Part shown: positions 1-53,856 of the stretch, piece by piece
Layout of the letters: each line of letters starts with the position of its first letter
How positions within the stretch are numbered: the first letter of the stretch is position 1
Assembly: GCA_947629015.1 (NCBI GenBank)
Contig: CANRCB010000012.1
Coordinates: 1-53,856, forward strand
Origin: an uncultured Gemmiger sp.
GTDB taxonomy: Bacteria; Bacillota; Clostridia; Oscillospirales; Ruminococcaceae
Direction: 5' to 3'
DNA: 53,856 nt
Notes under the pieces: generated by a model
Seen by the model: only the letters and a program-made list of their open reading frames with translations
Told to the model about the DNA's origin: nothing
The model's database searches: none
Made by a program: the position numbers and the translations under genes

Positions 1-83
1 CCCATGGGGATGACGGTCACGCCGGGCTGGGCAGCCTGCTCGGCGGTAAGGTCGGCGGCGGAATCGGTGATGATACGGACCAT
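1..83 (-). CDS. DegV family fatty-acid-binding protein, N-terminal fragment
   Basis: Only the first 27 codons are inside the window. They begin MVRIITDSAADLT, the signature N-terminus of DegV/FakB proteins, whose DS(A/T)(A/C)DL segment lies by the bound fatty acid. In the family these proteins present fatty acids to the FakA kinase, or act as lipid carriers of unknown partner. The start at base 83 is chosen because a GGGGAG ribosome site sits 7 bases upstream. A promoter lies at 117-145. The rest of the gene is off the left edge, so completeness cannot be judged. Confidence 0.85.
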   Translation of the reverse strand, partial: MVRIITDSAADLTAEQAAQPGVTVIPM

Positions 84-116
84 CGTATGCTCCCCTTCCC
101 TGTACGGTCTTTGCCC

Positions 117-145
117 AGTATAGCGGAAGGGGCGGGCGTTGGCAA
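117..145 (-). promoter_or_regulatory. Promoter of the degV-like gene
   Basis: On the minus strand TTGCCA (140-145) and TATACT (117-122) are separated by exactly 17 bases, a good SigA-type promoter 34 bases before the start codon at 83. Confidence 0.7.
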
Positions 146-153
146 GAACTTTA

Positions 154-184
154 CACAAATTTTAATTTTTTGTTCAAATTTGTG
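154..184. promoter_or_regulatory. Inverted repeat upstream of the degV promoter (possible operator)
   Basis: CACAAATTT (154-162) and AAATTTGTG (176-184) form a perfect 9-bp inverted repeat in an AT-rich patch directly upstream of the -35 element. It could bind a regulator. It is not followed by a clear T-tract in either direction, so a terminator is less likely. Confidence 0.4.
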
Positions 185-227
185 GCGGGCCGCCATGGGC
201 GCGGGCGTTTTGCGGGGCGTCTGCAAA

Positions 228-487
228 ACCGTTTACCGCGCCCTGCTCGCAGCGGCGCGCAGCGCGGCGTGAGCGTGGACGGCGCCGCAAGGTGGCGTCC
301 GTCCGGCGGACGGGGGATGGTGCCCGCCCAAGCACCCGGGCGATATCCAGCCTCGGGGGATTCCAAAGGGGGAACCCCCTTTGGTCGTGCGCGCAGCCGC
401 ATCGAAATCAGCTGCCCCTTTCTGGTTCTCTTTCGGGACGAAAGAGAACGGAAAGAACCAAATCCCGGCAGAATGCGGCAGCCAACG
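228..487. repeat. Structured interspersed repeat, family A, copy 1
   Basis: About 260 bp here recurs in inverted orientation at 31270-31535. The two copies share long identical blocks, and both end at GCGGCAGCCAACG. The unit holds several hairpins: 299-313 (CCGTCC-GGC-GGACGG), 363-384 (10-bp stem, 2-base loop) and 425-449 (11-bp stem). In the last stem two base pairs differ between the copies and both differences are compensated. Open frames across it encode Pro/Arg-rich sequence with no family resemblance, so I read it as non-coding. Confidence 0.75.
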
Positions 488-729
488 GGCCGCGCGGCGG
501 GGCGTCGGGACGCCGCCCCCTACAAACCATACGGAAACGCCATCCAGAGGTGCGGCGAGGTCAAGACCCCGCCCTACAACCGGCCTATACGTCCTCGGCA
601 CCCCGTCAAAGGCATTCCGCGGTACGGCGGGCCGAATTGCAGGGCACCCCTTGCGGGGCTATCCGGCCCCTACGGGACGGCCCGGGACGTTTTTGCCTGC
701 GGCGCATGGCGCCGCGGGCAAAAAACGCC
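488..729. repeat. GC-rich palindromic intergenic repeats (family B-like) and terminal hairpin
   Basis: This stretch has no plausible gene. It contains short GC-rich palindromes of the form GGCGAGGTC..GACCCCGCC-CTAC (551-580) and GGCGTCGGGACGCC (near 502-520), resembling the hairpins at 14280-14356. Next to the sigF stop codon, about 688-725, lies a long hairpin (GTTTTTTGCCCGCGGCGC on the minus strand paired with its complement across CAT) that could end the spoIIA transcript. Confidence 0.5.
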
Positions 730-1437
730 CTACTCCCCCAGCAATTGTTCGCGCATCCATTTTAAAATTTTGCGTTCCCGGCGGGAGACCTGCACCTGCG
801 TGGTGGCGAGCACCGCCGCCGTCTCGGCCTGGGTGCGGCCGCCGAAAAACCGCAGCCGGATGAGCAGGCTGTCCTCGGGGGGCAGGCGCTCCATCACCTC
901 GCGCAGGCCGATGCGGTCGGCCAACGCCTCCTCGGGGGAATCGACGGGCACGTCCCACTCGCGCCCGTCGCCGTCACCGTCTTCCGGCGTGAGCGAGAGC
1001 GCCGGCAGCGCGGCGCGGATGGCCATGGCCACCTGTTCCGGCGCGGCGCCGAGGCACGCGGCCAGTTCGGCCACCGTGGGTTCGGCGCCGGTGGCCTTGA
1101 GGCAGCGCTCGCGCTCGGCGTTGATCTTGAGGCCCAGCTCTTTGAGCGAACGGCTCACCTTGACGGTGCCGCCGTCCCGGAACAGCTTTTTGATCTCGCC
1201 CAAAATCACCGGCACCGCGTAGGTGGAAAAGCACAGCCCCCGCCCGGGGTCGAACCCGTCGCAGGCTTTGACCAGGCCCAGGCAGCCGGCGGCGTACAGC
1301 TCCTCGTATTCGATGCCGCGGCCGTGGAACCGCCCGGCACAGGAATGCACGAGCCCGAGGTTTTGGGCGATGAACTCCGCCCTCGGCATGGTGGTGATGG
1401 CCTGCGGTGAGCGCGGCACGGCGGCGCTTTGCGGCAT
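730..1437 (-). CDS. sigF: RNA polymerase sporulation sigma factor SigF (SpoIIAC)
   Basis: The 235-aa protein has SigF/SigG-type sigma-70 regions. Region 2 includes GIEYEELYAAGCLGLVKA and the -10-contact segment FSTYAVPVILGEIKKLFRD; region 3 includes VKVSRSLKEL; a C-terminal region 4 HTH includes RTQAETAAVLATTQVQVSRRE. It is the first forespore-specific sigma factor and is held inactive by SpoIIAB. The start at 1437 follows GGGGAG at good spacing. It is the last gene of spoIIAA-spoIIAB-sigF, 38 bases after spoIIAB. Gene order makes SigF much more likely than SigG. Confidence 0.93.
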   Translation of the reverse strand: MPQSAAVPRSPQAITTMPRAEFIAQNLGLVHSCAGRFHGRGIEYEELYAAGCLGLVKACDGFDPGRGLCFSTYAVPVILGEIKKLFRDGGTVKVSRSLKELGLKINAERERCLKATGAEPTVAELAACLGAAPEQVAMAIRAALPALSLTPEDGDGDGREWDVPVDSPEEALADRIGLREVMERLPPEDSLLIRLRFFGGRTQAETAAVLATTQVQVSRRERKILKWMREQLLGE

Positions 1438-1475
1438 ACAGCGGTCTCCCCTTCCCGGTTGGTATGTAGAAGGGG

Positions 1476-1919
1476 TCAGGCGCGGCGGTCCAGCCGGCGC
1501 ACCAGCGTGACGCGGGTGCCGTGCCCCGGGCGGGAGGCCACGCGCACGGTATCCATAAAGCTCTGCATGACGGCAAAGCCGAGGCCGGCGCGCTCCTCGG
1601 GGTCACCGGTGGTGAAAAGCGGCTCCATCGCTTTGGGGATGTCGGCGATGCCGACGCCGTTGTCCCGTATGACGATGCGCACCACATCGCCCTCAAAGAG
1701 GCTGATGTCCATCTGGATGGGCCCCAGCGTGCCGGGGTAGGCGTGCACGATGCAGTTGGTGACAGCCTCGCTCACGGCGGTCTTGATATCGGCCAGCTGC
1801 GGCACGGTGGGGTCTAGCTGGACAAGGAACGCCGCCAGCGCGGCGCGGGCGAACGCCTCGTTCACGCTGCGGCTGGTAAACAAAATGCGCGTATGGTTGA
1901 GCGGTTTGGCTCTGGGCAC
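1476..1919 (-). CDS. spoIIAB: Anti-sigma F factor SpoIIAB (serine kinase)
   Basis: This 147-aa GHKL-fold kinase matches SpoIIAB along its whole length. The N-terminal SVNEAFARAALAAFLVQLDP segment is typical, the ATP-binding N-box is EAVTNCIVHAYP, and the G1 box is IRDNGVGIADI followed by PLFTTGDPEERAGLGFAVM. It binds and inhibits SigF and phosphorylates SpoIIAA to set forespore timing. It lies between spoIIAA and sigF, 21 bases after the spoIIAA stop codon, as in other endospore formers. Confidence 0.94.
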   Translation of the reverse strand: MPRAKPLNHTRILFTSRSVNEAFARAALAAFLVQLDPTVPQLADIKTAVSEAVTNCIVHAYPGTLGPIQMDISLFEGDVVRIVIRDNGVGIADIPKAMEPLFTTGDPEERAGLGFAVMQSFMDTVRVASRPGHGTRVTLVRRLDRRA

Positions 1920-1940
1920 GGCCCGTCCCCCCTTTTGGTA

Positions 1941-2237
1941 TCAGACGTAGGTGATGTGCGCAAGGTCGAGCATCCTGCGCACGTTGGTGGGGGCGCCCTG
2001 CACCGTGAGCTGCCCGCCCAGCGCGCCGATGCGCCGGCTGCGGCCCAAAATGAGCCCCACTCCGGAGGAATCCATGAAGGTGACGCCGGCGAGATCCAGC
2101 GTGAGCAGTTCCGGCAGGCGGGTGTCGATCTGGGCGTCGATCTCCCGCCGCAGCACCTGCGCGGCGTGGTGGTCGATCTCGCCGGTCAGGTAGGCGGTCA
2201 GCGTGCCGGCCGCCGGCACAAAATGGACACGGGCCAT
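1941..2237 (-). CDS. spoIIAA: Anti-sigma F factor antagonist SpoIIAA (STAS domain)
   Basis: The 98-aa STAS protein carries LTGEIDHHAAQ near the N-terminus and the phosphorylatable serine in FMDSSGVGLILGR. The dephosphorylated form releases SigF from SpoIIAB. The start at 2237 (MARVHF) is preferred over a start 7 codons upstream because GGGGGG lies 9-14 bases before it. It is the first gene of the operon and begins only 24 bases beyond the A/T tract of a terminator-like hairpin. Confidence 0.93.
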   Translation of the reverse strand: MARVHFVPAAGTLTAYLTGEIDHHAAQVLRREIDAQIDTRLPELLTLDLAGVTFMDSSGVGLILGRSRRIGALGGQLTVQGAPTNVRRMLDLAHITYV

Positions 2238-2261
2238 GGGCTTTGTCCCCCCAGTCAAGGC

Positions 2262-2308
2262 AAAAAAATCAGCGTACCGCGGATGGTGGTTCCATCATAC
2301 GGTACGCT
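2262..2308 (-). terminator. Intrinsic terminator after folC
   Basis: On the minus strand AGCGTACCG pairs with CGGTACGCT, with an inner GATGG/CCATC stem, followed by GATTTTTTT (T-tract at 2262-2268). It lies between folC and spoIIAA. Confidence 0.75.
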
Positions 2309-2339
2309 GTGCGCGTTTTTTGTTGCAATGTGGGGGCGG

Positions 2340-3650
2340 CTATTTTTTTGCCTCCCGCAGCAGCAGCGGGCGGGCGGCGGCGGCCAGGTACAGGCTGCCG
2401 CACACGCACACCCCGGCCAGGTTGTGCGCGTCGGCCCAGCGGACGGCGGCACGGATGGCGGCGGGCAGGCTTTGGGCGGCCTCGGCACCCGCCTCAAGGT
2501 GGGCGGCGGCCAGCTTTTGCAGCCCGGCCGCGGGCAGGGCGCGCGGGCTTTGCGGCGTGACGGCGTAGAGCCGCGCAAAGCAGGGGGCAAGCGCCTGCAC
2601 CATCGCCTCGGCGTTTTTGTCGGCCAGCACGCCCATCACGCCCACAAGGCTGCCCTCATACCCGGCCTTTGTGAGCGTTTCGGCCAAGGCGGCGGCGCCG
2701 TCGGGGTTGTGGCAGCCGTCCAGCAGCAGCAGCGGGCGGCGGCGCAGCACCTCGATGCGGGCGGGCTGCACGGCGGCCTCGAGCCCTTCCAGAATGGCCT
2801 CGTCCGGTATCTCATAGCCGTACGTCCGCCAGAGCGTGAGCGCCAGCTCCACCGCCATGGCGGCGTGCAGCGCCTGGTGCCGGCCGGGTAGCCGCAGCGC
2901 GACGCGGTAGCCGCCGTAATCCACACGGTTTTCCAGCGGTTTGCCGGGCAGCAGGGTGATATCCGCAAGGTCCGGCACCGTCAGGGCGGTGTGCGCGGCG
3001 GCCGCGGCCGCATACAGCGCGGCCATCGCCTCGGGCGGCTGTTCGGGCCAGCAGACGACGGGGCGCCCCTCCTTGAGGATGCCCGCCTTCTCGGCGGCGA
3101 TCTTTTCCAGCGTATCGCCCAAAAGCTCGGTGTGGTCATACCCGATGCGGGTGATGGCGCAGGCCAGCACGTTCTCCGCCGGCAGCACGTTGGTGGCATC
3201 GGTGCGCCCGCCAAGGCCCGTTTCCAGCACGACGAGGTCACACTTCTGCTGCGCGAACCACAAAAACGCGACGGCGGTCACCGCCTCGAACTGTACGGGC
3301 GGCACGCCGCCCGCGGCCTTGACGGCCTCGATGGCGGCGAGCACCTTTTGTACGAGCGGCGCCAGCGCGCGGGCGGGCATCATCTGCCCGTCGATCTGGA
3401 ACCGCTCCCGGAAATGCACCACATAGGGGCTGATGGTCAGCCCCGTTTTGTACCCGGCGCGGGTGAGGATGGCGGCGGTCATCGCCGCCAGGCTGCCCTT
3501 GCCGTTGGTGCCGGCGATGTGCACGGCCTTGAGCTGCTTTTGCGGATCCCCCAGTTGGGCGAGCAGGGCGCGCATACGCGCGAGGGTCCCCTGCCCCACG
3601 CCGCCGCGCGGCAGCGCCTGCAGGGCGGCGATGGCTTCCAGTTCCGTCAT
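2340..3650 (-). CDS. folC: Bifunctional folylpolyglutamate synthase / dihydrofolate synthase
   Basis: This 436-aa Mur-ligase-type enzyme adds glutamate to dihydropteroate and folates. The ATP-binding P-loop is VHIAGTNGKGSLAAM (about residues 43-57), followed by the family segment TGLTISPYVVHFRERFQIDG. ETGLGGRTDATN and the C-terminal LDGCHNPDGA are the other FolC landmarks. The start overlaps the stop of the upstream VanZ-family gene by 4 bases (ATGA), so they are co-transcribed. Length is normal for the family. Confidence 0.95.
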   Translation of the reverse strand: MTELEAIAALQALPRGGVGQGTLARMRALLAQLGDPQKQLKAVHIAGTNGKGSLAAMTAAILTRAGYKTGLTISPYVVHFRERFQIDGQMMPARALAPLVQKVLAAIEAVKAAGGVPPVQFEAVTAVAFLWFAQQKCDLVVLETGLGGRTDATNVLPAENVLACAITRIGYDHTELLGDTLEKIAAEKAGILKEGRPVVCWPEQPPEAMAALYAAAAAAHTALTVPDLADITLLPGKPLENRVDYGGYRVALRLPGRHQALHAAMAVELALTLWRTYGYEIPDEAILEGLEAAVQPARIEVLRRRPLLLLDGCHNPDGAAALAETLTKAGYEGSLVGVMGVLADKNAEAMVQALAPCFARLYAVTPQSPRALPAAGLQKLAAAHLEAGAEAAQSLPAAIRAAVRWADAHNLAGVCVCGSLYLAAAARPLLLREAKK

Positions 3651-4336
3651 GTCTGTTCCCCGTCGGCCTCCTCAAAATCATCATCGGGCGGCAAAAAACC
3701 GCCTTCCTCCTCCGGCATGCCGCCGGGCGGCGCGGTCTGCGCCTGCGCGGCGCGGCGGGCGCGCTCGACGGCGCGGTGGGCAAGGCGCCGGTGCTCCTCG
3801 GCCTGCTCACGCCGGTGGTAGGCCTCGTTTTCGGCGCGCAGGCGGGCGTTTTCCCGCCGGGTGCGCCACGCGTACAGCAAAAGCCGCACCAGCAAAAGCA
3901 GCAGCAGCGCCGCGAAAGCCCCCGCCAGCACGCCCGCCATATCGATCCACACATCCGTCACCTGCGAGGTGCGCCCCGGGATGCGCAGCTGGATCGTCTC
4001 GTCCGAGAGGGCGACCGTCATGCCGCCGAGCAGCGGCCACGCGGTGTGGCGCACAAAGCGCTGCGTGTAGACGCGCAGGCACATCATGAGCAGGAAGCCG
4101 AGCAGCGTGAACTCGGCAAAATGGGCGAGCTTGCGGATGATATGCTCCGACAGCGGCCCCAGATGCACCTTGCCGAGCGCGCGGTTGACAAGGTCCATCG
4201 CCTCACGGCTGCGGGCCGTGGAGGCGGCGGCCGCCTCCAGCGAATTGCGGAAGATGAACGCGATGCACAAAACGAGCGCCGCGGTGAAAAACACGCGGAA
4301 CGCGATGAGCCATGGGTTGGTTTTGGTCTGCTGCAT
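3647..4336 (-). CDS. VanZ-family membrane protein with a charged C-terminal tail
   Basis: The 229-aa protein starts after a GAGG site. Its first about 160 residues form a VanZ-like membrane domain: an N-terminal hydrophobic segment (about 10-30), then SEHIIRKLAHFAEFTLLGFLL, LSDETIQLRIPGRTSQVTDVWID and a last hydrophobic helix. The remaining about 70 residues are Arg/Glu-rich, probably a cytoplasmic coiled-coil and acidic tail. VanZ itself gives low-level teicoplanin resistance by an unknown route, but most chromosomal family members have no proven link to resistance. Here it is coupled to folC, not to the van cluster 4 kb away. Confidence 0.8.
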   Translation of the reverse strand: MQQTKTNPWLIAFRVFFTAALVLCIAFIFRNSLEAAAASTARSREAMDLVNRALGKVHLGPLSEHIIRKLAHFAEFTLLGFLLMMCLRVYTQRFVRHTAWPLLGGMTVALSDETIQLRIPGRTSQVTDVWIDMAGVLAGAFAALLLLLLVRLLLYAWRTRRENARLRAENEAYHRREQAEEHRRLAHRAVERARRAAQAQTAPPGGMPEEEGGFLPPDDDFEEADGEQT

Positions 4337-4380
4337 AATTCCTCATTGGCAGCCTGCCCGCCGCGAAGGCGGGCAGGCTA

Positions 4381-4483
4381 TACAGTTTGTAAAATTATTT
4401 CGGATTGTTTTACAATTTGTATATATACGTTTTGTATATTATACGTTACGTTTTATACAAAGCATTATATAATACAATTTGTA
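4381..4483. promoter_or_regulatory. AT-rich cluster of TACNNTTTGTA repeats
   Basis: A sharply AT-rich island contains TACAGTTTGTA (4381-4391), TACAATTTGTA (4411-4421), TACGTTTTGTA (4426-4436), a degenerate TACGTTTTATA (4447-4457) and TACAATTTGTA (4473-4483). It lies between valS and the VanZ-family gene. A GC-rich perfect hairpin (GCCTGCCCGCC, loop, complement) at about 4351-4378 separates the cluster from the VanZ-family start. Multiple sites for a DNA-binding protein are one reading. Confidence 0.5.
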
Positions 4484-4486
4484 GCA

Positions 4487-7186
4487 TCAGCCAAGGGCCG
4501 CGAGCGACTGCTCGATGTTGCGGCGCTTGTCCTCGGCGGCGGCGAGCTTGGCGCGGGTATCGGCCACGAGCTGCGCGGGGGCCTTTTCCACAAAGTTGGG
4601 GTTTTGGAGCTGGCGGGCGAACATGGCGCGCTCCTTCTCGTTCTTTTCCAGTTCCTTTTGCAGGCGGGCAAGCTCCTTCTCGCGGTCGATGAGGTCGAGC
4701 AGCGGGATGAAGCCGCGCGCGTGCGGCGTGTTGACGGTGACGACGCCCTCCCCCGGGCCGGCATAGTGTTCCGTGAGGGCGATGCCGGTCGCGAAGGCGA
4801 AGCGCTCCAGCGCCGCGGCGCCCTTCTGGAAGGCGGCGGGGCTGGCGGTCTCGATGGTCAGGTGGGTGCGGCGGGCAGGGTGGACGTTCATCTCGCTGCG
4901 CATGGCGCGCACCGCCTTGATAAACTCCATCACCTTGTCAAAATCGGCGCAGTCGTCGTCCCAGGCGGGCAGGGCGGCGGGCCAGGGCTCCAGCATGATG
5001 GTCTCGCCGCTGCCGGGCAGGGCCTGCCACAGCTCCTCGGTGATAAAGGGCATGAAGGGGTGCAGCAGCTTGAGGGCCTTGTCCAGCACCCAGACGAGCA
5101 CTTTGCGCGCGGTATCGGCCTGTTTGGCGTCGGGGCCGTTCAGGCGGGCTTTGCAGATCTCGATATACCAGTCACAATAATTTTCCCAGATGAAGGTCTC
5201 GACCTTTTCGGCGGCAAGGCCCAGCTCGTATTTGTCGAGGTTGGCGGTGGCCTCGGCGGCGACGGCCGCCAGGCGGGAGAGGATCCACCTGTCGCTGATG
5301 TCGAGGTCATGCTCGTCGGGCAGGCCGGGGGCGAAGTCCTCTGGCAGGTTCATCTGCACGAAACGGCTGGCGTTCCACAGCTTGTTGGCAAAGTTTCGGC
5401 TGGCGACGAGGCGCTCGTCACTGTAGCGGATGTCGTTGCCGGCGGTGGAGCCGATGAGCAGCATCATGCGCAGCGCGTCGGCGCCGTAGTTGGCAATGAC
5501 CTCCAGCGGGTCGACGCCGTTGCCCAGGGATTTGGACATCTTGCGCCCCTGCGCATCGCGCACAAGGCCGTGGATGAGTACGGTGTGGAAGGGCGCTTTG
5601 CCGGTGTAGGCAAGGCCGGAGAAGATCATGCGGGACACCCAGAACCCGATGATATCGTACCCGGTCACGAGCACGTCGGTGGGGTAGAAATACGCAAGGT
5701 CGTCGGTATTTTCCGGCCAGCCGAGGGTGGAAAACGGCCACAGGGCGCTGGAGAACCAGGTATCGAGGGTATCGGGGTCCCGCGTGAGGGCGGTGGAGCC
5801 GCATGTGGGGCAGGCGGTGGGGGCGGACTTGGCCACCACCGTCCCGCCGCAGGCATCACAGTACCACGCCGGTATCTGGTGGCCCCACCACAGCTGGCGG
5901 CTGATGCACCAGTCCCGCGTGCCCTTCATCCAGTTCATATAGGTCTTGGTGAAGCGCTCGGGCACAAACTTGATGGTGCCCTTTTCCACCGCCTCGATGG
6001 CCGGCGCGGCGAGCGGAGCCATCTTGACGAACCACTGCCTGGAGACCATCGGCTCGATGACAGAATGGCAGCGGTAGCAGGTGCCGACGTCGTGGGTGAT
6101 GTCCTCCACGCATTTGAGCGCGCCGATGGCCGCAAGGTCCTCCACGATGGCGGCGCGGGCCTCGGCGGCGGTCATGCCGGCGTATTTGCCGCAATCCAGC
6201 ACCTCCGGCTCGCCCTCGGCGGCGCGGCCGGCCGCCTTTTCGGCGTCGGCGGCGGCCTTGTCGGCAGGGCCGGTCATGTGCCCGTCATAGGTGAGCACGC
6301 GCACGCGCGGCAGGCCGTGCCGGTTGCCGACCTCAAAGTCATTGGGGTCATGCGCGGGGGTGATCTTGACGACACCGGTGCCCTTTTCCATGTCGGCGTG
6401 CTCATCGCAGACGATGGGCAGTTCTTTGCCCAGCAGCGGCAGGATGACGTGGCAGCCGTGCAGGTGGGCGTAGCGGGGGTCCTCCGGGTTGATGGCCACG
6501 GCGGTATCGCCGAGCATCGTCTCGGGCCGGGTGGTGGCAAGTTCCAGCTGTTCGCCCGTTTCCTTCACGGTGTAGAGCAGGTGCCAGAAATGCCCGGTCT
6601 TTTCCTCATATTCCACCTCGGCGTCGGAGATGGAGGTGTTGCAGTGCGGGCACCAGTTGACCATGCGGTTGCCGCGGTAGATGAGGCCCTGCTCATACAG
6701 CTTGACGAACACATCCAGCACGGCGGCGGAGCAGCCCTCGTCCATGGTGAAGCGTTCACGCTGCCAATCGCACGAACTGCCGAGTTTTTTCAGCTGGCTG
6801 ACGATGCGGGAGCCGTAGGTGTTCTTCCACGCCCAGGCGCGCTCCAGAAAGCCTTCGCGGCCGAGCATCTCTTTGGTAAGGCCCTCCTTGCGCATGGCCT
6901 CCACGACCTTGGCCTCGGTGGCGATGGAGGCGTGGTCAGTGCCGGGCACCCAGAGCGCGGCATAGCCCTGCATACGCTTGTAGCGGATGAGCACATCCTG
7001 CCAGGTCTCGTCCATGGCGTGGCCCATGTGCAGCTGCCCGGTCACGTTGGGCGGCGGCATGACGATGGTGAAGGGCTTTTTGCTTTTGTCGATTTTGGTG
7101 TGGAAGTAGCCCTTGCCGCACCAGTTTTGGTAGACGCGGTCCTCGGTGGCCTGGGGGCTGTACTGTTTGGCAAGTTCTTTGGGCAT
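4487..7186 (-). CDS. valS: Valyl-tRNA synthetase
   Basis: The 899-aa class I synthetase charges tRNA-Val. The HIGH motif appears as PPPNVTGQLHMGHAM near residue 45 and KMSKS as GRKMSKSLGNGVDP near residue 535. A large CP1 editing domain lies between, with zinc-type cysteines in CDACGGTVV..CPTCGS. The C-terminus has the ValS coiled-coil arm (REKELARLQKELEKNEKERAMF). The start at 7186 follows AAAGGAGGAG at 5-base spacing; the frame runs further upstream, but into the T-box terminator. Expression is controlled by the valine T-box just upstream. Confidence 0.97.
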   Translation of the reverse strand: MPKELAKQYSPQATEDRVYQNWCGKGYFHTKIDKSKKPFTIVMPPPNVTGQLHMGHAMDETWQDVLIRYKRMQGYAALWVPGTDHASIATEAKVVEAMRKEGLTKEMLGREGFLERAWAWKNTYGSRIVSQLKKLGSSCDWQRERFTMDEGCSAAVLDVFVKLYEQGLIYRGNRMVNWCPHCNTSISDAEVEYEEKTGHFWHLLYTVKETGEQLELATTRPETMLGDTAVAINPEDPRYAHLHGCHVILPLLGKELPIVCDEHADMEKGTGVVKITPAHDPNDFEVGNRHGLPRVRVLTYDGHMTGPADKAAADAEKAAGRAAEGEPEVLDCGKYAGMTAAEARAAIVEDLAAIGALKCVEDITHDVGTCYRCHSVIEPMVSRQWFVKMAPLAAPAIEAVEKGTIKFVPERFTKTYMNWMKGTRDWCISRQLWWGHQIPAWYCDACGGTVVAKSAPTACPTCGSTALTRDPDTLDTWFSSALWPFSTLGWPENTDDLAYFYPTDVLVTGYDIIGFWVSRMIFSGLAYTGKAPFHTVLIHGLVRDAQGRKMSKSLGNGVDPLEVIANYGADALRMMLLIGSTAGNDIRYSDERLVASRNFANKLWNASRFVQMNLPEDFAPGLPDEHDLDISDRWILSRLAAVAAEATANLDKYELGLAAEKVETFIWENYCDWYIEICKARLNGPDAKQADTARKVLVWVLDKALKLLHPFMPFITEELWQALPGSGETIMLEPWPAALPAWDDDCADFDKVMEFIKAVRAMRSEMNVHPARRTHLTIETASPAAFQKGAAALERFAFATGIALTEHYAGPGEGVVTVNTPHARGFIPLLDLIDREKELARLQKELEKNEKERAMFARQLQNPNFVEKAPAQLVADTRAKLAAAEDKRRNIEQSLAALG

Positions 7187-7223
7187 AGTGTCTCCTCCTT
7201 TAACATACCGTGGCGGGAGGTGC

Positions 7224-7485
7224 AAAAAAGGCCCTCCCATGTCGTTACCCATGGGACGGCCTGAAAAAAGGTCGCGGTACCACCCAGGTTGCCCATGCCG
7301 TGCGGCAGGGGCCGCTCTCTAGCCTTGATAACGGCGGCCGGGCCGGGTGCGGCTGGGGCGCTTTGGACGCGCCGTTGACCGCGCCTGCTCAGGGGTGACA
7401 GCGCGGCACGGCCTTTGCCGGGCTTCCATCGGCCCCGGTTCGCTGAAAAAGGCCGGGTGTGCCGCGCACTCCCCGTCGATGCATT
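7224..7485 (-). ncRNA. T-box riboswitch, valine-specific (valS leader)
   Basis: The T-box core reads GGGTGGTACCGCG on the minus strand (7273-7285). It is followed by a terminator hairpin (GGCCGTCCCATG paired with CATGGGAGGGCC) and a T-run at 7224-7229. Stem I can be folded: GCGCGGCAC pairs with GTGCCGCGC, the base of the stem is GGGG/CCCC, and the internal loop presents GTC (7397-7399), a valine codon, as the specifier. Uncharged tRNA-Val should bind here and permit read-through into valS. Confidence 0.93.
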
Positions 7486-7492
7486 TGCAGCC

Positions 7493-7521
7493 AGTGTACC
7501 GCGGCGGGGCGGTTTTGTCAA
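7493..7521 (-). promoter_or_regulatory. Promoter of the valS T-box transcript
   Basis: TTGACA (7516-7521) and TACACT (7493-7498) have a 17-base spacer on the minus strand. It is back-to-back with the promoter of the divergent phosphatase gene, the two -35 elements being 11 bases apart. Confidence 0.85.
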
Positions 7522-7532
7522 GTGCCGGGCGG

Positions 7533-7562
7533 TTGACACCCTGCGCCCTGAAATGGTACAGT
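7533..7562 (+). promoter_or_regulatory. Promoter of the tyrosine phosphatase gene
   Basis: TTGACA (7533-7538) and TACAGT (7557-7562) with an 18-base spacer, 24 bases before the start codon. Confidence 0.8.
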
Positions 7563-7586
7563 AGGATCGTAAAGGAGGGTTTTGCC

Positions 7587-8423
7587 ATGCCCGGCCCATC
7601 CCCTGCCCCCGGCACGCCGCTGGCGTTTGACGCGGCGCTCAATTTCCGGGAACTGGGCGGTTACCCGGCGGCGGACGGCCGCACCGTGCGCCGCGGGCTT
7701 TTGTGGCGCGGCGGGCAGCTGATGGAGATGCGCTCCGCCGCTGACCGGCAGACGCTTGCCGCGCTGGGGCTGCGCTTTATTTTGGACCTGCGCAGCGCGG
7801 ACGAGGTGGCCGCCTACCCCGATTGGGTGCCCCCCGGCGCGCGCTGCCGCGCCGTGAGCGCCATGCATTACGCTGACGGCACCGAGGTGGATTTTTCCCC
7901 CGCCGGCCTTGCGCGGGAACGCGCGGAGCGGGCGCTGGTGGCCAGCCGCCTTGGCCGGGCGCCCAGCGACGCCGAGATGTTTTTGCACCTGTACACCTGT
8001 ATGCCGTTCCGGAACCCGGCGTTCCGGGTGTTGTTCGCGGCGTTGGAGGCGGGCGAGGTGCCGCTTTTGTTCCACTGTGCCGCCGGCAAGGATCGCACCG
8101 GCGTGGCCGCCATGCTCGTTCTGCTGGCGCTGGGCGCCGGCCGGGAGACGGCGCTGCGGGATTATATGCACACCAACGTCTGCCGCAAGCCGGCCATCGA
8201 CGCGTTCCTTACCGTCCACGCGGCGGAGTATGCCGCCGCCGACGCCGCGGGGCGGGAGCAGCTTTTGGCCATCGAGGGCGTGAGCCGCCTGATGGCCGAG
8301 GGCACCTTGCGCGCCATCGAGCGGCGCTACGGCAGTTTTGATGCCTACTTTGCCGCCGAATACGGCCTTACCGCCCCGCGGCTGGCGGCTTTGCGGGAGC
8401 GGTATCTGGAGCACGCGCGCTGA
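7587..8423 (+). CDS. Tyrosine-protein phosphatase (LipA/Siw14-like, Y_phosphatase3 family)
   Basis: The 278-aa protein has the N-terminal family mark NFRELGGYPAADGRTVRRGLLWRGG, a conserved FILDLRSADE segment and the catalytic P-loop HCAAGKDRTGVAAM near residues 170-183, with the Cys nucleophile and Arg in place. Family members dephosphorylate phosphotyrosine or phosphoinositides; the substrate here is unknown. The start at 7587 follows AAAGGAGGG. It stands alone between divergent valS and the vanRS genes, with its own promoter and a terminator at 8463-8493. Confidence 0.88.
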   Translation: MPGPSPAPGTPLAFDAALNFRELGGYPAADGRTVRRGLLWRGGQLMEMRSAADRQTLAALGLRFILDLRSADEVAAYPDWVPPGARCRAVSAMHYADGTEVDFSPAGLARERAERALVASRLGRAPSDAEMFLHLYTCMPFRNPAFRVLFAALEAGEVPLLFHCAAGKDRTGVAAMLVLLALGAGRETALRDYMHTNVCRKPAIDAFLTVHAAEYAAADAAGREQLLAIEGVSRLMAEGTLRAIERRYGSFDAYFAAEYGLTAPRLAALRERYLEHAR

Positions 8424-8434
8424 CGGGCGCGCTT

Positions 8435-8451
8435 CTTAGGAAAATCTTAAT
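8435..8451. promoter_or_regulatory. Putative OmpR-family regulator box upstream of vanR
   Basis: CTTAGG-AAAAT-CTTAAT; the reverse complement is ATTAAG-N5-CCTAAG. It is an 11-bp-period direct repeat, typical of OmpR-type response-regulator sites, 45 bases before the -10 element TATACT (8496-8501). The same motif occurs at 10396, 20184 and 21705. Confidence 0.6.
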
Positions 8452-8462
8452 CCTTCCCTGGC

Positions 8463-8493
8463 GCGGCTGCCTTGTACCGGCAGCCGCCTTTTT
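8463..8493 (+). terminator. Terminator of the phosphatase gene
   Basis: GCGGCTGCC (8463-8471) pairs with GGCAGCCGC (8479-8487), then TTTTT. It overlaps the region where the -35 element of vanR should lie (TTGTAC at 8472-8477, 18 bases before TATACT). Confidence 0.75.
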
Positions 8494-8520
8494 GGTATAC
8501 TGGGGCGGGAGGTGCTGCCC

Positions 8521-9213
8521 ATGGGCGCGTGCATTTTGGTCGTGGATGACGAGAAGGAGATCGCCGACCTTGTGGCGCTGTATCTGCGCGGCGAGGGGTA
8601 CGCGGCGCGGGTGTGCCATACCGGCGCCGAGGCGCTGGCCGCCATTGCGGAGGGCCCCTACGCGCTGGCGCTTTTGGACGTGATGCTGCCGGATGCCGAC
8701 GGTTTTGCGCTGTGCCGCAAGATCCGCGAGCAGTACAACTACCCCGTCATCATGCTGACGGCCAAGGACGCCGAGCTAGACAAGATCACCGGCCTGACCC
8801 TTGGCGCCGACGATTACATCACCAAGCCCTTCCGCCCGCTGGAGCTGGTGGCCCGCGTCAAGGCGCAGCTGCGGCGCTACACCCGCTACAACCCCGCCCA
8901 GCCCCCCGCTGGGGACGTGCTGGCCCACAAGGCCCTTGTGCTGGACATTGCCGCCCACACCTGTACCCTGGCCGGGCGCAGCATCGACCTGACGCCGACG
9001 GAATTTTCGCTGCTGCGCATTTTGTGCGAGGCCGGCGGCCGCGTGGTCAGCGCCGAGGAGCTGTTTTGCCAGCTGTGGCCGGACGAATACTATACCAAGG
9101 CCAGCAGCACCATCACGGTGCACGTGCGCCATCTGCGCGAAAAGCTGGGCGACAGCGCCGAACATCCGGAATACATCCGGACCGTCTGGGGGGTGGGGTA
9201 CAAACTTGGGTAA
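8521..9213 (+). CDS. vanR: VanR-like OmpR-family response regulator
   Basis: The 230-aa protein has a receiver domain (acidic pocket DDE at 9-11, phosphorylated Asp53 in LLDVMLPDADG, Lys in DDYITKPFRPLEL) and a winged-helix output domain ending TITVHVRHLREKLGD..YIRTVWGVGYKLG. It follows VanR closely, including TGLTLGADDYITKPF and LTPTEFSLLRILCE. In van systems VanR activates the resistance operon. The start at 8521 follows GGGAGG at 8 bases. It overlaps the histidine kinase gene by 8 bases. A direct-repeat box upstream may be its own site. Confidence 0.9.
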   Translation: MGACILVVDDEKEIADLVALYLRGEGYAARVCHTGAEALAAIAEGPYALALLDVMLPDADGFALCRKIREQYNYPVIMLTAKDAELDKITGLTLGADDYITKPFRPLELVARVKAQLRRYTRYNPAQPPAGDVLAHKALVLDIAAHTCTLAGRSIDLTPTEFSLLRILCEAGGRVVSAEELFCQLWPDEYYTKASSTITVHVRHLREKLGDSAEHPEYIRTVWGVGYKLG

Positions 9214-10411
9214 GCTGTCAGATCTGCGGGCCCGGCTGCCAAAGCGCAGCCCCTACGCCCCGCTGCGCCGGCGCATCTTTTGGCAGATGACGCTGCTGGG
9301 GTTCGGCTCGCTGGCGTTTTTGTTTTTTGTGCATAACCAGATGCCGCGCGGCATCATCGCCGCCCTTGGCGTGGCTTTGCTGGAGCAGATGCAGCACAGC
9401 GGCCACTGGGTGGCGGTGGAGACCTACAACCGCGTCGTCTACGGCAACTTCAACTTCATCTTTGCGGCGCTGGTGCTGCTGGCGTTCTTCTTTTTTCTGC
9501 GTTTTGCCCTCTCGTGGTTCATGCGGTATTTTGCCGAGATCGAGCAGGGGCTGGACGGCCTTTTGCGCGAGGACGGGCAGGCCATCGCCTTCTCGCCCGA
9601 GCTGCAGCCGATGGAGAAAAAATTCAACACCGTGCGCGAGACGCTTGCCCGCCGGCGGGCGGAGCGCCGGCAGGCCGAGCAGCGCAAAAACGACCTGGTG
9701 ATGTACCTGGCGCACGACATCCGCACGCCGCTGACCTCCGTCATCGGCTATTTGAGCCTTTTGCAGGAGGCCCCCGATATGCCCCCCGCGCAGAAGGCCC
9801 GCTACACCGGCATCGCGCTGGAAAAGGCCCAGCGGCTGGAGACGCTCGTCAACGAATTTTTCGAGATCACGCGCTATGACCTGCACGAGCTGCCGCTGGA
9901 ATCGGCCCGCTTTGACCTGCACTACCTCCTGGTCCAGCTGTGCGATGAGTTTTACCCCGTGCTTTCGGCCCACGGCAACACGGTGGCGCTGGACGCCCCC
10001 GAGACGCTGGCCGCCTACGGCGACGCCGACAAGCTGGCCCGGGTGTTCAACAACCTGCTCAAAAACGCCGTCGCCTATTCCGACGCCGGCACGCCCATCA
10101 CGGTGGCGGCGGCGCCGACGGAGACCGGCGTCACCGTGCGCGTTGAGAACCACGGCCGCACCATCCCGCCCGAACGGCTGGACGCCATTTTTGAGCGTTT
10201 TTACCGTTTGGATGCCGCCCGCGGCTCCGGCAGCGGCGGCACCGGGCTGGGGCTTGCCATCGCCAGGGAGATCGTTTTGCGCCACGGCGGCACCATCACG
10301 GCCGAAAGCGCCGACGGCGTGACGGCCTTTACCGTCACGCTGCCCGCTGCGCCGCAAAGCGCGCTGCCCGCGCCGCAGCCGGATGTTTGCCCGCCCTTAG
10401 CAAAGCCTTAA
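9206..10411 (+). CDS. vanS: VanS-like sensor histidine kinase
   Basis: The 401-aa membrane kinase has two transmembrane segments (about 27-43 and 85-104) around a short external loop of about 40 residues, then a HAMP-like linker. The H-box MYLAHDIRTPLTSVIGY has His170, and the catalytic domain has N (FNNLLKNAVAYS), G1, F (IFERFYRLD) and G2 (GGTGLGLAI) boxes. Translation probably starts at TTG 9206, overlapping vanR, with GGGGTGGGG upstream. The C-terminus is a Pro/Ala-rich tail. A perfect terminator follows, so the vanG operon may be separately expressed. Ligand unknown; VanS kinases answer glycopeptides or wall stress. Confidence 0.88.
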   Translation: MGKLSDLRARLPKRSPYAPLRRRIFWQMTLLGFGSLAFLFFVHNQMPRGIIAALGVALLEQMQHSGHWVAVETYNRVVYGNFNFIFAALVLLAFFFFLRFALSWFMRYFAEIEQGLDGLLREDGQAIAFSPELQPMEKKFNTVRETLARRRAERRQAEQRKNDLVMYLAHDIRTPLTSVIGYLSLLQEAPDMPPAQKARYTGIALEKAQRLETLVNEFFEITRYDLHELPLESARFDLHYLLVQLCDEFYPVLSAHGNTVALDAPETLAAYGDADKLARVFNNLLKNAVAYSDAGTPITVAAAPTETGVTVRVENHGRTIPPERLDAIFERFYRLDAARGSGSGGTGLGLAIAREIVLRHGGTITAESADGVTAFTVTLPAAPQSALPAPQPDVCPPLAKP

Positions 10412-10412
10412 C
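10396..10412. promoter_or_regulatory. Putative OmpR-family regulator box upstream of the vanG operon
   Basis: CTTAGC-AAAGC-CTTAAC sits over the last codons of vanS, with a further half-site CTTAAA at about 10428. It matches the boxes at 8435, 20184 and 21705. A terminator lies between it and vanG (10561), so a promoter for vanG downstream of 10486 would be needed if the box acts on that operon. Confidence 0.55.
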
Positions 10413-10442
10413 CGTTTGTACCCTTCGCCTTAAAACACGCTG

Positions 10443-10486
10443 CGCCCCCGCGCGGTACACTGGATGTACCGCGCGGGGGCGTTTTT
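10443..10486 (+). terminator. Intrinsic terminator between vanS and vanG
   Basis: A perfect 17-bp stem (10443-10459 with 10465-10481), loop CTGGA, then TTTTT at 10482-10486. It separates vanRS from the biosynthetic genes and implies differential expression. Confidence 0.9.
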
Positions 10487-10560
10487 ACAACTTTTTTGCC
10501 AAACGGCCCGCGCGCCGGCTCGTTGTATCTGCGAAGCCAAAAAACGGGGAGGCATTTTTG

Positions 10561-11655
10561 ATGGGGAGCACGAAAAAGACGGTGGCCGTGCTGTTTGGCG
10601 GCTGCTCGGGCGAGCATGAGGTCAGCCTGCAAAGCGCCGCCGCGGTGCTGGACGCCATCGACCCGGCGCTGTACACCGCCGTGCCGGTGGGCATTACCAA
10701 AGACGGGCGCTGGCTGCGCTGCACGGGCGGGAGCAAAACGCTGCCCGCCGGCACCTGGGCCGAAAACGCCCTGCCCTGCCGCCTTTCGCCCGACCGGGGC
10801 GACCACGGCCTGTGGGAGCGCGGGCCGGACGGCGCATGGCGGCTGATGAAGATCGACATCGTGCTGCCCATCCTGCACGGCCGCGGCGGCGAGGACGGCA
10901 CGGTGCAGGGCCTTTGCGCGCTGGCGGGCCTGCCGCTGGCGGGGTGCGGCACCCTGTGCAGCGCCCTGTGCATGGACAAGGACAAAGCCCACAAGCTGGC
11001 GGCCGCGGCGGGCGTGGAAACGCCGCGCGGTTTTACCGTGACCCCCGCCGACGATGCCGGCGGAACGGCGGCGCGCGCCGCCGCATTGGGGCTGCCGGTG
11101 TTCGTAAAGCCGCTGCGCGCCGGCAGCAGCCTGGGCGTGGCCCGGGTGGAAAGCCTTGCCGCGCTGCCGGCGGCGCTGCACGCGGCCTTTGGCTATGACG
11201 ATACCGTGCTGGTGGAGCAGGCCGTGCCCGGCTTTGAGGTGGGCTGCGCGGTGCTGGGCCCGGACGCCGCCGGCCGGCTGATCCTGGGCGCGGTGGATGA
11301 GATCGAGCTGGGCGGCGCCGTGGCGCAGCGCGCGGGCGGCAGCGGCTTTTTTGACTTTGGCGAGAAGTACAGCCTTGCCAACAGTGCCATCCATGTGCCG
11401 GCGCGCATCCCCGCCGAAACGGCCGCCCGCGTGCAGGCGGCGGCCGCGGCGGTGTACCGCGCGCTGGGCTGCCGCGGCTTTGCCCGGGTGGACAGTTTTT
11501 TGACGCCGGACGGGCGGGTGGTGTTCAACGAGGTGAACACCATCCCCGGCTTTACCGCCCACAGCCGCTGGCCCGGCATGATGCGGGCCGCGGGGTATGA
11601 TTTCAAGACCGTGGTGGGCCTTATTTTGCAAAACGCGGAGGCGGAAGCGCTGTGA
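10561..11655 (+). CDS. vanG: D-alanine--D-serine ligase, VanG type
   Basis: This 364-aa ATP-grasp ligase matches VanG along its length: VAVLFGGCSGEHEVSLQSA at the N-terminus, LHGRGGEDGTVQGL, CSALCMDKDKAHKLA, VFVKPLRAGSSLGV and the ADP/Mg-binding FNEVNTIPGFTAHS. The omega-loop has FGEKYSL, as in VanC/VanG enzymes, rather than the Lac-ligase type, so D-Ala-D-Ser is the likely product. The start at 10561 follows GGGGAGG. It overlaps the VanXY gene by 4 bases. Glycopeptide resistance in vivo cannot be read from sequence. Confidence 0.88.
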   Translation: MGSTKKTVAVLFGGCSGEHEVSLQSAAAVLDAIDPALYTAVPVGITKDGRWLRCTGGSKTLPAGTWAENALPCRLSPDRGDHGLWERGPDGAWRLMKIDIVLPILHGRGGEDGTVQGLCALAGLPLAGCGTLCSALCMDKDKAHKLAAAAGVETPRGFTVTPADDAGGTAARAAALGLPVFVKPLRAGSSLGVARVESLAALPAALHAAFGYDDTVLVEQAVPGFEVGCAVLGPDAAGRLILGAVDEIELGGAVAQRAGGSGFFDFGEKYSLANSAIHVPARIPAETAARVQAAAAAVYRALGCRGFARVDSFLTPDGRVVFNEVNTIPGFTAHSRWPGMMRAAGYDFKTVVGLILQNAEAEAL

Positions 11656-12197
11656 ACGAGGCGGAGGCTTTGGTGCTGGTCAACGCCCGGCACCCCTATA
11701 CCGGCACCCTGCCCCTGGGCGAGCTTTATCCCGTGGGGCGCGGGGTATTTTTGCGGCGCGAGGCCGCCGGCGCGCTGGCGGCCCTGCTGGCGGACATCGG
11801 CGCCGGGGGGCGCATCGTACCGGTCAGCGGCTGGCGCTCGGGCGCCGAGCAGCGCGAACTTTGGGAGGGGAGCCTGGCCGCCAACGGCCCGGCCTTTACC
11901 CAAAGCTATGTGGCGCGCCCCGGCTGCAGCGAGCACCAGACCGGCCTTGCCATCGACGTGGCGCTCGCCGCGGAACAGATCGACTTTATCCGCCCGGATT
12001 TCCCGTATGAAGGGATCTGCGGGGCGTTCCGCGCGCGGGCGGCGGCGCACGGGTTCGTGCTGCGCTACCCCGCCGGGAAAGAAAGTGTCACCGGCATCGC
12101 GCACGAACCGTGGCATTTCCGCTATGTGGGCGTGCCGCACGCCGCAAACATGGCAGCGGCCGGGCTGTGCCTGGAGGAATACCTGCATGGACGCTGA
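11652..12197 (+). CDS. vanXY: VanXY-type D,D-dipeptidase/carboxypeptidase
   Basis: The 181-aa cytoplasmic zinc peptidase has the SxHxxGxAxD motif as CSEHQTGLAIDVA (His95 and Asp102 as ligands) and catalytic Glu152 with ligand His155 in HEPWHFRYVG. No signal peptide is visible, which fits VanXY rather than the membrane-bound VanY. It removes normal D-Ala-D-Ala precursors so that VanG-made termini are used. It starts at GTG 11652, overlapping vanG by 4 bases, and overlaps the racemase gene by 11 bases. Confidence 0.88.
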   Translation: MNEAEALVLVNARHPYTGTLPLGELYPVGRGVFLRREAAGALAALLADIGAGGRIVPVSGWRSGAEQRELWEGSLAANGPAFTQSYVARPGCSEHQTGLAIDVALAAEQIDFIRPDFPYEGICGAFRARAAAHGFVLRYPAGKESVTGIAHEPWHFRYVGVPHAANMAAAGLCLEEYLHGR

Positions 12198-13329
12198 CGC
12201 TTTGACGGCCCGCGCCTGGTGCGAGCTGGACGGCGCGGCGCTGGCGCAGAATTTTGCCGCCCTGCGCGCGGCGCTGCCCGCCGGCTGCCGGATGCTGCCC
12301 GCCGTCAAGGCCGACGCCTACGGCCACGGCGCGGTGGGCGTGGCGCGCCGGCTGCGGCGGCTGGGCGCGGCGGGGTTCTGTGTGGCCTGCGCGGCCGAGG
12401 GCGCGGCTTTGCGCAGGGCGGGCATCGGCGGCGAGATCCTGGTGCTGGGGTATACTGCCCCCGCCGATTTCCCGCTTTTGCACCGCTGGCGGCTGACCCA
12501 GACGGTGGCGGACGCCGGCCATGCCGCGGCGCTGGCCGGCTGCGGGCGGCGGCTGCGGGTGCACATCGCGGTGGACACCGGTATGCACCGGCTGGGCTTT
12601 GCCGCCGACGATATCGACGGTATTTTGCGCGTTTTGGCCTGCAAAAGCCTCAAAGCCACCGGCATTTTTACCCACCTGTGCACCGACGATACCCTTGCCG
12701 AAGCCGACATGGCCTTCGCCGGGCAGCAGCTGGCCGCTTTTGACGGGCTGTGCCGGGCGCTGGCGGTGCGCGGCGCCGTGGTGCCGCCGCGCCATGTGCA
12801 GGCCAGCACCGGCATTTTGCGCCACCCCGGCCTGAAATACGAGGCCGCACGCCCCGGCATCGCGCTGTACGGCACGCTTGCGGACGCCGCGGCCACCGCG
12901 CGCTGGGGCACGGCGCTGCGGGCGGTGCTCAGCCTGCGGTGCCGGGTGGCGGCGGTGCACGCGCTTGCCCCCGGCGAGGGCGCCGGCTACGGCCTTGCTT
13001 ACCGGGCCGCCGCACCCGCCACGCTGGCGGTGCTTACCATTGGTTACGCGGACGGCGTGCCGCGCGCGCTGGGCGGCGGCGCGGGCACGGTGCTGCTGCA
13101 CGGGCGGCGCGCGCCCATCGTGGGGCGCGTGTGCATGGACCAGCTGTTTGCCGACGTGACCGCCATCCCCGGCGTGCGTGCCGGCGACGTTGCCACCCTC
13201 ATCGGCCGCGACGGGGCACAGACGCTCCCCGCCTGTGAGGTGGCCGCCGCGGCCGGCACCATCGCCAACGAACTTTTGAGCCGGCTGGGCTCGCGCCCGG
13301 CACGGTTTTGGAAGGAGGGCTTGCCGTGA
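12187..13329 (+). CDS. VanT-like serine/alanine racemase, soluble form
   Basis: This 380-aa fold-type III PLP racemase has Lys41 in PAVKADAYGHG, the STGILRHP and ARPGIALYG segments and the second catalytic Tyr268 in EGAGYGLAY. VRVCMDQ appears as VGRVCMDQLFAD. VanT proteins of vanC/vanG clusters carry an N-terminal acyltransferase-like membrane domain before this module. It is absent here, so the protein is only racemase-sized. Position in the operon implies it supplies D-Ser, but an Alr paralogue making D-Ala is possible. Start ATG 12187 lies inside the vanXY end. Confidence 0.85.
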   Translation: MDADALTARAWCELDGAALAQNFAALRAALPAGCRMLPAVKADAYGHGAVGVARRLRRLGAAGFCVACAAEGAALRRAGIGGEILVLGYTAPADFPLLHRWRLTQTVADAGHAAALAGCGRRLRVHIAVDTGMHRLGFAADDIDGILRVLACKSLKATGIFTHLCTDDTLAEADMAFAGQQLAAFDGLCRALAVRGAVVPPRHVQASTGILRHPGLKYEAARPGIALYGTLADAAATARWGTALRAVLSLRCRVAAVHALAPGEGAGYGLAYRAAAPATLAVLTIGYADGVPRALGGGAGTVLLHGRRAPIVGRVCMDQLFADVTAIPGVRAGDVATLIGRDGAQTLPACEVAAAAGTIANELLSRLGSRPARFWKEGLP

Positions 13330-14192
13330 CCCAAACCCTTTATGCCCGCCGCCCAGCCCCGGCGCCGCGCCGGCGGCGCCGGGCCGGGGCCTGCGTGCCG
13401 CTGCTGCTGGCGGCCGCCGACCTTTTGCTGCTGGGGCTGTGGCTGGGGCGATATTGCCACGGTTTTTTCGGCCTTGGCGGGGGCGGGCCGGTGCTCACCG
13501 GTGTGCGGAGCATCACGGTGACGGTGGGCGGCGGCGCGGCCTATACGCAGGGCGTGGCCGCCGCGGATCGGGACGGCCGCCCGCTGCCCCTGGCCGTGGA
13601 CAGCAGCGGCGTTGACCTGAATGTGCCGGGGCTCTACCCCGTCACCTACCGCGCCACCGATGCCGCCGGCCGCACGGCCGAAGCAACGGCCTGTGTGTAT
13701 GTGGTGGCCAATGCAGAGGACGAAGCCACCGTGCAGGCCGTGGAGGCGGCCGCCGACGCGGTTTTGGCCGGGCTTTTCCCGCAGGGGCCGGAGCGCTATA
13801 CGCCGCGGGAGCGGATGGAGGGCATTTATTGGTACTGCCATGACGGGATACGCTATGTGAGCAGCTCCGACAAGGGCGATTGGGCCGCGGCCGCCTGCCG
13901 CGGGCTTGTGGAGCGCCAGGGGGACTGCTACGTCTACGCCATGGCCGCCAAGGTGCTGCTGACGCGCGCCGGCATCCCCAACCGCGATATCGCCAAGATC
14001 CCCAACGGGGACTCTGTGCATCACTGGAACCTTGTGGACATCGGCGAGGGCTGGCACCACTTTGACACCACCCGCCGCGCCGACGGCGCCACCTTTTGCT
14101 ACCTGACCGACAGCGAATTGATGGCCTACTCCGACACGCACGGCGGCACCCACGCCTATGACCGCACGGTGTACACCGATATCGCCGCGTAA
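13326..14192 (+). CDS. Membrane-anchored transglutaminase-like protein in the vanG operon
   Basis: The 288-aa protein has an Arg-rich N-terminus and one hydrophobic anchor (about 22-45), an Ig-like beta domain (about 60-125, ending VPGLYPVTYRATDAAG..A) and a transglutaminase-core domain. The triad is visible: Cys201 in QGDCYVYAMA, His233 in HHWNLVDI and Asp247 in HHFDTT. Such domains act as cysteine peptidases or amidases/transferases; the substrate here is unknown. Start GTG 13326 follows AAGGAGG and overlaps the racemase stop by 4 bases, so it is translationally coupled to the van genes and may act on the wall outside the membrane. Confidence 0.8.
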   Translation: MTQTLYARRPAPAPRRRRRAGACVPLLLAAADLLLLGLWLGRYCHGFFGLGGGGPVLTGVRSITVTVGGGAAYTQGVAAADRDGRPLPLAVDSSGVDLNVPGLYPVTYRATDAAGRTAEATACVYVVANAEDEATVQAVEAAADAVLAGLFPQGPERYTPRERMEGIYWYCHDGIRYVSSSDKGDWAAAACRGLVERQGDCYVYAMAAKVLLTRAGIPNRDIAKIPNGDSVHHWNLVDIGEGWHHFDTTRRADGATFCYLTDSELMAYSDTHGGTHAYDRTVYTDIAA

Positions 14193-14214
14193 AGGCAGGC
14201 CCATACACACGCAG

Positions 14215-14400
14215 TGCGCCCCGCGGCAAATGCCGCGGGGCGCCAGCGTGCCAAAAAAAGCGCTTTCACGGGTAGATTTGTAGGGCGGGGGCTTGCCCCC
14301 GCCGCGTCCCCTTGCCGCTGCTGAAACGTTTTCCGGCGGGCTCAAGAGCCCGCCCTACGCACATCCATAAGGCAGCTATCGTTTTTTCGACAGTCGGCCG
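14215..14400. repeat. Palindromic intergenic repeat, family B
   Basis: Three GC-rich palindromes stand in a row: CGCCCCGCGGCA/TGCCGCGGGGCG (about 14217-14242), GGCGGGGGCTTGCCCCCGCC (about 14284) and GGCGGGCTCAAGAGCCCGCC (about 14335). The stretch CTTGCCGCTG..GGCGGGCTCAAGAG.CCGCCCTAC..CCATAA recurs at 35814-35875 next to another gene end. No T-tract marks it as an ordinary terminator. No gene seen. Confidence 0.6.
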
Positions 14401-14428
14401 CGGGGCGCACCGGGTTTTTGTGCAGGGC

Positions 14429-15505
14429 TCAGCCCAGGCCGATGCCCATGCTGCGCGCGACGTTGAGCATGGGGCAGTCATCCGGCACGGGGCGGGCCTT
14501 GCCGGCGATATCGGCCAGCAGGTTGGCGGTGACGGTTCGCTGCACCATGGCCACCGTCACGCCGTAGTGCTCCTCGGCCACCAGCTTGGCGGCGTAGGTG
14601 CCGAACTGCGTGGCCAGCACACGGTCATACGCCGAGGGGCTGCCGCCGCGCTGCATATGCCCCGGCACGCAGGTGCGGGTCTCGGCGCCGGTCAACGCCT
14701 CGATCTCCTTGGCGATGCGGGCGGTGGCGGTGGTGTAGCCGGCCTCGGCGCGTTTGGCCGTCCATTCCTTGCGTTTCATCTTGGCTTCGGCGGTGGAGAG
14801 GGCGCCCTCGGCCACCGCGACGATGGAGAAGTTCTTGCCCGCCTTGGCGCGCGCCTCGACCACCTTGACCACCTTTTTGATGTCGTACGGGTGCTCGGGC
14901 AGGAGGATGATGTCGGCGCCGCCGGCGATGCCGGAATAGAGCGTGAGCCAGCCGGCTTTGTTGCCCATGATCTCGATGCACATCACGCGGCTGTGGCTGC
15001 CGGCGGTGGTGTGGATGCGGTCGATGACGTCGGTGGCGATGTCCACCGCGGTGTGGAAGCCGAAGGTGACGTCGGTGCCGTAGATATCGTTGTCGATGGT
15101 CTTGGGCAGGCCGATGATGTTGAGCCCCTCCTGGCTGAGCAGGTTGGCGGTCTTGTGGGTACCGTTGCCGCCCAGGCAGAGCAGGCAGTCGAGCTTGGCG
15201 TCCTTGTAGGTCTTTTTCATCGCGGCGACCTTATCGACCTTGTCGTCTTCGATGACGGTCATCATCTTGAAGGGGGTGCGCTTGGTGCCGAGGATGGTGC
15301 CCCCGACGGTGAGGATGCCGTTGAATTCATACGGTTCCATCACGCGGTAGTTGCCGCGGATAAGGCCGTCGTAGCCGTTCATCACGCCCACGATCTCCAC
15401 CTTGTCGCCCATGCGCTGGTACAGCGCCTTGGCGGCGCCGCGGATGGTGGCGTTGAGGCCGGGGCAGTCCCCGCCGGAGGTCAGGATACCGACACGTTTT
15501 TTCAT
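14429..15505 (-). CDS. pfkA: 6-phosphofructokinase
   Basis: The 358-aa enzyme phosphorylates fructose 6-phosphate in glycolysis. The N-terminal GILTSGGDCPGLNATIRG, VGGTILGTKRT, KTIDNDIYGTD and CIEIMGNKAGWL segments are PFK hallmarks. The phosphate-donor loop reads GGNGTH (112-117) where ATP-type enzymes usually have GGDG, and Lys135 in PKTIDND is the residue seen in PPi-type or mixed enzymes, so the phosphoryl donor is uncertain. The start at 15505 follows AAAGGAGAG. It is monocistronic on the minus strand, downstream of the P-type ATPase gene. Confidence 0.93.
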   Translation of the reverse strand: MKKRVGILTSGGDCPGLNATIRGAAKALYQRMGDKVEIVGVMNGYDGLIRGNYRVMEPYEFNGILTVGGTILGTKRTPFKMMTVIEDDKVDKVAAMKKTYKDAKLDCLLCLGGNGTHKTANLLSQEGLNIIGLPKTIDNDIYGTDVTFGFHTAVDIATDVIDRIHTTAGSHSRVMCIEIMGNKAGWLTLYSGIAGGADIILLPEHPYDIKKVVKVVEARAKAGKNFSIVAVAEGALSTAEAKMKRKEWTAKRAEAGYTTATARIAKEIEALTGAETRTCVPGHMQRGGSPSAYDRVLATQFGTYAAKLVAEEHYGVTVAMVQRTVTANLLADIAGKARPVPDDCPMLNVARSMGIGLG

Positions 15506-15582
15506 CAGGGTCACTCTCCTTTGTTTCCATCGGGCCGGCAGCGCGGCCTTTGTACCCAATGTAGCGCGGGCGGGGGCGTTTG

Positions 15583-17955
<2,373 letters not shown>

Positions 17956-18007
17956 TGGTGCCCCCTGAACGTTTTTACATGGCATTGCACGCCGCATCAC
18001 AGGCGGA

Positions 18008-18310
18008 CGGCGAGGACGCGGTGCATTTTAAAAAATTGTATAATGGCCGCTCTGCGGGTATTATACCATGAGCACGAAGTGCGAATGGTATTGCACAACG
18101 CGGCCGGTTGCCGTGAACGCTAAGTGAGCGGCGAGGACGCGGTGCATTTTAAAAAATTGTATAATGGCCGCTCTGCGGGTATTATACCATGAGCACGAAG
18201 TGCGAATGGTATTGCACAACGCGGCCGGTTGCCGTGAACGCTAAGTGAGCGGCGAGGACGCGGTGCATTTTAAAAAATTGTATAATGGCCGCTCTGCGGC
18301 TATTATACCA
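18008..18310. repeat. 121-bp tandem repeat, 2.5 copies, hairpin-rich
   Basis: Copies at 18008-18128 and 18129-18249 are identical; a third (18250-18310) is truncated with one change (18300). Each unit contains a hairpin TATAATGGCCGC-TCT-GCGGGTATTATA and an overlapping hairpin ATACCAT-GA-GCAC-GAA-GTGC-GA-ATGGTAT with symmetric GA/GA mismatches. The first reads TTGTATAAT like a -10 on the plus strand; on the minus strand GCCGCAGAGCGGC followed by ATTATACAATTTTTT resembles a terminator for the glycosyltransferase gene upstream. No coding potential. Confidence 0.85.
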
Positions 18311-18356
18311 CGGTGCCGCCGCGGTTTCCAGTGGGACTTGTGCCCCCGCCGCAGGC

Positions 18357-19358
18357 TCAGTCCCGCCAAAGGCCCGTTTCGCGGTAGATGCCGCACAGCG
18401 CCTGCCCCACTTTGGGCAGCGCGCGGGTCAGCGCCGTCTGCCGTGCCGCGCGGGACAGTGCCGCCCGCAGCGCCTCGTCCGTGAGCAGGGCTTTCGCCGC
18501 GGCCACAAAGCCGGGCAGGCTGCCGGCCTTTAAAACGTCGCGGCCGTTTTGCAGCCAGCCGCTGTAGACGGGGATGTCCCGCACGAGCGTGGGCGTGCCG
18601 CAGGCAAGGGCCTCCAGCACCACGATGCCTTCCGTCTCCTCCTCGCTGCAAAAGACGAAGGCGTCGGCCCCGCAGTAGGCGTCGCGCAGCTGCTCCTGCG
18701 GGGCAAAGCCCGCAAAGGTCAGGTTTTGCGGCGCGGCGGCCATCGCGCGGCGCACCCGGCGCGGCACGAGCGCCGGCGGCGTGTGCCCGAACCAGAAAAA
18801 CCGCACCGCCGGCAGCGCCCTTGCCAGGGCGATAAAATCCAAAATGCCTTTGCGCTGCATAAAGTGCCCCGCGCTGACGATGACCGGTACATCGGCGCCA
18901 AGGCCGTACCGCCGCCGGAACGCCGCGCCGTGCCGCGCATCGGGGGCAAAGAAGGCGGTATCGACGCCGTTGGAGAGCGCGTACAGCGGCTTTTGCACCC
19001 CCAAAGCGCGCAGGCGGGCCTGCGCGTAGGGCGTTGGCGTGATGACCACATCCGCCTGGCCGTAGCAAAAGCGCAGCCACCGCGCGAACAGCGGGGCCAG
19101 CGTGTCGGAGCCGGTAAAGCTGTGGCGGAAATCCTGCGGGGTGGAGTGGCCGTACCACACCACCCCGGCGCCGCGGCGCCGCGCGCGCCACGCCGCCAGC
19201 ACCGAGCCGGGCAGCACGGTGTTGATGTGCACGGCGTCGGCCGGGGCGGCCAGCGCCACCCCCGCGCAGCGCAGCATGGCGCGCTGGTGGGCGGCCGCCT
19301 GCCCGATGCCGCTTTTGGCGACGAGGCGCAGCCCGCCGCGGTAGATACAGACCCTCAT
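18357..19358 (-). CDS. CpoA-like glycosyltransferase (second step of diglycosyldiacylglycerol synthesis)
   Basis: This 333-aa GT-B, GT4-type enzyme resembles pneumococcal CpoA: MRVCIYRGGLRLVAKSGIGQ start, DAVHINTVLPGS, WYGHSTPQDFRHSFTGSD and ALSNGVDTAFF. The acceptor-binding EEETEGIVVLEAL (Ex7E) lies near residue 245. CpoA-type enzymes add the second sugar to monoglucosyl-diacylglycerol at the membrane face. No signal peptide. The start at 19358 is the MRV Met; a longer frame upstream lacks support. It follows the TVP38 gene by 11 bases, as one operon. Confidence 0.82.
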   Translation of the reverse strand: MRVCIYRGGLRLVAKSGIGQAAAHQRAMLRCAGVALAAPADAVHINTVLPGSVLAAWRARRRGAGVVWYGHSTPQDFRHSFTGSDTLAPLFARWLRFCYGQADVVITPTPYAQARLRALGVQKPLYALSNGVDTAFFAPDARHGAAFRRRYGLGADVPVIVSAGHFMQRKGILDFIALARALPAVRFFWFGHTPPALVPRRVRRAMAAAPQNLTFAGFAPQEQLRDAYCGADAFVFCSEEETEGIVVLEALACGTPTLVRDIPVYSGWLQNGRDVLKAGSLPGFVAAAKALLTDEALRAALSRAARQTALTRALPKVGQALCGIYRETGLWRD

Positions 19359-19369
19359 CGCGCGCCCCC

Positions 19370-19966
19370 CTACCGCCAAAGCCCCAGCACGCGCTGGAAC
19401 ACCACCGTCAGCCCCAAGCTGTACAGCGCGATGGAAAAGGGCTTGCACAGCAAAATGATGGCCGTATAGGTCCGCCAGCGCAGCGTGGTGGTGCCCGCCA
19501 GAAAGCACAGATAATCGTCCGGCGCGACGGGGATAAAGATCAAAAACGCGAACCAGCGCGCAAAGCGGGCGTGGTGTTCGCCCCAGGCATCATAGCGGTC
19601 GATGAGGGCGCGCGGGAACAGCCGGTACAAAAGCGGCCGCCCGCAGCTGCGCGCGATGGCGAACGCGGCCAGCGAACCGGCGCAGATGCCGAGATAGTTG
19701 TACAAAAACCCCCACCACGGCCCGAACAGCACCACCCCGGCCAGACATCCCAGCCCGCCGGGCAGGACGGGCAGCACCACCTGCACCGCCTGAAAGGCGA
19801 TGAACGCCAGCGGCCCCGCCGGGCCGAACCCATCCACATAGGCCCGCAGCGCCGCCTGGGAATCCAGCAGCCCCGCGCGCCAGAAATGCACCCCCAGCGC
19901 TGCGCACAGGCCCAGCCCCAACAGCGAGAGCGCCGCCTGCCAGCTGCATTTCACGTTTTGCGCCAT
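19370..19966 (-). CDS. TVP38/TMEM64 (VTT-domain) membrane protein
   Basis: The 198-aa protein has an N-terminal membrane helix and the VTT/SNARE-associated core: FIAFQAVQVVLPVLPGGLGC, FGPWWGFLYNYLGICAGSLAAFAIARSCG, then FAFLIFIPVAPDDYLCFLAG. VTT (DedA-superfamily) proteins are implicated in lipid scrambling and membrane homeostasis. Lying 11 bases upstream of a glycolipid glycosyltransferase, it may move lipid substrate or product across the membrane (inference). The start at 19966 follows GGAGGAGGG. A repeat-bearing control region lies at 20147-20200. Confidence 0.85.
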   Translation of the reverse strand: MAQNVKCSWQAALSLLGLGLCAALGVHFWRAGLLDSQAALRAYVDGFGPAGPLAFIAFQAVQVVLPVLPGGLGCLAGVVLFGPWWGFLYNYLGICAGSLAAFAIARSCGRPLLYRLFPRALIDRYDAWGEHHARFARWFAFLIFIPVAPDDYLCFLAGTTTLRWRTYTAIILLCKPFSIALYSLGLTVVFQRVLGLWR

Positions 19967-20146
19967 CGCGCCCTCCTCCTCCCGGGGGTTGCCCCGGGCA
20001 CCGTGTGCCCGCGTTCTGCGGCCGTTGTCAGTATAGGCCGCGTTTTTCAACCTTTTGTAAAGGGCGCGGCCCTCTTTAATGAAAACGACCCGGCCGCCCC
20101 GGTTTCGAGCAGCCGCAGAAATTTTTACATCCGCGCCTTTGTACAG

Positions 20147-20200
20147 CATAGCGCCGCCGCCTTAACGGCGGCGGCGCATCGGCCTTAGCTTTGCCTTAAC
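20147..20200. promoter_or_regulatory. Regulatory module with OmpR-type box upstream of the TVP38-glycosyltransferase operon
   Basis: The block reads GCATAGC-GCCGCCGCC-TTAACGG..CTTAGC-TTTGC-CTTAAC (box 20184-20200; half-site 20161-20166). In gene orientation the box is GTTAAG-GCAAA-GCTAAG. The same block, with the same 23-base offset between half-site and box, occurs at 21661-21721 upstream of the other glycosyltransferase. A TATGCT hexamer downstream could be a -10. Confidence 0.65.
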
Positions 20201-20260
20201 CCGCACGGCGCGCAAAATACAGGCAGGCTGCCGAAGGCGCGCGGGCGATACCTCCACAAC

Positions 20261-20309
20261 AAAAAATGCCGTGCGGGCCGCCTGTAAGGCATCCGCACGG
20301 TATTTTTTT
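20261..20309. terminator. Bidirectional intrinsic terminator
   Basis: CCGTGCGG (20269-20276) pairs with CCGCACGG (20293-20300), with AAAAAA before and TTTTTTT after. It ends the glycosyltransferase transcript from 20390 on the minus strand. Confidence 0.8.
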
Positions 20310-20389
20310 CGACGGGGCGTGCCCCGTAAAGGGGGCACGCGCACAGCGGCGCCATTTGGGAGCCGCGCTTTAAGGAAGGGGCGGCGGCT

Positions 20390-21553
20390 TTACCGCGCCG
20401 CCTTTTGGGCAAGCAGTTCCCGGTAGAGGGCCTGCGCGCCCTCGCCGAACGCTTGGGCGGAATAGCGTTCCCGCACGATGGCGGCGCTGTGTGCGCCCAT
20501 TTGGCGGCGCAGGGCCTCGTTTTGCAAAAGCGCCCGCACATGGGCAAGGCACTCGTCCACGGTGCGGTACTGCCAGCCGTTGCGCCCGTTTTGCAGAACG
20601 CCGGCCAGGCAGCCGTCGGCCCGGCAGACGAGCGGCAGCCCGCAGGCCATGGCTTCGAGGTAGGTAAGGCCCTGCGTCTCGCTGACGGAGGCGCTCAAAA
20701 ACACATCCACCAGCCGGTAATAGGCCGCGATGCCGGCGGGCGGCGCCATGCCGGCGAACACCACCTGCGGCGCCGCCAGCCCCAGCGCCGCGGCTTTGCG
20801 CTCCAGCTCCGGGCGCGCCGGCCCGTCACCGACGAGCAGCAGCGTCACCGGCACATCGCCCAGCGCCGCGCGGCAGGCAAGCAGCTCGCCGATGTGCTTT
20901 TCCTTGGCAAGGCGCCCCGCGAACACCAGCACGCCGTTGCCCGCCGGGATGCCCAGCGCCGCGCGCAGCGCCGCCTGCGCGGCGGGGGCCGGCGGCCGGG
21001 TGAAGGCATCCATCTCGATGCCGGTGGGCAGCACCCGCACCGGCGCCGAAACGCCATAGCCGCGCAGCAGCGCCTCGATCTTGGGGGTAGGGGCGATGAG
21101 CATATCGCACCCGGCGGCGACGCGGCGGGTGAACACGCGCACCAGCCAGTGCCCGCACCGCCGGCTGGGGCAGAAATAATGGGTGTAATCCTCGTAGACG
21201 GTGTGGCAGGTGTGGAGGAGCGGCGCGCCGCAGGCGCGGGCGATGCGCTTGGCCAACGGGAAGGTGGAAAATTCACACTGGGAGTGCACGATATCCGGCC
21301 CCCACGCGGTGAGCTCCCGCACCGCAGCGCCCACCGTCAGGCCGCGGAAACGCACGCCCGGATAGACGACCCCCGCGTTGAGGGAGCCAAGCTCCCACAC
21401 ATCGCCCTCCCGCCGGCCGCGCACATCGGGGGAAAGGGTGAGCACCCGCACGCTGTGGCCCTGCCGCTCCAGCGCGCGCTGCAAGTTGAGCACCGAGGTC
21501 ACCACCCCGCTGACGGTGGGGGCATATTGGTCGGATGTGAGCAGGATCTTCAC
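20390..21553 (-). CDS. GlcDAG-synthase-like glycosyltransferase (first step of glycolipid synthesis)
   Basis: The 387-aa GT4-family enzyme starts MKILLTSDQYAPTVSGVVTSV, the form of monoglucosyl-diacylglycerol synthases. It has DIVHSQCEFSTFPLAKRIAR, HTCHTVYEDYTHYF, LPTGIEMDAF and the nucleotide-sugar site SVSETQGLTYLEAMACGLP. Such enzymes transfer glucose from UDP-Glc to diacylglycerol, giving the substrate of the CpoA-like enzyme 1 kb away. The two genes form separate units but share a control block. The start at 21553 follows a GGAGGGC site. A related mannosyltransferase role cannot be excluded. Confidence 0.82.
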   Translation of the reverse strand: MKILLTSDQYAPTVSGVVTSVLNLQRALERQGHSVRVLTLSPDVRGRREGDVWELGSLNAGVVYPGVRFRGLTVGAAVRELTAWGPDIVHSQCEFSTFPLAKRIARACGAPLLHTCHTVYEDYTHYFCPSRRCGHWLVRVFTRRVAAGCDMLIAPTPKIEALLRGYGVSAPVRVLPTGIEMDAFTRPPAPAAQAALRAALGIPAGNGVLVFAGRLAKEKHIGELLACRAALGDVPVTLLLVGDGPARPELERKAAALGLAAPQVVFAGMAPPAGIAAYYRLVDVFLSASVSETQGLTYLEAMACGLPLVCRADGCLAGVLQNGRNGWQYRTVDECLAHVRALLQNEALRRQMGAHSAAIVRERYSAQAFGEGAQALYRELLAQKAAR

Positions 21554-21660
21554 GCGGTGCCCTCCTTACGGCCGCTGCCGTTTCCAAGCAGTATGGCCGG
21601 CATTTTTCAAATTTTGATAAACCTTTCCGCCCTTTATAACGAACGGGCGGTGCCTTTTTG

Positions 21661-21721
21661 GGCATAGCTTAACGCCGCCGCCTTAACGGCAGCGGTGTCG
21701 GCGGCTTAGGTTTGCCTTAAC
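21661..21721. promoter_or_regulatory. Regulatory module with OmpR-type box upstream of the GlcDAG-synthase-like gene
   Basis: Box CTTAGG-TTTGC-CTTAAC (21705-21721) with half-sites CTTAAC at 21682 and 21668. In gene orientation it is GTTAAG-GCAAA-CCTAAG. It is 152 bases before the start codon and closely matches the module at 20147-20200. Confidence 0.65.
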
Positions 21722-21745
21722 CGGAGAATGGCAGCGGCGCGGCGG

Positions 21746-23170
21746 TCAGCGTATCTCCAAAGGGACGTCACAATAGCTGGCGCACCGGTCGTCCAGCCAG
21801 AAAAGCCCCTCGGCCACCGCCGTTATGCGCAGGGTGTACGCGCCCTGCGGCAGGTCGGCCGGCACGGCCACCCGCAGCGGCACCGTCTGCCGCGCGCCGG
21901 GGCGCAGCAGCGCGATGGGGCTGCGCTCCCCGTCATAGACAACGGCGCGGCCCGCCGCGTCCAGGATGTGGTAGCAAAGGAATACCGGGTGCTGCCGGTG
22001 GGAGGTGACGGTCTCCCCGCCGAGGTTTTCCACCGCGACGTCCAGCATGGCCTCCTGCCCGGCCACGGCCGTGAGCGGCTGCGCCGCATAGCCAAGGCGG
22101 CAGCTTTCCGGCCGGGGGACGCGGGCGCTTTCGGCCAGCGCGGCCTCCAGCGCGGCGGCGCTGTTGGCGGCATAGGCAAAGATCTCGATATCCTGCGCCT
22201 GCTGCGCGCGGTCCTTGCGGGCAGCGCAGTCCATAACGCCGCCGGTCCACACGTGCACAAAGGGGAAATACCGCTCCAGGGCGGCCCGCAGGCCCTCCGG
22301 CGTCTGCTCGTTGATGTGCATGAGCTGCTCGTAATAGCTGCGCGGCTCCTGCGGCAGCCAGCAGCCCAGCGCGGCCGCCTGCCGGCGGCGCAGCGGCCAC
22401 GCCTGCTCATAATAATGGCGGTTGGGCGCCGTGTGGATGATCAGCGTGCCGTCCGCGCGCAGCGCGCGGGAGAGCTTTTCAAAGATCTTTTCCAGCACGT
22501 CCTGCTCGATGTGTTCCACCACATCCGCCATGACCATCTTGTCATAGGTGCCAAGGTCCTGCGCCTCGAAGATATCCTGCCGGCGGTAGCGCAGGCGGAG
22601 CTCTGCCTGCGCGGCGCGGTAGGTGCGCTCGGCGATGGCGATGGCCGCCGGGGAGTAATCGAGCCCCGTCACATCGGCGCCCTGTTTGGCCAGCGCGCAG
22701 CTCAACTCGCCCCGGCCGCAGCCGATATCCAGGATCTTTTGCCCCGGCCGGGGATCCACCAGGCAAAGCACCCCCTGCAGGCGCCCGTCGATCTGCTCGC
22801 CCCGGGTGGTCACAAAGCGCTCATAGCCGCCGCAGTCCATCAGGTAATAATTTTCGGTGTAGGCGCCTTCCAGCGCCGCGTAGCTTTTTTTGGGGGCCTG
22901 CGGGTCCCAGGTGGTGTTCAACCGCAGCCGACACTGACCCCCCCCCGGAGTATCTGCGTCGATCTGGCAGGAGGCGAGCAGCAGCTTATACCGGCCGACA
23001 AAGCGCGTCAGCGCCTGCCAGGCGGCGTCATCCCGCAGGCAGCCCTCCACGGTGATGGCCGTGCTTTGGGCCATGGCGCGCTCCAGATCCGCATACAGGC
23101 GGTCGGGGCCCTGCCCGGCCGTAACGGTGACGGTGTGCGCCGGCTCTGCCGCTTTTTTTGACCAGAACAT
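21746..23170 (-). CDS. SAM-dependent methyltransferase with C-terminal beta-sandwich domain
   Basis: The 474-aa protein has an uncharacterised N-terminal region (about 1-145), a class I methyltransferase core with motif I ILDIGCGRGELSCALA (near 155) and DVVEHIEQDVLEKIFEKL, and a C-terminal domain (about 360-474, GQEAMLDVAVENLGGE..PLRVAVPADLPQGAYTLRITA) resembling the O-antigen-binding domain of Wzt-type proteins. It may methylate a surface polysaccharide (inference). The start at 23170 follows AAAGGAGGG. It is the last gene of a run with the DUF6056-like and small membrane proteins. Confidence 0.75.
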   Translation of the reverse strand: MFWSKKAAEPAHTVTVTAGQGPDRLYADLERAMAQSTAITVEGCLRDDAAWQALTRFVGRYKLLLASCQIDADTPGGGQCRLRLNTTWDPQAPKKSYAALEGAYTENYYLMDCGGYERFVTTRGEQIDGRLQGVLCLVDPRPGQKILDIGCGRGELSCALAKQGADVTGLDYSPAAIAIAERTYRAAQAELRLRYRRQDIFEAQDLGTYDKMVMADVVEHIEQDVLEKIFEKLSRALRADGTLIIHTAPNRHYYEQAWPLRRRQAAALGCWLPQEPRSYYEQLMHINEQTPEGLRAALERYFPFVHVWTGGVMDCAARKDRAQQAQDIEIFAYAANSAAALEAALAESARVPRPESCRLGYAAQPLTAVAGQEAMLDVAVENLGGETVTSHRQHPVFLCYHILDAAGRAVVYDGERSPIALLRPGARQTVPLRVAVPADLPQGAYTLRITAVAEGLFWLDDRCASYCDVPLEIR

Positions 23171-23210
23171 GGTGTTTGCCCTCCTTTATTTTTGGGGGAA
23201 AAGGCGCTTT

Positions 23211-24569
23211 TTACAGCTGCCAGAGGTAGACGGCCTGCACGGCGCCGAGCGCCGCGCACACCGCCCCGAACGCGAGCTTTGCGGCGCGGGTGGGCAGCGG
23301 CTTTTTGCCAAGGGCCTGCCACAGCACGCCGCAGGCGGCGATGATGCAAACGCTGAAACAGAACCCCGTGCGCCGGCTGGAGACCCCGACGCTGGGGGTA
23401 AAACCCATGGCCGCCTGGCTCATGCCGCCAAGGGCCAGCAGGGCCCAGACGCACAGCGTGGTCCTGCCCCAGCCGAACGCCCCCACCACGCCCAGCAGGC
23501 ACAGCGCAAAGATGCCGTAGCCCAGCAAAAGCGGCACATAGCTTTGCGGGGCGCCGAAGTTGGTGAGGTTGATGTACCCGGCGGCGGAGTATGCCTCGGT
23601 GATGTTTGCGATGCCCGGTACCAGCGCCTTGGCCTGGTAGCGCAGCATACTGAAGGGCAACAGCAATACGCAGGGCACAAGGCTACAAAGGCGCGCCGGC
23701 AGCGGCGCGCGCCGCACCCGGTTGGCCAGCGCCACCAACACGGCAAAGAGGAAAAAGACGCTGTCCCGCCCGAAAACGTTGGCGGAGATCGCACCGGAGA
23801 GGCCGATCTCGGCCTTTTGCAGCGGCGAGAGCATACGGAAATCCATGTAGAAGGAGGTGATGTCCCCCGCCGTGCGCGCCGCGTTGCCGGGGCAGGCGAA
23901 GATGAACACAAGGCTGCCGACGGTGAGCGCCAGCTGCACCCACAGCATGGCCGGCACCCGGTCACGGCGGAACAGCAGCGCACCGATGCCCGCCGCCAGC
24001 AGGCACAGCAGCACCAGCGCCGCTTGCTCCATGTTGGCGGCAAACAGCAGCAGCACGGTGCAGGCCGCCCACCCGCCGGCGGAGGTGCTTTGCCCGCGCA
24101 GTGTGCGCCACAGGCCCATGAGCGCCCAGACGCCCATGGCGGCCGGCCACAGGTAGGTGATGGTGGTCACGGCCCAGCCGGCATCGGAAAGATACTGCCA
24201 CTGGTAGAGATAGAAAAGGAAGCAGATGAGGCCCATGCCGGCGGGGGCTTCCTCCTGCCGCAGGGCATAGCCCACCCCCCAGGCTGCCAGCGCGGCCACG
24301 GCCGGGTCAACAAGGCGCCATACCATGGCCGGCCAGGCGGAAAACAGGCTGCAGAGCGTGTTGATGAGCACCCGGCTGGACCAGGTGGCGTATTCTTTCC
24401 AATTTGACAGGAAGGCACCGGCCAGGTCCCACGGCCCCGCCATCGCGGCACGGTAGTGCGCCGCGTCGCCGGGGATGTAGGTCAGGTGCAGATGCACCGC
24501 CAGCATCACCGCCCAGAGGGCCAGGCAGGGCAGCAGCGCGCGCTGCCGCGGGGTCAGTTTGCGCATCAT
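23211..24569 (-). CDS. Polytopic membrane protein, DUF6056/glucosyltransferase-like
   Basis: The 452-aa protein has about eleven hydrophobic segments. An early extracytoplasmic loop contains the pattern WKEYATWSSRVLINTL, similar to DUF6056 and GtrC-type glucosyltransferases of the GT-C fold, which use lipid-linked sugars at the outer face. No catalytic residue can be assigned by eye. Its start overlaps the stop of the upstream small gene by 4 bases, and the methyltransferase follows 40 bases on, suggesting one surface-glycan or glycolipid unit. Confidence 0.6.
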   Translation of the reverse strand: MMRKLTPRQRALLPCLALWAVMLAVHLHLTYIPGDAAHYRAAMAGPWDLAGAFLSNWKEYATWSSRVLINTLCSLFSAWPAMVWRLVDPAVAALAAWGVGYALRQEEAPAGMGLICFLFYLYQWQYLSDAGWAVTTITYLWPAAMGVWALMGLWRTLRGQSTSAGGWAACTVLLLFAANMEQAALVLLCLLAAGIGALLFRRDRVPAMLWVQLALTVGSLVFIFACPGNAARTAGDITSFYMDFRMLSPLQKAEIGLSGAISANVFGRDSVFFLFAVLVALANRVRRAPLPARLCSLVPCVLLLPFSMLRYQAKALVPGIANITEAYSAAGYINLTNFGAPQSYVPLLLGYGIFALCLLGVVGAFGWGRTTLCVWALLALGGMSQAAMGFTPSVGVSSRRTGFCFSVCIIAACGVLWQALGKKPLPTRAAKLAFGAVCAALGAVQAVYLWQL

Positions 24570-25078
24570 ACCGCACCCCCCGCCAGCGTTTGGCCGCTGT
24601 GATAGAGGAAATCATGCGTGTTGGAGCGGTACAAAAGGCATATTTCATACCGTTCCGGCGGGGCTTGCAGGGCGGCGGCGCGCACAAAGGCGGTAAAGCC
24701 GCCGAAGCTGTAGTTGATGCCGTCACCCCCGGCGGCGGTGGCCTCGTCCCGCCGGACCATGGCGGTGCTCAGGCGCAGATGATCCCCGCCCGTGGTATCG
24801 TACAAAACCACGTAGTTTTCCACCGCCTCAAAGCGTTCCCCGGGCAGGAAGGCGTAGCCGTCCAGCGTGTAGTAGTCCGCCTCGGCACGCGGCGTGCACG
24901 CCCACACAAGGCCCGCCGGCGCGGGGCCGGTGCTCCCGGCGGGGGCATAGGGGCGCGGGCGCTGGATGTCCGCCCGCAAAAGCAGCGCAAAGCCGAGGAT
25001 GGCGCCCAAAAGCGCCAGCCCCGTCACCAGCCATGCCCGCAGCGGGGCCGGCCCTTCCGCGGTGCCCTGCCGAGCCAT
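24566..25078 (-). CDS. Small membrane-anchored protein of unknown function
   Basis: I do not recognise a family. The 170-aa product has one hydrophobic segment (about 17-34), a short Pro-rich stretch and an about 125-residue extracytoplasmic domain rich in Tyr (VENYVVLYDTTGGDHLRLS, NYSFGGFTAFVR). A TTG start 3 bases upstream (25081) is possible. It is coupled to the DUF6056-like gene by a 4-base overlap and lies 37 bases after thrS, so it may be read through from thrS. Confidence 0.65.
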   Translation of the reverse strand: MARQGTAEGPAPLRAWLVTGLALLGAILGFALLLRADIQRPRPYAPAGSTGPAPAGLVWACTPRAEADYYTLDGYAFLPGERFEAVENYVVLYDTTGGDHLRLSTAMVRRDEATAAGGDGINYSFGGFTAFVRAAALQAPPERYEICLLYRSNTHDFLYHSGQTLAGGAV

Positions 25079-25115
25079 CAAGCGGTGTGCCCCCTTCCCC
25101 TGTCCGCGCGGCCCT

Positions 25116-26879
25116 TCAGCTCACACGGTCGGCGATCTCTTTGGTGACCATGGCGATAAAGGCGTCGGTGTCCATGGCCGTCGTCTCGCCCTTGCGGTCC
25201 CGCACCGAGACGTTGCCCGCCTCGGCCTCCCTGGCGCCGAGCACCAGCATATAGGGCACGCGATCCACCTGCTGGGCCTGGCGGATCTTGTAGCCGATCT
25301 TTTCATTGCTCTCGTCCAGCACCACGCGCACGCCGGCGGCCTCGAGCTTTTCGGCCACCGTTTTGGCGTAGTCCAGCGTTTTTTCGCTGACGGGCAGCAC
25401 CTTGACCTGCACCGGCGCCAGCCAGGTGGGGAACTTGCCGGCATAGTGCTCGGTCAACACGCCGATAAAGCGCTCGATGGAGCCCAGGCACACGCGGTGG
25501 ATCATGATGGGGCGCTGGCGGGCGCCGGTCTCGTCGATGTATTCCAGCCCGAAGTTGAGCGGCATCTGGAAATCCAGCTGGATGGTGCCGCACTGCCAGG
25601 TGCGGCCGAGGCTGTCGGCCAGATGGAAATCGATCTTGGGGCCGTAGAAGGCGCCGTCGCCCTCGTTGACGGTGTAGGGCATGGCGAGCTTTTCGAGGGC
25701 TTTTTTCAGCCCCTCGGTCGCGGCCTCCCAGTCCTCATCCGAGCCCATGGAGTTTTCCGGCCGGGTGGACAGCTCGACAAAATAGGTGAAGCCGAATTTC
25801 TCGTACACCTGGTTGATGAGGTGCACGACGTTCATGATCTCGTCGGTGATCTGGTCGGGGCGCATGAAGATGTGCGCGTCGTCCTGGGTGAAGCAGCGCA
25901 CGCGGAACAGCCCGTGCAAAGCGCCGCGCAGCTCATGCCGGTGCACAAGGCCCAGCTCCGCCACGCGCAGCGGCAGTTCGCGGTAGCTGTGCGGGGTGCT
26001 GCGGTAGACCATCACGCCGCCGGGGCAGTTCATCGGCTTGATGCAGTAGTCCTCGCCGTCGATGACGGTGGCGTACATATTGTCTTTGTAATGGTCCCAG
26101 TGGCCGGAGGTCTCCCACAGATGGCGGTTCATGATGAGCGGGGTGGACACCTCGACATAGCCGTTCTTGCGGTGCAGCTCCCGCCAATAGTCGATGAGGG
26201 CGTTCTTGACGGTCATGCCGTTGGGCAAAAAGAACGGGAAGCCGGGGGCCTCGTCCGCCAGCATGAACAGGCCCATCTCTTTGCCGATGCGGCGGTGGTC
26301 CCGCCGGGCGGCCTCCTCCAGCAGCTTGAGGTGGGCGTCCAGCTCCTCCTGCGTGCGGAAGGCGATGCCGTTGATGCGGGTGAGCATCTTGTTGTTTTTG
26401 TCCCCGCGCCAGTACGCGCCGGACTGCTGCGTGACCTTGAACGCCTTCAAGCCCTTGGTATACGTCAGGTGCGGGCCGACGCACATATCAATGTACTCGC
26501 CCTGCTGGTAGAAGCTGATCTCGGCGTCGGGGGCAAGGTCCCCGATATGCTCGACCTTGTATTTTTCCCCCCGCTCCTGCATGAGGTTGACGGCCTCCTC
26601 CCGCAGGAGGATGAAGGGGCGTATGGGCAGGTTCTCCTTGCAGATCTTGTGCATCTCTTTCTCGATGGCGGCAAGGTCGTCATCGGTGAGTTTGGCGTCG
26701 CCGAGGTCAACGTCATAGTAAAAGCCGTTTTCGGTGGCGGGGCCAAAGGCGAAATCCGCCTGCGGCCACAGCCGCTTGATGGCCTGCGCCATGACGTGCG
26801 CGGCGGTGTGGCGCAGTATGTGCAGCTCCTCCTCGGGCGGGCAATCGGCCACGCGGCCGTCCTTGTAGATGATCTTCAT
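25116..26879 (-). CDS. thrS: Threonyl-tRNA synthetase (no TGS domain)
   Basis: The 587-aa class II synthetase charges tRNA-Thr. An N-terminal editing domain has HILRHTAAHVMAQA with the HxxxH zinc/editing motif. The catalytic core has MNCPGGVMVY, RELPLRVAELGLVHRHE, RVRCFTQDDAHIF and GSIERFIGVL, and the C-terminal anticodon-binding domain ends at ADRVS. The usual about 60-residue TGS domain before the editing domain is missing, a variant seen in other Clostridia. The start at 26879 follows AAAGGAG. A threonine T-box controls the leader. Confidence 0.96.
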   Translation of the reverse strand: MKIIYKDGRVADCPPEEELHILRHTAAHVMAQAIKRLWPQADFAFGPATENGFYYDVDLGDAKLTDDDLAAIEKEMHKICKENLPIRPFILLREEAVNLMQERGEKYKVEHIGDLAPDAEISFYQQGEYIDMCVGPHLTYTKGLKAFKVTQQSGAYWRGDKNNKMLTRINGIAFRTQEELDAHLKLLEEAARRDHRRIGKEMGLFMLADEAPGFPFFLPNGMTVKNALIDYWRELHRKNGYVEVSTPLIMNRHLWETSGHWDHYKDNMYATVIDGEDYCIKPMNCPGGVMVYRSTPHSYRELPLRVAELGLVHRHELRGALHGLFRVRCFTQDDAHIFMRPDQITDEIMNVVHLINQVYEKFGFTYFVELSTRPENSMGSDEDWEAATEGLKKALEKLAMPYTVNEGDGAFYGPKIDFHLADSLGRTWQCGTIQLDFQMPLNFGLEYIDETGARQRPIMIHRVCLGSIERFIGVLTEHYAGKFPTWLAPVQVKVLPVSEKTLDYAKTVAEKLEAAGVRVVLDESNEKIGYKIRQAQQVDRVPYMLVLGAREAEAGNVSVRDRKGETTAMDTDAFIAMVTKEIADRVS

Positions 26880-26910
26880 GGCAGTCTCCTTTGCTGTGTG
26901 TTGCCGGTAC

Positions 26911-27203
26911 AAAAAACGCCCCATCCCGTAATGCCCTACGGGATGAAGCGGTCAACAGCTCCACGGTTCCACCCGGATTGCGCGCGGCCCTGCAGGGCAG
27001 AGCGGCGCGCCGCTCGTACCGGTGGTAACGGGGCGGTGCCCGGCGGGGGTTCGCCCCCGCGCTCGGCGGTGGTAGGGTACGCAGGCCATGCGGGCCGCTC
27101 ACAGCGCGCCCCTGCCGTGCGGGGGCGGCGGCCGTTCTCTTTGGCGATGGCGGGCGCGTACCGGTTTGTCCGCGTCAAACGCTTTTTGCGGGATGATGTT
27201 TGA
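26911..27203 (-). ncRNA. T-box riboswitch of thrS
   Basis: The T-box core GGGTGGAACCGTGG (26961-26974, minus strand) precedes a terminator, CATCCCGTA paired with TACGGGATG, and a T-run at 26911-26916. Upstream is a stem-I-like region in which GGTACGC pairs with GCGTACC. ACC threonine codons follow in CTACCACC, but I could not place the specifier loop with certainty. Confidence 0.88.
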
Positions 27204-27207
27204 GCGT

Positions 27208-27236
27208 ATTATACCGCGCCTTTTTGCCCAAGTCAA
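27208..27236 (-). promoter_or_regulatory. Promoter of the thrS T-box transcript
   Basis: TTGACT (27231-27236) and TATAAT (27208-27213) with a 17-base spacer on the minus strand. Confidence 0.88.
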
Positions 27237-27372
27237 GCCTTTTGGCGGGGCGCGGCGGGCGCCGCGGGCGGGTTTTGCCCAAAGCCGGGCCGGCGAAAAA
27301 GTTTTCCTTGCATTTTGCGCCCATATATGCTAAACTTGGCTTTACATCTTGAACCAAAGGGGAGCTTTTTCC

Positions 27373-27618
27373 ATGAACGTATACGAGATCATCCTCGGCG
27401 TGGTGCTCATCATCGCCTCGCTGCTCATCATCCTGGTCACCCTGCTGCAGCAGCAGAAGGGGCAGGGCCTTTCCGCCGCCATCATGGGGGACAGCAGCCT
27501 GATGGCCGCCGGCCGCGCCCGCGGCAACGAAGCCAAGCTGGCCCTTATCACCAAGGTGGGCGGCGCGGTGCTGTTTGTGGTGGCGTTGGTGGTCTGCGTG
27601 CTCAGCGCGCGGCTGTAA
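27373..27618 (+). CDS. secG: Preprotein translocase subunit SecG
   Basis: The 81-aa protein has two hydrophobic helices (about 5-25 and 57-78) around LLQQQKGQGLSAAIMGDSS, the conserved cytoplasmic loop of SecG. It assists SecYE during protein export. The start at 27373 follows AAAGGGGAG. A plausible promoter is TTGCAT-N17-TAAACT just upstream. The ribonuclease R gene follows 92 bases on, the usual secG-rnr order in Firmicutes. Confidence 0.93.
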   Translation: MNVYEIILGVVLIIASLLIILVTLLQQQKGQGLSAAIMGDSSLMAAGRARGNEAKLALITKVGGAVLFVVALVVCVLSARL

Positions 27619-27710
27619 GCGCATTCCGGTCGATTTTTCAAAACAGGGCGGCCCCGCGGCGCATTGCCGGGGGTCGCTTTTGTGTGGTTCGTTCATGTAA
27701 AGGGGCAGGT

Positions 27711-29900
27711 ATGGATACGCAACAGCTTACGCAAAAGGTCCTGCGCGCCGTGGCGCGCCGCCCGCACACCGCGGCGGAATTGCAAAACAATCTGCAGGTG
27801 CCCGGCGCGCAGCTGCGCACGGTGCTGGCCGCGCTGGCGGCCTCCGGGCAGGTGGTGCGCCAGGGCGGGCAGTATACCGCCGGGCAAAGCGGCGCGGCCG
27901 GCCAGGGGGCGCCCGCCGGGCCGGCGCAGGGCATCCCGTGCGTTTTGTCCAAGCTGGCGCCGCGGTTCGGCTTTGCCGCCCCTGAGGACGGCACGGGCGA
28001 GATCTTTATCCCCGGCCGCTTTTTGCTGGGCGCCATGCCGCGGGACCGGGTGCTCGTCCGCCTTTTGCCGCCGGCGCCCGGCGCCCAGCGCGAGGGGGAA
28101 AAGCGCAGCGGCGAGGTCGTTGCCGTCACGGTGCCGCAGGCCCGCTTTGCCGGCACCGTCCTGTATGATGAGGAGCACCGCCTTGCCGTGGAGCCGGACG
28201 GCTGCCCCGGCGTGGCTGTCCCGCTCGCGCCCGGGCAGGCGGGCGGCGCCAAACCGGGCGACAAGGTCGGCGCGCGGCTGGCGGCCCGCGGCGCCCGCCA
28301 TGCCGAGCACCGCGCCGCCGTGGAACAGTGTTTCGGCGCGGCGGACTGCGCCGCCCACTGCGCCGGGGCGGTGCTGTACCGCTACGGCGTGCGGCAGGCG
28401 TTCCCGCCCGAGGTGCTCGCCGAGGCATCGGCCCTGCCCGAGGCCGTGGATGCCGGCCGGGAGCTGGCCGCCGGCACCCGGGCCGATCTGCGCGGCGTGC
28501 CCGTCTTTACCGTGGACAGCGCCGCCACCCGCGATATCGACGATGCCGTCAGCGTGCGCACGCTCGCGGGCGGCGGGTTCGAGCTGGGCGTGCACATCGC
28601 CGATGTCAGCCACTATGTGCGCCCCGGCACCGCCCTGGATGCCGAGGCCCAGGCGCGCGCCACCAGCATCTATTACGCCGACACCGTCATCCCCATGCTG
28701 CCGGCGCGGCTCTCCAACGGGCTGTGTTCCCTCAACGAGGGCGCGGACCGCCTTGCCTTTTCCTGCCTGATGGAGCTGGACGCCGCCGGCCGCCTGACCG
28801 GCTACCACTTTGTCAAAAGCGTGATACGCAGCCGCGTCAAGGGCGTTTACGGGGAGCTGAACCTCCTCCTTGACGGCAGCAATGACCCCGCCCTGCTCAC
28901 CAGATACGCGGCCGTGGCCGGGCAGCTGCCCGCGCTGCGCGCCCTGTACGAAAAGCGCCTTGCTTTGCGCCGCGCGCGCGGCGGCATGGAGCTGGACAGC
29001 CCCGAGGCAAAGCTCGTACTGGATGCGGCCGGGCGCTGTGTCGGGGTGCGGCGGGCCGCGCGCGGCGCCGCCGAGGCGATGATCGAGGAATGTATGCTGC
29101 TGGCCAACCAGTGCGCGGCGGCGGCCGGGCGGGGGTACGGGGTGCCGTTCGTCTACCGCGTGCATGAGCCGCCGGACGCCGCCCGCGCCGAAAAGCTGCG
29201 CGCCATGCTGCGCGCCTGCGGCCTTCCGGCCGAGGGGCTGTTCCGCGGCGCGGTGCCCACCCAGCGGGAGCTGGCCGCTTTGCTGGAGCGCACGCGCGGC
29301 CAGCCGGCCGGCGCGGCGGTGCACACGGCGGTGCTGCGCAGCATGCAGAAGGCGCGCTACGCCCCGCAGCCGCTGGGGCACTACGGGCTGGCCCTGGCGG
29401 ACTACGCGCACTTTACCAGCCCCATCCGCCGCTACCCGGACCTGGCCGTCCACCGCATCCTTACCGACAGGCTGCGCGGCGCCGGCACCGCGCGCCTTGT
29501 GCAGGATTATACCGAATACGCCGCCCACACCGCCGCGCACGCCACCGCGCAGGAGGGCACCGCCGCCGGCCTTGAGCGCGAGATGGAAGCCATCTACAAG
29601 GCCGAGTATATGCGCGCCCATCTTGGCGAGGCGTTTGCCGGCACCGTCTCGGGCGTGACGCCGCGCGGGGTGTTCGTCCAGCTGGAGAACACCGTCGAGG
29701 GCTTTGTGCCCGCCGCGCAGCTGTGCCAGGGCGAGCCGGAAATGCTGGAGGGCGTGTGCCTGCGCGACCCCCTCACCGGCAGGACGTGGCGCCTTGGCGA
29801 CGCCATGCGGGTGCGGGCCGAGGCCGCCGACGTGGCGCTTGGGCAGGTGGATCTTCTGCCGCTTGACGGCGCCGCCGCGCCGGTGGTATCATCCCGGTAG
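27711..29900 (+). CDS. rnr: Ribonuclease R
   Basis: The 729-aa 3'-to-5' exoribonuclease has an N-terminal winged-helix and cold-shock region, the RNB catalytic domain with FTVDSAATRDIDDAVSV near residue 275, ANQCAAAAGRGYGVPFVYRVHE, and YAHFTSPIRRYPDLAVHR, and a C-terminal S1 domain (FAGTVSGVTPRGVFVQLENTVEGFV). It degrades structured RNA and works with tmRNA quality control. The start at 27711 follows AAGGGGCAGGT. The smpB gene that often follows is not present here. Confidence 0.95.
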   Translation: MDTQQLTQKVLRAVARRPHTAAELQNNLQVPGAQLRTVLAALAASGQVVRQGGQYTAGQSGAAGQGAPAGPAQGIPCVLSKLAPRFGFAAPEDGTGEIFIPGRFLLGAMPRDRVLVRLLPPAPGAQREGEKRSGEVVAVTVPQARFAGTVLYDEEHRLAVEPDGCPGVAVPLAPGQAGGAKPGDKVGARLAARGARHAEHRAAVEQCFGAADCAAHCAGAVLYRYGVRQAFPPEVLAEASALPEAVDAGRELAAGTRADLRGVPVFTVDSAATRDIDDAVSVRTLAGGGFELGVHIADVSHYVRPGTALDAEAQARATSIYYADTVIPMLPARLSNGLCSLNEGADRLAFSCLMELDAAGRLTGYHFVKSVIRSRVKGVYGELNLLLDGSNDPALLTRYAAVAGQLPALRALYEKRLALRRARGGMELDSPEAKLVLDAAGRCVGVRRAARGAAEAMIEECMLLANQCAAAAGRGYGVPFVYRVHEPPDAARAEKLRAMLRACGLPAEGLFRGAVPTQRELAALLERTRGQPAGAAVHTAVLRSMQKARYAPQPLGHYGLALADYAHFTSPIRRYPDLAVHRILTDRLRGAGTARLVQDYTEYAAHTAAHATAQEGTAAGLEREMEAIYKAEYMRAHLGEAFAGTVSGVTPRGVFVQLENTVEGFVPAAQLCQGEPEMLEGVCLRDPLTGRTWRLGDAMRVRAEAADVALGQVDLLPLDGAAAPVVSSR

Positions 29901-29935
29901 AAAGACAAAACCCGGTAAAGGAGCGTGACCTTTTT

Positions 29936-31117
29936 ATGGCAGATGCGCTGCAAACCAGGGCCGAGGCCCTGCAGCCGTGGCTGAGCGCCCTGCGGCGGGA
30001 GCTGCACCGCACCCCCGAGCTTGCCTGGCAGGAATTTGCCACCGCCGCCGCCGTGGAGCGGGAGCTGGACCGCGCCGGCATCCCGCACCGGCGCATCGGT
30101 GAGACCGGCGTGCTGGGCGTCATCCGGGGGGCGCGCCCCGGCGGCGCCGTCGCGCTGCGCGCCGATATGGACGCTTTGCCCGTTGAGGAGCAGAACACCT
30201 GTGATTACCGCAGCGCCGTGCCGGGCAGGATGCACGCCTGCGGGCACGACGGCCACACCGCCATGCTGCTGGGCGCGGCCCGCCTGCTGGCGGAGGAACG
30301 CGATGCCCTTGCCGGTGAGGTGCGCCTGCTTTTCCAGCCGGCCGAGGAGACGGGCGGCGGCGCGCGCGCCATGATCCGCGCGGGCGCGCTGGAGGGCGTG
30401 CGCCGGGTGTTCGGTATGCACGTGGCCACCAACGTGCCGGTGGGCAGCGTGGGGCTCAAGGCCGGGTTCAACAACGCCTCGGTGGATGTGTTCACGGTGC
30501 GGGTGCAGGGCAAGGGTGCCCATGTATCGGCCCCGCAGCGCGGCGTCGACGCGCTGTACATCGCCAGCCACATCGTGGTGGCGGTGCAGGCGCTCGTCAC
30601 GCGGCGCACCAGCGCCGTGGAGCCGCTCATCATCGGCATCGGCAAGCTCAACGCCGGCACGGCCTACAACGCCGTGGCCGAATCCGCCGTGCTGGAGGGC
30701 ACCATCCGCGCCTGCTCGCCCCAAACGCGCGCCGACGCGAAGGCGATGCTGGAACAGACGGTGCAGGGCGTCGCGGCGATGTACGGCGGCAGCGCCGCCG
30801 TCGTGTGGGACGATATCGCCAGCGTGCTCGTCAACGACGAGGCCGCCACCGCCGAGGTGCTCGGCCTTGTCCGGCAGCGCCGGCCCGACCTGACCCCCGT
30901 CACCGACCGCCCGCTGGATCTGGCCGGCGAGGATTTTGCCGAGTATCTGCGCGAGGTGCCGGGCGTGTTCGCCTACCTTGGCACCGCCGACCCCGCCCGC
31001 CCTGAGACGCACAACTCCATCCACAACGGCCGCTTTGAAATGGATGAGCGCGCTTTGGCCATCGGCGCATGGCTGCACGCCGCCTGCGCCCTGCACTGGC
31101 TCGGCGAGGGGGCGTAG
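29936..31117 (+). CDS. M20-family metallo-amidohydrolase
   Basis: The 393-aa M20D-type enzyme has HRTPELAWQE near the N-terminus, LRADMDALPVEE, the metal-binding CGHDGHTAMLLGAA, FQPAEETGGGARAMI, and HNSIHNGRFEMDE at the C-terminus with a ligand His. Relatives hydrolyse N-acyl or N-acetyl amino acids and related amides; substrate cannot be told from sequence. The start at 29936 follows AAAGGAG. It lies 35 bases after rnr, so co-transcription is likely. Confidence 0.88.
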   Translation: MADALQTRAEALQPWLSALRRELHRTPELAWQEFATAAAVERELDRAGIPHRRIGETGVLGVIRGARPGGAVALRADMDALPVEEQNTCDYRSAVPGRMHACGHDGHTAMLLGAARLLAEERDALAGEVRLLFQPAEETGGGARAMIRAGALEGVRRVFGMHVATNVPVGSVGLKAGFNNASVDVFTVRVQGKGAHVSAPQRGVDALYIASHIVVAVQALVTRRTSAVEPLIIGIGKLNAGTAYNAVAESAVLEGTIRACSPQTRADAKAMLEQTVQGVAAMYGGSAAVVWDDIASVLVNDEAATAEVLGLVRQRRPDLTPVTDRPLDLAGEDFAEYLREVPGVFAYLGTADPARPETHNSIHNGRFEMDERALAIGAWLHAACALHWLGEGA

Positions 31118-31149
31118 GGAGGTTTTTGCCCGCGGCGCCATGCGCCGCG

Positions 31150-31187
31150 CAAAGCAAATTTTTATTGACCAATAAAAATTTGCTTTG
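31150..31187. terminator. Perfect 18-bp AT-rich hairpin after the amidohydrolase gene
   Basis: Arms 31150-31167 and 31170-31187 are fully complementary with a 2-base loop (core CAAATTTTTATTG). It follows a GC hairpin, TTTTTGCCCGCGGCGCC (about 31123-31150). It may act as terminator, though cruciform formation is also possible. Confidence 0.55.
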
Positions 31188-31269
31188 GCAAAAACGTCCC
31201 GGAGCGTAGCGCAGCGGAGCGAGGGCGTTCCGAAATGGGCGGCGCGCGCACGCGCGCCATAAGGGGATG

Positions 31270-31535
31270 CGTTGGCTGCCGCTTTTTACCGGAATTTTGC
31301 TTTTTACCGTTCCTTTTCGTGACCGAAAAGGAACCGAAAAGGTCCCGCTGGTTTCGCATGCAGCGGACCCACGACCAAAGGGGGTTCCCCCCTTTGGAAT
31401 CCCCCGAGGCAAGATATCGCCCGGGTGCTTGGGCGTGCACCATCCCCCGTCCGCCGGACGGACGCCACCTTGCGGCGCCGTCCGCGCTCACGCCGCGCTG
31501 CGCGCCGCTACGGCCAGGGCGCGGCAAACCGTAAA
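31270..31535. repeat. Structured interspersed repeat, family A, copy 2 (inverted)
   Basis: This is the reverse complement of the unit at 228-487. The stem GTTCCTTTTCG/CGAAAAGGAAC (31309-31319 with 31324-31334) replaces GTTCTCTTTCG/CGAAAGAGAAC of copy 1, so two base pairs have changed on both arms. CCAAAGGGG..CCCCTTTGG and CCGTCC..GGACGG palindromes are also kept. The flank 31536-31745 has more GC-rich short hairpins (GGCGTCGGGGACGCC, GGCCGCGCAGCGGCC, GCGGGAAGCGTTCCCGC) and no gene that I can support. Confidence 0.75.
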
Positions 31536-31772
31536 ATACGGATTGCGGGGCGTCGGGGACGCCGAGGGGCAGCGAGGCGTTTCGGAGCGCAAGCTCCGGG
31601 CTTTGCACCGGAGCCAAGCGGGCCAAAGGCCCGGCTCTTAGGCCGGAGATAGGTGGCCGCGCAGCGGCCGGATGAGGGGCCGGGGCGGGAAGCGTTCCCG
31701 CGCCCATTTATGGCGTGCGCGCCGCATATAAAAAATCCCCCGCGCCGCACCCGGGCACGGGGGATCTTTGTA

Positions 31773-31861
31773 CGGAAAGAGGGGGATTCGAACCCCCGAG
31801 GGCTTTAGGGGCCCTACACGATTTCCAGTCGTGCGCCTTAGACCAGCTCAGCCATCTTTCC
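31773..31861 (-). tRNA. tRNA-Ser (anticodon GGA)
   Basis: An 89-base class II tRNA on the minus strand. The acceptor GGAAAGA pairs with TCTTTCC, the anticodon stem CACGA/TCGTG holds loop CTGGAAA (anticodon 31824-31826), there is a long variable arm, and the T arm has GGTTCGAATCC. CCA is not encoded. Confidence 0.95.
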
Positions 31862-31899
31862 AGGATGTGCGGCCCGCCGGTCCCCGGGCCGCAAGGTGT

Positions 31900-31928
31900 A
31901 TTATAGCAATTCGCCGCGGCACTGTCAA
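31900..31928 (-). promoter_or_regulatory. Promoter of tRNA-Ser
   Basis: TTGACA (31923-31928) and TATAAT (31900-31905), both perfect, with a 17-base spacer on the minus strand. Confidence 0.9.
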
Positions 31929-31941
31929 GCCTTTTTCCGCC

Positions 31942-32772
31942 TCAGCCGCGCCCGGCAAGGTCGTGCGTCACAAAGCCGCCCAGCTCGCCGCCGTCGCTCA
32001 AACCGTAGGCGAACGCCTTGCTGCGCAGCGCGGCGTACAGCTCCGCCAGCGTGGCCTGGTAATACGGGGCCAGGAACAGCCCGCCCAGCGGCACAAGGCC
32101 CGCCAGCAGATCCCACCCGAAGAACGAGAGCTCCAGCCCCAGGCTGTGCAGCTTTTCCCCCTCCATCATGGCCTTGCTCAGGTCCATGGCGCGGCGGGTG
32201 GTCAGGTAGGGGTTTTCGGCCAGCAGGTAGGGCACAAGGCGGTAGCAGTAGCCCCAGTAGACGCCTGGGATGATGAGCAGCGAGCCCGCGAGGATCTTCA
32301 GGTCCGTCAGCAATGTTACCTTGACGATGTTCATATACCCGCTGTCAAACACCGAGAACGCCGCCCCGATGGGCGCGGGGGCCTGCCGGCTCTCCATAAA
32401 ATAGCGCGCGCGGCCCACCGTCAGGGGGTTGGTCAAAAAGATGACCCAGCAGCACACCAGCGCCAGCGCGACCAGCACCACCACGGAAATAAACCCGGCC
32501 GCGATCGCGGAAGCGGACAACGCCGCCTGCGCATAGGGGACGCGGTAGGCAGCGCCGCGCACCGCACCCCCGGCCAACGCCGCCGACGTGCCCTGGTACA
32601 ACCCGTCGCCCGCCGGGGATGTATCCGCCGTGTTGAACAGCATCGCATAGTTGAACGTGCCGCTGCTGCTCACGCCCAAAAGGCCCAGCAGCAGGCACAC
32701 GGCAAAACTGCGCCAATACCGCTGGTTCAGCGCCTGCTTGGCGTTGCGCTTCAAAAGTGCGCAGGTCCACAT
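31942..32772 (-). CDS. DUF975-like integral membrane protein
   Basis: The 276-aa protein starts at 32772 after AAAGGAGAT. The N-terminus LKRNAKQALNQRYWRSFAVCLLLGLL and the later segments ILAGSLLIIPGVYWGYCYRLVPYLLAENP and ILSKAMMEG-like DLSKAMMEGEK fit the DUF975 family, which has about six membrane helices and no known function. Its own promoter was not identified. It lies between two tRNA genes in the same orientation; the upstream tRNA-Gly has its own promoter. Confidence 0.75.
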   Translation of the reverse strand: MWTCALLKRNAKQALNQRYWRSFAVCLLLGLLGVSSSGTFNYAMLFNTADTSPAGDGLYQGTSAALAGGAVRGAAYRVPYAQAALSASAIAAGFISVVVLVALALVCCWVIFLTNPLTVGRARYFMESRQAPAPIGAAFSVFDSGYMNIVKVTLLTDLKILAGSLLIIPGVYWGYCYRLVPYLLAENPYLTTRRAMDLSKAMMEGEKLHSLGLELSFFGWDLLAGLVPLGGLFLAPYYQATLAELYAALRSKAFAYGLSDGGELGGFVTHDLAGRG

Positions 32773-32880
32773 ATCCGTCCCATCTCCTTTACCGCGGCGG
32801 CCCGGCGGCCGCCGTTTGCAACAGTATAGCACTTTTTCAAGGAACTGGCGGCGGCCCAAACGGGCTGCCGCCAGTTGGAT

Positions 32881-32955
32881 TGGAGCAGGTAATGGGAGTC
32901 GAACCCACCTCCACAGCTTGGAAGGCTGTTATACTAGCCGATGTACTATACCTGC
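32881..32955 (-). tRNA. tRNA-Gly (anticodon UCC)
   Basis: Minus strand; acceptor GCAGGTA pairs with TACCTGC, discriminator T, and CCA is encoded (32881-32883). The anticodon arm ACAGC-CTTCCAA-GCTGT gives TCC. The T arm carries GGTTCGACTCC. Confidence 0.95.
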
Positions 32956-32966
32956 GCGGTACGCTT

Positions 32967-32996
32967 ATTATAGCCGCGCAGGGCGGGGCTTGTCAA
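32967..32996 (-). promoter_or_regulatory. Promoter of tRNA-Gly
   Basis: TTGACA (32991-32996) and TATAAT (32967-32972) with an 18-base spacer on the minus strand. Confidence 0.88.
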
Positions 32997-33023
32997 GATA
33001 CGGGGCGGCCGCCCTCTGCCGGT

Positions 33024-33665
33024 TCAATACAAGCTCGAATACCCGTAGCTGTTGACGAGCGCCTCGATGCGCATACCGCGCTGGCACCACGGGCAGCTGT
33101 GCGCGTCGTAGGAGCGGTAGTCCGGCAGGTCCTGCGGATCAAACAGGGAGGTGATGGGGATGCCCTCGCACTCCTGCACGGTGGCAAACAGCGCCATCAG
33201 GCCGACCACCTGCCCGCCGTAGTACCGCACCGCCTCGATGGCGGATTTCATCGTGAAACCCGTCGTGACCGAGGCCGCCAGCACCAGCACGTGCTTGCCG
33301 GTGATCATAGGGGAAAGGTTTTCGCGGAACAGCAGCTGGCTGCCGGCCGTATGCTCCGGCGTGACGACGTGGATCTCCTGCCGGGAGTTGATGTTCATGA
33401 AGCCTTCCCGCGTGAGCTCGCTGGCCAGGCACGCGCCGATGACCTCGGTGCCGTCAAGGCAGAGGATGGTGTCGACGATGGTGTTGGCCTTGTACGCCGC
33501 GGCCAGCTCATGCGAGACGGCGCGCGCCTCGGACAGGCGGGTCTTGGGGACGGTGACGTCGATAAAATAATTGATATGGCTGTGGCTGGTGGCAAAGTGC
33601 CCCATACCGACGCGCAGGTAGAGGTTCTCATGTTTGGTGGGCATTTTGACCAGGCTGATGGGCAT
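33024..33665 (-). CDS. Orotate-phosphoribosyltransferase-like protein with altered PRPP loop
   Basis: The 213-aa protein has the type I PRTase fold pattern: NTIVDTILCLDGTEVIGACLA, then a PRPP-loop-like segment VLVLAASVTTGFTM (126-139), where catalytic members have two acidic residues (VVDDVVTTG) in place of AAS. A C-terminal CPWC pair (Cys191, Cys194) could bind metal. It may be a regulator or a PRTase with unusual chemistry rather than PyrE. The start at 33665 follows AAAGGAGGCG. Divergent from the DnaD-like gene. Confidence 0.7.
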   Translation of the reverse strand: MPISLVKMPTKHENLYLRVGMGHFATSHSHINYFIDVTVPKTRLSEARAVSHELAAAYKANTIVDTILCLDGTEVIGACLASELTREGFMNINSRQEIHVVTPEHTAGSQLLFRENLSPMITGKHVLVLAASVTTGFTMKSAIEAVRYYGGQVVGLMALFATVQECEGIPITSLFDPQDLPDYRSYDAHSCPWCQRGMRIEALVNSYGYSSLY

Positions 33666-33797
33666 GGCGGAGCGCCTCCTTTGCAGGACGATAGGATACT
33701 TTTATTATTGTAAGCAAAACGGCGGCGGGCCGCAAGGTGAAAGTTTGCCAAAAACCCGCCCGCGTTTTTGGCGATTTTTTCCGCCGCGCGGCGCCGC

Positions 33798-33826
33798 TTT
33801 ACAGGATTTTGCGGGGATGCTATAAT
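33798..33826 (+). promoter_or_regulatory. Promoter of the dnaD-like/dnaC-like pair
   Basis: TTTACA (33798-33803) and TATAAT (33821-33826) with a 17-base spacer, about 50 bases before the GTG start. Confidence 0.8.
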
Positions 33827-33875
33827 AAAAGCAAGATCTGCCGCCTTCGGGGCGGCCGCAAAGGGGGCGGGCCGT

Positions 33876-34814
33876 GTGGCGTACAAGCTGGCGGAGCAAA
33901 ACGGGGACAGCACCGCCGTGCCGCAGGTGGTGATGGCGCACGTGGCCCGCGCCGACGGCGACACGGTGCGCGTGGCGCTGCACATTTTGGCCACCGGCGA
34001 GGCCGAGCCGCGCGCCCTTGCCAAAGCGCTGGGCCTGAAAAGCGTGGAGGCCGCCAGGCGCGCGCTGCAATACTGGGCGGGCGCGGGGCTGCTTGTGAAG
34101 GAGCGCGCGCTGCCCGCCAAAGAGGCAAAAACGGAGGAGGAGAAGGCCGCCGGCATCGACCTGGCCGCGCTGGACGACCCGTATGTAGCCGTTTTGTGCG
34201 AGGAGGCGCAGGCCACGCTGGGCCGCGCGCTGGGCCGCAGCGAATTGCAGCGCCTTGTGGCGCTGTACCTGGAGGACGGCTGGGGGCCGGACGTGCTTTT
34301 GCTGGCCGCCGGGGAGGCCGCGCGGCAGGGGCGGCACACGGTGGCGGCCCTGGCGCGGGAGCTGGAGCGCTGGCGGGAAGCGGGCGTGGAGACCGGCGAG
34401 GACGCCGAGCGGTATCTGGCGCGCCAGACCCGGCGGGAGGCGCACCGCGCCGAGGCGGCCGCGCTGTTTGCGCTGGAGCCCGCGGCGCTGACCCGCTGGG
34501 AGCGCGGCGCCATCGACCGCTGGTATGAGGAATGGCAGATGGACGCGCCGATGATTGAGGAGGCGCTTTTGCACGCCGAGGGCAAGCGCACCGTGCGCTA
34601 TGTGGACGGCATCCTGCGCCGCTGGCACGCCGAGGGCCTGACGACGGTGGCCGCCGTGCGCGGCAAGGGGCAGCTGGCGGGCAGCAACATCCTTGCCACC
34701 GGCCGGCGCGCCCCCGCCCCGGGGCGTGCCGCCCCGGCCGCCGCGCCGCAGCGCAGCCTGAACGCGATCCTGGACGAGGAACTGGAGGGGATCACCGATG
34801 CGTACGAGGGATGA
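33876..34814 (+). CDS. DnaD-domain replication initiation protein
   Basis: The 312-aa protein has an N-terminal winged-helix region (TVRVALHILATGEAEPRALAKALGLKSVEAARRALQYWAGAGLL) and two DnaD-type domains, the second ending ALTRWERGAIDRWYEEWQMD..YVDGILRRWHAEGL. DnaD/DnaB proteins help load the replicative helicase in low-GC Gram-positives. The start is taken as GTG 33876 (VAYKLAEQ) after AAAGGGGG. It overlaps the following loader gene by 17 bases. Length suits a DnaB-like loader partner. Confidence 0.8.
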   Translation: MAYKLAEQNGDSTAVPQVVMAHVARADGDTVRVALHILATGEAEPRALAKALGLKSVEAARRALQYWAGAGLLVKERALPAKEAKTEEEKAAGIDLAALDDPYVAVLCEEAQATLGRALGRSELQRLVALYLEDGWGPDVLLLAAGEAARQGRHTVAALARELERWREAGVETGEDAERYLARQTRREAHRAEAAALFALEPAALTRWERGAIDRWYEEWQMDAPMIEEALLHAEGKRTVRYVDGILRRWHAEGLTTVAAVRGKGQLAGSNILATGRRAPAPGRAAPAAAPQRSLNAILDEELEGITDAYEG

Positions 34815-35802
34815 ACTTTTCCGGCAGGCGCAGCGCCAGGTGGCGGCGCGCCGCCAGCGGGCCGTGATGCAGGCCGAGACCGCCCGGCGGGAGGCGTTCG
34901 CCCTGTACCCCGCGCTGGCCGCCGCCGCCGATGCCCGCACCGACGCCGGCCTTGCCCTGACCCGGGCCGCCGCCGCCGGCGCGGACCTTGCCGCTGCGCG
35001 CGCCGCGCTGGCGGATGCCGAGGCGCGCTATGCCGCCGCCCTGCGGCAGGCCGGGTTTGACGCCGCGGCCTTCGCCCCCGCTTATACCTGCCCGGCCTGC
35101 CGCGACACCGGCGTGGTGGACGGCCGCCCCTGCCGCTGCGTGGCGGAGCTTGTGCGCGGGCTGCGCCGGGAGGAGATCAACAACGCCTCGCCCCTCAAGC
35201 TGTGCGGGTTCGAGACGTTCGACCTGACGCGGTATCCCACCGACTATGACGAGGAGCTAGAGACCTCTTTGCGGGAGTACATGGGCAAGATCCTGGACGG
35301 CTGCCTCCGGTACGCGCAGTCCTTCAAGCCGAACAGCCGCAGCCTGCTTTTTACCGGCACGGCCGGGCTTGGCAAAACGCACCTGGCGCTGGCCATCGCC
35401 GACAGCGTGCTGGACCAGGGGTTCGATGTGCTGTACACCAGCTCCGCCGCGCTGGTGGCGCAGCTTGCGCGGGAGCATTTTGAGCACGACGAGGACACCG
35501 AATGGCTGACCGCCTGCCAGAATGCCGACCTTTTGATCCTTGACGACCTTGGTACCGAATATGTGAACGCTTTGACCATCAGCGTGCTGTATGAGCTCGT
35601 CAACACCCGGATGCTGTGCCGCCGCCCGACCATCTACACCTCCAACATCACCGACGACGCCGTGCTGGAGGCGCGCTATACCGAAAAGGTCTCCAGCCGC
35701 ATTTTGGGCAGCTGCAAGGTGCTGCGCTTTTACGGCGCCGACCAGCGCCGCCCGGGGCAAAACAAGGCAAAAGGCAAAGGCAGGGAAAAGGGGGACACAT
35801 GA
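34798..35802 (+). CDS. DnaC/DnaI-like helicase-loader ATPase
   Basis: The 334-aa AAA+ protein has an Ala/Arg-rich N-terminal helical region (1-90), a cysteine cluster YTCPACRDTG..PCRC (about 98-117) that should bind zinc as in DnaI, Walker A FTGTAGLGKTHLALA near 187 and Walker B LLILDDLGTE near 243, with a sensor I at IYTSN. It loads the DnaB-type helicase with the DnaD-domain protein encoded just upstream. The C-terminal tail is Lys/Gly-rich. Start ATG 34798. Confidence 0.85.
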   Translation: MRTRDELFRQAQRQVAARRQRAVMQAETARREAFALYPALAAAADARTDAGLALTRAAAAGADLAAARAALADAEARYAAALRQAGFDAAAFAPAYTCPACRDTGVVDGRPCRCVAELVRGLRREEINNASPLKLCGFETFDLTRYPTDYDEELETSLREYMGKILDGCLRYAQSFKPNSRSLLFTGTAGLGKTHLALAIADSVLDQGFDVLYTSSAALVAQLAREHFEHDEDTEWLTACQNADLLILDDLGTEYVNALTISVLYELVNTRMLCRRPTIYTSNITDDAVLEARYTEKVSSRILGSCKVLRFYGADQRRPGQNKAKGKGREKGDT

Positions 35803-35813
35803 GCCTTGCCCCT

Positions 35814-35938
35814 CTTGCCGCTGCAGCAACGTTTTTCGGCGGGCTCAAGAGTCCGCCCTACACACTCCCATAAAGTGAAGCCCTTTTCCGACAGCCGCAA
35901 GCGGCGCAGCAAAAGTATCGCACTTTTGCTGCGCCGCT
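35814..35938. repeat. Family B intergenic repeat followed by a perfect 17-bp terminator-like stem
   Basis: CTTGCCGCTG..GGCGGGCTCAAGAGTCCGCCCTAC..CCATAA (35814-35875) matches 14311-14370. It is followed by a perfect stem, 35900-35916 with 35922-35938 (loop ATCGC), then TTTCCTTTG. The stem probably ends the dnaD/dnaC transcript. Bases up to 36069 hold only a TATACT-like -10 (36040-36045) for the recombinase gene. Confidence 0.65.
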
Positions 35939-36069
35939 TTCCTTTGCCAAAACAGCGGATGCCCGGCTTTACCGCTTTTTCGGCGGCCCGCCGGCAGCGG
36001 TATGCCCCGGGCGGCTTCCGCTTTTGGGGCGGCGGCCGGTATACTGGATGCCAAAAGGGGGAAAGCAAA

Positions 36070-36669
36070 ATGACGTACGGGTATATCCGCGTTTCCAGCC
36101 GGGAGCAAAACCTGGAGCGGCAGCGCATCGCCATGGAGCGGTCCGGCGTGCCGGAGCGCTTTGTTTATGCGGACATGCAGTCCGGCAAGGACTTTGACCG
36201 CCCGGCCTACCGGCGGCTGGTGCGCAGGCTGAAGCCGCAGGACACCCTTGTGATCAAGAGCATCGACCGCCTGGGCCGCAACTATGAGGAGATACTGGAG
36301 CAGTGGCGCCTGCTGACCAAGGAAAAAGGCGTGGCGGTGACCGTGCTGGATATGCCCCTGCTGGACACCCGCCGGGACCGCGACCTGACCGGCACGCTCA
36401 TCGCCGATATCGTTTTGCAGCTGCTTTCCTACGTGGCGCAGACAGAGCGGGAGTTCATCCGCCAGCGCCAGGCCGAGGGCATCGCGGCGGCAAAGGCGCG
36501 CGGCGTCCGGTTCGGGCGGCGGCCGTTGGAGCCGCCGCCCGAGCTGGCCGCGGTCCGCGCCGCATGGCTGGCCGGCACCGTCTCGGCACGGGGCGCGGCA
36601 AAGCGGCTGGGCGTATCGCGCCAGACCTTTGCGCGCTGGATGCAGAAGGCGGCCCGGGCCGAAAAGTAG
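36070..36669 (+). CDS. Serine recombinase / DNA invertase (Hin/Pin type)
   Basis: The 199-aa protein is the length of Hin-type invertases. The catalytic Ser9 sits in MTYGYIRVSSREQNLERQR. IKSIDRLGRNYEEILEQW carries the conserved Arg residues, and the E-helix region includes YVAQTEREFIRQRQAEGIAAAKARG. A C-terminal HTH (about 170-195: RGAAKRLGVSRQTFARWMQK) binds the crossover site. Its stop codon lies inside the left inverted repeat of the adjacent 219-bp segment, so the protein end stays intact in either orientation. The arrangement points to local promoter inversion for the adhesin gene. Confidence 0.9.
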   Translation: MTYGYIRVSSREQNLERQRIAMERSGVPERFVYADMQSGKDFDRPAYRRLVRRLKPQDTLVIKSIDRLGRNYEEILEQWRLLTKEKGVAVTVLDMPLLDTRRDRDLTGTLIADIVLQLLSYVAQTEREFIRQRQAEGIAAAKARGVRFGRRPLEPPPELAAVRAAWLAGTVSARGAAKRLGVSRQTFARWMQKAARAEK

Positions 36670-36682
36670 AGATTAAATGACA
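36662..36682 (+). repeat. Left inverted repeat of the invertible segment
   Basis: A 21-bp arm beginning AAAAGTAGAGATTAA and ending TGACA. It matches the reverse complement of 36860-36880 except at one position (A versus G at base 16). It contains the TAG stop of the recombinase. Confidence 0.88.
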
Positions 36683-36782
36683 AGGGATGTGCAGTATGTG
36701 CGCCCACCGCGCACATTTCCCCGCCCCCGCGCGGCCCGGCCGGGAAAAATGGCATAATACGCCAAAAATTTTGCGAAATCTC

Positions 36783-36811
36783 TTGTCCTTTTAAGCATTT
36801 TCTGTTAAAAT
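36783..36811 (+). promoter_or_regulatory. Promoter inside the invertible segment, ON orientation
   Basis: TTGTCC (36783-36788) and TAAAAT (36806-36811) with a 17-base spacer, in an AT-rich stretch, directed at the adhesin gene 122 bases downstream. Confidence 0.65.
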
Positions 36812-36859
36812 TATTATGTTTGTAAGTTGGCGGCATGGAAGCTGCCGCCAGGAAAAAAG

Positions 36860-36880
36860 TGTCACTTAATCTCTACTTTT
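36860..36880 (-). repeat. Right inverted repeat of the invertible segment
   Basis: Reads TGTCA..TTAATCTCTACTTTT on the plus strand, the partner of 36662-36682, 20 of 21 positions complementary. Confidence 0.88.
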
Positions 36881-36932
36881 TGGGCCAGGCCGCCCCGCGG
36901 CGGGCACGGCCTGGAGCACGGAGGGAAGAGCC

Positions 36933-39900
36933 ATGAAAATAAAGAACGTCTGGAAGCGCTTTACCGCGGCGGCACTGTGCCTGTGCATGGGGGTGGCGGA
37001 TCTGCCGCTGCCCGCGCTGGCGGCGGAGGGCGACGTGGAATATACCGACGTCTATGTGCAGCACGTCTACCTGAACAGCGATATGTCTGTATGGGAGGAG
37101 GGCCAGATCTATCCTTCCGAGAACCGTGGCAGGAGCCGCTTTACTGTCCACACGGACGGTGACGCGATGCCAAGCTCCAGCGAAAGCTCTTTTGATGAGA
37201 AGAGCGAGTTCTACGGATGCTTTATCGTCCCCCAGGAACAGACCTATTATGATGATACGTTCGCGGCGTACGTGACGGAGCAGTACACCGGTTATGAGAT
37301 CGCCGCCGGCAACGAGGCGGTGGAATTTTACGAGACCGACGGCCATACTTCCAAGGGGCCGCATTTCGAGGTCACGTATAAGTCCAACGTGCAGAACGTG
37401 ATACTCTATCTCTTTTACAGCTACGACGGCCGCACCGTGCTGGGCGCGGACTTCGGCGCGGATCTGGAAGGCGTGGTCGATGCAGGCGAGGACGTTTTGC
37501 TCGTAACGGAGGATAACAAAGAAGCCATCATCCAGGCCGCCGAGAAACACGAGATCGATGCCCTGCAGGCGGTAGAGGTGGGCGACGTCATCTACAACAC
37601 GGGCACGGAGGGCCTGCACACCGAAAAGCGCGTCTCGGCGGACGTTTTGGAGGACGGCCGCACCTTTGACGTGAGCCTTGAATCCTGGTACACCGCCGAC
37701 AGCAACGCGGCGGACGTGGGCTTCATCCTTGACTCTTCCGGTTCCATGGCCTTTGTGCCCAACCCCACCAGTGCCGAGGATGGGCTGACGCTCGTGCAAG
37801 GGGATCAGAGCGACGATAAAAAGTTTAACAAGTTGCGTAAAGATGGCTATAGTGTCACGTATATGGCCCTCCCCTCGGATGAGTTGTTCGTTGACGATGA
37901 CCCTTACCAGACCTTTATGAACCCCGGCAACACGGACAACTCGCCCTTGGCCTATACGGGCTACAGCTATTATGTTTTTGACAGCCGGGAATCGGTCAGC
38001 GAGCTGGTGCCCCTCGCCTACTGGGACGGCACGATGCAAGACGCGACGAACCCCATGAAGATCGGCCTGGTGGGGATGTACCAGTTTGACCGGACGCAGG
38101 AAGGTAGCACCAGGCCATACTTTTTGAAGAATGGAGCTACGGGAGATATAAATAGTTCGAGTGTAGTGGGAGACCATAGCCAGTCCAACAACGATTATAA
38201 ATCAGATAATAACAGCGGAGGAAGTGTTACGCCCGCAAAAGGTTCACTCCAGTTATATTCGATAAACGACGATAGTCCATTTCATTCCACCCTTGACTTG
38301 GACGCAAAGGTCACCGACCCGAAAAACTTCACCATCTCCTTTGCGGTGAGGACGGATGGCACCGGCACGATCAACGCAGAGCTTCATGGTTCCGGCGGTC
38401 CCCAAGCGGAGGATCTGGTGACCATCAAGGGCGCGGACGGCAATGTGCTTTATACCATCCTCCGGGGGACCGCAGGTTCCGGCAATAGCCAGAACCACGT
38501 CCGGTGGCAGAAAAGCGGCGACACCTCTCACCAACATGTAAATCTTTCGTATGCCCTTGGCGGCGATGCATCGGAGCAGAAGTATACGAACTATAGCGCG
38601 AATGCGTGGCGCGTGTTCACTTATGTAGTAGAAAACGGCATCATTACCGCCTATGTGGACGGAGCGCCGGCCGACGTGACGGAGGAACTTGACTTGGGCG
38701 ATGGCCCGCTCAGCTTTACCCTGGGCGGCTCCGACCGGTTTGTGTCCGGCCCCACTCTCCAGATCGACGAGGTGTACATTTACGACGGCCGGGCTTTGTC
38801 GGCCGACGACGTTTCCGAGCTGGTCAATACCATGAATACCCCCGCCGACAACGTGACCGATCCTGTAACGGACAAAAGCGCTGTGGTCGGCGGCACCGAG
38901 ATGAACCTGTATGACTATACCAATTTCAATAGCCTGGCCAAGGATGCGCGCGCCGGCTGGTATTATGTAAACTCCATCGGCGATTATACCGAGATCACGG
39001 CTGCCGATTCCGCCAAGAGCCTCCACGGCCTGACCACAAGAGGCGATAGCAAATATCCCGAGACCATGGGCGGCCGCTCGACGCTGGCCGTGAAGAGCGG
39101 GGACGACGGTATCAATGGCGGGAACACGATCACGGGCGGCGCGGATATCACGCAGACTTCCCCCTGCCTGTTCTATTTTGCCGATGCTGACGAGGATACG
39201 GCCGTCACAGGAGACAAGAACTATAGCGGTTGGAACACATTTGGCTCCGATGACGTGATCCTGCACTGCATCTTCAGCCCCTCCTCGGGCATCGTGCTGG
39301 ATTCACCGGTCTTTGTAAAGCAAAGCAACACCGAGATGTACACCAAGGCGCAAAAGCTCCAGGTGGCCCTGAACACCTTCATCAACCGGCTGCGGGTAAA
39401 CTCCTCCGAGAGCAGGGTCTCGGCCGTGCGCTTCAGTTCGGAGACTTACGGCACGCACCCGGACGAGCTGCTGCTCCAGACCTGGACCAATGACCCGGCG
39501 CAGAGCACCGGCATGATGAACCTGAGCCGCGGCGATGACGTGGAAGCGGGCATGGCCAAGGCCACAGACAACGCCGGCGGCCTTTACAACTACGTGATCA
39601 CCGGCGGCACCTGCGCTTATACCGGCCTGCAGGCTTTTATAACGAAGCTGGCGGATGATACGGCCGTCAAGGACGATGACGCGGGCAAGTATCTTGTCCT
39701 GTTCACCGACGGCCAGGACGATGAGTTGGACGACGCCGGCAAAGCGGTCATGGATACACGGGCCGTGGCGCTTGCCGAGCAGCTGAGAAAAGATTACGAT
39801 TACACGATCTTTACCGTCCGGCTGGTCAGCGGCGATACGGACAGCAGCGGCGCAGGCGGCGAACGGGCGGCGGCGTTTTTGCAGGCTATCGCCGGCAATG

Positions 39901-42900
39901 ATGACAACTACTTTGAGGCGGCGACCGCCGATGATCTGGAAGATGTGTTTGCCAGGCTCATCGACGAGATGCCTTTTAAGCTGACCGGCTATACCGTGAA
40001 GGATTACATCGACCCCCGGTTCGACCTGGTGGCCGATACGGTGAGCGACCCCACCTTCCCCGACGCTGTCAAGACCCGCGAGATCGTCCACCTGCACGAG
40101 GACGGCGTGATCCACATCGGCAAGAGCGACGGGAGCGGTGACCATTACGACCTTAAAGAGGGTGGCCAGGACTTCTATTTCTCCACCGCGGAGAAGAAGG
40201 AGGGCGAAGAGGGATATACCGAGCGCTATACCAGGGCGACCCTGAAATATGATACGGACAAGGGGCTGTATTACCTTGAGTGGGTGGGCCAGAACATCCC
40301 CCTGAGCCGGAAGGGGACGAACAGCCTGTCCGTTTGGAGCGCCGTCGTCACGCTGCGCGCCAAGGAGGATTTCATCGGCGGCAACGCCGTGCTCACCAAC
40401 GGCCGGGAGAGCGGCGAAAACCTGGTGTACCACCCCGATGACACTGACGGCCCCGGCGATACTGCCGGCGCCGACGGTGTGGCGGAGGATCTCCCCTTCA
40501 AGAGTTTCCCGCGCACCGAGGTGAACGTGAAGCCCTACCGTATGACCACAGACCCCACGGTGGACGTGCGCTATCTGGGCGATACCCTGAACCCCAAAGA
40601 CGCGTTGAAGGGGCTGTTCGGCAGCGCCTCCGGCGAGATACAGGATCTGGACAACTTTGGCGGCATCGAAGATATGGATGCCTGGAAAAACCGCGATGGC
40701 AGCGGCTATTACTACGAGTATGCCATGCGGTATTTGCAGGCAAACCACGGCGCGTATACCGGGGAGACCCTGGACGAGGATTTTGGCAAATTCCTGGACG
40801 ATATCCTGGCCAGCCCCGAGGGGGTCACGCTGCCTTACAGCTTCCTGCCCGCCGTGGCCGCCGGCGAGGGGCATGAACACGGCACCCAGACGGGCGGCGA
40901 ACCCTACCAGGGCGACGTGATGGGGTCCATCACCTACAAGTGGGAGGCCGTGCACGGCGACGGCTTTGACGGCAGCACCGCGGACGGCGCGCCCGCGCGC
41001 ATCACGGACAAGACCCCCAAGCGCTATATGCTGACGGTGGCCTACGCGCCCGCAGACGTTGCGGCCCGGCGCACCGAAGAGGAAGAGCTCTTCGTCGACA
41101 CGGAGTTCGAGACGAAGCTCGAGGCCCCCAAGGCCAAGGCCCCCGTGGGTGAGGCGGCGGTGGCGCCCACACCGGCCAAGGCCGTGCACACCACCTATGT
41201 GGTAAACGGCGAGTTGGCGGTCAAGGTGCGCGCGCCAGCCAGCGCGCTCAAGGCGGCGCTTGAAGATAACGGCGGTACGCTCACGCTCACGGCGGAGGTG
41301 ACAAGGCCGTTTGTCGGCGACTTTAACGAGCAGATCGTCTGTACGGTCAACAGCGCGGATGTCAGCAGCGATTCCGGCATGGTGGATCTCTATTTCACCG
41401 GCGAAAATCTGCAGGGCCTGCCCATGGGCTATTACAGGATACGCCTTGCTTCCGGCACAAACGCCCTGTTCGCGGATCTTTCCCCGGCGGCGGATGCCTG
41501 CTATACGGCGGACACCTTCCCCGGCGGCGCCTTCCCCACCGGGGACGACGCGGCCGCCTACATCGCGCCGGGCGGGCAGAACAGCATGGACGTCGGCTTC
41601 TATCTTGGCGGGCCGGCGGGCGGCGTCGGCGTTGACAGCGCCGCGATGGCGGAAAACCTGGCCCAATGGGTGGACAAACAGCTTGAAGGCACACTGCGCA
41701 CCGAGCAGGTGCAGGACGAGTTGAATGCAAAGGCCCTTGACCCCACCGTTGTGCCGGCGGGTGAGATCGGCCTGAAGAGCGAGCTGTACGCGCGCCTTGG
41801 CATGGCCGAGGCCGGCGTCCTCATCGACCCGCCGGTGACCCTCACGCTCAAAACGCGCAAGACGCTCACGGTCGAAAACGGCCCGAGTGCGGAGTTGGTC
41901 GGGTTCACGTTCCGGCTGACGCCCGACGCACACAACCCCTCCGGCGACCCCGTGCCCCACGGCGGGCGCACCGCCGCGGTGACCTTTGGGGCGGGCCTTA
42001 CGGATACATCCGCCACGGCGGACGTTGTGTTCGGCGCGCTGGAATACAGCCGCCCCGGCACCTATACCTATACGCTGGCCGAGGAGACGGCGGATGACGA
42101 CACGGCCATCACATATGATGACCGCGCTTACACCGTGACGGTCACGATCGATTTCGACGGCACCACCACGGTGGCGGTCGACGATGTTTCCGTTACGCCC
42201 ACCGCCGACGGCGAGCGGAGCTATACCCTTGACCTCAGCGAGACGGCGCCGTTTGCAAACACCTATACCGTCCCGACGCCGCCGACACCCGTCGACGTGA
42301 CGCTGACCGCCCACAAGACCCTGGACGGGGGCGCGCCGGCAGAGAACCTCTTTGATTTCCGCCTGCAAAGCGACGGCGGCACCTCGCTGACGGCGCAAAA
42401 CGATGCCGCTGGGAATATTTCCTTTGAGGCCGAATATACGGCGGCCGGCACCTATACCTACACCCTCTTTGAGCAGCCGGGCAGCGGGAATTATCTGTAT
42501 GACAACAGCGAGCATCGCGTTGCGGTGACCGTCACGGAAGCCGACGGCAGCCTGGCGGTCGACACGGTCACGCTGGACGACGCGGCCGTGACGCCCGGTA
42601 CGCCGGGAACGTATGACCTCGGCGTCACATTTGCCAACGAGACCGTCGCAGCGCCGGGCCAGGCCTACATCACGGGCACCAAGCTGTTTGCCAACGAGGA
42701 CGGCAGGAAGGAGACCTTTACCTTCCGGCTGGAAGCGGGCGAGTTTACGCCCGCGGCCGCGCCGGCGATGGCCGCGAGCCTGGCCGCCCCCGAGGCGGAA
42801 GCCGCTGCCGATGCCCTGACCCTGCCCGAGACGGAGACGCTCCCTGCGCCGGAGGCTGTTTCTGAGGTGGAGGTTGCTTTTGAGACGGAGGCTGCCCCTG

Positions 42901-44747
42901 AGCCGGAGGTCTCCCCTGCCCCGGACGCTGTCCCCGAGCCGGAGGTTGTTCCTGAGCCGGAGGTTGTTCCCGAGCCGGAGGTTGTTCCCGAGCCGGAGGC
43001 TGTCCCTGAGGCGGAGGCCTCCCCTGCCCCGGAGGCTGTCCCCGAGCCGGAGGTGCTTGCCCAGCCCGATATGGGGGCGCCCATCCTTTCCGTGCCGGGT
43101 GTGCCGGAGGAAGAAAGCGGCATCGCGCCTTTGGCGGATACCCCGGTCTTCCCCATGCCGGCGGACGCCCAGGTGACCACGGACGGCAGCGGTGTGTTCC
43201 GGTTCGGCCCCATTCAATTTGAGCAGGCCGGCACCTATACCTATACCGTCTCTGAGGTGCCGGGCACAGCGGCCGATATTTATTACGACAAATCGACCTA
43301 TCAGATCACATTCACGGTCACGGAGGATAGCGGCGGCGTCTTGCAGGTCGCCGCGCCCACGGTCACGATGAACGACGCAGCGACGGGCGGTTCCCTCCTG
43401 TTCCTCAATGCGGCCATCAGCAAGGCCAGTGCTCAGGACGGCGAAACCGTCGAGGAGAACGACAGCATCCTCTACAACGTGAGCTGGGCCAACTTTACCA
43501 AAACGGGGGCAGATGTCGCCGTCAAGGAGCTGTTCGACCCCGGCGTCGATCTGCGGAAAGTCAAGTTCATCGGCGCATTCCCGGACGAGTTCGAGCAGGA
43601 CGACAACCAATACACCTGGACCTTTGCGGAGGTCGAGCCCGGCGACGCCGGCGCCATGGACATCACGGTCCGGGTGAATGAGGACGCCGCGCTCAACTGG
43701 GATTATGTCGCGGCCCCGGACGGCACGCTCAAGGCCGAGCTGGCCGAAGGGCTGGAAGCGGTCCCCACGGTGCACAACCAGGCAAGCGTGACGTGCAATG
43801 GCATAACGGTGCTGACGCAAAAGGTGAGCAACGTTGTGCAGCTCCGCGACGCGCCGTTCACGCCGCCGACAGCCGACCCCGGTGACTTGATCATCTCCAA
43901 GACCGTTGTTGGCGCGGATACGGACGAAGCCTTTGACTTTACGGTCCTGGTGGCCGACGCCGACGGGGATTATCAGGCCAGGAAAGAGAGCGGCGCCGCG
44001 GCGCAGGACGCCAGCGTGCACTTTACGGGCGGCATGGCGCAGGTCAGCCTCAAGGACGGCGAGAGCATCACCATCCTGGATCTGCCGGCCGGCGCGCTCT
44101 ACACGGTGACCGAGACAAAGGCGGAGGGATATACCGCGGCCTTTACCGGCGAAAGCGGGAGCATCCCCGGCGGCGGCGAGGCGAAGGCGGCGTTCACCAA
44201 CACGAAGCAGGAACCCACGCCGCCCACGCAGACAAAGACCGGCAGCTTGCAGGTGACCAAGACCGTTACCGGCGCAGGCGACACGGCACAGTATTTTGCT
44301 TTTGACATTGAGGTCGCGGGCGCGAACGGCGCCTACGCGGCCACCGGCGACTACAGCGCCGTGACGTTTGCGGACGGGAAGGCGACGCTCCACCTCAAGC
44401 ACGGCGGCAGCGTTACCGTCTCCGGCCTGCCTGCCGACGCGCGCTACACAGTCACCGAGGCGCCCGCCGAGGGGTATACCGTCCGTGCGGACAACGCGTC
44501 GGGGACCATCCCCGCCGACGGTACGGTGACGGCGGCGTTCGTCAACGACAAGCCCGCCCCCGACCAGGAACCCGAGGCGACACCCGCCCCCGGCCAGACG
44601 CCGGGCAACACCCCCGGCGGCACGGGCTCCACACCGCCCCGCACCGGGGACGATGCGCCGCTCCTTCTCTGGCTGGCCGTGCTGGTCGCATCGGGCGCCG
44701 GCCTTGCCGTGCTTCTGGCGCTTCTGATCCGGAAAAAACGCCGGTGA
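36933..44747 (+). CDS. Giant cell-wall-anchored VWA/pilin-domain adhesin
   Basis: The 2604-aa surface protein has a signal peptide (about 1-31, ending PALAAEG). A VWA domain starts with MIDAS motif DSSGS (267-271) and resumes much later with LFTDGQDD (D926), the gap being filled partly by a LamG/concanavalin-like module (about 437-633, ending LQIDEVYIYDGRALS). Then come Spy0128/FctA-like pilin domains (about 1632, 1787 and 1910 onward), the third split by an Ala/Pro/Glu repeat (about 1949-2047), a DUF11-like domain (about 2162-2310), two SdrD-B-like repeats (about 2317 and 2436) and a sorting signal PPRTGD (2568-2573), hydrophobic helix and KKRR tail. Start follows GGAGGG. No sortase gene is in the window. 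Confidence 0.9.
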   Translation: MKIKNVWKRFTAAALCLCMGVADLPLPALAAEGDVEYTDVYVQHVYLNSDMSVWEEGQIYPSENRGRSRFTVHTDGDAMPSSSESSFDEKSEFYGCFIVPQEQTYYDDTFAAYVTEQYTGYEIAAGNEAVEFYETDGHTSKGPHFEVTYKSNVQNVILYLFYSYDGRTVLGADFGADLEGVVDAGEDVLLVTEDNKEAIIQAAEKHEIDALQAVEVGDVIYNTGTEGLHTEKRVSADVLEDGRTFDVSLESWYTADSNAADVGFILDSSGSMAFVPNPTSAEDGLTLVQGDQSDDKKFNKLRKDGYSVTYMALPSDELFVDDDPYQTFMNPGNTDNSPLAYTGYSYYVFDSRESVSELVPLAYWDGTMQDATNPMKIGLVGMYQFDRTQEGSTRPYFLKNGATGDINSSSVVGDHSQSNNDYKSDNNSGGSVTPAKGSLQLYSINDDSPFHSTLDLDAKVTDPKNFTISFAVRTDGTGTINAELHGSGGPQAEDLVTIKGADGNVLYTILRGTAGSGNSQNHVRWQKSGDTSHQHVNLSYALGGDASEQKYTNYSANAWRVFTYVVENGIITAYVDGAPADVTEELDLGDGPLSFTLGGSDRFVSGPTLQIDEVYIYDGRALSADDVSELVNTMNTPADNVTDPVTDKSAVVGGTEMNLYDYTNFNSLAKDARAGWYYVNSIGDYTEITAADSAKSLHGLTTRGDSKYPETMGGRSTLAVKSGDDGINGGNTITGGADITQTSPCLFYFADADEDTAVTGDKNYSGWNTFGSDDVILHCIFSPSSGIVLDSPVFVKQSNTEMYTKAQKLQVALNTFINRLRVNSSESRVSAVRFSSETYGTHPDELLLQTWTNDPAQSTGMMNLSRGDDVEAGMAKATDNAGGLYNYVITGGTCAYTGLQAFITKLADDTAVKDDDAGKYLVLFTDGQDDELDDAGKAVMDTRAVALAEQLRKDYDYTIFTVRLVSGDTDSSGAGGERAAAFLQAIAGNDDNYFEAATADDLEDVFARLIDEMPFKLTGYTVKDYIDPRFDLVADTVSDPTFPDAVKTREIVHLHEDGVIHIGKSDGSGDHYDLKEGGQDFYFSTAEKKEGEEGYTERYTRATLKYDTDKGLYYLEWVGQNIPLSRKGTNSLSVWSAVVTLRAKEDFIGGNAVLTNGRESGENLVYHPDDTDGPGDTAGADGVAEDLPFKSFPRTEVNVKPYRMTTDPTVDVRYLGDTLNPKDALKGLFGSASGEIQDLDNFGGIEDMDAWKNRDGSGYYYEYAMRYLQANHGAYTGETLDEDFGKFLDDILASPEGVTLPYSFLPAVAAGEGHEHGTQTGGEPYQGDVMGSITYKWEAVHGDGFDGSTADGAPARITDKTPKRYMLTVAYAPADVAARRTEEEELFVDTEFETKLEAPKAKAPVGEAAVAPTPAKAVHTTYVVNGELAVKVRAPASALKAALEDNGGTLTLTAEVTRPFVGDFNEQIVCTVNSADVSSDSGMVDLYFTGENLQGLPMGYYRIRLASGTNALFADLSPAADACYTADTFPGGAFPTGDDAAAYIAPGGQNSMDVGFYLGGPAGGVGVDSAAMAENLAQWVDKQLEGTLRTEQVQDELNAKALDPTVVPAGEIGLKSELYARLGMAEAGVLIDPPVTLTLKTRKTLTVENGPSAELVGFTFRLTPDAHNPSGDPVPHGGRTAAVTFGAGLTDTSATADVVFGALEYSRPGTYTYTLAEETADDDTAITYDDRAYTVTVTIDFDGTTTVAVDDVSVTPTADGERSYTLDLSETAPFANTYTVPTPPTPVDVTLTAHKTLDGGAPAENLFDFRLQSDGGTSLTAQNDAAGNISFEAEYTAAGTYTYTLFEQPGSGNYLYDNSEHRVAVTVTEADGSLAVDTVTLDDAAVTPGTPGTYDLGVTFANETVAAPGQAYITGTKLFANEDGRKETFTFRLEAGEFTPAAAPAMAASLAAPEAEAAADALTLPETETLPAPEAVSEVEVAFETEAAPEPEVSPAPDAVPEPEVVPEPEVVPEPEVVPEPEAVPEAEASPAPEAVPEPEVLAQPDMGAPILSVPGVPEEESGIAPLADTPVFPMPADAQVTTDGSGVFRFGPIQFEQAGTYTYTVSEVPGTAADIYYDKSTYQITFTVTEDSGGVLQVAAPTVTMNDAATGGSLLFLNAAISKASAQDGETVEENDSILYNVSWANFTKTGADVAVKELFDPGVDLRKVKFIGAFPDEFEQDDNQYTWTFAEVEPGDAGAMDITVRVNEDAALNWDYVAAPDGTLKAELAEGLEAVPTVHNQASVTCNGITVLTQKVSNVVQLRDAPFTPPTADPGDLIISKTVVGADTDEAFDFTVLVADADGDYQARKESGAAAQDASVHFTGGMAQVSLKDGESITILDLPAGALYTVTETKAEGYTAAFTGESGSIPGGGEAKAAFTNTKQEPTPPTQTKTGSLQVTKTVTGAGDTAQYFAFDIEVAGANGAYAATGDYSAVTFADGKATLHLKHGGSVTVSGLPADARYTVTEAPAEGYTVRADNASGTIPADGTVTAAFVNDKPAPDQEPEATPAPGQTPGNTPGGTGSTPPRTGDDAPLLLWLAVLVASGAGLAVLLALLIRKKRR

Positions 44748-44754
44748 TACCGCA

Positions 44755-44804
44755 GCATAAAATACGGCGGACAGCCCCAACAGGCTGTCCGCCGCATTTT
44801 ATGC
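44755..44804. terminator. Terminator after the adhesin gene
   Basis: Nested perfect stems: GCATAAAAT/ATTTTATGC outside and CGGCGGACAGCC/GGCTGTCCGCCG inside (loop CCAACA, T-rich right arm), 8 bases after the stop codon. Confidence 0.88.
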
Positions 44805-44939
44805 CAGGGAAAACCGCCGGTATTCTCCCCTGCCGGGAAAAGGCGAACCGGACGTGCCGTTTATGCACAGCGCATCGCCGCGGTCTGCCAGCTGTATGCG
44901 TGCGGCGATAGGCAGGCGGTCATCCAGCACTTTCCCTGC

Positions 44940-45160
44940 GACATTATAAAGTTTTGGGATATCCGTTCCCCCGACCGGTGGCACACGTTCACCACGGTGA
45001 TGCTGCAAAACGGCGTGGACACGAAAACACCTTTTATACCATGGAGATACCGAGGCACCCCCCGACCGTGCTCACGCTGGCCGTGTACAGCCATGGCTCC
45101 GGCCAGATGCAGCAGCAGGCGGCGGATAAGATGGGGAGCTTTATGCAGGGGATTATTTGA
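44940..45160 (+). pseudogene. Decayed tyrosine recombinase (integrase) C-terminus
   Basis: One frame reads WHTFTTVMLQNGVDTKT (from 44979), matching the HxF(A)TxMLxxGVDxKT segment of phage/ICE integrases. After a shift, another frame reads LTLAVYSHGSGQMQQQAADKMG to the stop at 45160, matching the TLDxYxH (catalytic Tyr) tail. The Met-Leu-Gly-His segment between is garbled. No N-terminal part is visible before the adhesin terminator. A remnant of an old integration event. Confidence 0.65.
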
Positions 45161-45226
45161 AAACAATTATCATACCCGGTTTATATGGGGACGGAAGAAA
45201 TAATAAGTTCAATACCATTATGAACC

Positions 45227-45257
45227 AAGGACTGCCGCGGATACCGCGACAGTCCTT
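45227..45257. terminator. Hairpin terminator downstream of the esterase gene
   Basis: AAGGACTG (45227-45234) pairs with CAGTCCTT (45250-45257) with an inner CGCGG/CCGCG stem. TTTTT follows on the plus strand; it lies 10 bases beyond the esterase stop codon. Confidence 0.6.
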
Positions 45258-45266
45258 GACTTTTTC

Positions 45267-46427
45267 CTATTGAGCTTCGCCAAGCAGCTCCAATCCGAAG
45301 TTGTTGACCTCACCGTTTACCGCATCGTATATCCATTCGCACACGCTCTTTTCGTTGCCAAGTTTGTCGAATACATTGGACGATATGATGGTGTGCTGCG
45401 TGTTGTGGGTTTCCTTGTCCTCGTTGAAGCTCCAGATGTAGATGCCAACTCCGGGGATGTTTTCCTTCAGACCACGCACCATTTCACCGAGGGCCTTTTC
45501 AAATTGATCTCCGAGTTCTTTCGTCTTATCCATCCTGCCGCTCTCGATATAGGACTGGTACTGTTGCAGGGTATCATCCCGATAAGAGCAGTCAAACAGT
45601 ATTTTCACGCTGTTCCCGCGCTTATTATAGAGTGCCGTCAGGCTGTCCAGCACAATATTATTTGTCGTCAGCCGGTCAGAAATATCCTTTGGCGACTGCC
45701 AGAGATCCGCAGCGGAGTCGTGCCAGCCGTCATAGAGGAGCAGGGAGCTGTCCACACACACCGTAATATTTTGGGCCGAGGGAAAACGGCTGATCACATC
45801 ATCCGCCAGAAGCGATGTGGCAAATCCGCCTGCGGAGAAGCCGGTTACAAGCAGAGTGTCCGGTTCGCCCACATACTTCATGATTTCATTCAGGTACGCG
45901 GAATAATTGTTGTAGCCATTGTGGTAGACGACAGTATCCTTACCGTTTTTTGTGTAGTGGTATTCACCCGTCCCGGTATGGAAATCCCCGGAGGCATAAG
46001 GAATGACGATAAAGGACCAGTCCTTGAATGGGTTTTCATCGACCGTACTCCCGATGCCACCCTGCGCGACAAAATCCTGACCAAGCATGGTGGTGGCAAA
46101 GAACTTTGTGCCGCCTTCGCTTGTCTCACCGGTGATGCTCACGCCGCCGCCGAAGAAATAGACAACGACCTTGTTCGCCGTGCCCTTACGGAAAATCCCG
46201 TGCCACTCGCTGCCGTCCGACGACTTTGCTTCCGATACGGGGACACTGTACCATTTCCCAATCTCAGGCTCTCCCTTTAATTCAGGGAAAGACTTGAGAA
46301 ATGTCGTCTTTAAGAAAATGAAAATGGCCACCGCAAGGACTATGATGGCTATTACAATGATGATGAGTATCCGGAGCCCCCAACGCTTTTTCTTCGTGGG
46401 TTTTGCTGCCGCCTGATTTGGTTCCAT
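45267..46427 (-). CDS. Membrane-anchored pectinacetylesterase-like hydrolase
   Basis: The 386-aa protein has a Lys/Arg-rich start and one membrane helix (about 18-40) with an external alpha/beta-hydrolase domain. The family resemblance is to pectin acetylesterase/Notum: VVVYFFGGGVSITGETS (oxyanion region), DWSFIVIPYASGDFHTG and the nucleophile elbow GFSAGGFATSL. These remove acetyl or acyl groups from glycans or lipids; the substrate here is unknown. The start at 46427 follows AAGGAGG. Its base composition is clearly lower in G+C than the core genes. It is divergent from a TetR regulator that may control it. Confidence 0.8.
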   Translation of the reverse strand: MEPNQAAAKPTKKKRWGLRILIIIVIAIIVLAVAIFIFLKTTFLKSFPELKGEPEIGKWYSVPVSEAKSSDGSEWHGIFRKGTANKVVVYFFGGGVSITGETSEGGTKFFATTMLGQDFVAQGGIGSTVDENPFKDWSFIVIPYASGDFHTGTGEYHYTKNGKDTVVYHNGYNNYSAYLNEIMKYVGEPDTLLVTGFSAGGFATSLLADDVISRFPSAQNITVCVDSSLLLYDGWHDSAADLWQSPKDISDRLTTNNIVLDSLTALYNKRGNSVKILFDCSYRDDTLQQYQSYIESGRMDKTKELGDQFEKALGEMVRGLKENIPGVGIYIWSFNEDKETHNTQHTIISSNVFDKLGNEKSVCEWIYDAVNGEVNNFGLELLGEAQ

Positions 46428-46440
46428 GGATGAAACCTCC

Positions 46441-46508
46441 TTGACAACCGCAGAGTATTAACATATCATATTTGAGACAAGTGTATCGCTCGCGGGGATG
46501 AATGTCAA
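46441..46508. promoter_or_regulatory. Overlapping divergent promoters of the esterase and TetR genes
   Basis: Plus strand: TTGACA (46441-46446), N17, TATCAT (46464-46469) for the TetR gene. Minus strand: TTGACA (46503-46508), N17, TACACT (46480-46485) for the esterase. The two promoters face away across a 10-base centre, a layout suited to joint control by TetR. Confidence 0.8.
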
Positions 46509-46549
46509 TATCTGCGGCAAAAATGGGACAAACGGAGGGATTGTGTATC

Positions 46550-47032
46550 ATGGAGACTGGCTATGTAGTAGAAAGAATCACAGATGGATTGCTGGAGCTG
46601 ATGAAAGAAAAACCTTTTGAGGAAATTACCGTCAGTGATATTGTTCGAAAAGCCGAGGTCGGCCGAGCCTCCTTCTACCGTCATTTTGACACGAAAGAGG
46701 CGGTGATGCGTCATCACCTGGCGAGGCTTTTGAAGGAATGGGGCCGCGAGTTTGAAGCCATCGGAAAGCTGGAGGAATTAGGGCCAAGTCTGCTGCGGCA
46801 CTTTTACGGTCATAGAAATTTCTATCTGCTGCTTCATCGCTGCGGTATGAGTTATTATCTGCTTGAGGCCATCCGAAGCACAATGGAATTGGACAATAAA
46901 TCGGATGAAGATGTATATCCATTAAGCTGCTTTGCGGGGGGACTGTACGGGCTGGTGGATGAGTGGATGCGACGTGGAATGGCCATTCCACCGGAGAAGC
47001 TGAACATAGGATTTCCGTGGTCCAGCAAATGA
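46550..47032 (+). CDS. TetR/AcrR-family transcriptional regulator
   Basis: The 160-aa protein has an N-terminal HTH (ITDGLLELMKEKPFEEITVSDIVRKAEVGRASFYRHFDTKEAVM) with the YRHF signature, followed by a short all-helical ligand domain of the TetR_C type (KLEELGPSLLRHFYGHRNFYLLLH..). It starts at ATG 46550 after GGAGGG. It is divergent from the esterase and convergent with the MATE gene; either could be its target. No terminator of strong form lies between it and the MATE gene. Confidence 0.88.
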   Translation: METGYVVERITDGLLELMKEKPFEEITVSDIVRKAEVGRASFYRHFDTKEAVMRHHLARLLKEWGREFEAIGKLEELGPSLLRHFYGHRNFYLLLHRCGMSYYLLEAIRSTMELDNKSDEDVYPLSCFAGGLYGLVDEWMRRGMAIPPEKLNIGFPWSSK

Positions 47033-47079
47033 GTAACCCATGATACTATCGGGTCATCAACATCCTTTTGGCGCTCACG

Positions 47080-48543
47080 TTACTGGAATGCGTGTACAGC
47101 ATACTTCACTGAACCGGCCGGAGCGGCGGCAGGCGCATTCCGCATTTCTGAAGCGTCCTGATGCAGCTCTTTACAAGTCCTGATGATCAAATACAGGGCG
47201 ATGCAGAAGGTCAGGATATCGGAAAGCGGCATGGAATACAACACGCCGTCAAGCCCGAAAAAGAGGGGCAGCAAAAGCGCAAACCCAACGCCGAAAGCAA
47301 TCTCACGGATCATGGACAAAACGGTGGAGGACACGGCTTTCCCCATCGCTTGCAGGAAGATAAAGCAGGCTTTATTCACACAGGCGAAGATGACCATGCA
47401 CAGATAGATGCGGAATGCCTTGATCGCAAAATCGGTGTAATACGCACTCTCATTGGCTGCCCCAAAGATATTGATCAGCTGCCGCGGGAACCCTTCCACA
47501 ATGATAAACGCCGCGGCGCCGACGGCTGCTTCCGCTGCCAACAGCCGGCCGAAAAGCGCTTTGACGCGGTGCTTCTTGCCGGCACCCATGTTAAAGCCGA
47601 CAATGGGGATGCAGCCGGCTGCCATGCCGACAACGATAGAAATGACGATTTGGAAAAACTTCATGACGATGCCGACCACTGCCATCGGGATCTGTGCATA
47701 CTGCTCCTGCCCGAAAACGGGGTCGAGCGCGCCGTATTTCCGGATCATATTATTGATGGCCGCCATGGCCGCAACAAGGGATATTTGGGACAGGAAGCTG
47801 GTCACGCCAAGCACAAGCGTTTTGCGGCAGATCCTGCCATTAAGTTTGAGATCCGCCTTTGTGGGCTTCACCAGCTTCATGTGCAGGATGTACCAGACCG
47901 CAAGAATGGCGGTCACAACCTGCCCAAGAACGGTGGCGACCGCGGCGCCCATCATGCCCCACCTAAAGGCGAAGATAAATACCGGGTCAAGGATGATGTT
48001 GAGTACGGCACCGGCCAGCGTGGACGCCATCGCAAAGCGGGGGCTGCCGTCCGCCCGGATGATGGGGTTCAGCGCCTGGCCGAACATATAGAAGGGGATG
48101 CCGAGCGTGATATAAAAGAAATACTCTCTGGAAAGCCGGAATGTCTCGGCATTCACGGTCCCGCCGAACAGCGCAATGATCGCATCGCTGAAAACCAGAT
48201 AAACCGCGCAGAGCCCGAGGCCGCAGGCAATGACCAGAACCACAGAATTGCCGACGCTCTTTTTGGCGGTCATCGTTTCCTGCCTGCCGAGGCAGAGGCT
48301 CACATAGGCGCAGCAGCCGTCCCCGATCATGACGGCGATGGCAAGCGCAATGACGGTCAGCGGAAAAACAACGGTATTGGCCGCGTTCCCATACGAGCCG
48401 AGATACGCGGCATTGGCAATAAAGATCTGGTCAACAATATTGTAGAGCGCGCCTACCAGCAGCGAGATGATGCAGGGGATCGCATAGGTCCGCATCAGCT
48501 TGCCGACAGGATCCTCCCCAAGAAATCGATTGGTTTTTTCCAT
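47080..48543 (-). CDS. MATE-family multidrug efflux transporter
   Basis: The 487-aa protein has twelve membrane segments in two homologous halves (GKLMRTYAIPCIISLLVGALYNIVDQIFI; LVLGVTSFLSQISLVAAMAAINNMI). IIRADGSPRFAMASTLAGAVLNIILDPVFIF is a strong MATE signature of the DinF/NorM type. It should export cationic drugs or metabolites with Na+ or H+. The start at 48543 follows GGAGG. A leader with a promoter, a 19-codon open frame and a terminator hairpin precedes it, indicating inducible expression by attenuation. Lower G+C than the core genes. Confidence 0.92.
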   Translation of the reverse strand: MEKTNRFLGEDPVGKLMRTYAIPCIISLLVGALYNIVDQIFIANAAYLGSYGNAANTVVFPLTVIALAIAVMIGDGCCAYVSLCLGRQETMTAKKSVGNSVVLVIACGLGLCAVYLVFSDAIIALFGGTVNAETFRLSREYFFYITLGIPFYMFGQALNPIIRADGSPRFAMASTLAGAVLNIILDPVFIFAFRWGMMGAAVATVLGQVVTAILAVWYILHMKLVKPTKADLKLNGRICRKTLVLGVTSFLSQISLVAAMAAINNMIRKYGALDPVFGQEQYAQIPMAVVGIVMKFFQIVISIVVGMAAGCIPIVGFNMGAGKKHRVKALFGRLLAAEAAVGAAAFIIVEGFPRQLINIFGAANESAYYTDFAIKAFRIYLCMVIFACVNKACFIFLQAMGKAVSSTVLSMIREIAFGVGFALLLPLFFGLDGVLYSMPLSDILTFCIALYLIIRTCKELHQDASEMRNAPAAAPAGSVKYAVHAFQ

Positions 48544-48579
48544 GGAAATTCCATCCTCCAACGTAAAATACTTGCCTGT

Positions 48580-48639
48580 TCAAGGCATAAAAAAGTAACG
48601 TGGGCGTCCAACCGGATTTACGCAGTTGAAACGCCACAC
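48580..48639 (-). CDS. Putative leader peptide of the MATE attenuator
   Basis: A 19-codon frame from GTG 48639 to TGA 48580 reads MWRFNCVNPVGRPRYFFMP. It starts about 5 bases after the predicted transcription start, so it would be nearly leaderless. Its codons cover the left arm, loop and right arm of the terminator hairpin at 48589-48642. A ribosome stalled early in the frame would keep the left arm from pairing. No protein homology is claimed; a second GTG two bases on opens another frame. Confidence 0.5.
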   Translation of the reverse strand: MWRFNCVNPVGRPRYFFMP

Positions 48640-48642
48640 GTT
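48589..48642 (-). terminator. Attenuator (terminator hairpin) in the MATE leader
   Basis: On the minus strand AACGTG-T-GGCGT pairs with ACGCC-CACGTT (48597-48607), followed by ACTTTTTT. It lies between promoter and gene, 46 bases before the MATE start codon, so it must be overcome for expression. Confidence 0.75.
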
Positions 48643-48650
48643 GTTATTTT

Positions 48651-48679
48651 ATTATATTCAAAATCCAAGCGAAATGCAA
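48651..48679 (-). promoter_or_regulatory. Promoter of the MATE leader and gene
   Basis: TTGCAT (48674-48679) and TATAAT (48651-48656) with a 17-base spacer on the minus strand. Confidence 0.82.
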
Positions 48680-49370
48680 ATGGGCAATTTTCAAAAAAGT
48701 TTTAGGCAGTTTTAGCTTCTTGTTTTGTACTGAATTCCATTAAAACCATAGTCAATTGTGGTCAAATTAGGGTCAAAATCGCCCCCTAAAACGCCATAAC
48801 AGCCAAAAAGAGGGTCGTAAGTGGCGGGGTTCTCCCGCGGGCTAAAAAATGCCGCACTGTGGCATTTTTTGCGTGCTTCGCGCGCCGCCCTGTGTGCTGC
48901 GCACACCCACGGCCTCTTGGTCCCGAAGATTCGATAGTCCGATTTTAGGGAGCTTTCGCCGCGTTTGGTGCCCTTTTAGGGGCAGTTTGGGCACCTTTCC
49001 CGCCGCGTCTCTGCCCACCGATTTCACGTTGTGGTCAAAACTGTGGTCAGGTTTGGGGGTACGATTCCGTAGGCAGGGAAAGAAAAGGCAGGGCAAATCT
49101 GCTCTTCCCCCATGACAGCGCGGCAGGTTTTCTGGCCGCGCAATTTCTTTTCTCCCTGTGATCCCCGAAGGGCAAAAATCGCTGTCACCACCTACACTGC
49201 ATGGAGGGGAGTCTCTCCACGACGTGGTGGGGAAATATATAATAAATATAGAGTACTAACAATTTAAACCCCCTTCTGCCGCCCGCCTGGGCATCCCCAA
49301 CCCGCCTTTTAGAAGTCCGTACTATGAATGAGGATAGCAGGATAGCAGAAAAAGGAAAGAAGGGATAGTC
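48680..49370. other. Gene-free stretch upstream of the HTH gene
   Basis: I see no supported gene here. Repeated GTGGTCAAA/GGGTCAAAA words occur at 48758-48780 and 49030-49050, and a hairpin-like CCACCTACACT..GTGGTGGGG near 49190-49232. The composition changes from AT-rich to mixed, and short frames show no family resemblance. It could be the edge of an integrated element. Confidence 0.4.
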
Positions 49371-49835
49371 ATGAACGAGCGCACCTACTACGAAAAGAAG
49401 CTGGAGGAACTCCGCAAGGGCGGATTCTTTACCGTGAAGAACGACATCTTTGCCTACGAGATGGACCCGTATGAGCGGTGCGTGTATTTTTACCTCCTCT
49501 GTCTCAGCGCACAGAGCGGATACTGCTACCCCGCCATCAAGACCATCGCCCGCTGCTGCGGCTGCAGCCCGAACAAGGCCAGGCAGGCGGTGCAAAGCCT
49601 TGCCGACCGGCGGTTCATCTCGGTGACGCGCAGCTACCAAATCGGCGCACACGGCAACCGCGAGGCGAACAACTGGTACTACATCCTCGATCTGCCCCTA
49701 CGCCAAGAGAAGAAAGCGCCGCCCAGGCCCAGGTACGTCCTTGCAGATAGAACGGGTGAACAACCGGACAACAGGATCAGCACCGTATACAGGTCTGTGC
49801 TGGGGGAAGATACGGATAAGCCCGTTTCTGTATAA
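49371..49835 (+). CDS. Helix-turn-helix protein, Rep/replication-initiator-like
   Basis: The 154-aa protein starts after AAAGAAGGG. After GFFTVKNDIFAYEMDPYERCVYFYLLCLSAQSGYCYPAIKTIARCCGCS it has a winged-helix of the HTH_36 type (PNKARQAVQSLADRRFI) typical of plasmid/ICE RepA-N-like or phage replication proteins. The C-terminal about 45 residues are basic and Pro-rich, probably disordered. It is the first gene of a mobile-element-like module running to the integrase at the window end. Function in replication or control is inferred. Confidence 0.7.
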   Translation: MNERTYYEKKLEELRKGGFFTVKNDIFAYEMDPYERCVYFYLLCLSAQSGYCYPAIKTIARCCGCSPNKARQAVQSLADRRFISVTRSYQIGAHGNREANNWYYILDLPLRQEKKAPPRPRYVLADRTGEQPDNRISTVYRSVLGEDTDKPVSV

Positions 49836-49967
49836 GGGAAACCGCACCCAGCCGCCGTGTGCGCCAACGTGAGGCCCTGTGAGCGATTTTGTGAGGGCGG
49901 GTAGACAAGCAACCCGCCGTACAGGTTTCACCTCCCGTTTTGAGGGGCTTTTGAGGGCGGTTTTGCA

Positions 49968-50222
49968 ATGAAGGCAAATATGTGGTTCGAGTACAAAGCT
50001 GAGAAAGCCGGCCAAGCCCACGGGGCAGGGGAGGAAGAGCTGGAGCAAGCCCTGCAAAAAGTTCTGCCGGATGCGCTCATGCAGGCGATGCAGCAGATGC
50101 TGGCCAACGCTTTTGCGCCTACGGCACAGGGAATGGCTCCAAAATCGGGGGTTTTGGCTCCAGAAAACAAGCCAGAACCCAAGGTCTCCAAAGCGGCGAT
50201 GGGCTTCATGGCCAGCTTTTGA
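49968..50222 (+). CDS. Small hypothetical protein of the mobile element
   Basis: I do not recognise this 84-aa product. It has a charged N-terminus (WFEYKAEKAGQAHGAGEEELEQALQK), a Met/Gln-rich amphipathic helix (LMQAMQQMLANAF) and a Pro/Lys linker ending MGFMASF. The start at 49968 is preceded by GAGGGCGG. It follows the HTH gene by 132 bases in the same direction, with a GGCGGGT/ACCCGCC hairpin in between. Confidence 0.5.
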   Translation: MKANMWFEYKAEKAGQAHGAGEEELEQALQKVLPDALMQAMQQMLANAFAPTAQGMAPKSGVLAPENKPEPKVSKAAMGFMASF

Positions 50223-50918
50223 GGGGAGTTGCTCCCAAAACGCCGGTTTTGGATGAAGTTTGAGCCCTTTTCCCGACTCGTGGCTCCAAGTTGGCGCAAG
50301 CTAACAAAAATGGTGGCTCCAAGTTGGATGAACCCGCAGAAGTGGCCCTGCTTTTGCCATGGGGAACAACCACTTTAGTCCAAAGCAGTCACCGCCCAGC
50401 CTGCGCTCACGCACGATCTGCCGTGTGGGCGCAGGCAAAGCGTCCCGTTGCGCACACACGTTTCCTCAACCAAGAACGCTTTTGGGTGCCAGCACCCCGC
50501 CGCGTATTTCGGCACCCAGTTGGCGGCTTTTTGGGCCGAAATCGGCCCTGCCGATTTCGATGCAGGATAAAGAGCCGGCGTCTGCTGCGCGCCGGCTCGG
50601 TCACAAATGCCCGCAGTGCGGACATTTTTCGGGGATGACGGTGTGGCGTCAAAAATTCCCGCGTGTTTCATTTTGGCGGGTTTGGCCGTTGTAACGAATG
50701 AAAGCGCGTTACAGGTATACAAAAATGCCACAGAGCGTTTTTCAACACCCTATGGCATAGCAAGCGCCCGGATTCTAACCGAAGTTACCGCAATGCGGTG
50801 TAATCACCCTATACGACTACTTGCTACATTTACTATACCGTATGGATGGACCAAATTCAAGAGGAAACAACCACAAGTTCGCGTACATGGCGAACCCTAA
50901 CGATTGAGACCCAAGCAA
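50223..50918. other. Gene-free stretch with TGGCTCCAAG direct repeats
   Basis: TGGCTCCAAGTTGG occurs at 50281-50294 and 50314-50327 (33-base period), with related TGGCTCCA words at 50134 and 50155 inside the small gene. The rest has GC-rich palindromic pieces (GAGCCGGCG..CGCCGGCTC near 50573-50607; ATGCCAC..TGGCAT near 50727-50759) but no supported gene. Open frames on both strands lack family resemblance. Confidence 0.4.
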
Positions 50919-51092
50919 TTAACTAAAATGCTTTTCTCGCAGTGCTGGCAGAATTTCCCTTACGTCCAGCAATACACCATCGGCGGCAAACTCTTTTTCT
51001 GCTGTGCCGATGGCAGCATCTACATCTGCCAAGCATTGCCCGGTGCCGATGTCGGCATTTTTCGAATCGGCAGCAGAAACAAATTGCGGCAT
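50919..51092 (-). pseudogene. Shortened antitoxin-like fragment
   Basis: The 57-codon frame starts MPQFVSAADSKN after GAGGTGGG and ends EFAADGVLLDVREILPALREKHF, a tail common in Phd/YefM-type antitoxins of Clostridia. The central DNA-binding part between the two ends appears to be missing. It follows the RelE-type toxin gene by 23 bases in the same direction. Probably the internally deleted remains of a second antitoxin gene, but a functional short protein cannot be excluded. Confidence 0.45.
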
Positions 51093-51115
51093 AATACCCA
51101 CCTCACATGGTGTTG

Positions 51116-51439
51116 TTACATGAATTTCGTGTAATCGGTATACCCGCCCGGCAAGACGCGCGTCACATATACGACCGCAGGCTCCTCGGTGAAATAGTAA
51201 TAGATCATGTAGTTGCTCACCGGGAACTGACGCAACTCAACGCTTTCTTCCGGCTGCCGCGCAAGCAGTTGGTGGCGCGCGGGCAGGGTCTCCAGCGAAA
51301 GGATCTGCTCCTGCAATCTGGCAAGCAAGCGGGTCGCGGTAAGCGGCTCTTGCAGCGTGTAGGTTATATAGGCGCTGATTGCGTCCAAATCCTCATAGGC
51401 CGCCGCGGCCAGCCTGACTTCATACTGCTTCATGGCCAT
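51116..51439 (-). CDS. RelE/ParE-family toxin
   Basis: The 107-aa protein has the RelE/ParE fold pattern: YEVRLAAAAYEDLDAISAYITYTL, LLARLQEQILSLETLPAR, then VSNYMIYYYFTEEPAVVYVTRVLPGG. Family toxins cleave ribosome-bound mRNA or inhibit gyrase. It starts at ATG 51439 (or 51433) inside the end of the antitoxin gene, giving translational coupling. The pair is autoregulated in known systems. Confidence 0.88.
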   Translation of the reverse strand: MAMKQYEVRLAAAAYEDLDAISAYITYTLQEPLTATRLLARLQEQILSLETLPARHQLLARQPEESVELRQFPVSNYMIYYYFTEEPAVVYVTRVLPGGYTDYTKFM

Positions 51440-51734
51440 ACTTCTCCCGCAGCACGGCAAAAGCCTCTTCCGCCGGAACGGTACGGCCAGCCTTAACATC
51501 CTCCATGCCGCGCATCAAAGCGACATCCAGCTGCGCCGGTGTCATTTCCCGGAGCGATAGCGGGCGAATATGTGTGGTCAACGGGAATGGAATCGCGTTT
51601 TGCAGCGCGACCTGCTTATAGAACATGGTGACGGCAGCAGATGGGGTGATGCCCAACGCGGCGAAAACTTTTTCGGCATCATCCTTGGTGTCGGCATCGA
51701 TGCGCACCGAAACGCTGGCGATTTTTTGGCTCAT
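51420..51734 (-). CDS. RelB/DinJ-family antitoxin
   Basis: The 104-aa protein has an N-terminal ribbon-helix-helix typical of RelB/DinJ (KIASVSVRIDADTKDDAEKVFAALGITPSAAVTMFYKQV, then NAIPFPL) and a C-terminal toxin-binding tail (AGRTVPAEEAFAVLREKYG). The start at 51734 follows AAGGAGGG. It overlaps the toxin gene by 20 bases and precedes it, the standard order. Its promoter has a GTATATAC palindrome next to the -10 element that may be the operator. Confidence 0.92.
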   Translation of the reverse strand: MSQKIASVSVRIDADTKDDAEKVFAALGITPSAAVTMFYKQVALQNAIPFPLTTHIRPLSLREMTPAQLDVALMRGMEDVKAGRTVPAEEAFAVLREKYGHEAV

Positions 51735-51754
51735 AGATATCCCTCCTTGTTTAT

Positions 51755-51783
51755 AGTATATACCAGTTGTACCGCAAATGCAA
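51755..51783 (-). promoter_or_regulatory. Promoter of the toxin-antitoxin operon
   Basis: TTGCAT (51778-51783) and TATACT (51755-51760) with a 17-base spacer on the minus strand; GTATATAC overlaps the -10. Confidence 0.82.
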
Positions 51784-51947
51784 TACATTTATAACCCGCA
51801 CAGAATATGAAACGAAATCAAAGAAGGTCTCCCCACACGAAAAGCAAAACACCTAAAGAGAACAAGAGCGGTACATTTTACTGAGGAAGAGTGCGCAAGC
51901 CTTAAAGTAGTATACAAATAATTGATGGCAAGAGAATTTGTCTGGAA

Positions 51948-52922
51948 CTATTCTATGTATTGAGCAATTTTGTGTAATTCATTCTCAAACAAGTCTTTTC
52001 TCTTTAACAAAATCTCATAGCCATAGTCATATGCAGGAGGTGGAAAAAGATTGGAACTTTCCAGTAATTTTCCATCTCCTACCCAAGAAATAACATTGTC
52101 TATCCGTAAACGGACGATTCCGACAACATTGGAAGTAATATCAAAAGATGTTTTGTTGTCGTGTATATTGCGCCGCACGACCAAACCATGCTGGGCATGC
52201 GGACGAAGGAAAATAGATGGAAGGGAAGATCTTAAATCAATCGTGATGATTTCGTTCCCCATATATATACCCCGCTCGAAGGGTGCCGTGTTATTATCAA
52301 CGGCAACGAGCAGCATATATTGATATATGCTTTCTTTAGGGTCTGCTGCAGTGACCAGCTCGATTGGGGTTACCTGTCTTTTTTGGTAATAGCAATACTC
52401 CGATAGGTTTTTTATCTTTTTAAACTGGTTAAGACCAAACCACAGAGCGATCCAATGGTTGTCTACCAAGTCAACAAAATGCGTAGAATAGCCATAATGT
52501 TGAAGCAAAGCCTCAACGATCAGTGCAGGACTTTTTGCACTCTTGAAGCCGGACAATTTTGCTGTTTTGGAAAACTTGTCATCAGCAATGGCGTTTTTTA
52601 TGACTAAGTTCAAGGCTTCTTCATATTTACAGCTGTTTGAATGCCGAGAGATGCTTGGCAAAAGAGACTCGTGCAAATGGACCTCTCCGCGATAAAACAC
52701 ATCGCCATATTCAGTATTTAAAAATTTGGCATATCCAATCAGCTGATTTAGCGCCCTGTAATCAGAGACATCAAAAATTGGAACCTTATGGCCAGTAGCG
52801 AAAGTGTGTATGCCTACATTTACTATATATGGACTGGAAATATCTTGAATTACTTTAGGAGAAGCGCTCTTTGATGGCGTAGCGGTTCGCGCCTTACATT
52901 TACTGCTTTTTGGTGATTTCAT
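51948..52922 (-). CDS. FRG-domain protein
   Basis: The 324-aa protein has the FRG domain: VFYRGEVHLHESLLPSISR with the Phe-Arg-Gly motif, and LQHYGYSTHFVDLVDNHWIALWFGL, the conserved QHxGxxTxxxD..AxWF pattern. FRG proteins are common in phage-defence loci, but their chemistry is not settled. A Lys/Ser-rich N-terminus precedes the domain; the C-terminal half is unassigned. The start at 52922 follows TAGGAGG. The gene is strikingly AT-rich beside its neighbours, a sign of recent transfer. It is flanked by a toxin-antitoxin pair and an integrase gene. Confidence 0.85.
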   Translation of the reverse strand: MKSPKSSKCKARTATPSKSASPKVIQDISSPYIVNVGIHTFATGHKVPIFDVSDYRALNQLIGYAKFLNTEYGDVFYRGEVHLHESLLPSISRHSNSCKYEEALNLVIKNAIADDKFSKTAKLSGFKSAKSPALIVEALLQHYGYSTHFVDLVDNHWIALWFGLNQFKKIKNLSEYCYYQKRQVTPIELVTAADPKESIYQYMLLVAVDNNTAPFERGIYMGNEIITIDLRSSLPSIFLRPHAQHGLVVRRNIHDNKTSFDITSNVVGIVRLRIDNVISWVGDGKLLESSNLFPPPAYDYGYEILLKRKDLFENELHKIAQYIE

Positions 52923-53027
52923 ATTTCCAACCTCCTATAAAATATGACATTTTTACGCAAAAGCGCCGGGATCATCAAAATGATTGAAAATGAATTTTGG
53001 CTACGTTCCTGGTCGCGGTACAATTAT

Positions 53028-53045
53028 AATATAGACTTCTATATT
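53028..53045. promoter_or_regulatory. Inverted repeat at the FRG gene promoter
   Basis: AATATAGA-CT-TCTATATT is a perfect 8-bp inverted repeat next to a minus-strand TATAAT, about 105 bases before the FRG gene. It may be an operator. Confidence 0.4.
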
Positions 53046-53172
53046 GCTTAGTCCAGTTTACTTACCAGAAGTATACCATATTTCAAACGGATTTTGCTGC
53101 TTTCAGGAGATAAAAAACAGCCGAACTGGCATTACTTTGGTATTGTGCAAGCCGCAGCACTCTTGCCCGTAG

Positions 53173-53406
53173 CTTTGGTATATAGCTGCCGATTGCCGTC
53201 ATCTCGAAAAGTGCCCGTGGTGCGGCGGCACGGAGTTCGTGGTCGGGTACCAGCACCAGGAAGCCCGCATCATGACCAGCCCGAACGGGATTTTCGGGTG
53301 CCGGGTGCGGCACCTCATCTGCAAGAACTGCGGCATCGTGGCGGCAAGCAAGGTCGCCCAGCCGTGGAAGTACCCGGACGCCCGCACGGCATGGAACGCC
53401 AAATAA
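53173..53406 (+). pseudogene. Zinc-ribbon protein remnant lacking a start
   Basis: The frame reads LEKCPWCGGTEFVVGYQHQ..LICKNCGIVAASKVA..TAWNAK and stops at TAA 53404. The CPWC and CKNC pairs look like a zinc ribbon. Upstream the frame is closed by TAG at 53170 and no in-frame start precedes the first cysteine pair, so the N-terminus appears lost. It is GC-rich, unlike the AT-rich DNA to its left, marking a junction near 53.1 kb. It lies 52 bases before the integrase gene. Confidence 0.55.
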
Positions 53407-53458
53407 GCCGATATCCCGCAGAGAAGTACAAGAACAAAAGCAAAGGAGGTCAAGAACC

Positions 53459-53856
53459 ATGCCCAAACGCAGAGCCAACGGGGAAGGCACCATCCGCAAG
53501 CGCAAGGATGGCCGCTGGGAAGGCCGGTACACCGCCGGCCATGACCCCGAAACTGGCAAGGCCATCTCCAAAAATGTGCTCGGCCACAGCCAGGCCGAGG
53601 TGCTGGAAAAGCTGAAAGATGCCATCGCCCTGTCAGCCAAGACGAGCATTTCCAAATACAGCGATTACACCGTCGGCCAGTGGGCGCAGACGTGGTATGA
53701 CGAATATGCCAAGCCCAATGTCCGCGAGAGCACCGCACTCTACTACAAGAACTACATCGACAATCACATCGTGCCGAATATCGGGGACATCAAGCTGAAA
53801 AAGCTGTCCACAATGGATATCCAGCGATTTTATAACAAAATGCGCAAGAGCGGGCG
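53459..53856 (+). CDS. Tyrosine-type integrase, N-terminal part
   Basis: The first 132 codons are in the window. The N-terminus MPKRRANGEGTIRKRKDGRWEGRYT is the AP2-like arm-binding domain of ICE/phage integrases, followed by the SAM-like core-binding domain (TVGQWAQTWYDEYAKPNVRESTALYYKNYI..LSTMDIQRFYNKM). The catalytic domain is off the right edge. The start at 53459 follows AAAGGAGG. It presumably mobilises the element that holds the Rep-like, toxin-antitoxin and FRG genes. Confidence 0.93.
   Translation, partial: MPKRRANGEGTIRKRKDGRWEGRYTAGHDPETGKAISKNVLGHSQAEVLEKLKDAIALSAKTSISKYSDYTVGQWAQTWYDEYAKPNVRESTALYYKNYIDNHIVPNIGDIKLKKLSTMDIQRFYNKMRKSG

Follow-up and report, generated by a model that had tools for sequence, protein, structure and literature searches.

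Judged by layout and half-site, and as far as the accessible part of its description goes, the closest match to the locus that we describe here is the streptococcal SZO08550/SZO08560 cassette. In Streptococcus zooepidemicus, a streptococcus of horses, the recombinase SZO08550 adjoins the LPXTG surface protein SZO08560, which has an invertible promoter (Holden 2009, PMC2654543); the promoter segment, -170 to -55, lies between the inverted repeats GTAGACTTTA and TAAAGTCTAC, five reads carry it reversed, RT-qPCR gave a forward transcript 44-fold over the reverse, and the reverse strand of the recombinase gene was measured as well (PMC2654543). Hin, Gin and Pin resemble our locus in being serine recombinases that invert promoters at 26-28-bp dyad sites; the segment turned by Hin measures about 1 kb and its inversion involves a Fis-bound enhancer (PMC3798978), whereas mostly 84-218 bp separate the site centres in the family studied here. 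The Mpi master invertase of Bacteroides fragilis inverts at least thirteen scattered regions (PMC5903667), as against one local pair in our source genome. In Clostridia, inversions have been described near signalling and chemotaxis genes (Sekulovic 2018), and the invertons of group 139 likewise combine inversion with a neighbouring recombinase, there linked to the tyrosine type and here a serine enzyme; the word 'serine' is absent from the main text of that report (Jin 2025, PMC11892184). The literature searched, mostly openly accessible papers in their main text, yielded no description of the present clostridial serine family or of its spacing rule.

The DNA analysed, referred to below as the window, is a stretch of 53,856 nucleotides from an uncultured Gemmiger sp. 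(contig CANRCB010000012.1), and the features of interest are listed in Table 1. Very probably the locus is a cis-acting phase-variation switch in which the recombinase inverts a promoter segment, with the adhesin ON in the assembled orientation. A preliminary description had arrived at this same picture, and it is still the best reading in view of site pairs of one family and the linkage found by a recombinase-blind search, with further backing from two flipped locus pairs and from the precedent published for S. zooepidemicus (PMC2654543). As in the streptococcal cassette, the recombinase is adjacent, the promoter (recognised by consensus only) lies between inverted GTAGA-type sites upstream of a gene, and the target is wall-anchored; the lineage and the type of adhesin are different. 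The window half-site is GTAGAGATTAA, with sites 205 bp apart, and what it shares with the published repeat is GTAGA, not the whole. The streptococcal repeat is found within a site of another family locus (L086, AAAAGTAGACTTTATTG), and the PF09479 repeats of SZO08560 recur in the target of L072.

Table 1. Positions of the switch components and the adjoining genes within the window.
Feature	Position	Strand	Basis or remark
Small serine recombinase, presumed invertase, 199 aa	36070..36669	+	PF00239, Sin alignment
Left inverted-repeat arm	36648..36682	+	inverted-repeat search
28-bp dyad site in left arm	36655-36682	+	overlap AG 36668-36669
Presumed invertible interior, 177 bp	36683..36859		50% G+C (window 64% G+C)
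Predicted promoter TTGTCC-N17-TAAAAT, sigma-70-like, TG extended -10, facing the adhesin	36783..36811	+	consensus match
8-bp perfect hairpin in predicted leader	36828..36850	+	sequence, fold
Right inverted-repeat arm	36860..36894	-	inverted-repeat search
28-bp dyad site in right arm	36860-36887	-	overlap CT 36873-36874
Ribosome-binding-like GGAGGG ahead of adhesin ATG	36920..36925	+	by eye
Giant sortase-type adhesin, 2604 aa	36933..44747	+	profile search, C-terminus by eye

The recombinase open reading frame is intact with catalytic motifs present, and its product carries the Resolvase domain PF00239 (profile search, E=6.3e-30), sharing the stretches VSS and SIDRLGRNY with Sin in an alignment. 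It had been called 'Hin-type' at the outset; the serine recombinase catalytic domain bears this out in part, while the label itself is loose, the closest solved structure being Sin (2e-24), ahead of gamma-delta resolvase (2.8e-18) and a chain named only DNA-invertase (2.5e-16) in a comparison of solved structures only, and on these sequence matches the class assignment would seem not settled. Since Sin and gamma-delta resolvase outscore the DNA-invertase chains, the enzyme could be a resolvase serving multimer resolution or transposition, for which the repeat would be a binding region and the proximity of the adhesin incidental. Relatives at E<=1e-30 on 428 plasmid records, 315 of them Enterococcus plasmid records, point the same way, as does the relative on plasmid pPD1 (L175), which shows no pair but a single strong site (27.5) and is perhaps a multimer resolvase. 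The window sites, however, are inverted rather than direct, with complementary overlaps and a promoter between them, and the same layout stands ahead of different genes, so that we regard a resolvase role as very unlikely. Another plasmid relative, on pGTC3 of E. faecalis (L174:3992-7005), comprises a family recombinase and a site pair 94 bp apart with AG overlap, located ahead of genes for an Rrf2 regulator and for a protein with leucine-rich repeats; a search for inversion among plasmid copies found the pGTC3 switch in one record only.

The best NCBIfam model for the window recombinase is that of Bacteroides fragilis Mpi (NF009949), at 61 bits against a curated cut-off of 272, which does not place it in that family. 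Neither a second recombinase copy nor any site within 3 mismatches beyond the window pair was found in the source genome (assembly 87% complete), and the idea of a master invertase was rejected for want of such additional sites.

The inverted repeat of the window scores 23, the highest for spacers of 50-500, with the next at 16 and a best score of 15 in 30 dinucleotide shuffles of the whole window. The 21-bp repeats with one mismatch that had been reported are present, though the arms are longer than claimed (35 nt each, 89% identity); the 177 nt between them are as described. The two sites, each a match to the family dyad, agree at 20/21 core bases. The dinucleotide AG at 36668-36669 is at once the overlap and the end of the recombinase stop codon TAG, and because of this an in-silico inversion at the 2-bp overlap leaves the recombinase open reading frame identical, stop included, in agreement with the original claim that the left repeat holds the stop and that the protein is unchanged. 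Positions 36640-36960 fold better than their own shuffles (z -4.46), as would be expected if the repeat were not a recombination site but acted as RNA, forming a long hairpin in the leader or an attenuator. The predicted transcript, however, starts between the repeats, and the left arm is therefore outside the adhesin leader; dyads sharing this core moreover flank differing interiors at further recombinase loci, and an RNA role is extremely improbable.

Matches to the switch DNA of the window were obtained in 6/297 family genomes, its own included, the foreign ones being short (29-51 bases). The only foreign match inspected (L136, G256:C58:6041-6724) consists of three AT-rich tandem repeats, 88-91% like the window promoter over ∼33 nt, and was judged a chance resemblance. 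At L089 a 75-bp perfect inverted repeat (∼10544-10618) takes in the recombinase 3' end, and its outer arm looks, from the sequence, like a duplicated gene end; the 35-nt arms of the window may have a similar origin.

The promoter is the sole consensus match on either strand of 36600-36960 (0.2 expected per shuffle) and points at the adhesin, just as first described. Its score is modest, 10.5, a value reached by ∼4% of shuffled interiors; after in-silico inversion the best score facing the adhesin is 8.5. The 2604-codon adhesin has likewise held up as the target, with a signal peptide and a C-terminal PPRTG-hydrophobic-RKKRR sorting signal recognised by eye and, from a profile search, a VWA domain, three FctA stretches and two DUF7601 stretches. 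It does start right after the right repeat, with 52 bases from the 21-mer to the ATG and not 53. Three genes in the source genome give sortase matches above cut-off. Outside that genome the full adhesin query (2604 aa) gave only partial, domain-level matches, in 37/60 other genomes, and conservation of the adhesin was dropped as evidence for this reason.

In the switch that we propose, dimers of the recombinase would bind both 28-bp dyads, pair them and cut at the AG/CT overlap, by strand-exchange steps like those of serine recombinases generally, and invert the 205 bp that separate the dyad centres. In the ON state the interior promoter would drive the giant adhesin, with a presumed role in adhesion. 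In the OFF state no comparable promoter faces the adhesin, which should then be silent, and the promoter would be directed at the 3' end of the recombinase gene and into it, an antisense direction that follows from the promoter geometry; that such antisense RNA affects the switching rate is a guess. The recombinase would be the same in both states, with its stop codon inside the site. As for an interior terminator blocking OFF read-through, one weak candidate (36764-36750, - strand) was found, within chance; 37 family interiors gave 7 on the opposite strand and 3 on the same strand, some with the strand misread, and the terminator idea was dropped.

Recombinase relatives have been examined at a first set of 110 loci (L005-L114, the window being L005), 80 of them the best 80 of at least 500 confirmed relatives in a genome-contig scan and 30 from 61 genomes, 37 of which have a recombinase match; at least one locus is counted twice (L006 and L068, neither with a site pair). 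Confident pairs, made up of 28-bp dyads with complementary overlap dinucleotides, served to train a site model, giving the family consensus TGTACAAAAAAGTNNACTTTTTTGTACA with the dyad core AAAGT-NN-ACTTT. Site pairs of score >=16 are present at 58/110 loci, the window among them, and in 0/71 distant control stretches from these loci; the 52/110 loci where the model finds no pair count against the switch reading. In sets not used for training, pairs of score >=24 occur at 13/27 class-level and 16/74 viral loci. Over all sets 85 loci reach this score; the pair follows the recombinase start in 76 of them and precedes it in 9, and in 68 of the 76 the first site is centred at +585 to +660. On these sequences, clostridial relatives of the recombinase tend to carry a site pair at its 3' end. 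An earlier survey with inverted repeats alone (38/108 loci at score >=12 versus 0.5% of shuffles) is superseded by the site model.

The AG overlap occurs in the window and in L035, AC/GT being commonest in the family. L035 is the nearest full orthologue (82%), with sites and stop arranged as in the window; its interior has no similarity to the window interior above chance (12.5; null 95% 12.5) and hence provides no information on the window orientation. Recombinase identity is at most 64% in 34 further genomes searched from the genus of the window, and the cassette may have been transferred between lineages. In six relatives (L036, L039, L040, L043, L046 and L069) the recombinase reading frame runs through the first site, and inversion would therefore alter its C-terminal tail.

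A recombinase-blind search of 391 Clostridia genomes with two exact site-pair patterns of the AC/GT type, the window itself being of the AG type, returned 6 + 3 = 9 places (G506, G588, G059, G049 twice, G658, G723, G476 and G527), with 0 for a backwards control, and 9/9 have a family recombinase match at a distance of 27-131 bp. Patterns of the same kind gave 1, 0 and 0 places in viral contigs, the one adjoining a family recombinase, and this was also the whole yield of a search for more flips there.

Comparison of the 85 interiors gave 17 locus pairs of similar sequence (score >=24), 15 in the same orientation, which counts against the switch reading, and 2 reversed. For L081/L082 the reverse score is 39 and the forward 12, and for L038/L058 the values are 26 and 8, where the 99.9th percentile of reverse scores over 3570 pairs is 22.5; the recombinase-side flanks align forward in both. 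These flips are between different species, L038/L058 is little above chance and the L081/L082 overlap is the palindromic AT. Promoter scores of at least 11.5 occur in 20/82 interiors versus 0.4% of shuffles, with the window (10.5) below this cut, and of 23 clear promoter orientations 6 are away from the recombinase and 17 towards it.

Centre-to-centre distances cluster near 94, 104, 116, 126, 136, 147, 156, 179 and 189 bp, with a vector strength of 0.78 at 10.40 bp for the 65 loci at <=200 bp (null 99% 0.43-0.44). The value is 0.74 with one locus per 75%-identity cluster (n=27, null 99% 0.58) and 0.75 when viral loci are added (n=35, null 99% 0.55); 65%-identity clusters merge to 1 and 6, too few for a periodicity test (p about 0.10 for 6). 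Held-out loci fall close to the predicted phase, the deviation being at most 1.7 bp for 12 class-level loci and at most 2.3 bp for 14 viral loci, two of which (L222 and L223) seem to belong to a single element. Direct pairing of the sites over short DNA loops would explain the 10.4-bp periodicity, and the prediction that the face of the helix is decisive can be tested on plasmids.

Among longer spacings L159 (209) and L230/L231 (364) are 0.5 and 1.5 bp from phase, L035 (218) is 1.9 bp off and L051 (318) 4.5 bp. The window spacing of 205 bp also misses the family phase by 4.5 bp, and a single orientation of this copy is known, from one assembly; both count against the switch reading, and both would be accounted for by a former inverton that no longer flips and leaves the adhesin constitutively ON. 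Broken-looking relatives lend this some credence, namely the recombinase of L061 (L061:10001-10792), which is 87% identical to that of the window over residues 1-151, then abruptly divergent, and looks interrupted, and one of G476, which adjoins a site pair and contains a single in-frame TGA. Against a locked switch stand the intact recombinase with its catalytic motifs and two sites that match both the family dyad and, closely, one another, and we consider it unlikely.

Targets were assigned mechanically at 54 loci as the longest open reading frame starting <=900 bases beyond the pair, sometimes surely wrongly, and 30 of these, chosen by hand with long ones favoured, were taken to Pfam. They include adhesin-type repeat proteins (L071, L099, L072 with PF09479, and L051, where the pair assignment is ambiguous), a capsule-type Wzz protein (L035), methylases of the Eco57I (L040, L063) and C5 (L104) types, HA-domain helicases (L038, L039, L088), a HerA-like protein (L076), adenylation/NRPS proteins (L078, L087, L097), a symporter (L041) and a mutase (L080, weak pair, 17.6); 9/30 are without a Pfam family, and the sole match of L053 falls below its cut-off. 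By these domain matches the targets appear to differ across the family, from adhesins and capsule to restriction-modification and NRPS. The results suggest that the switch proposed for one streptococcus in 2009 represents a single instance of a module common among Clostridia, by which gut bacteria phase-vary surface genes and, apparently, defence genes. A wider proposal, that a transferable, target-agnostic and helically phased inversion cassette that needs no distant enhancer is spread across Clostridia and mobile elements, before adhesin, capsule, restriction-modification, helicase and NRPS genes, and that its OFF-state antisense RNA tunes the switching rate, is offered tentatively, the balance being somewhat against all of its parts holding together. 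The site model can be used to find such switches in other assemblies.

Elsewhere in the window, an IstB-like ATP-binding protein is encoded upstream of the switch (34798-35802), a possible trace of a mobile element, and an FRG-domain protein at 51948-52922 on the - strand.
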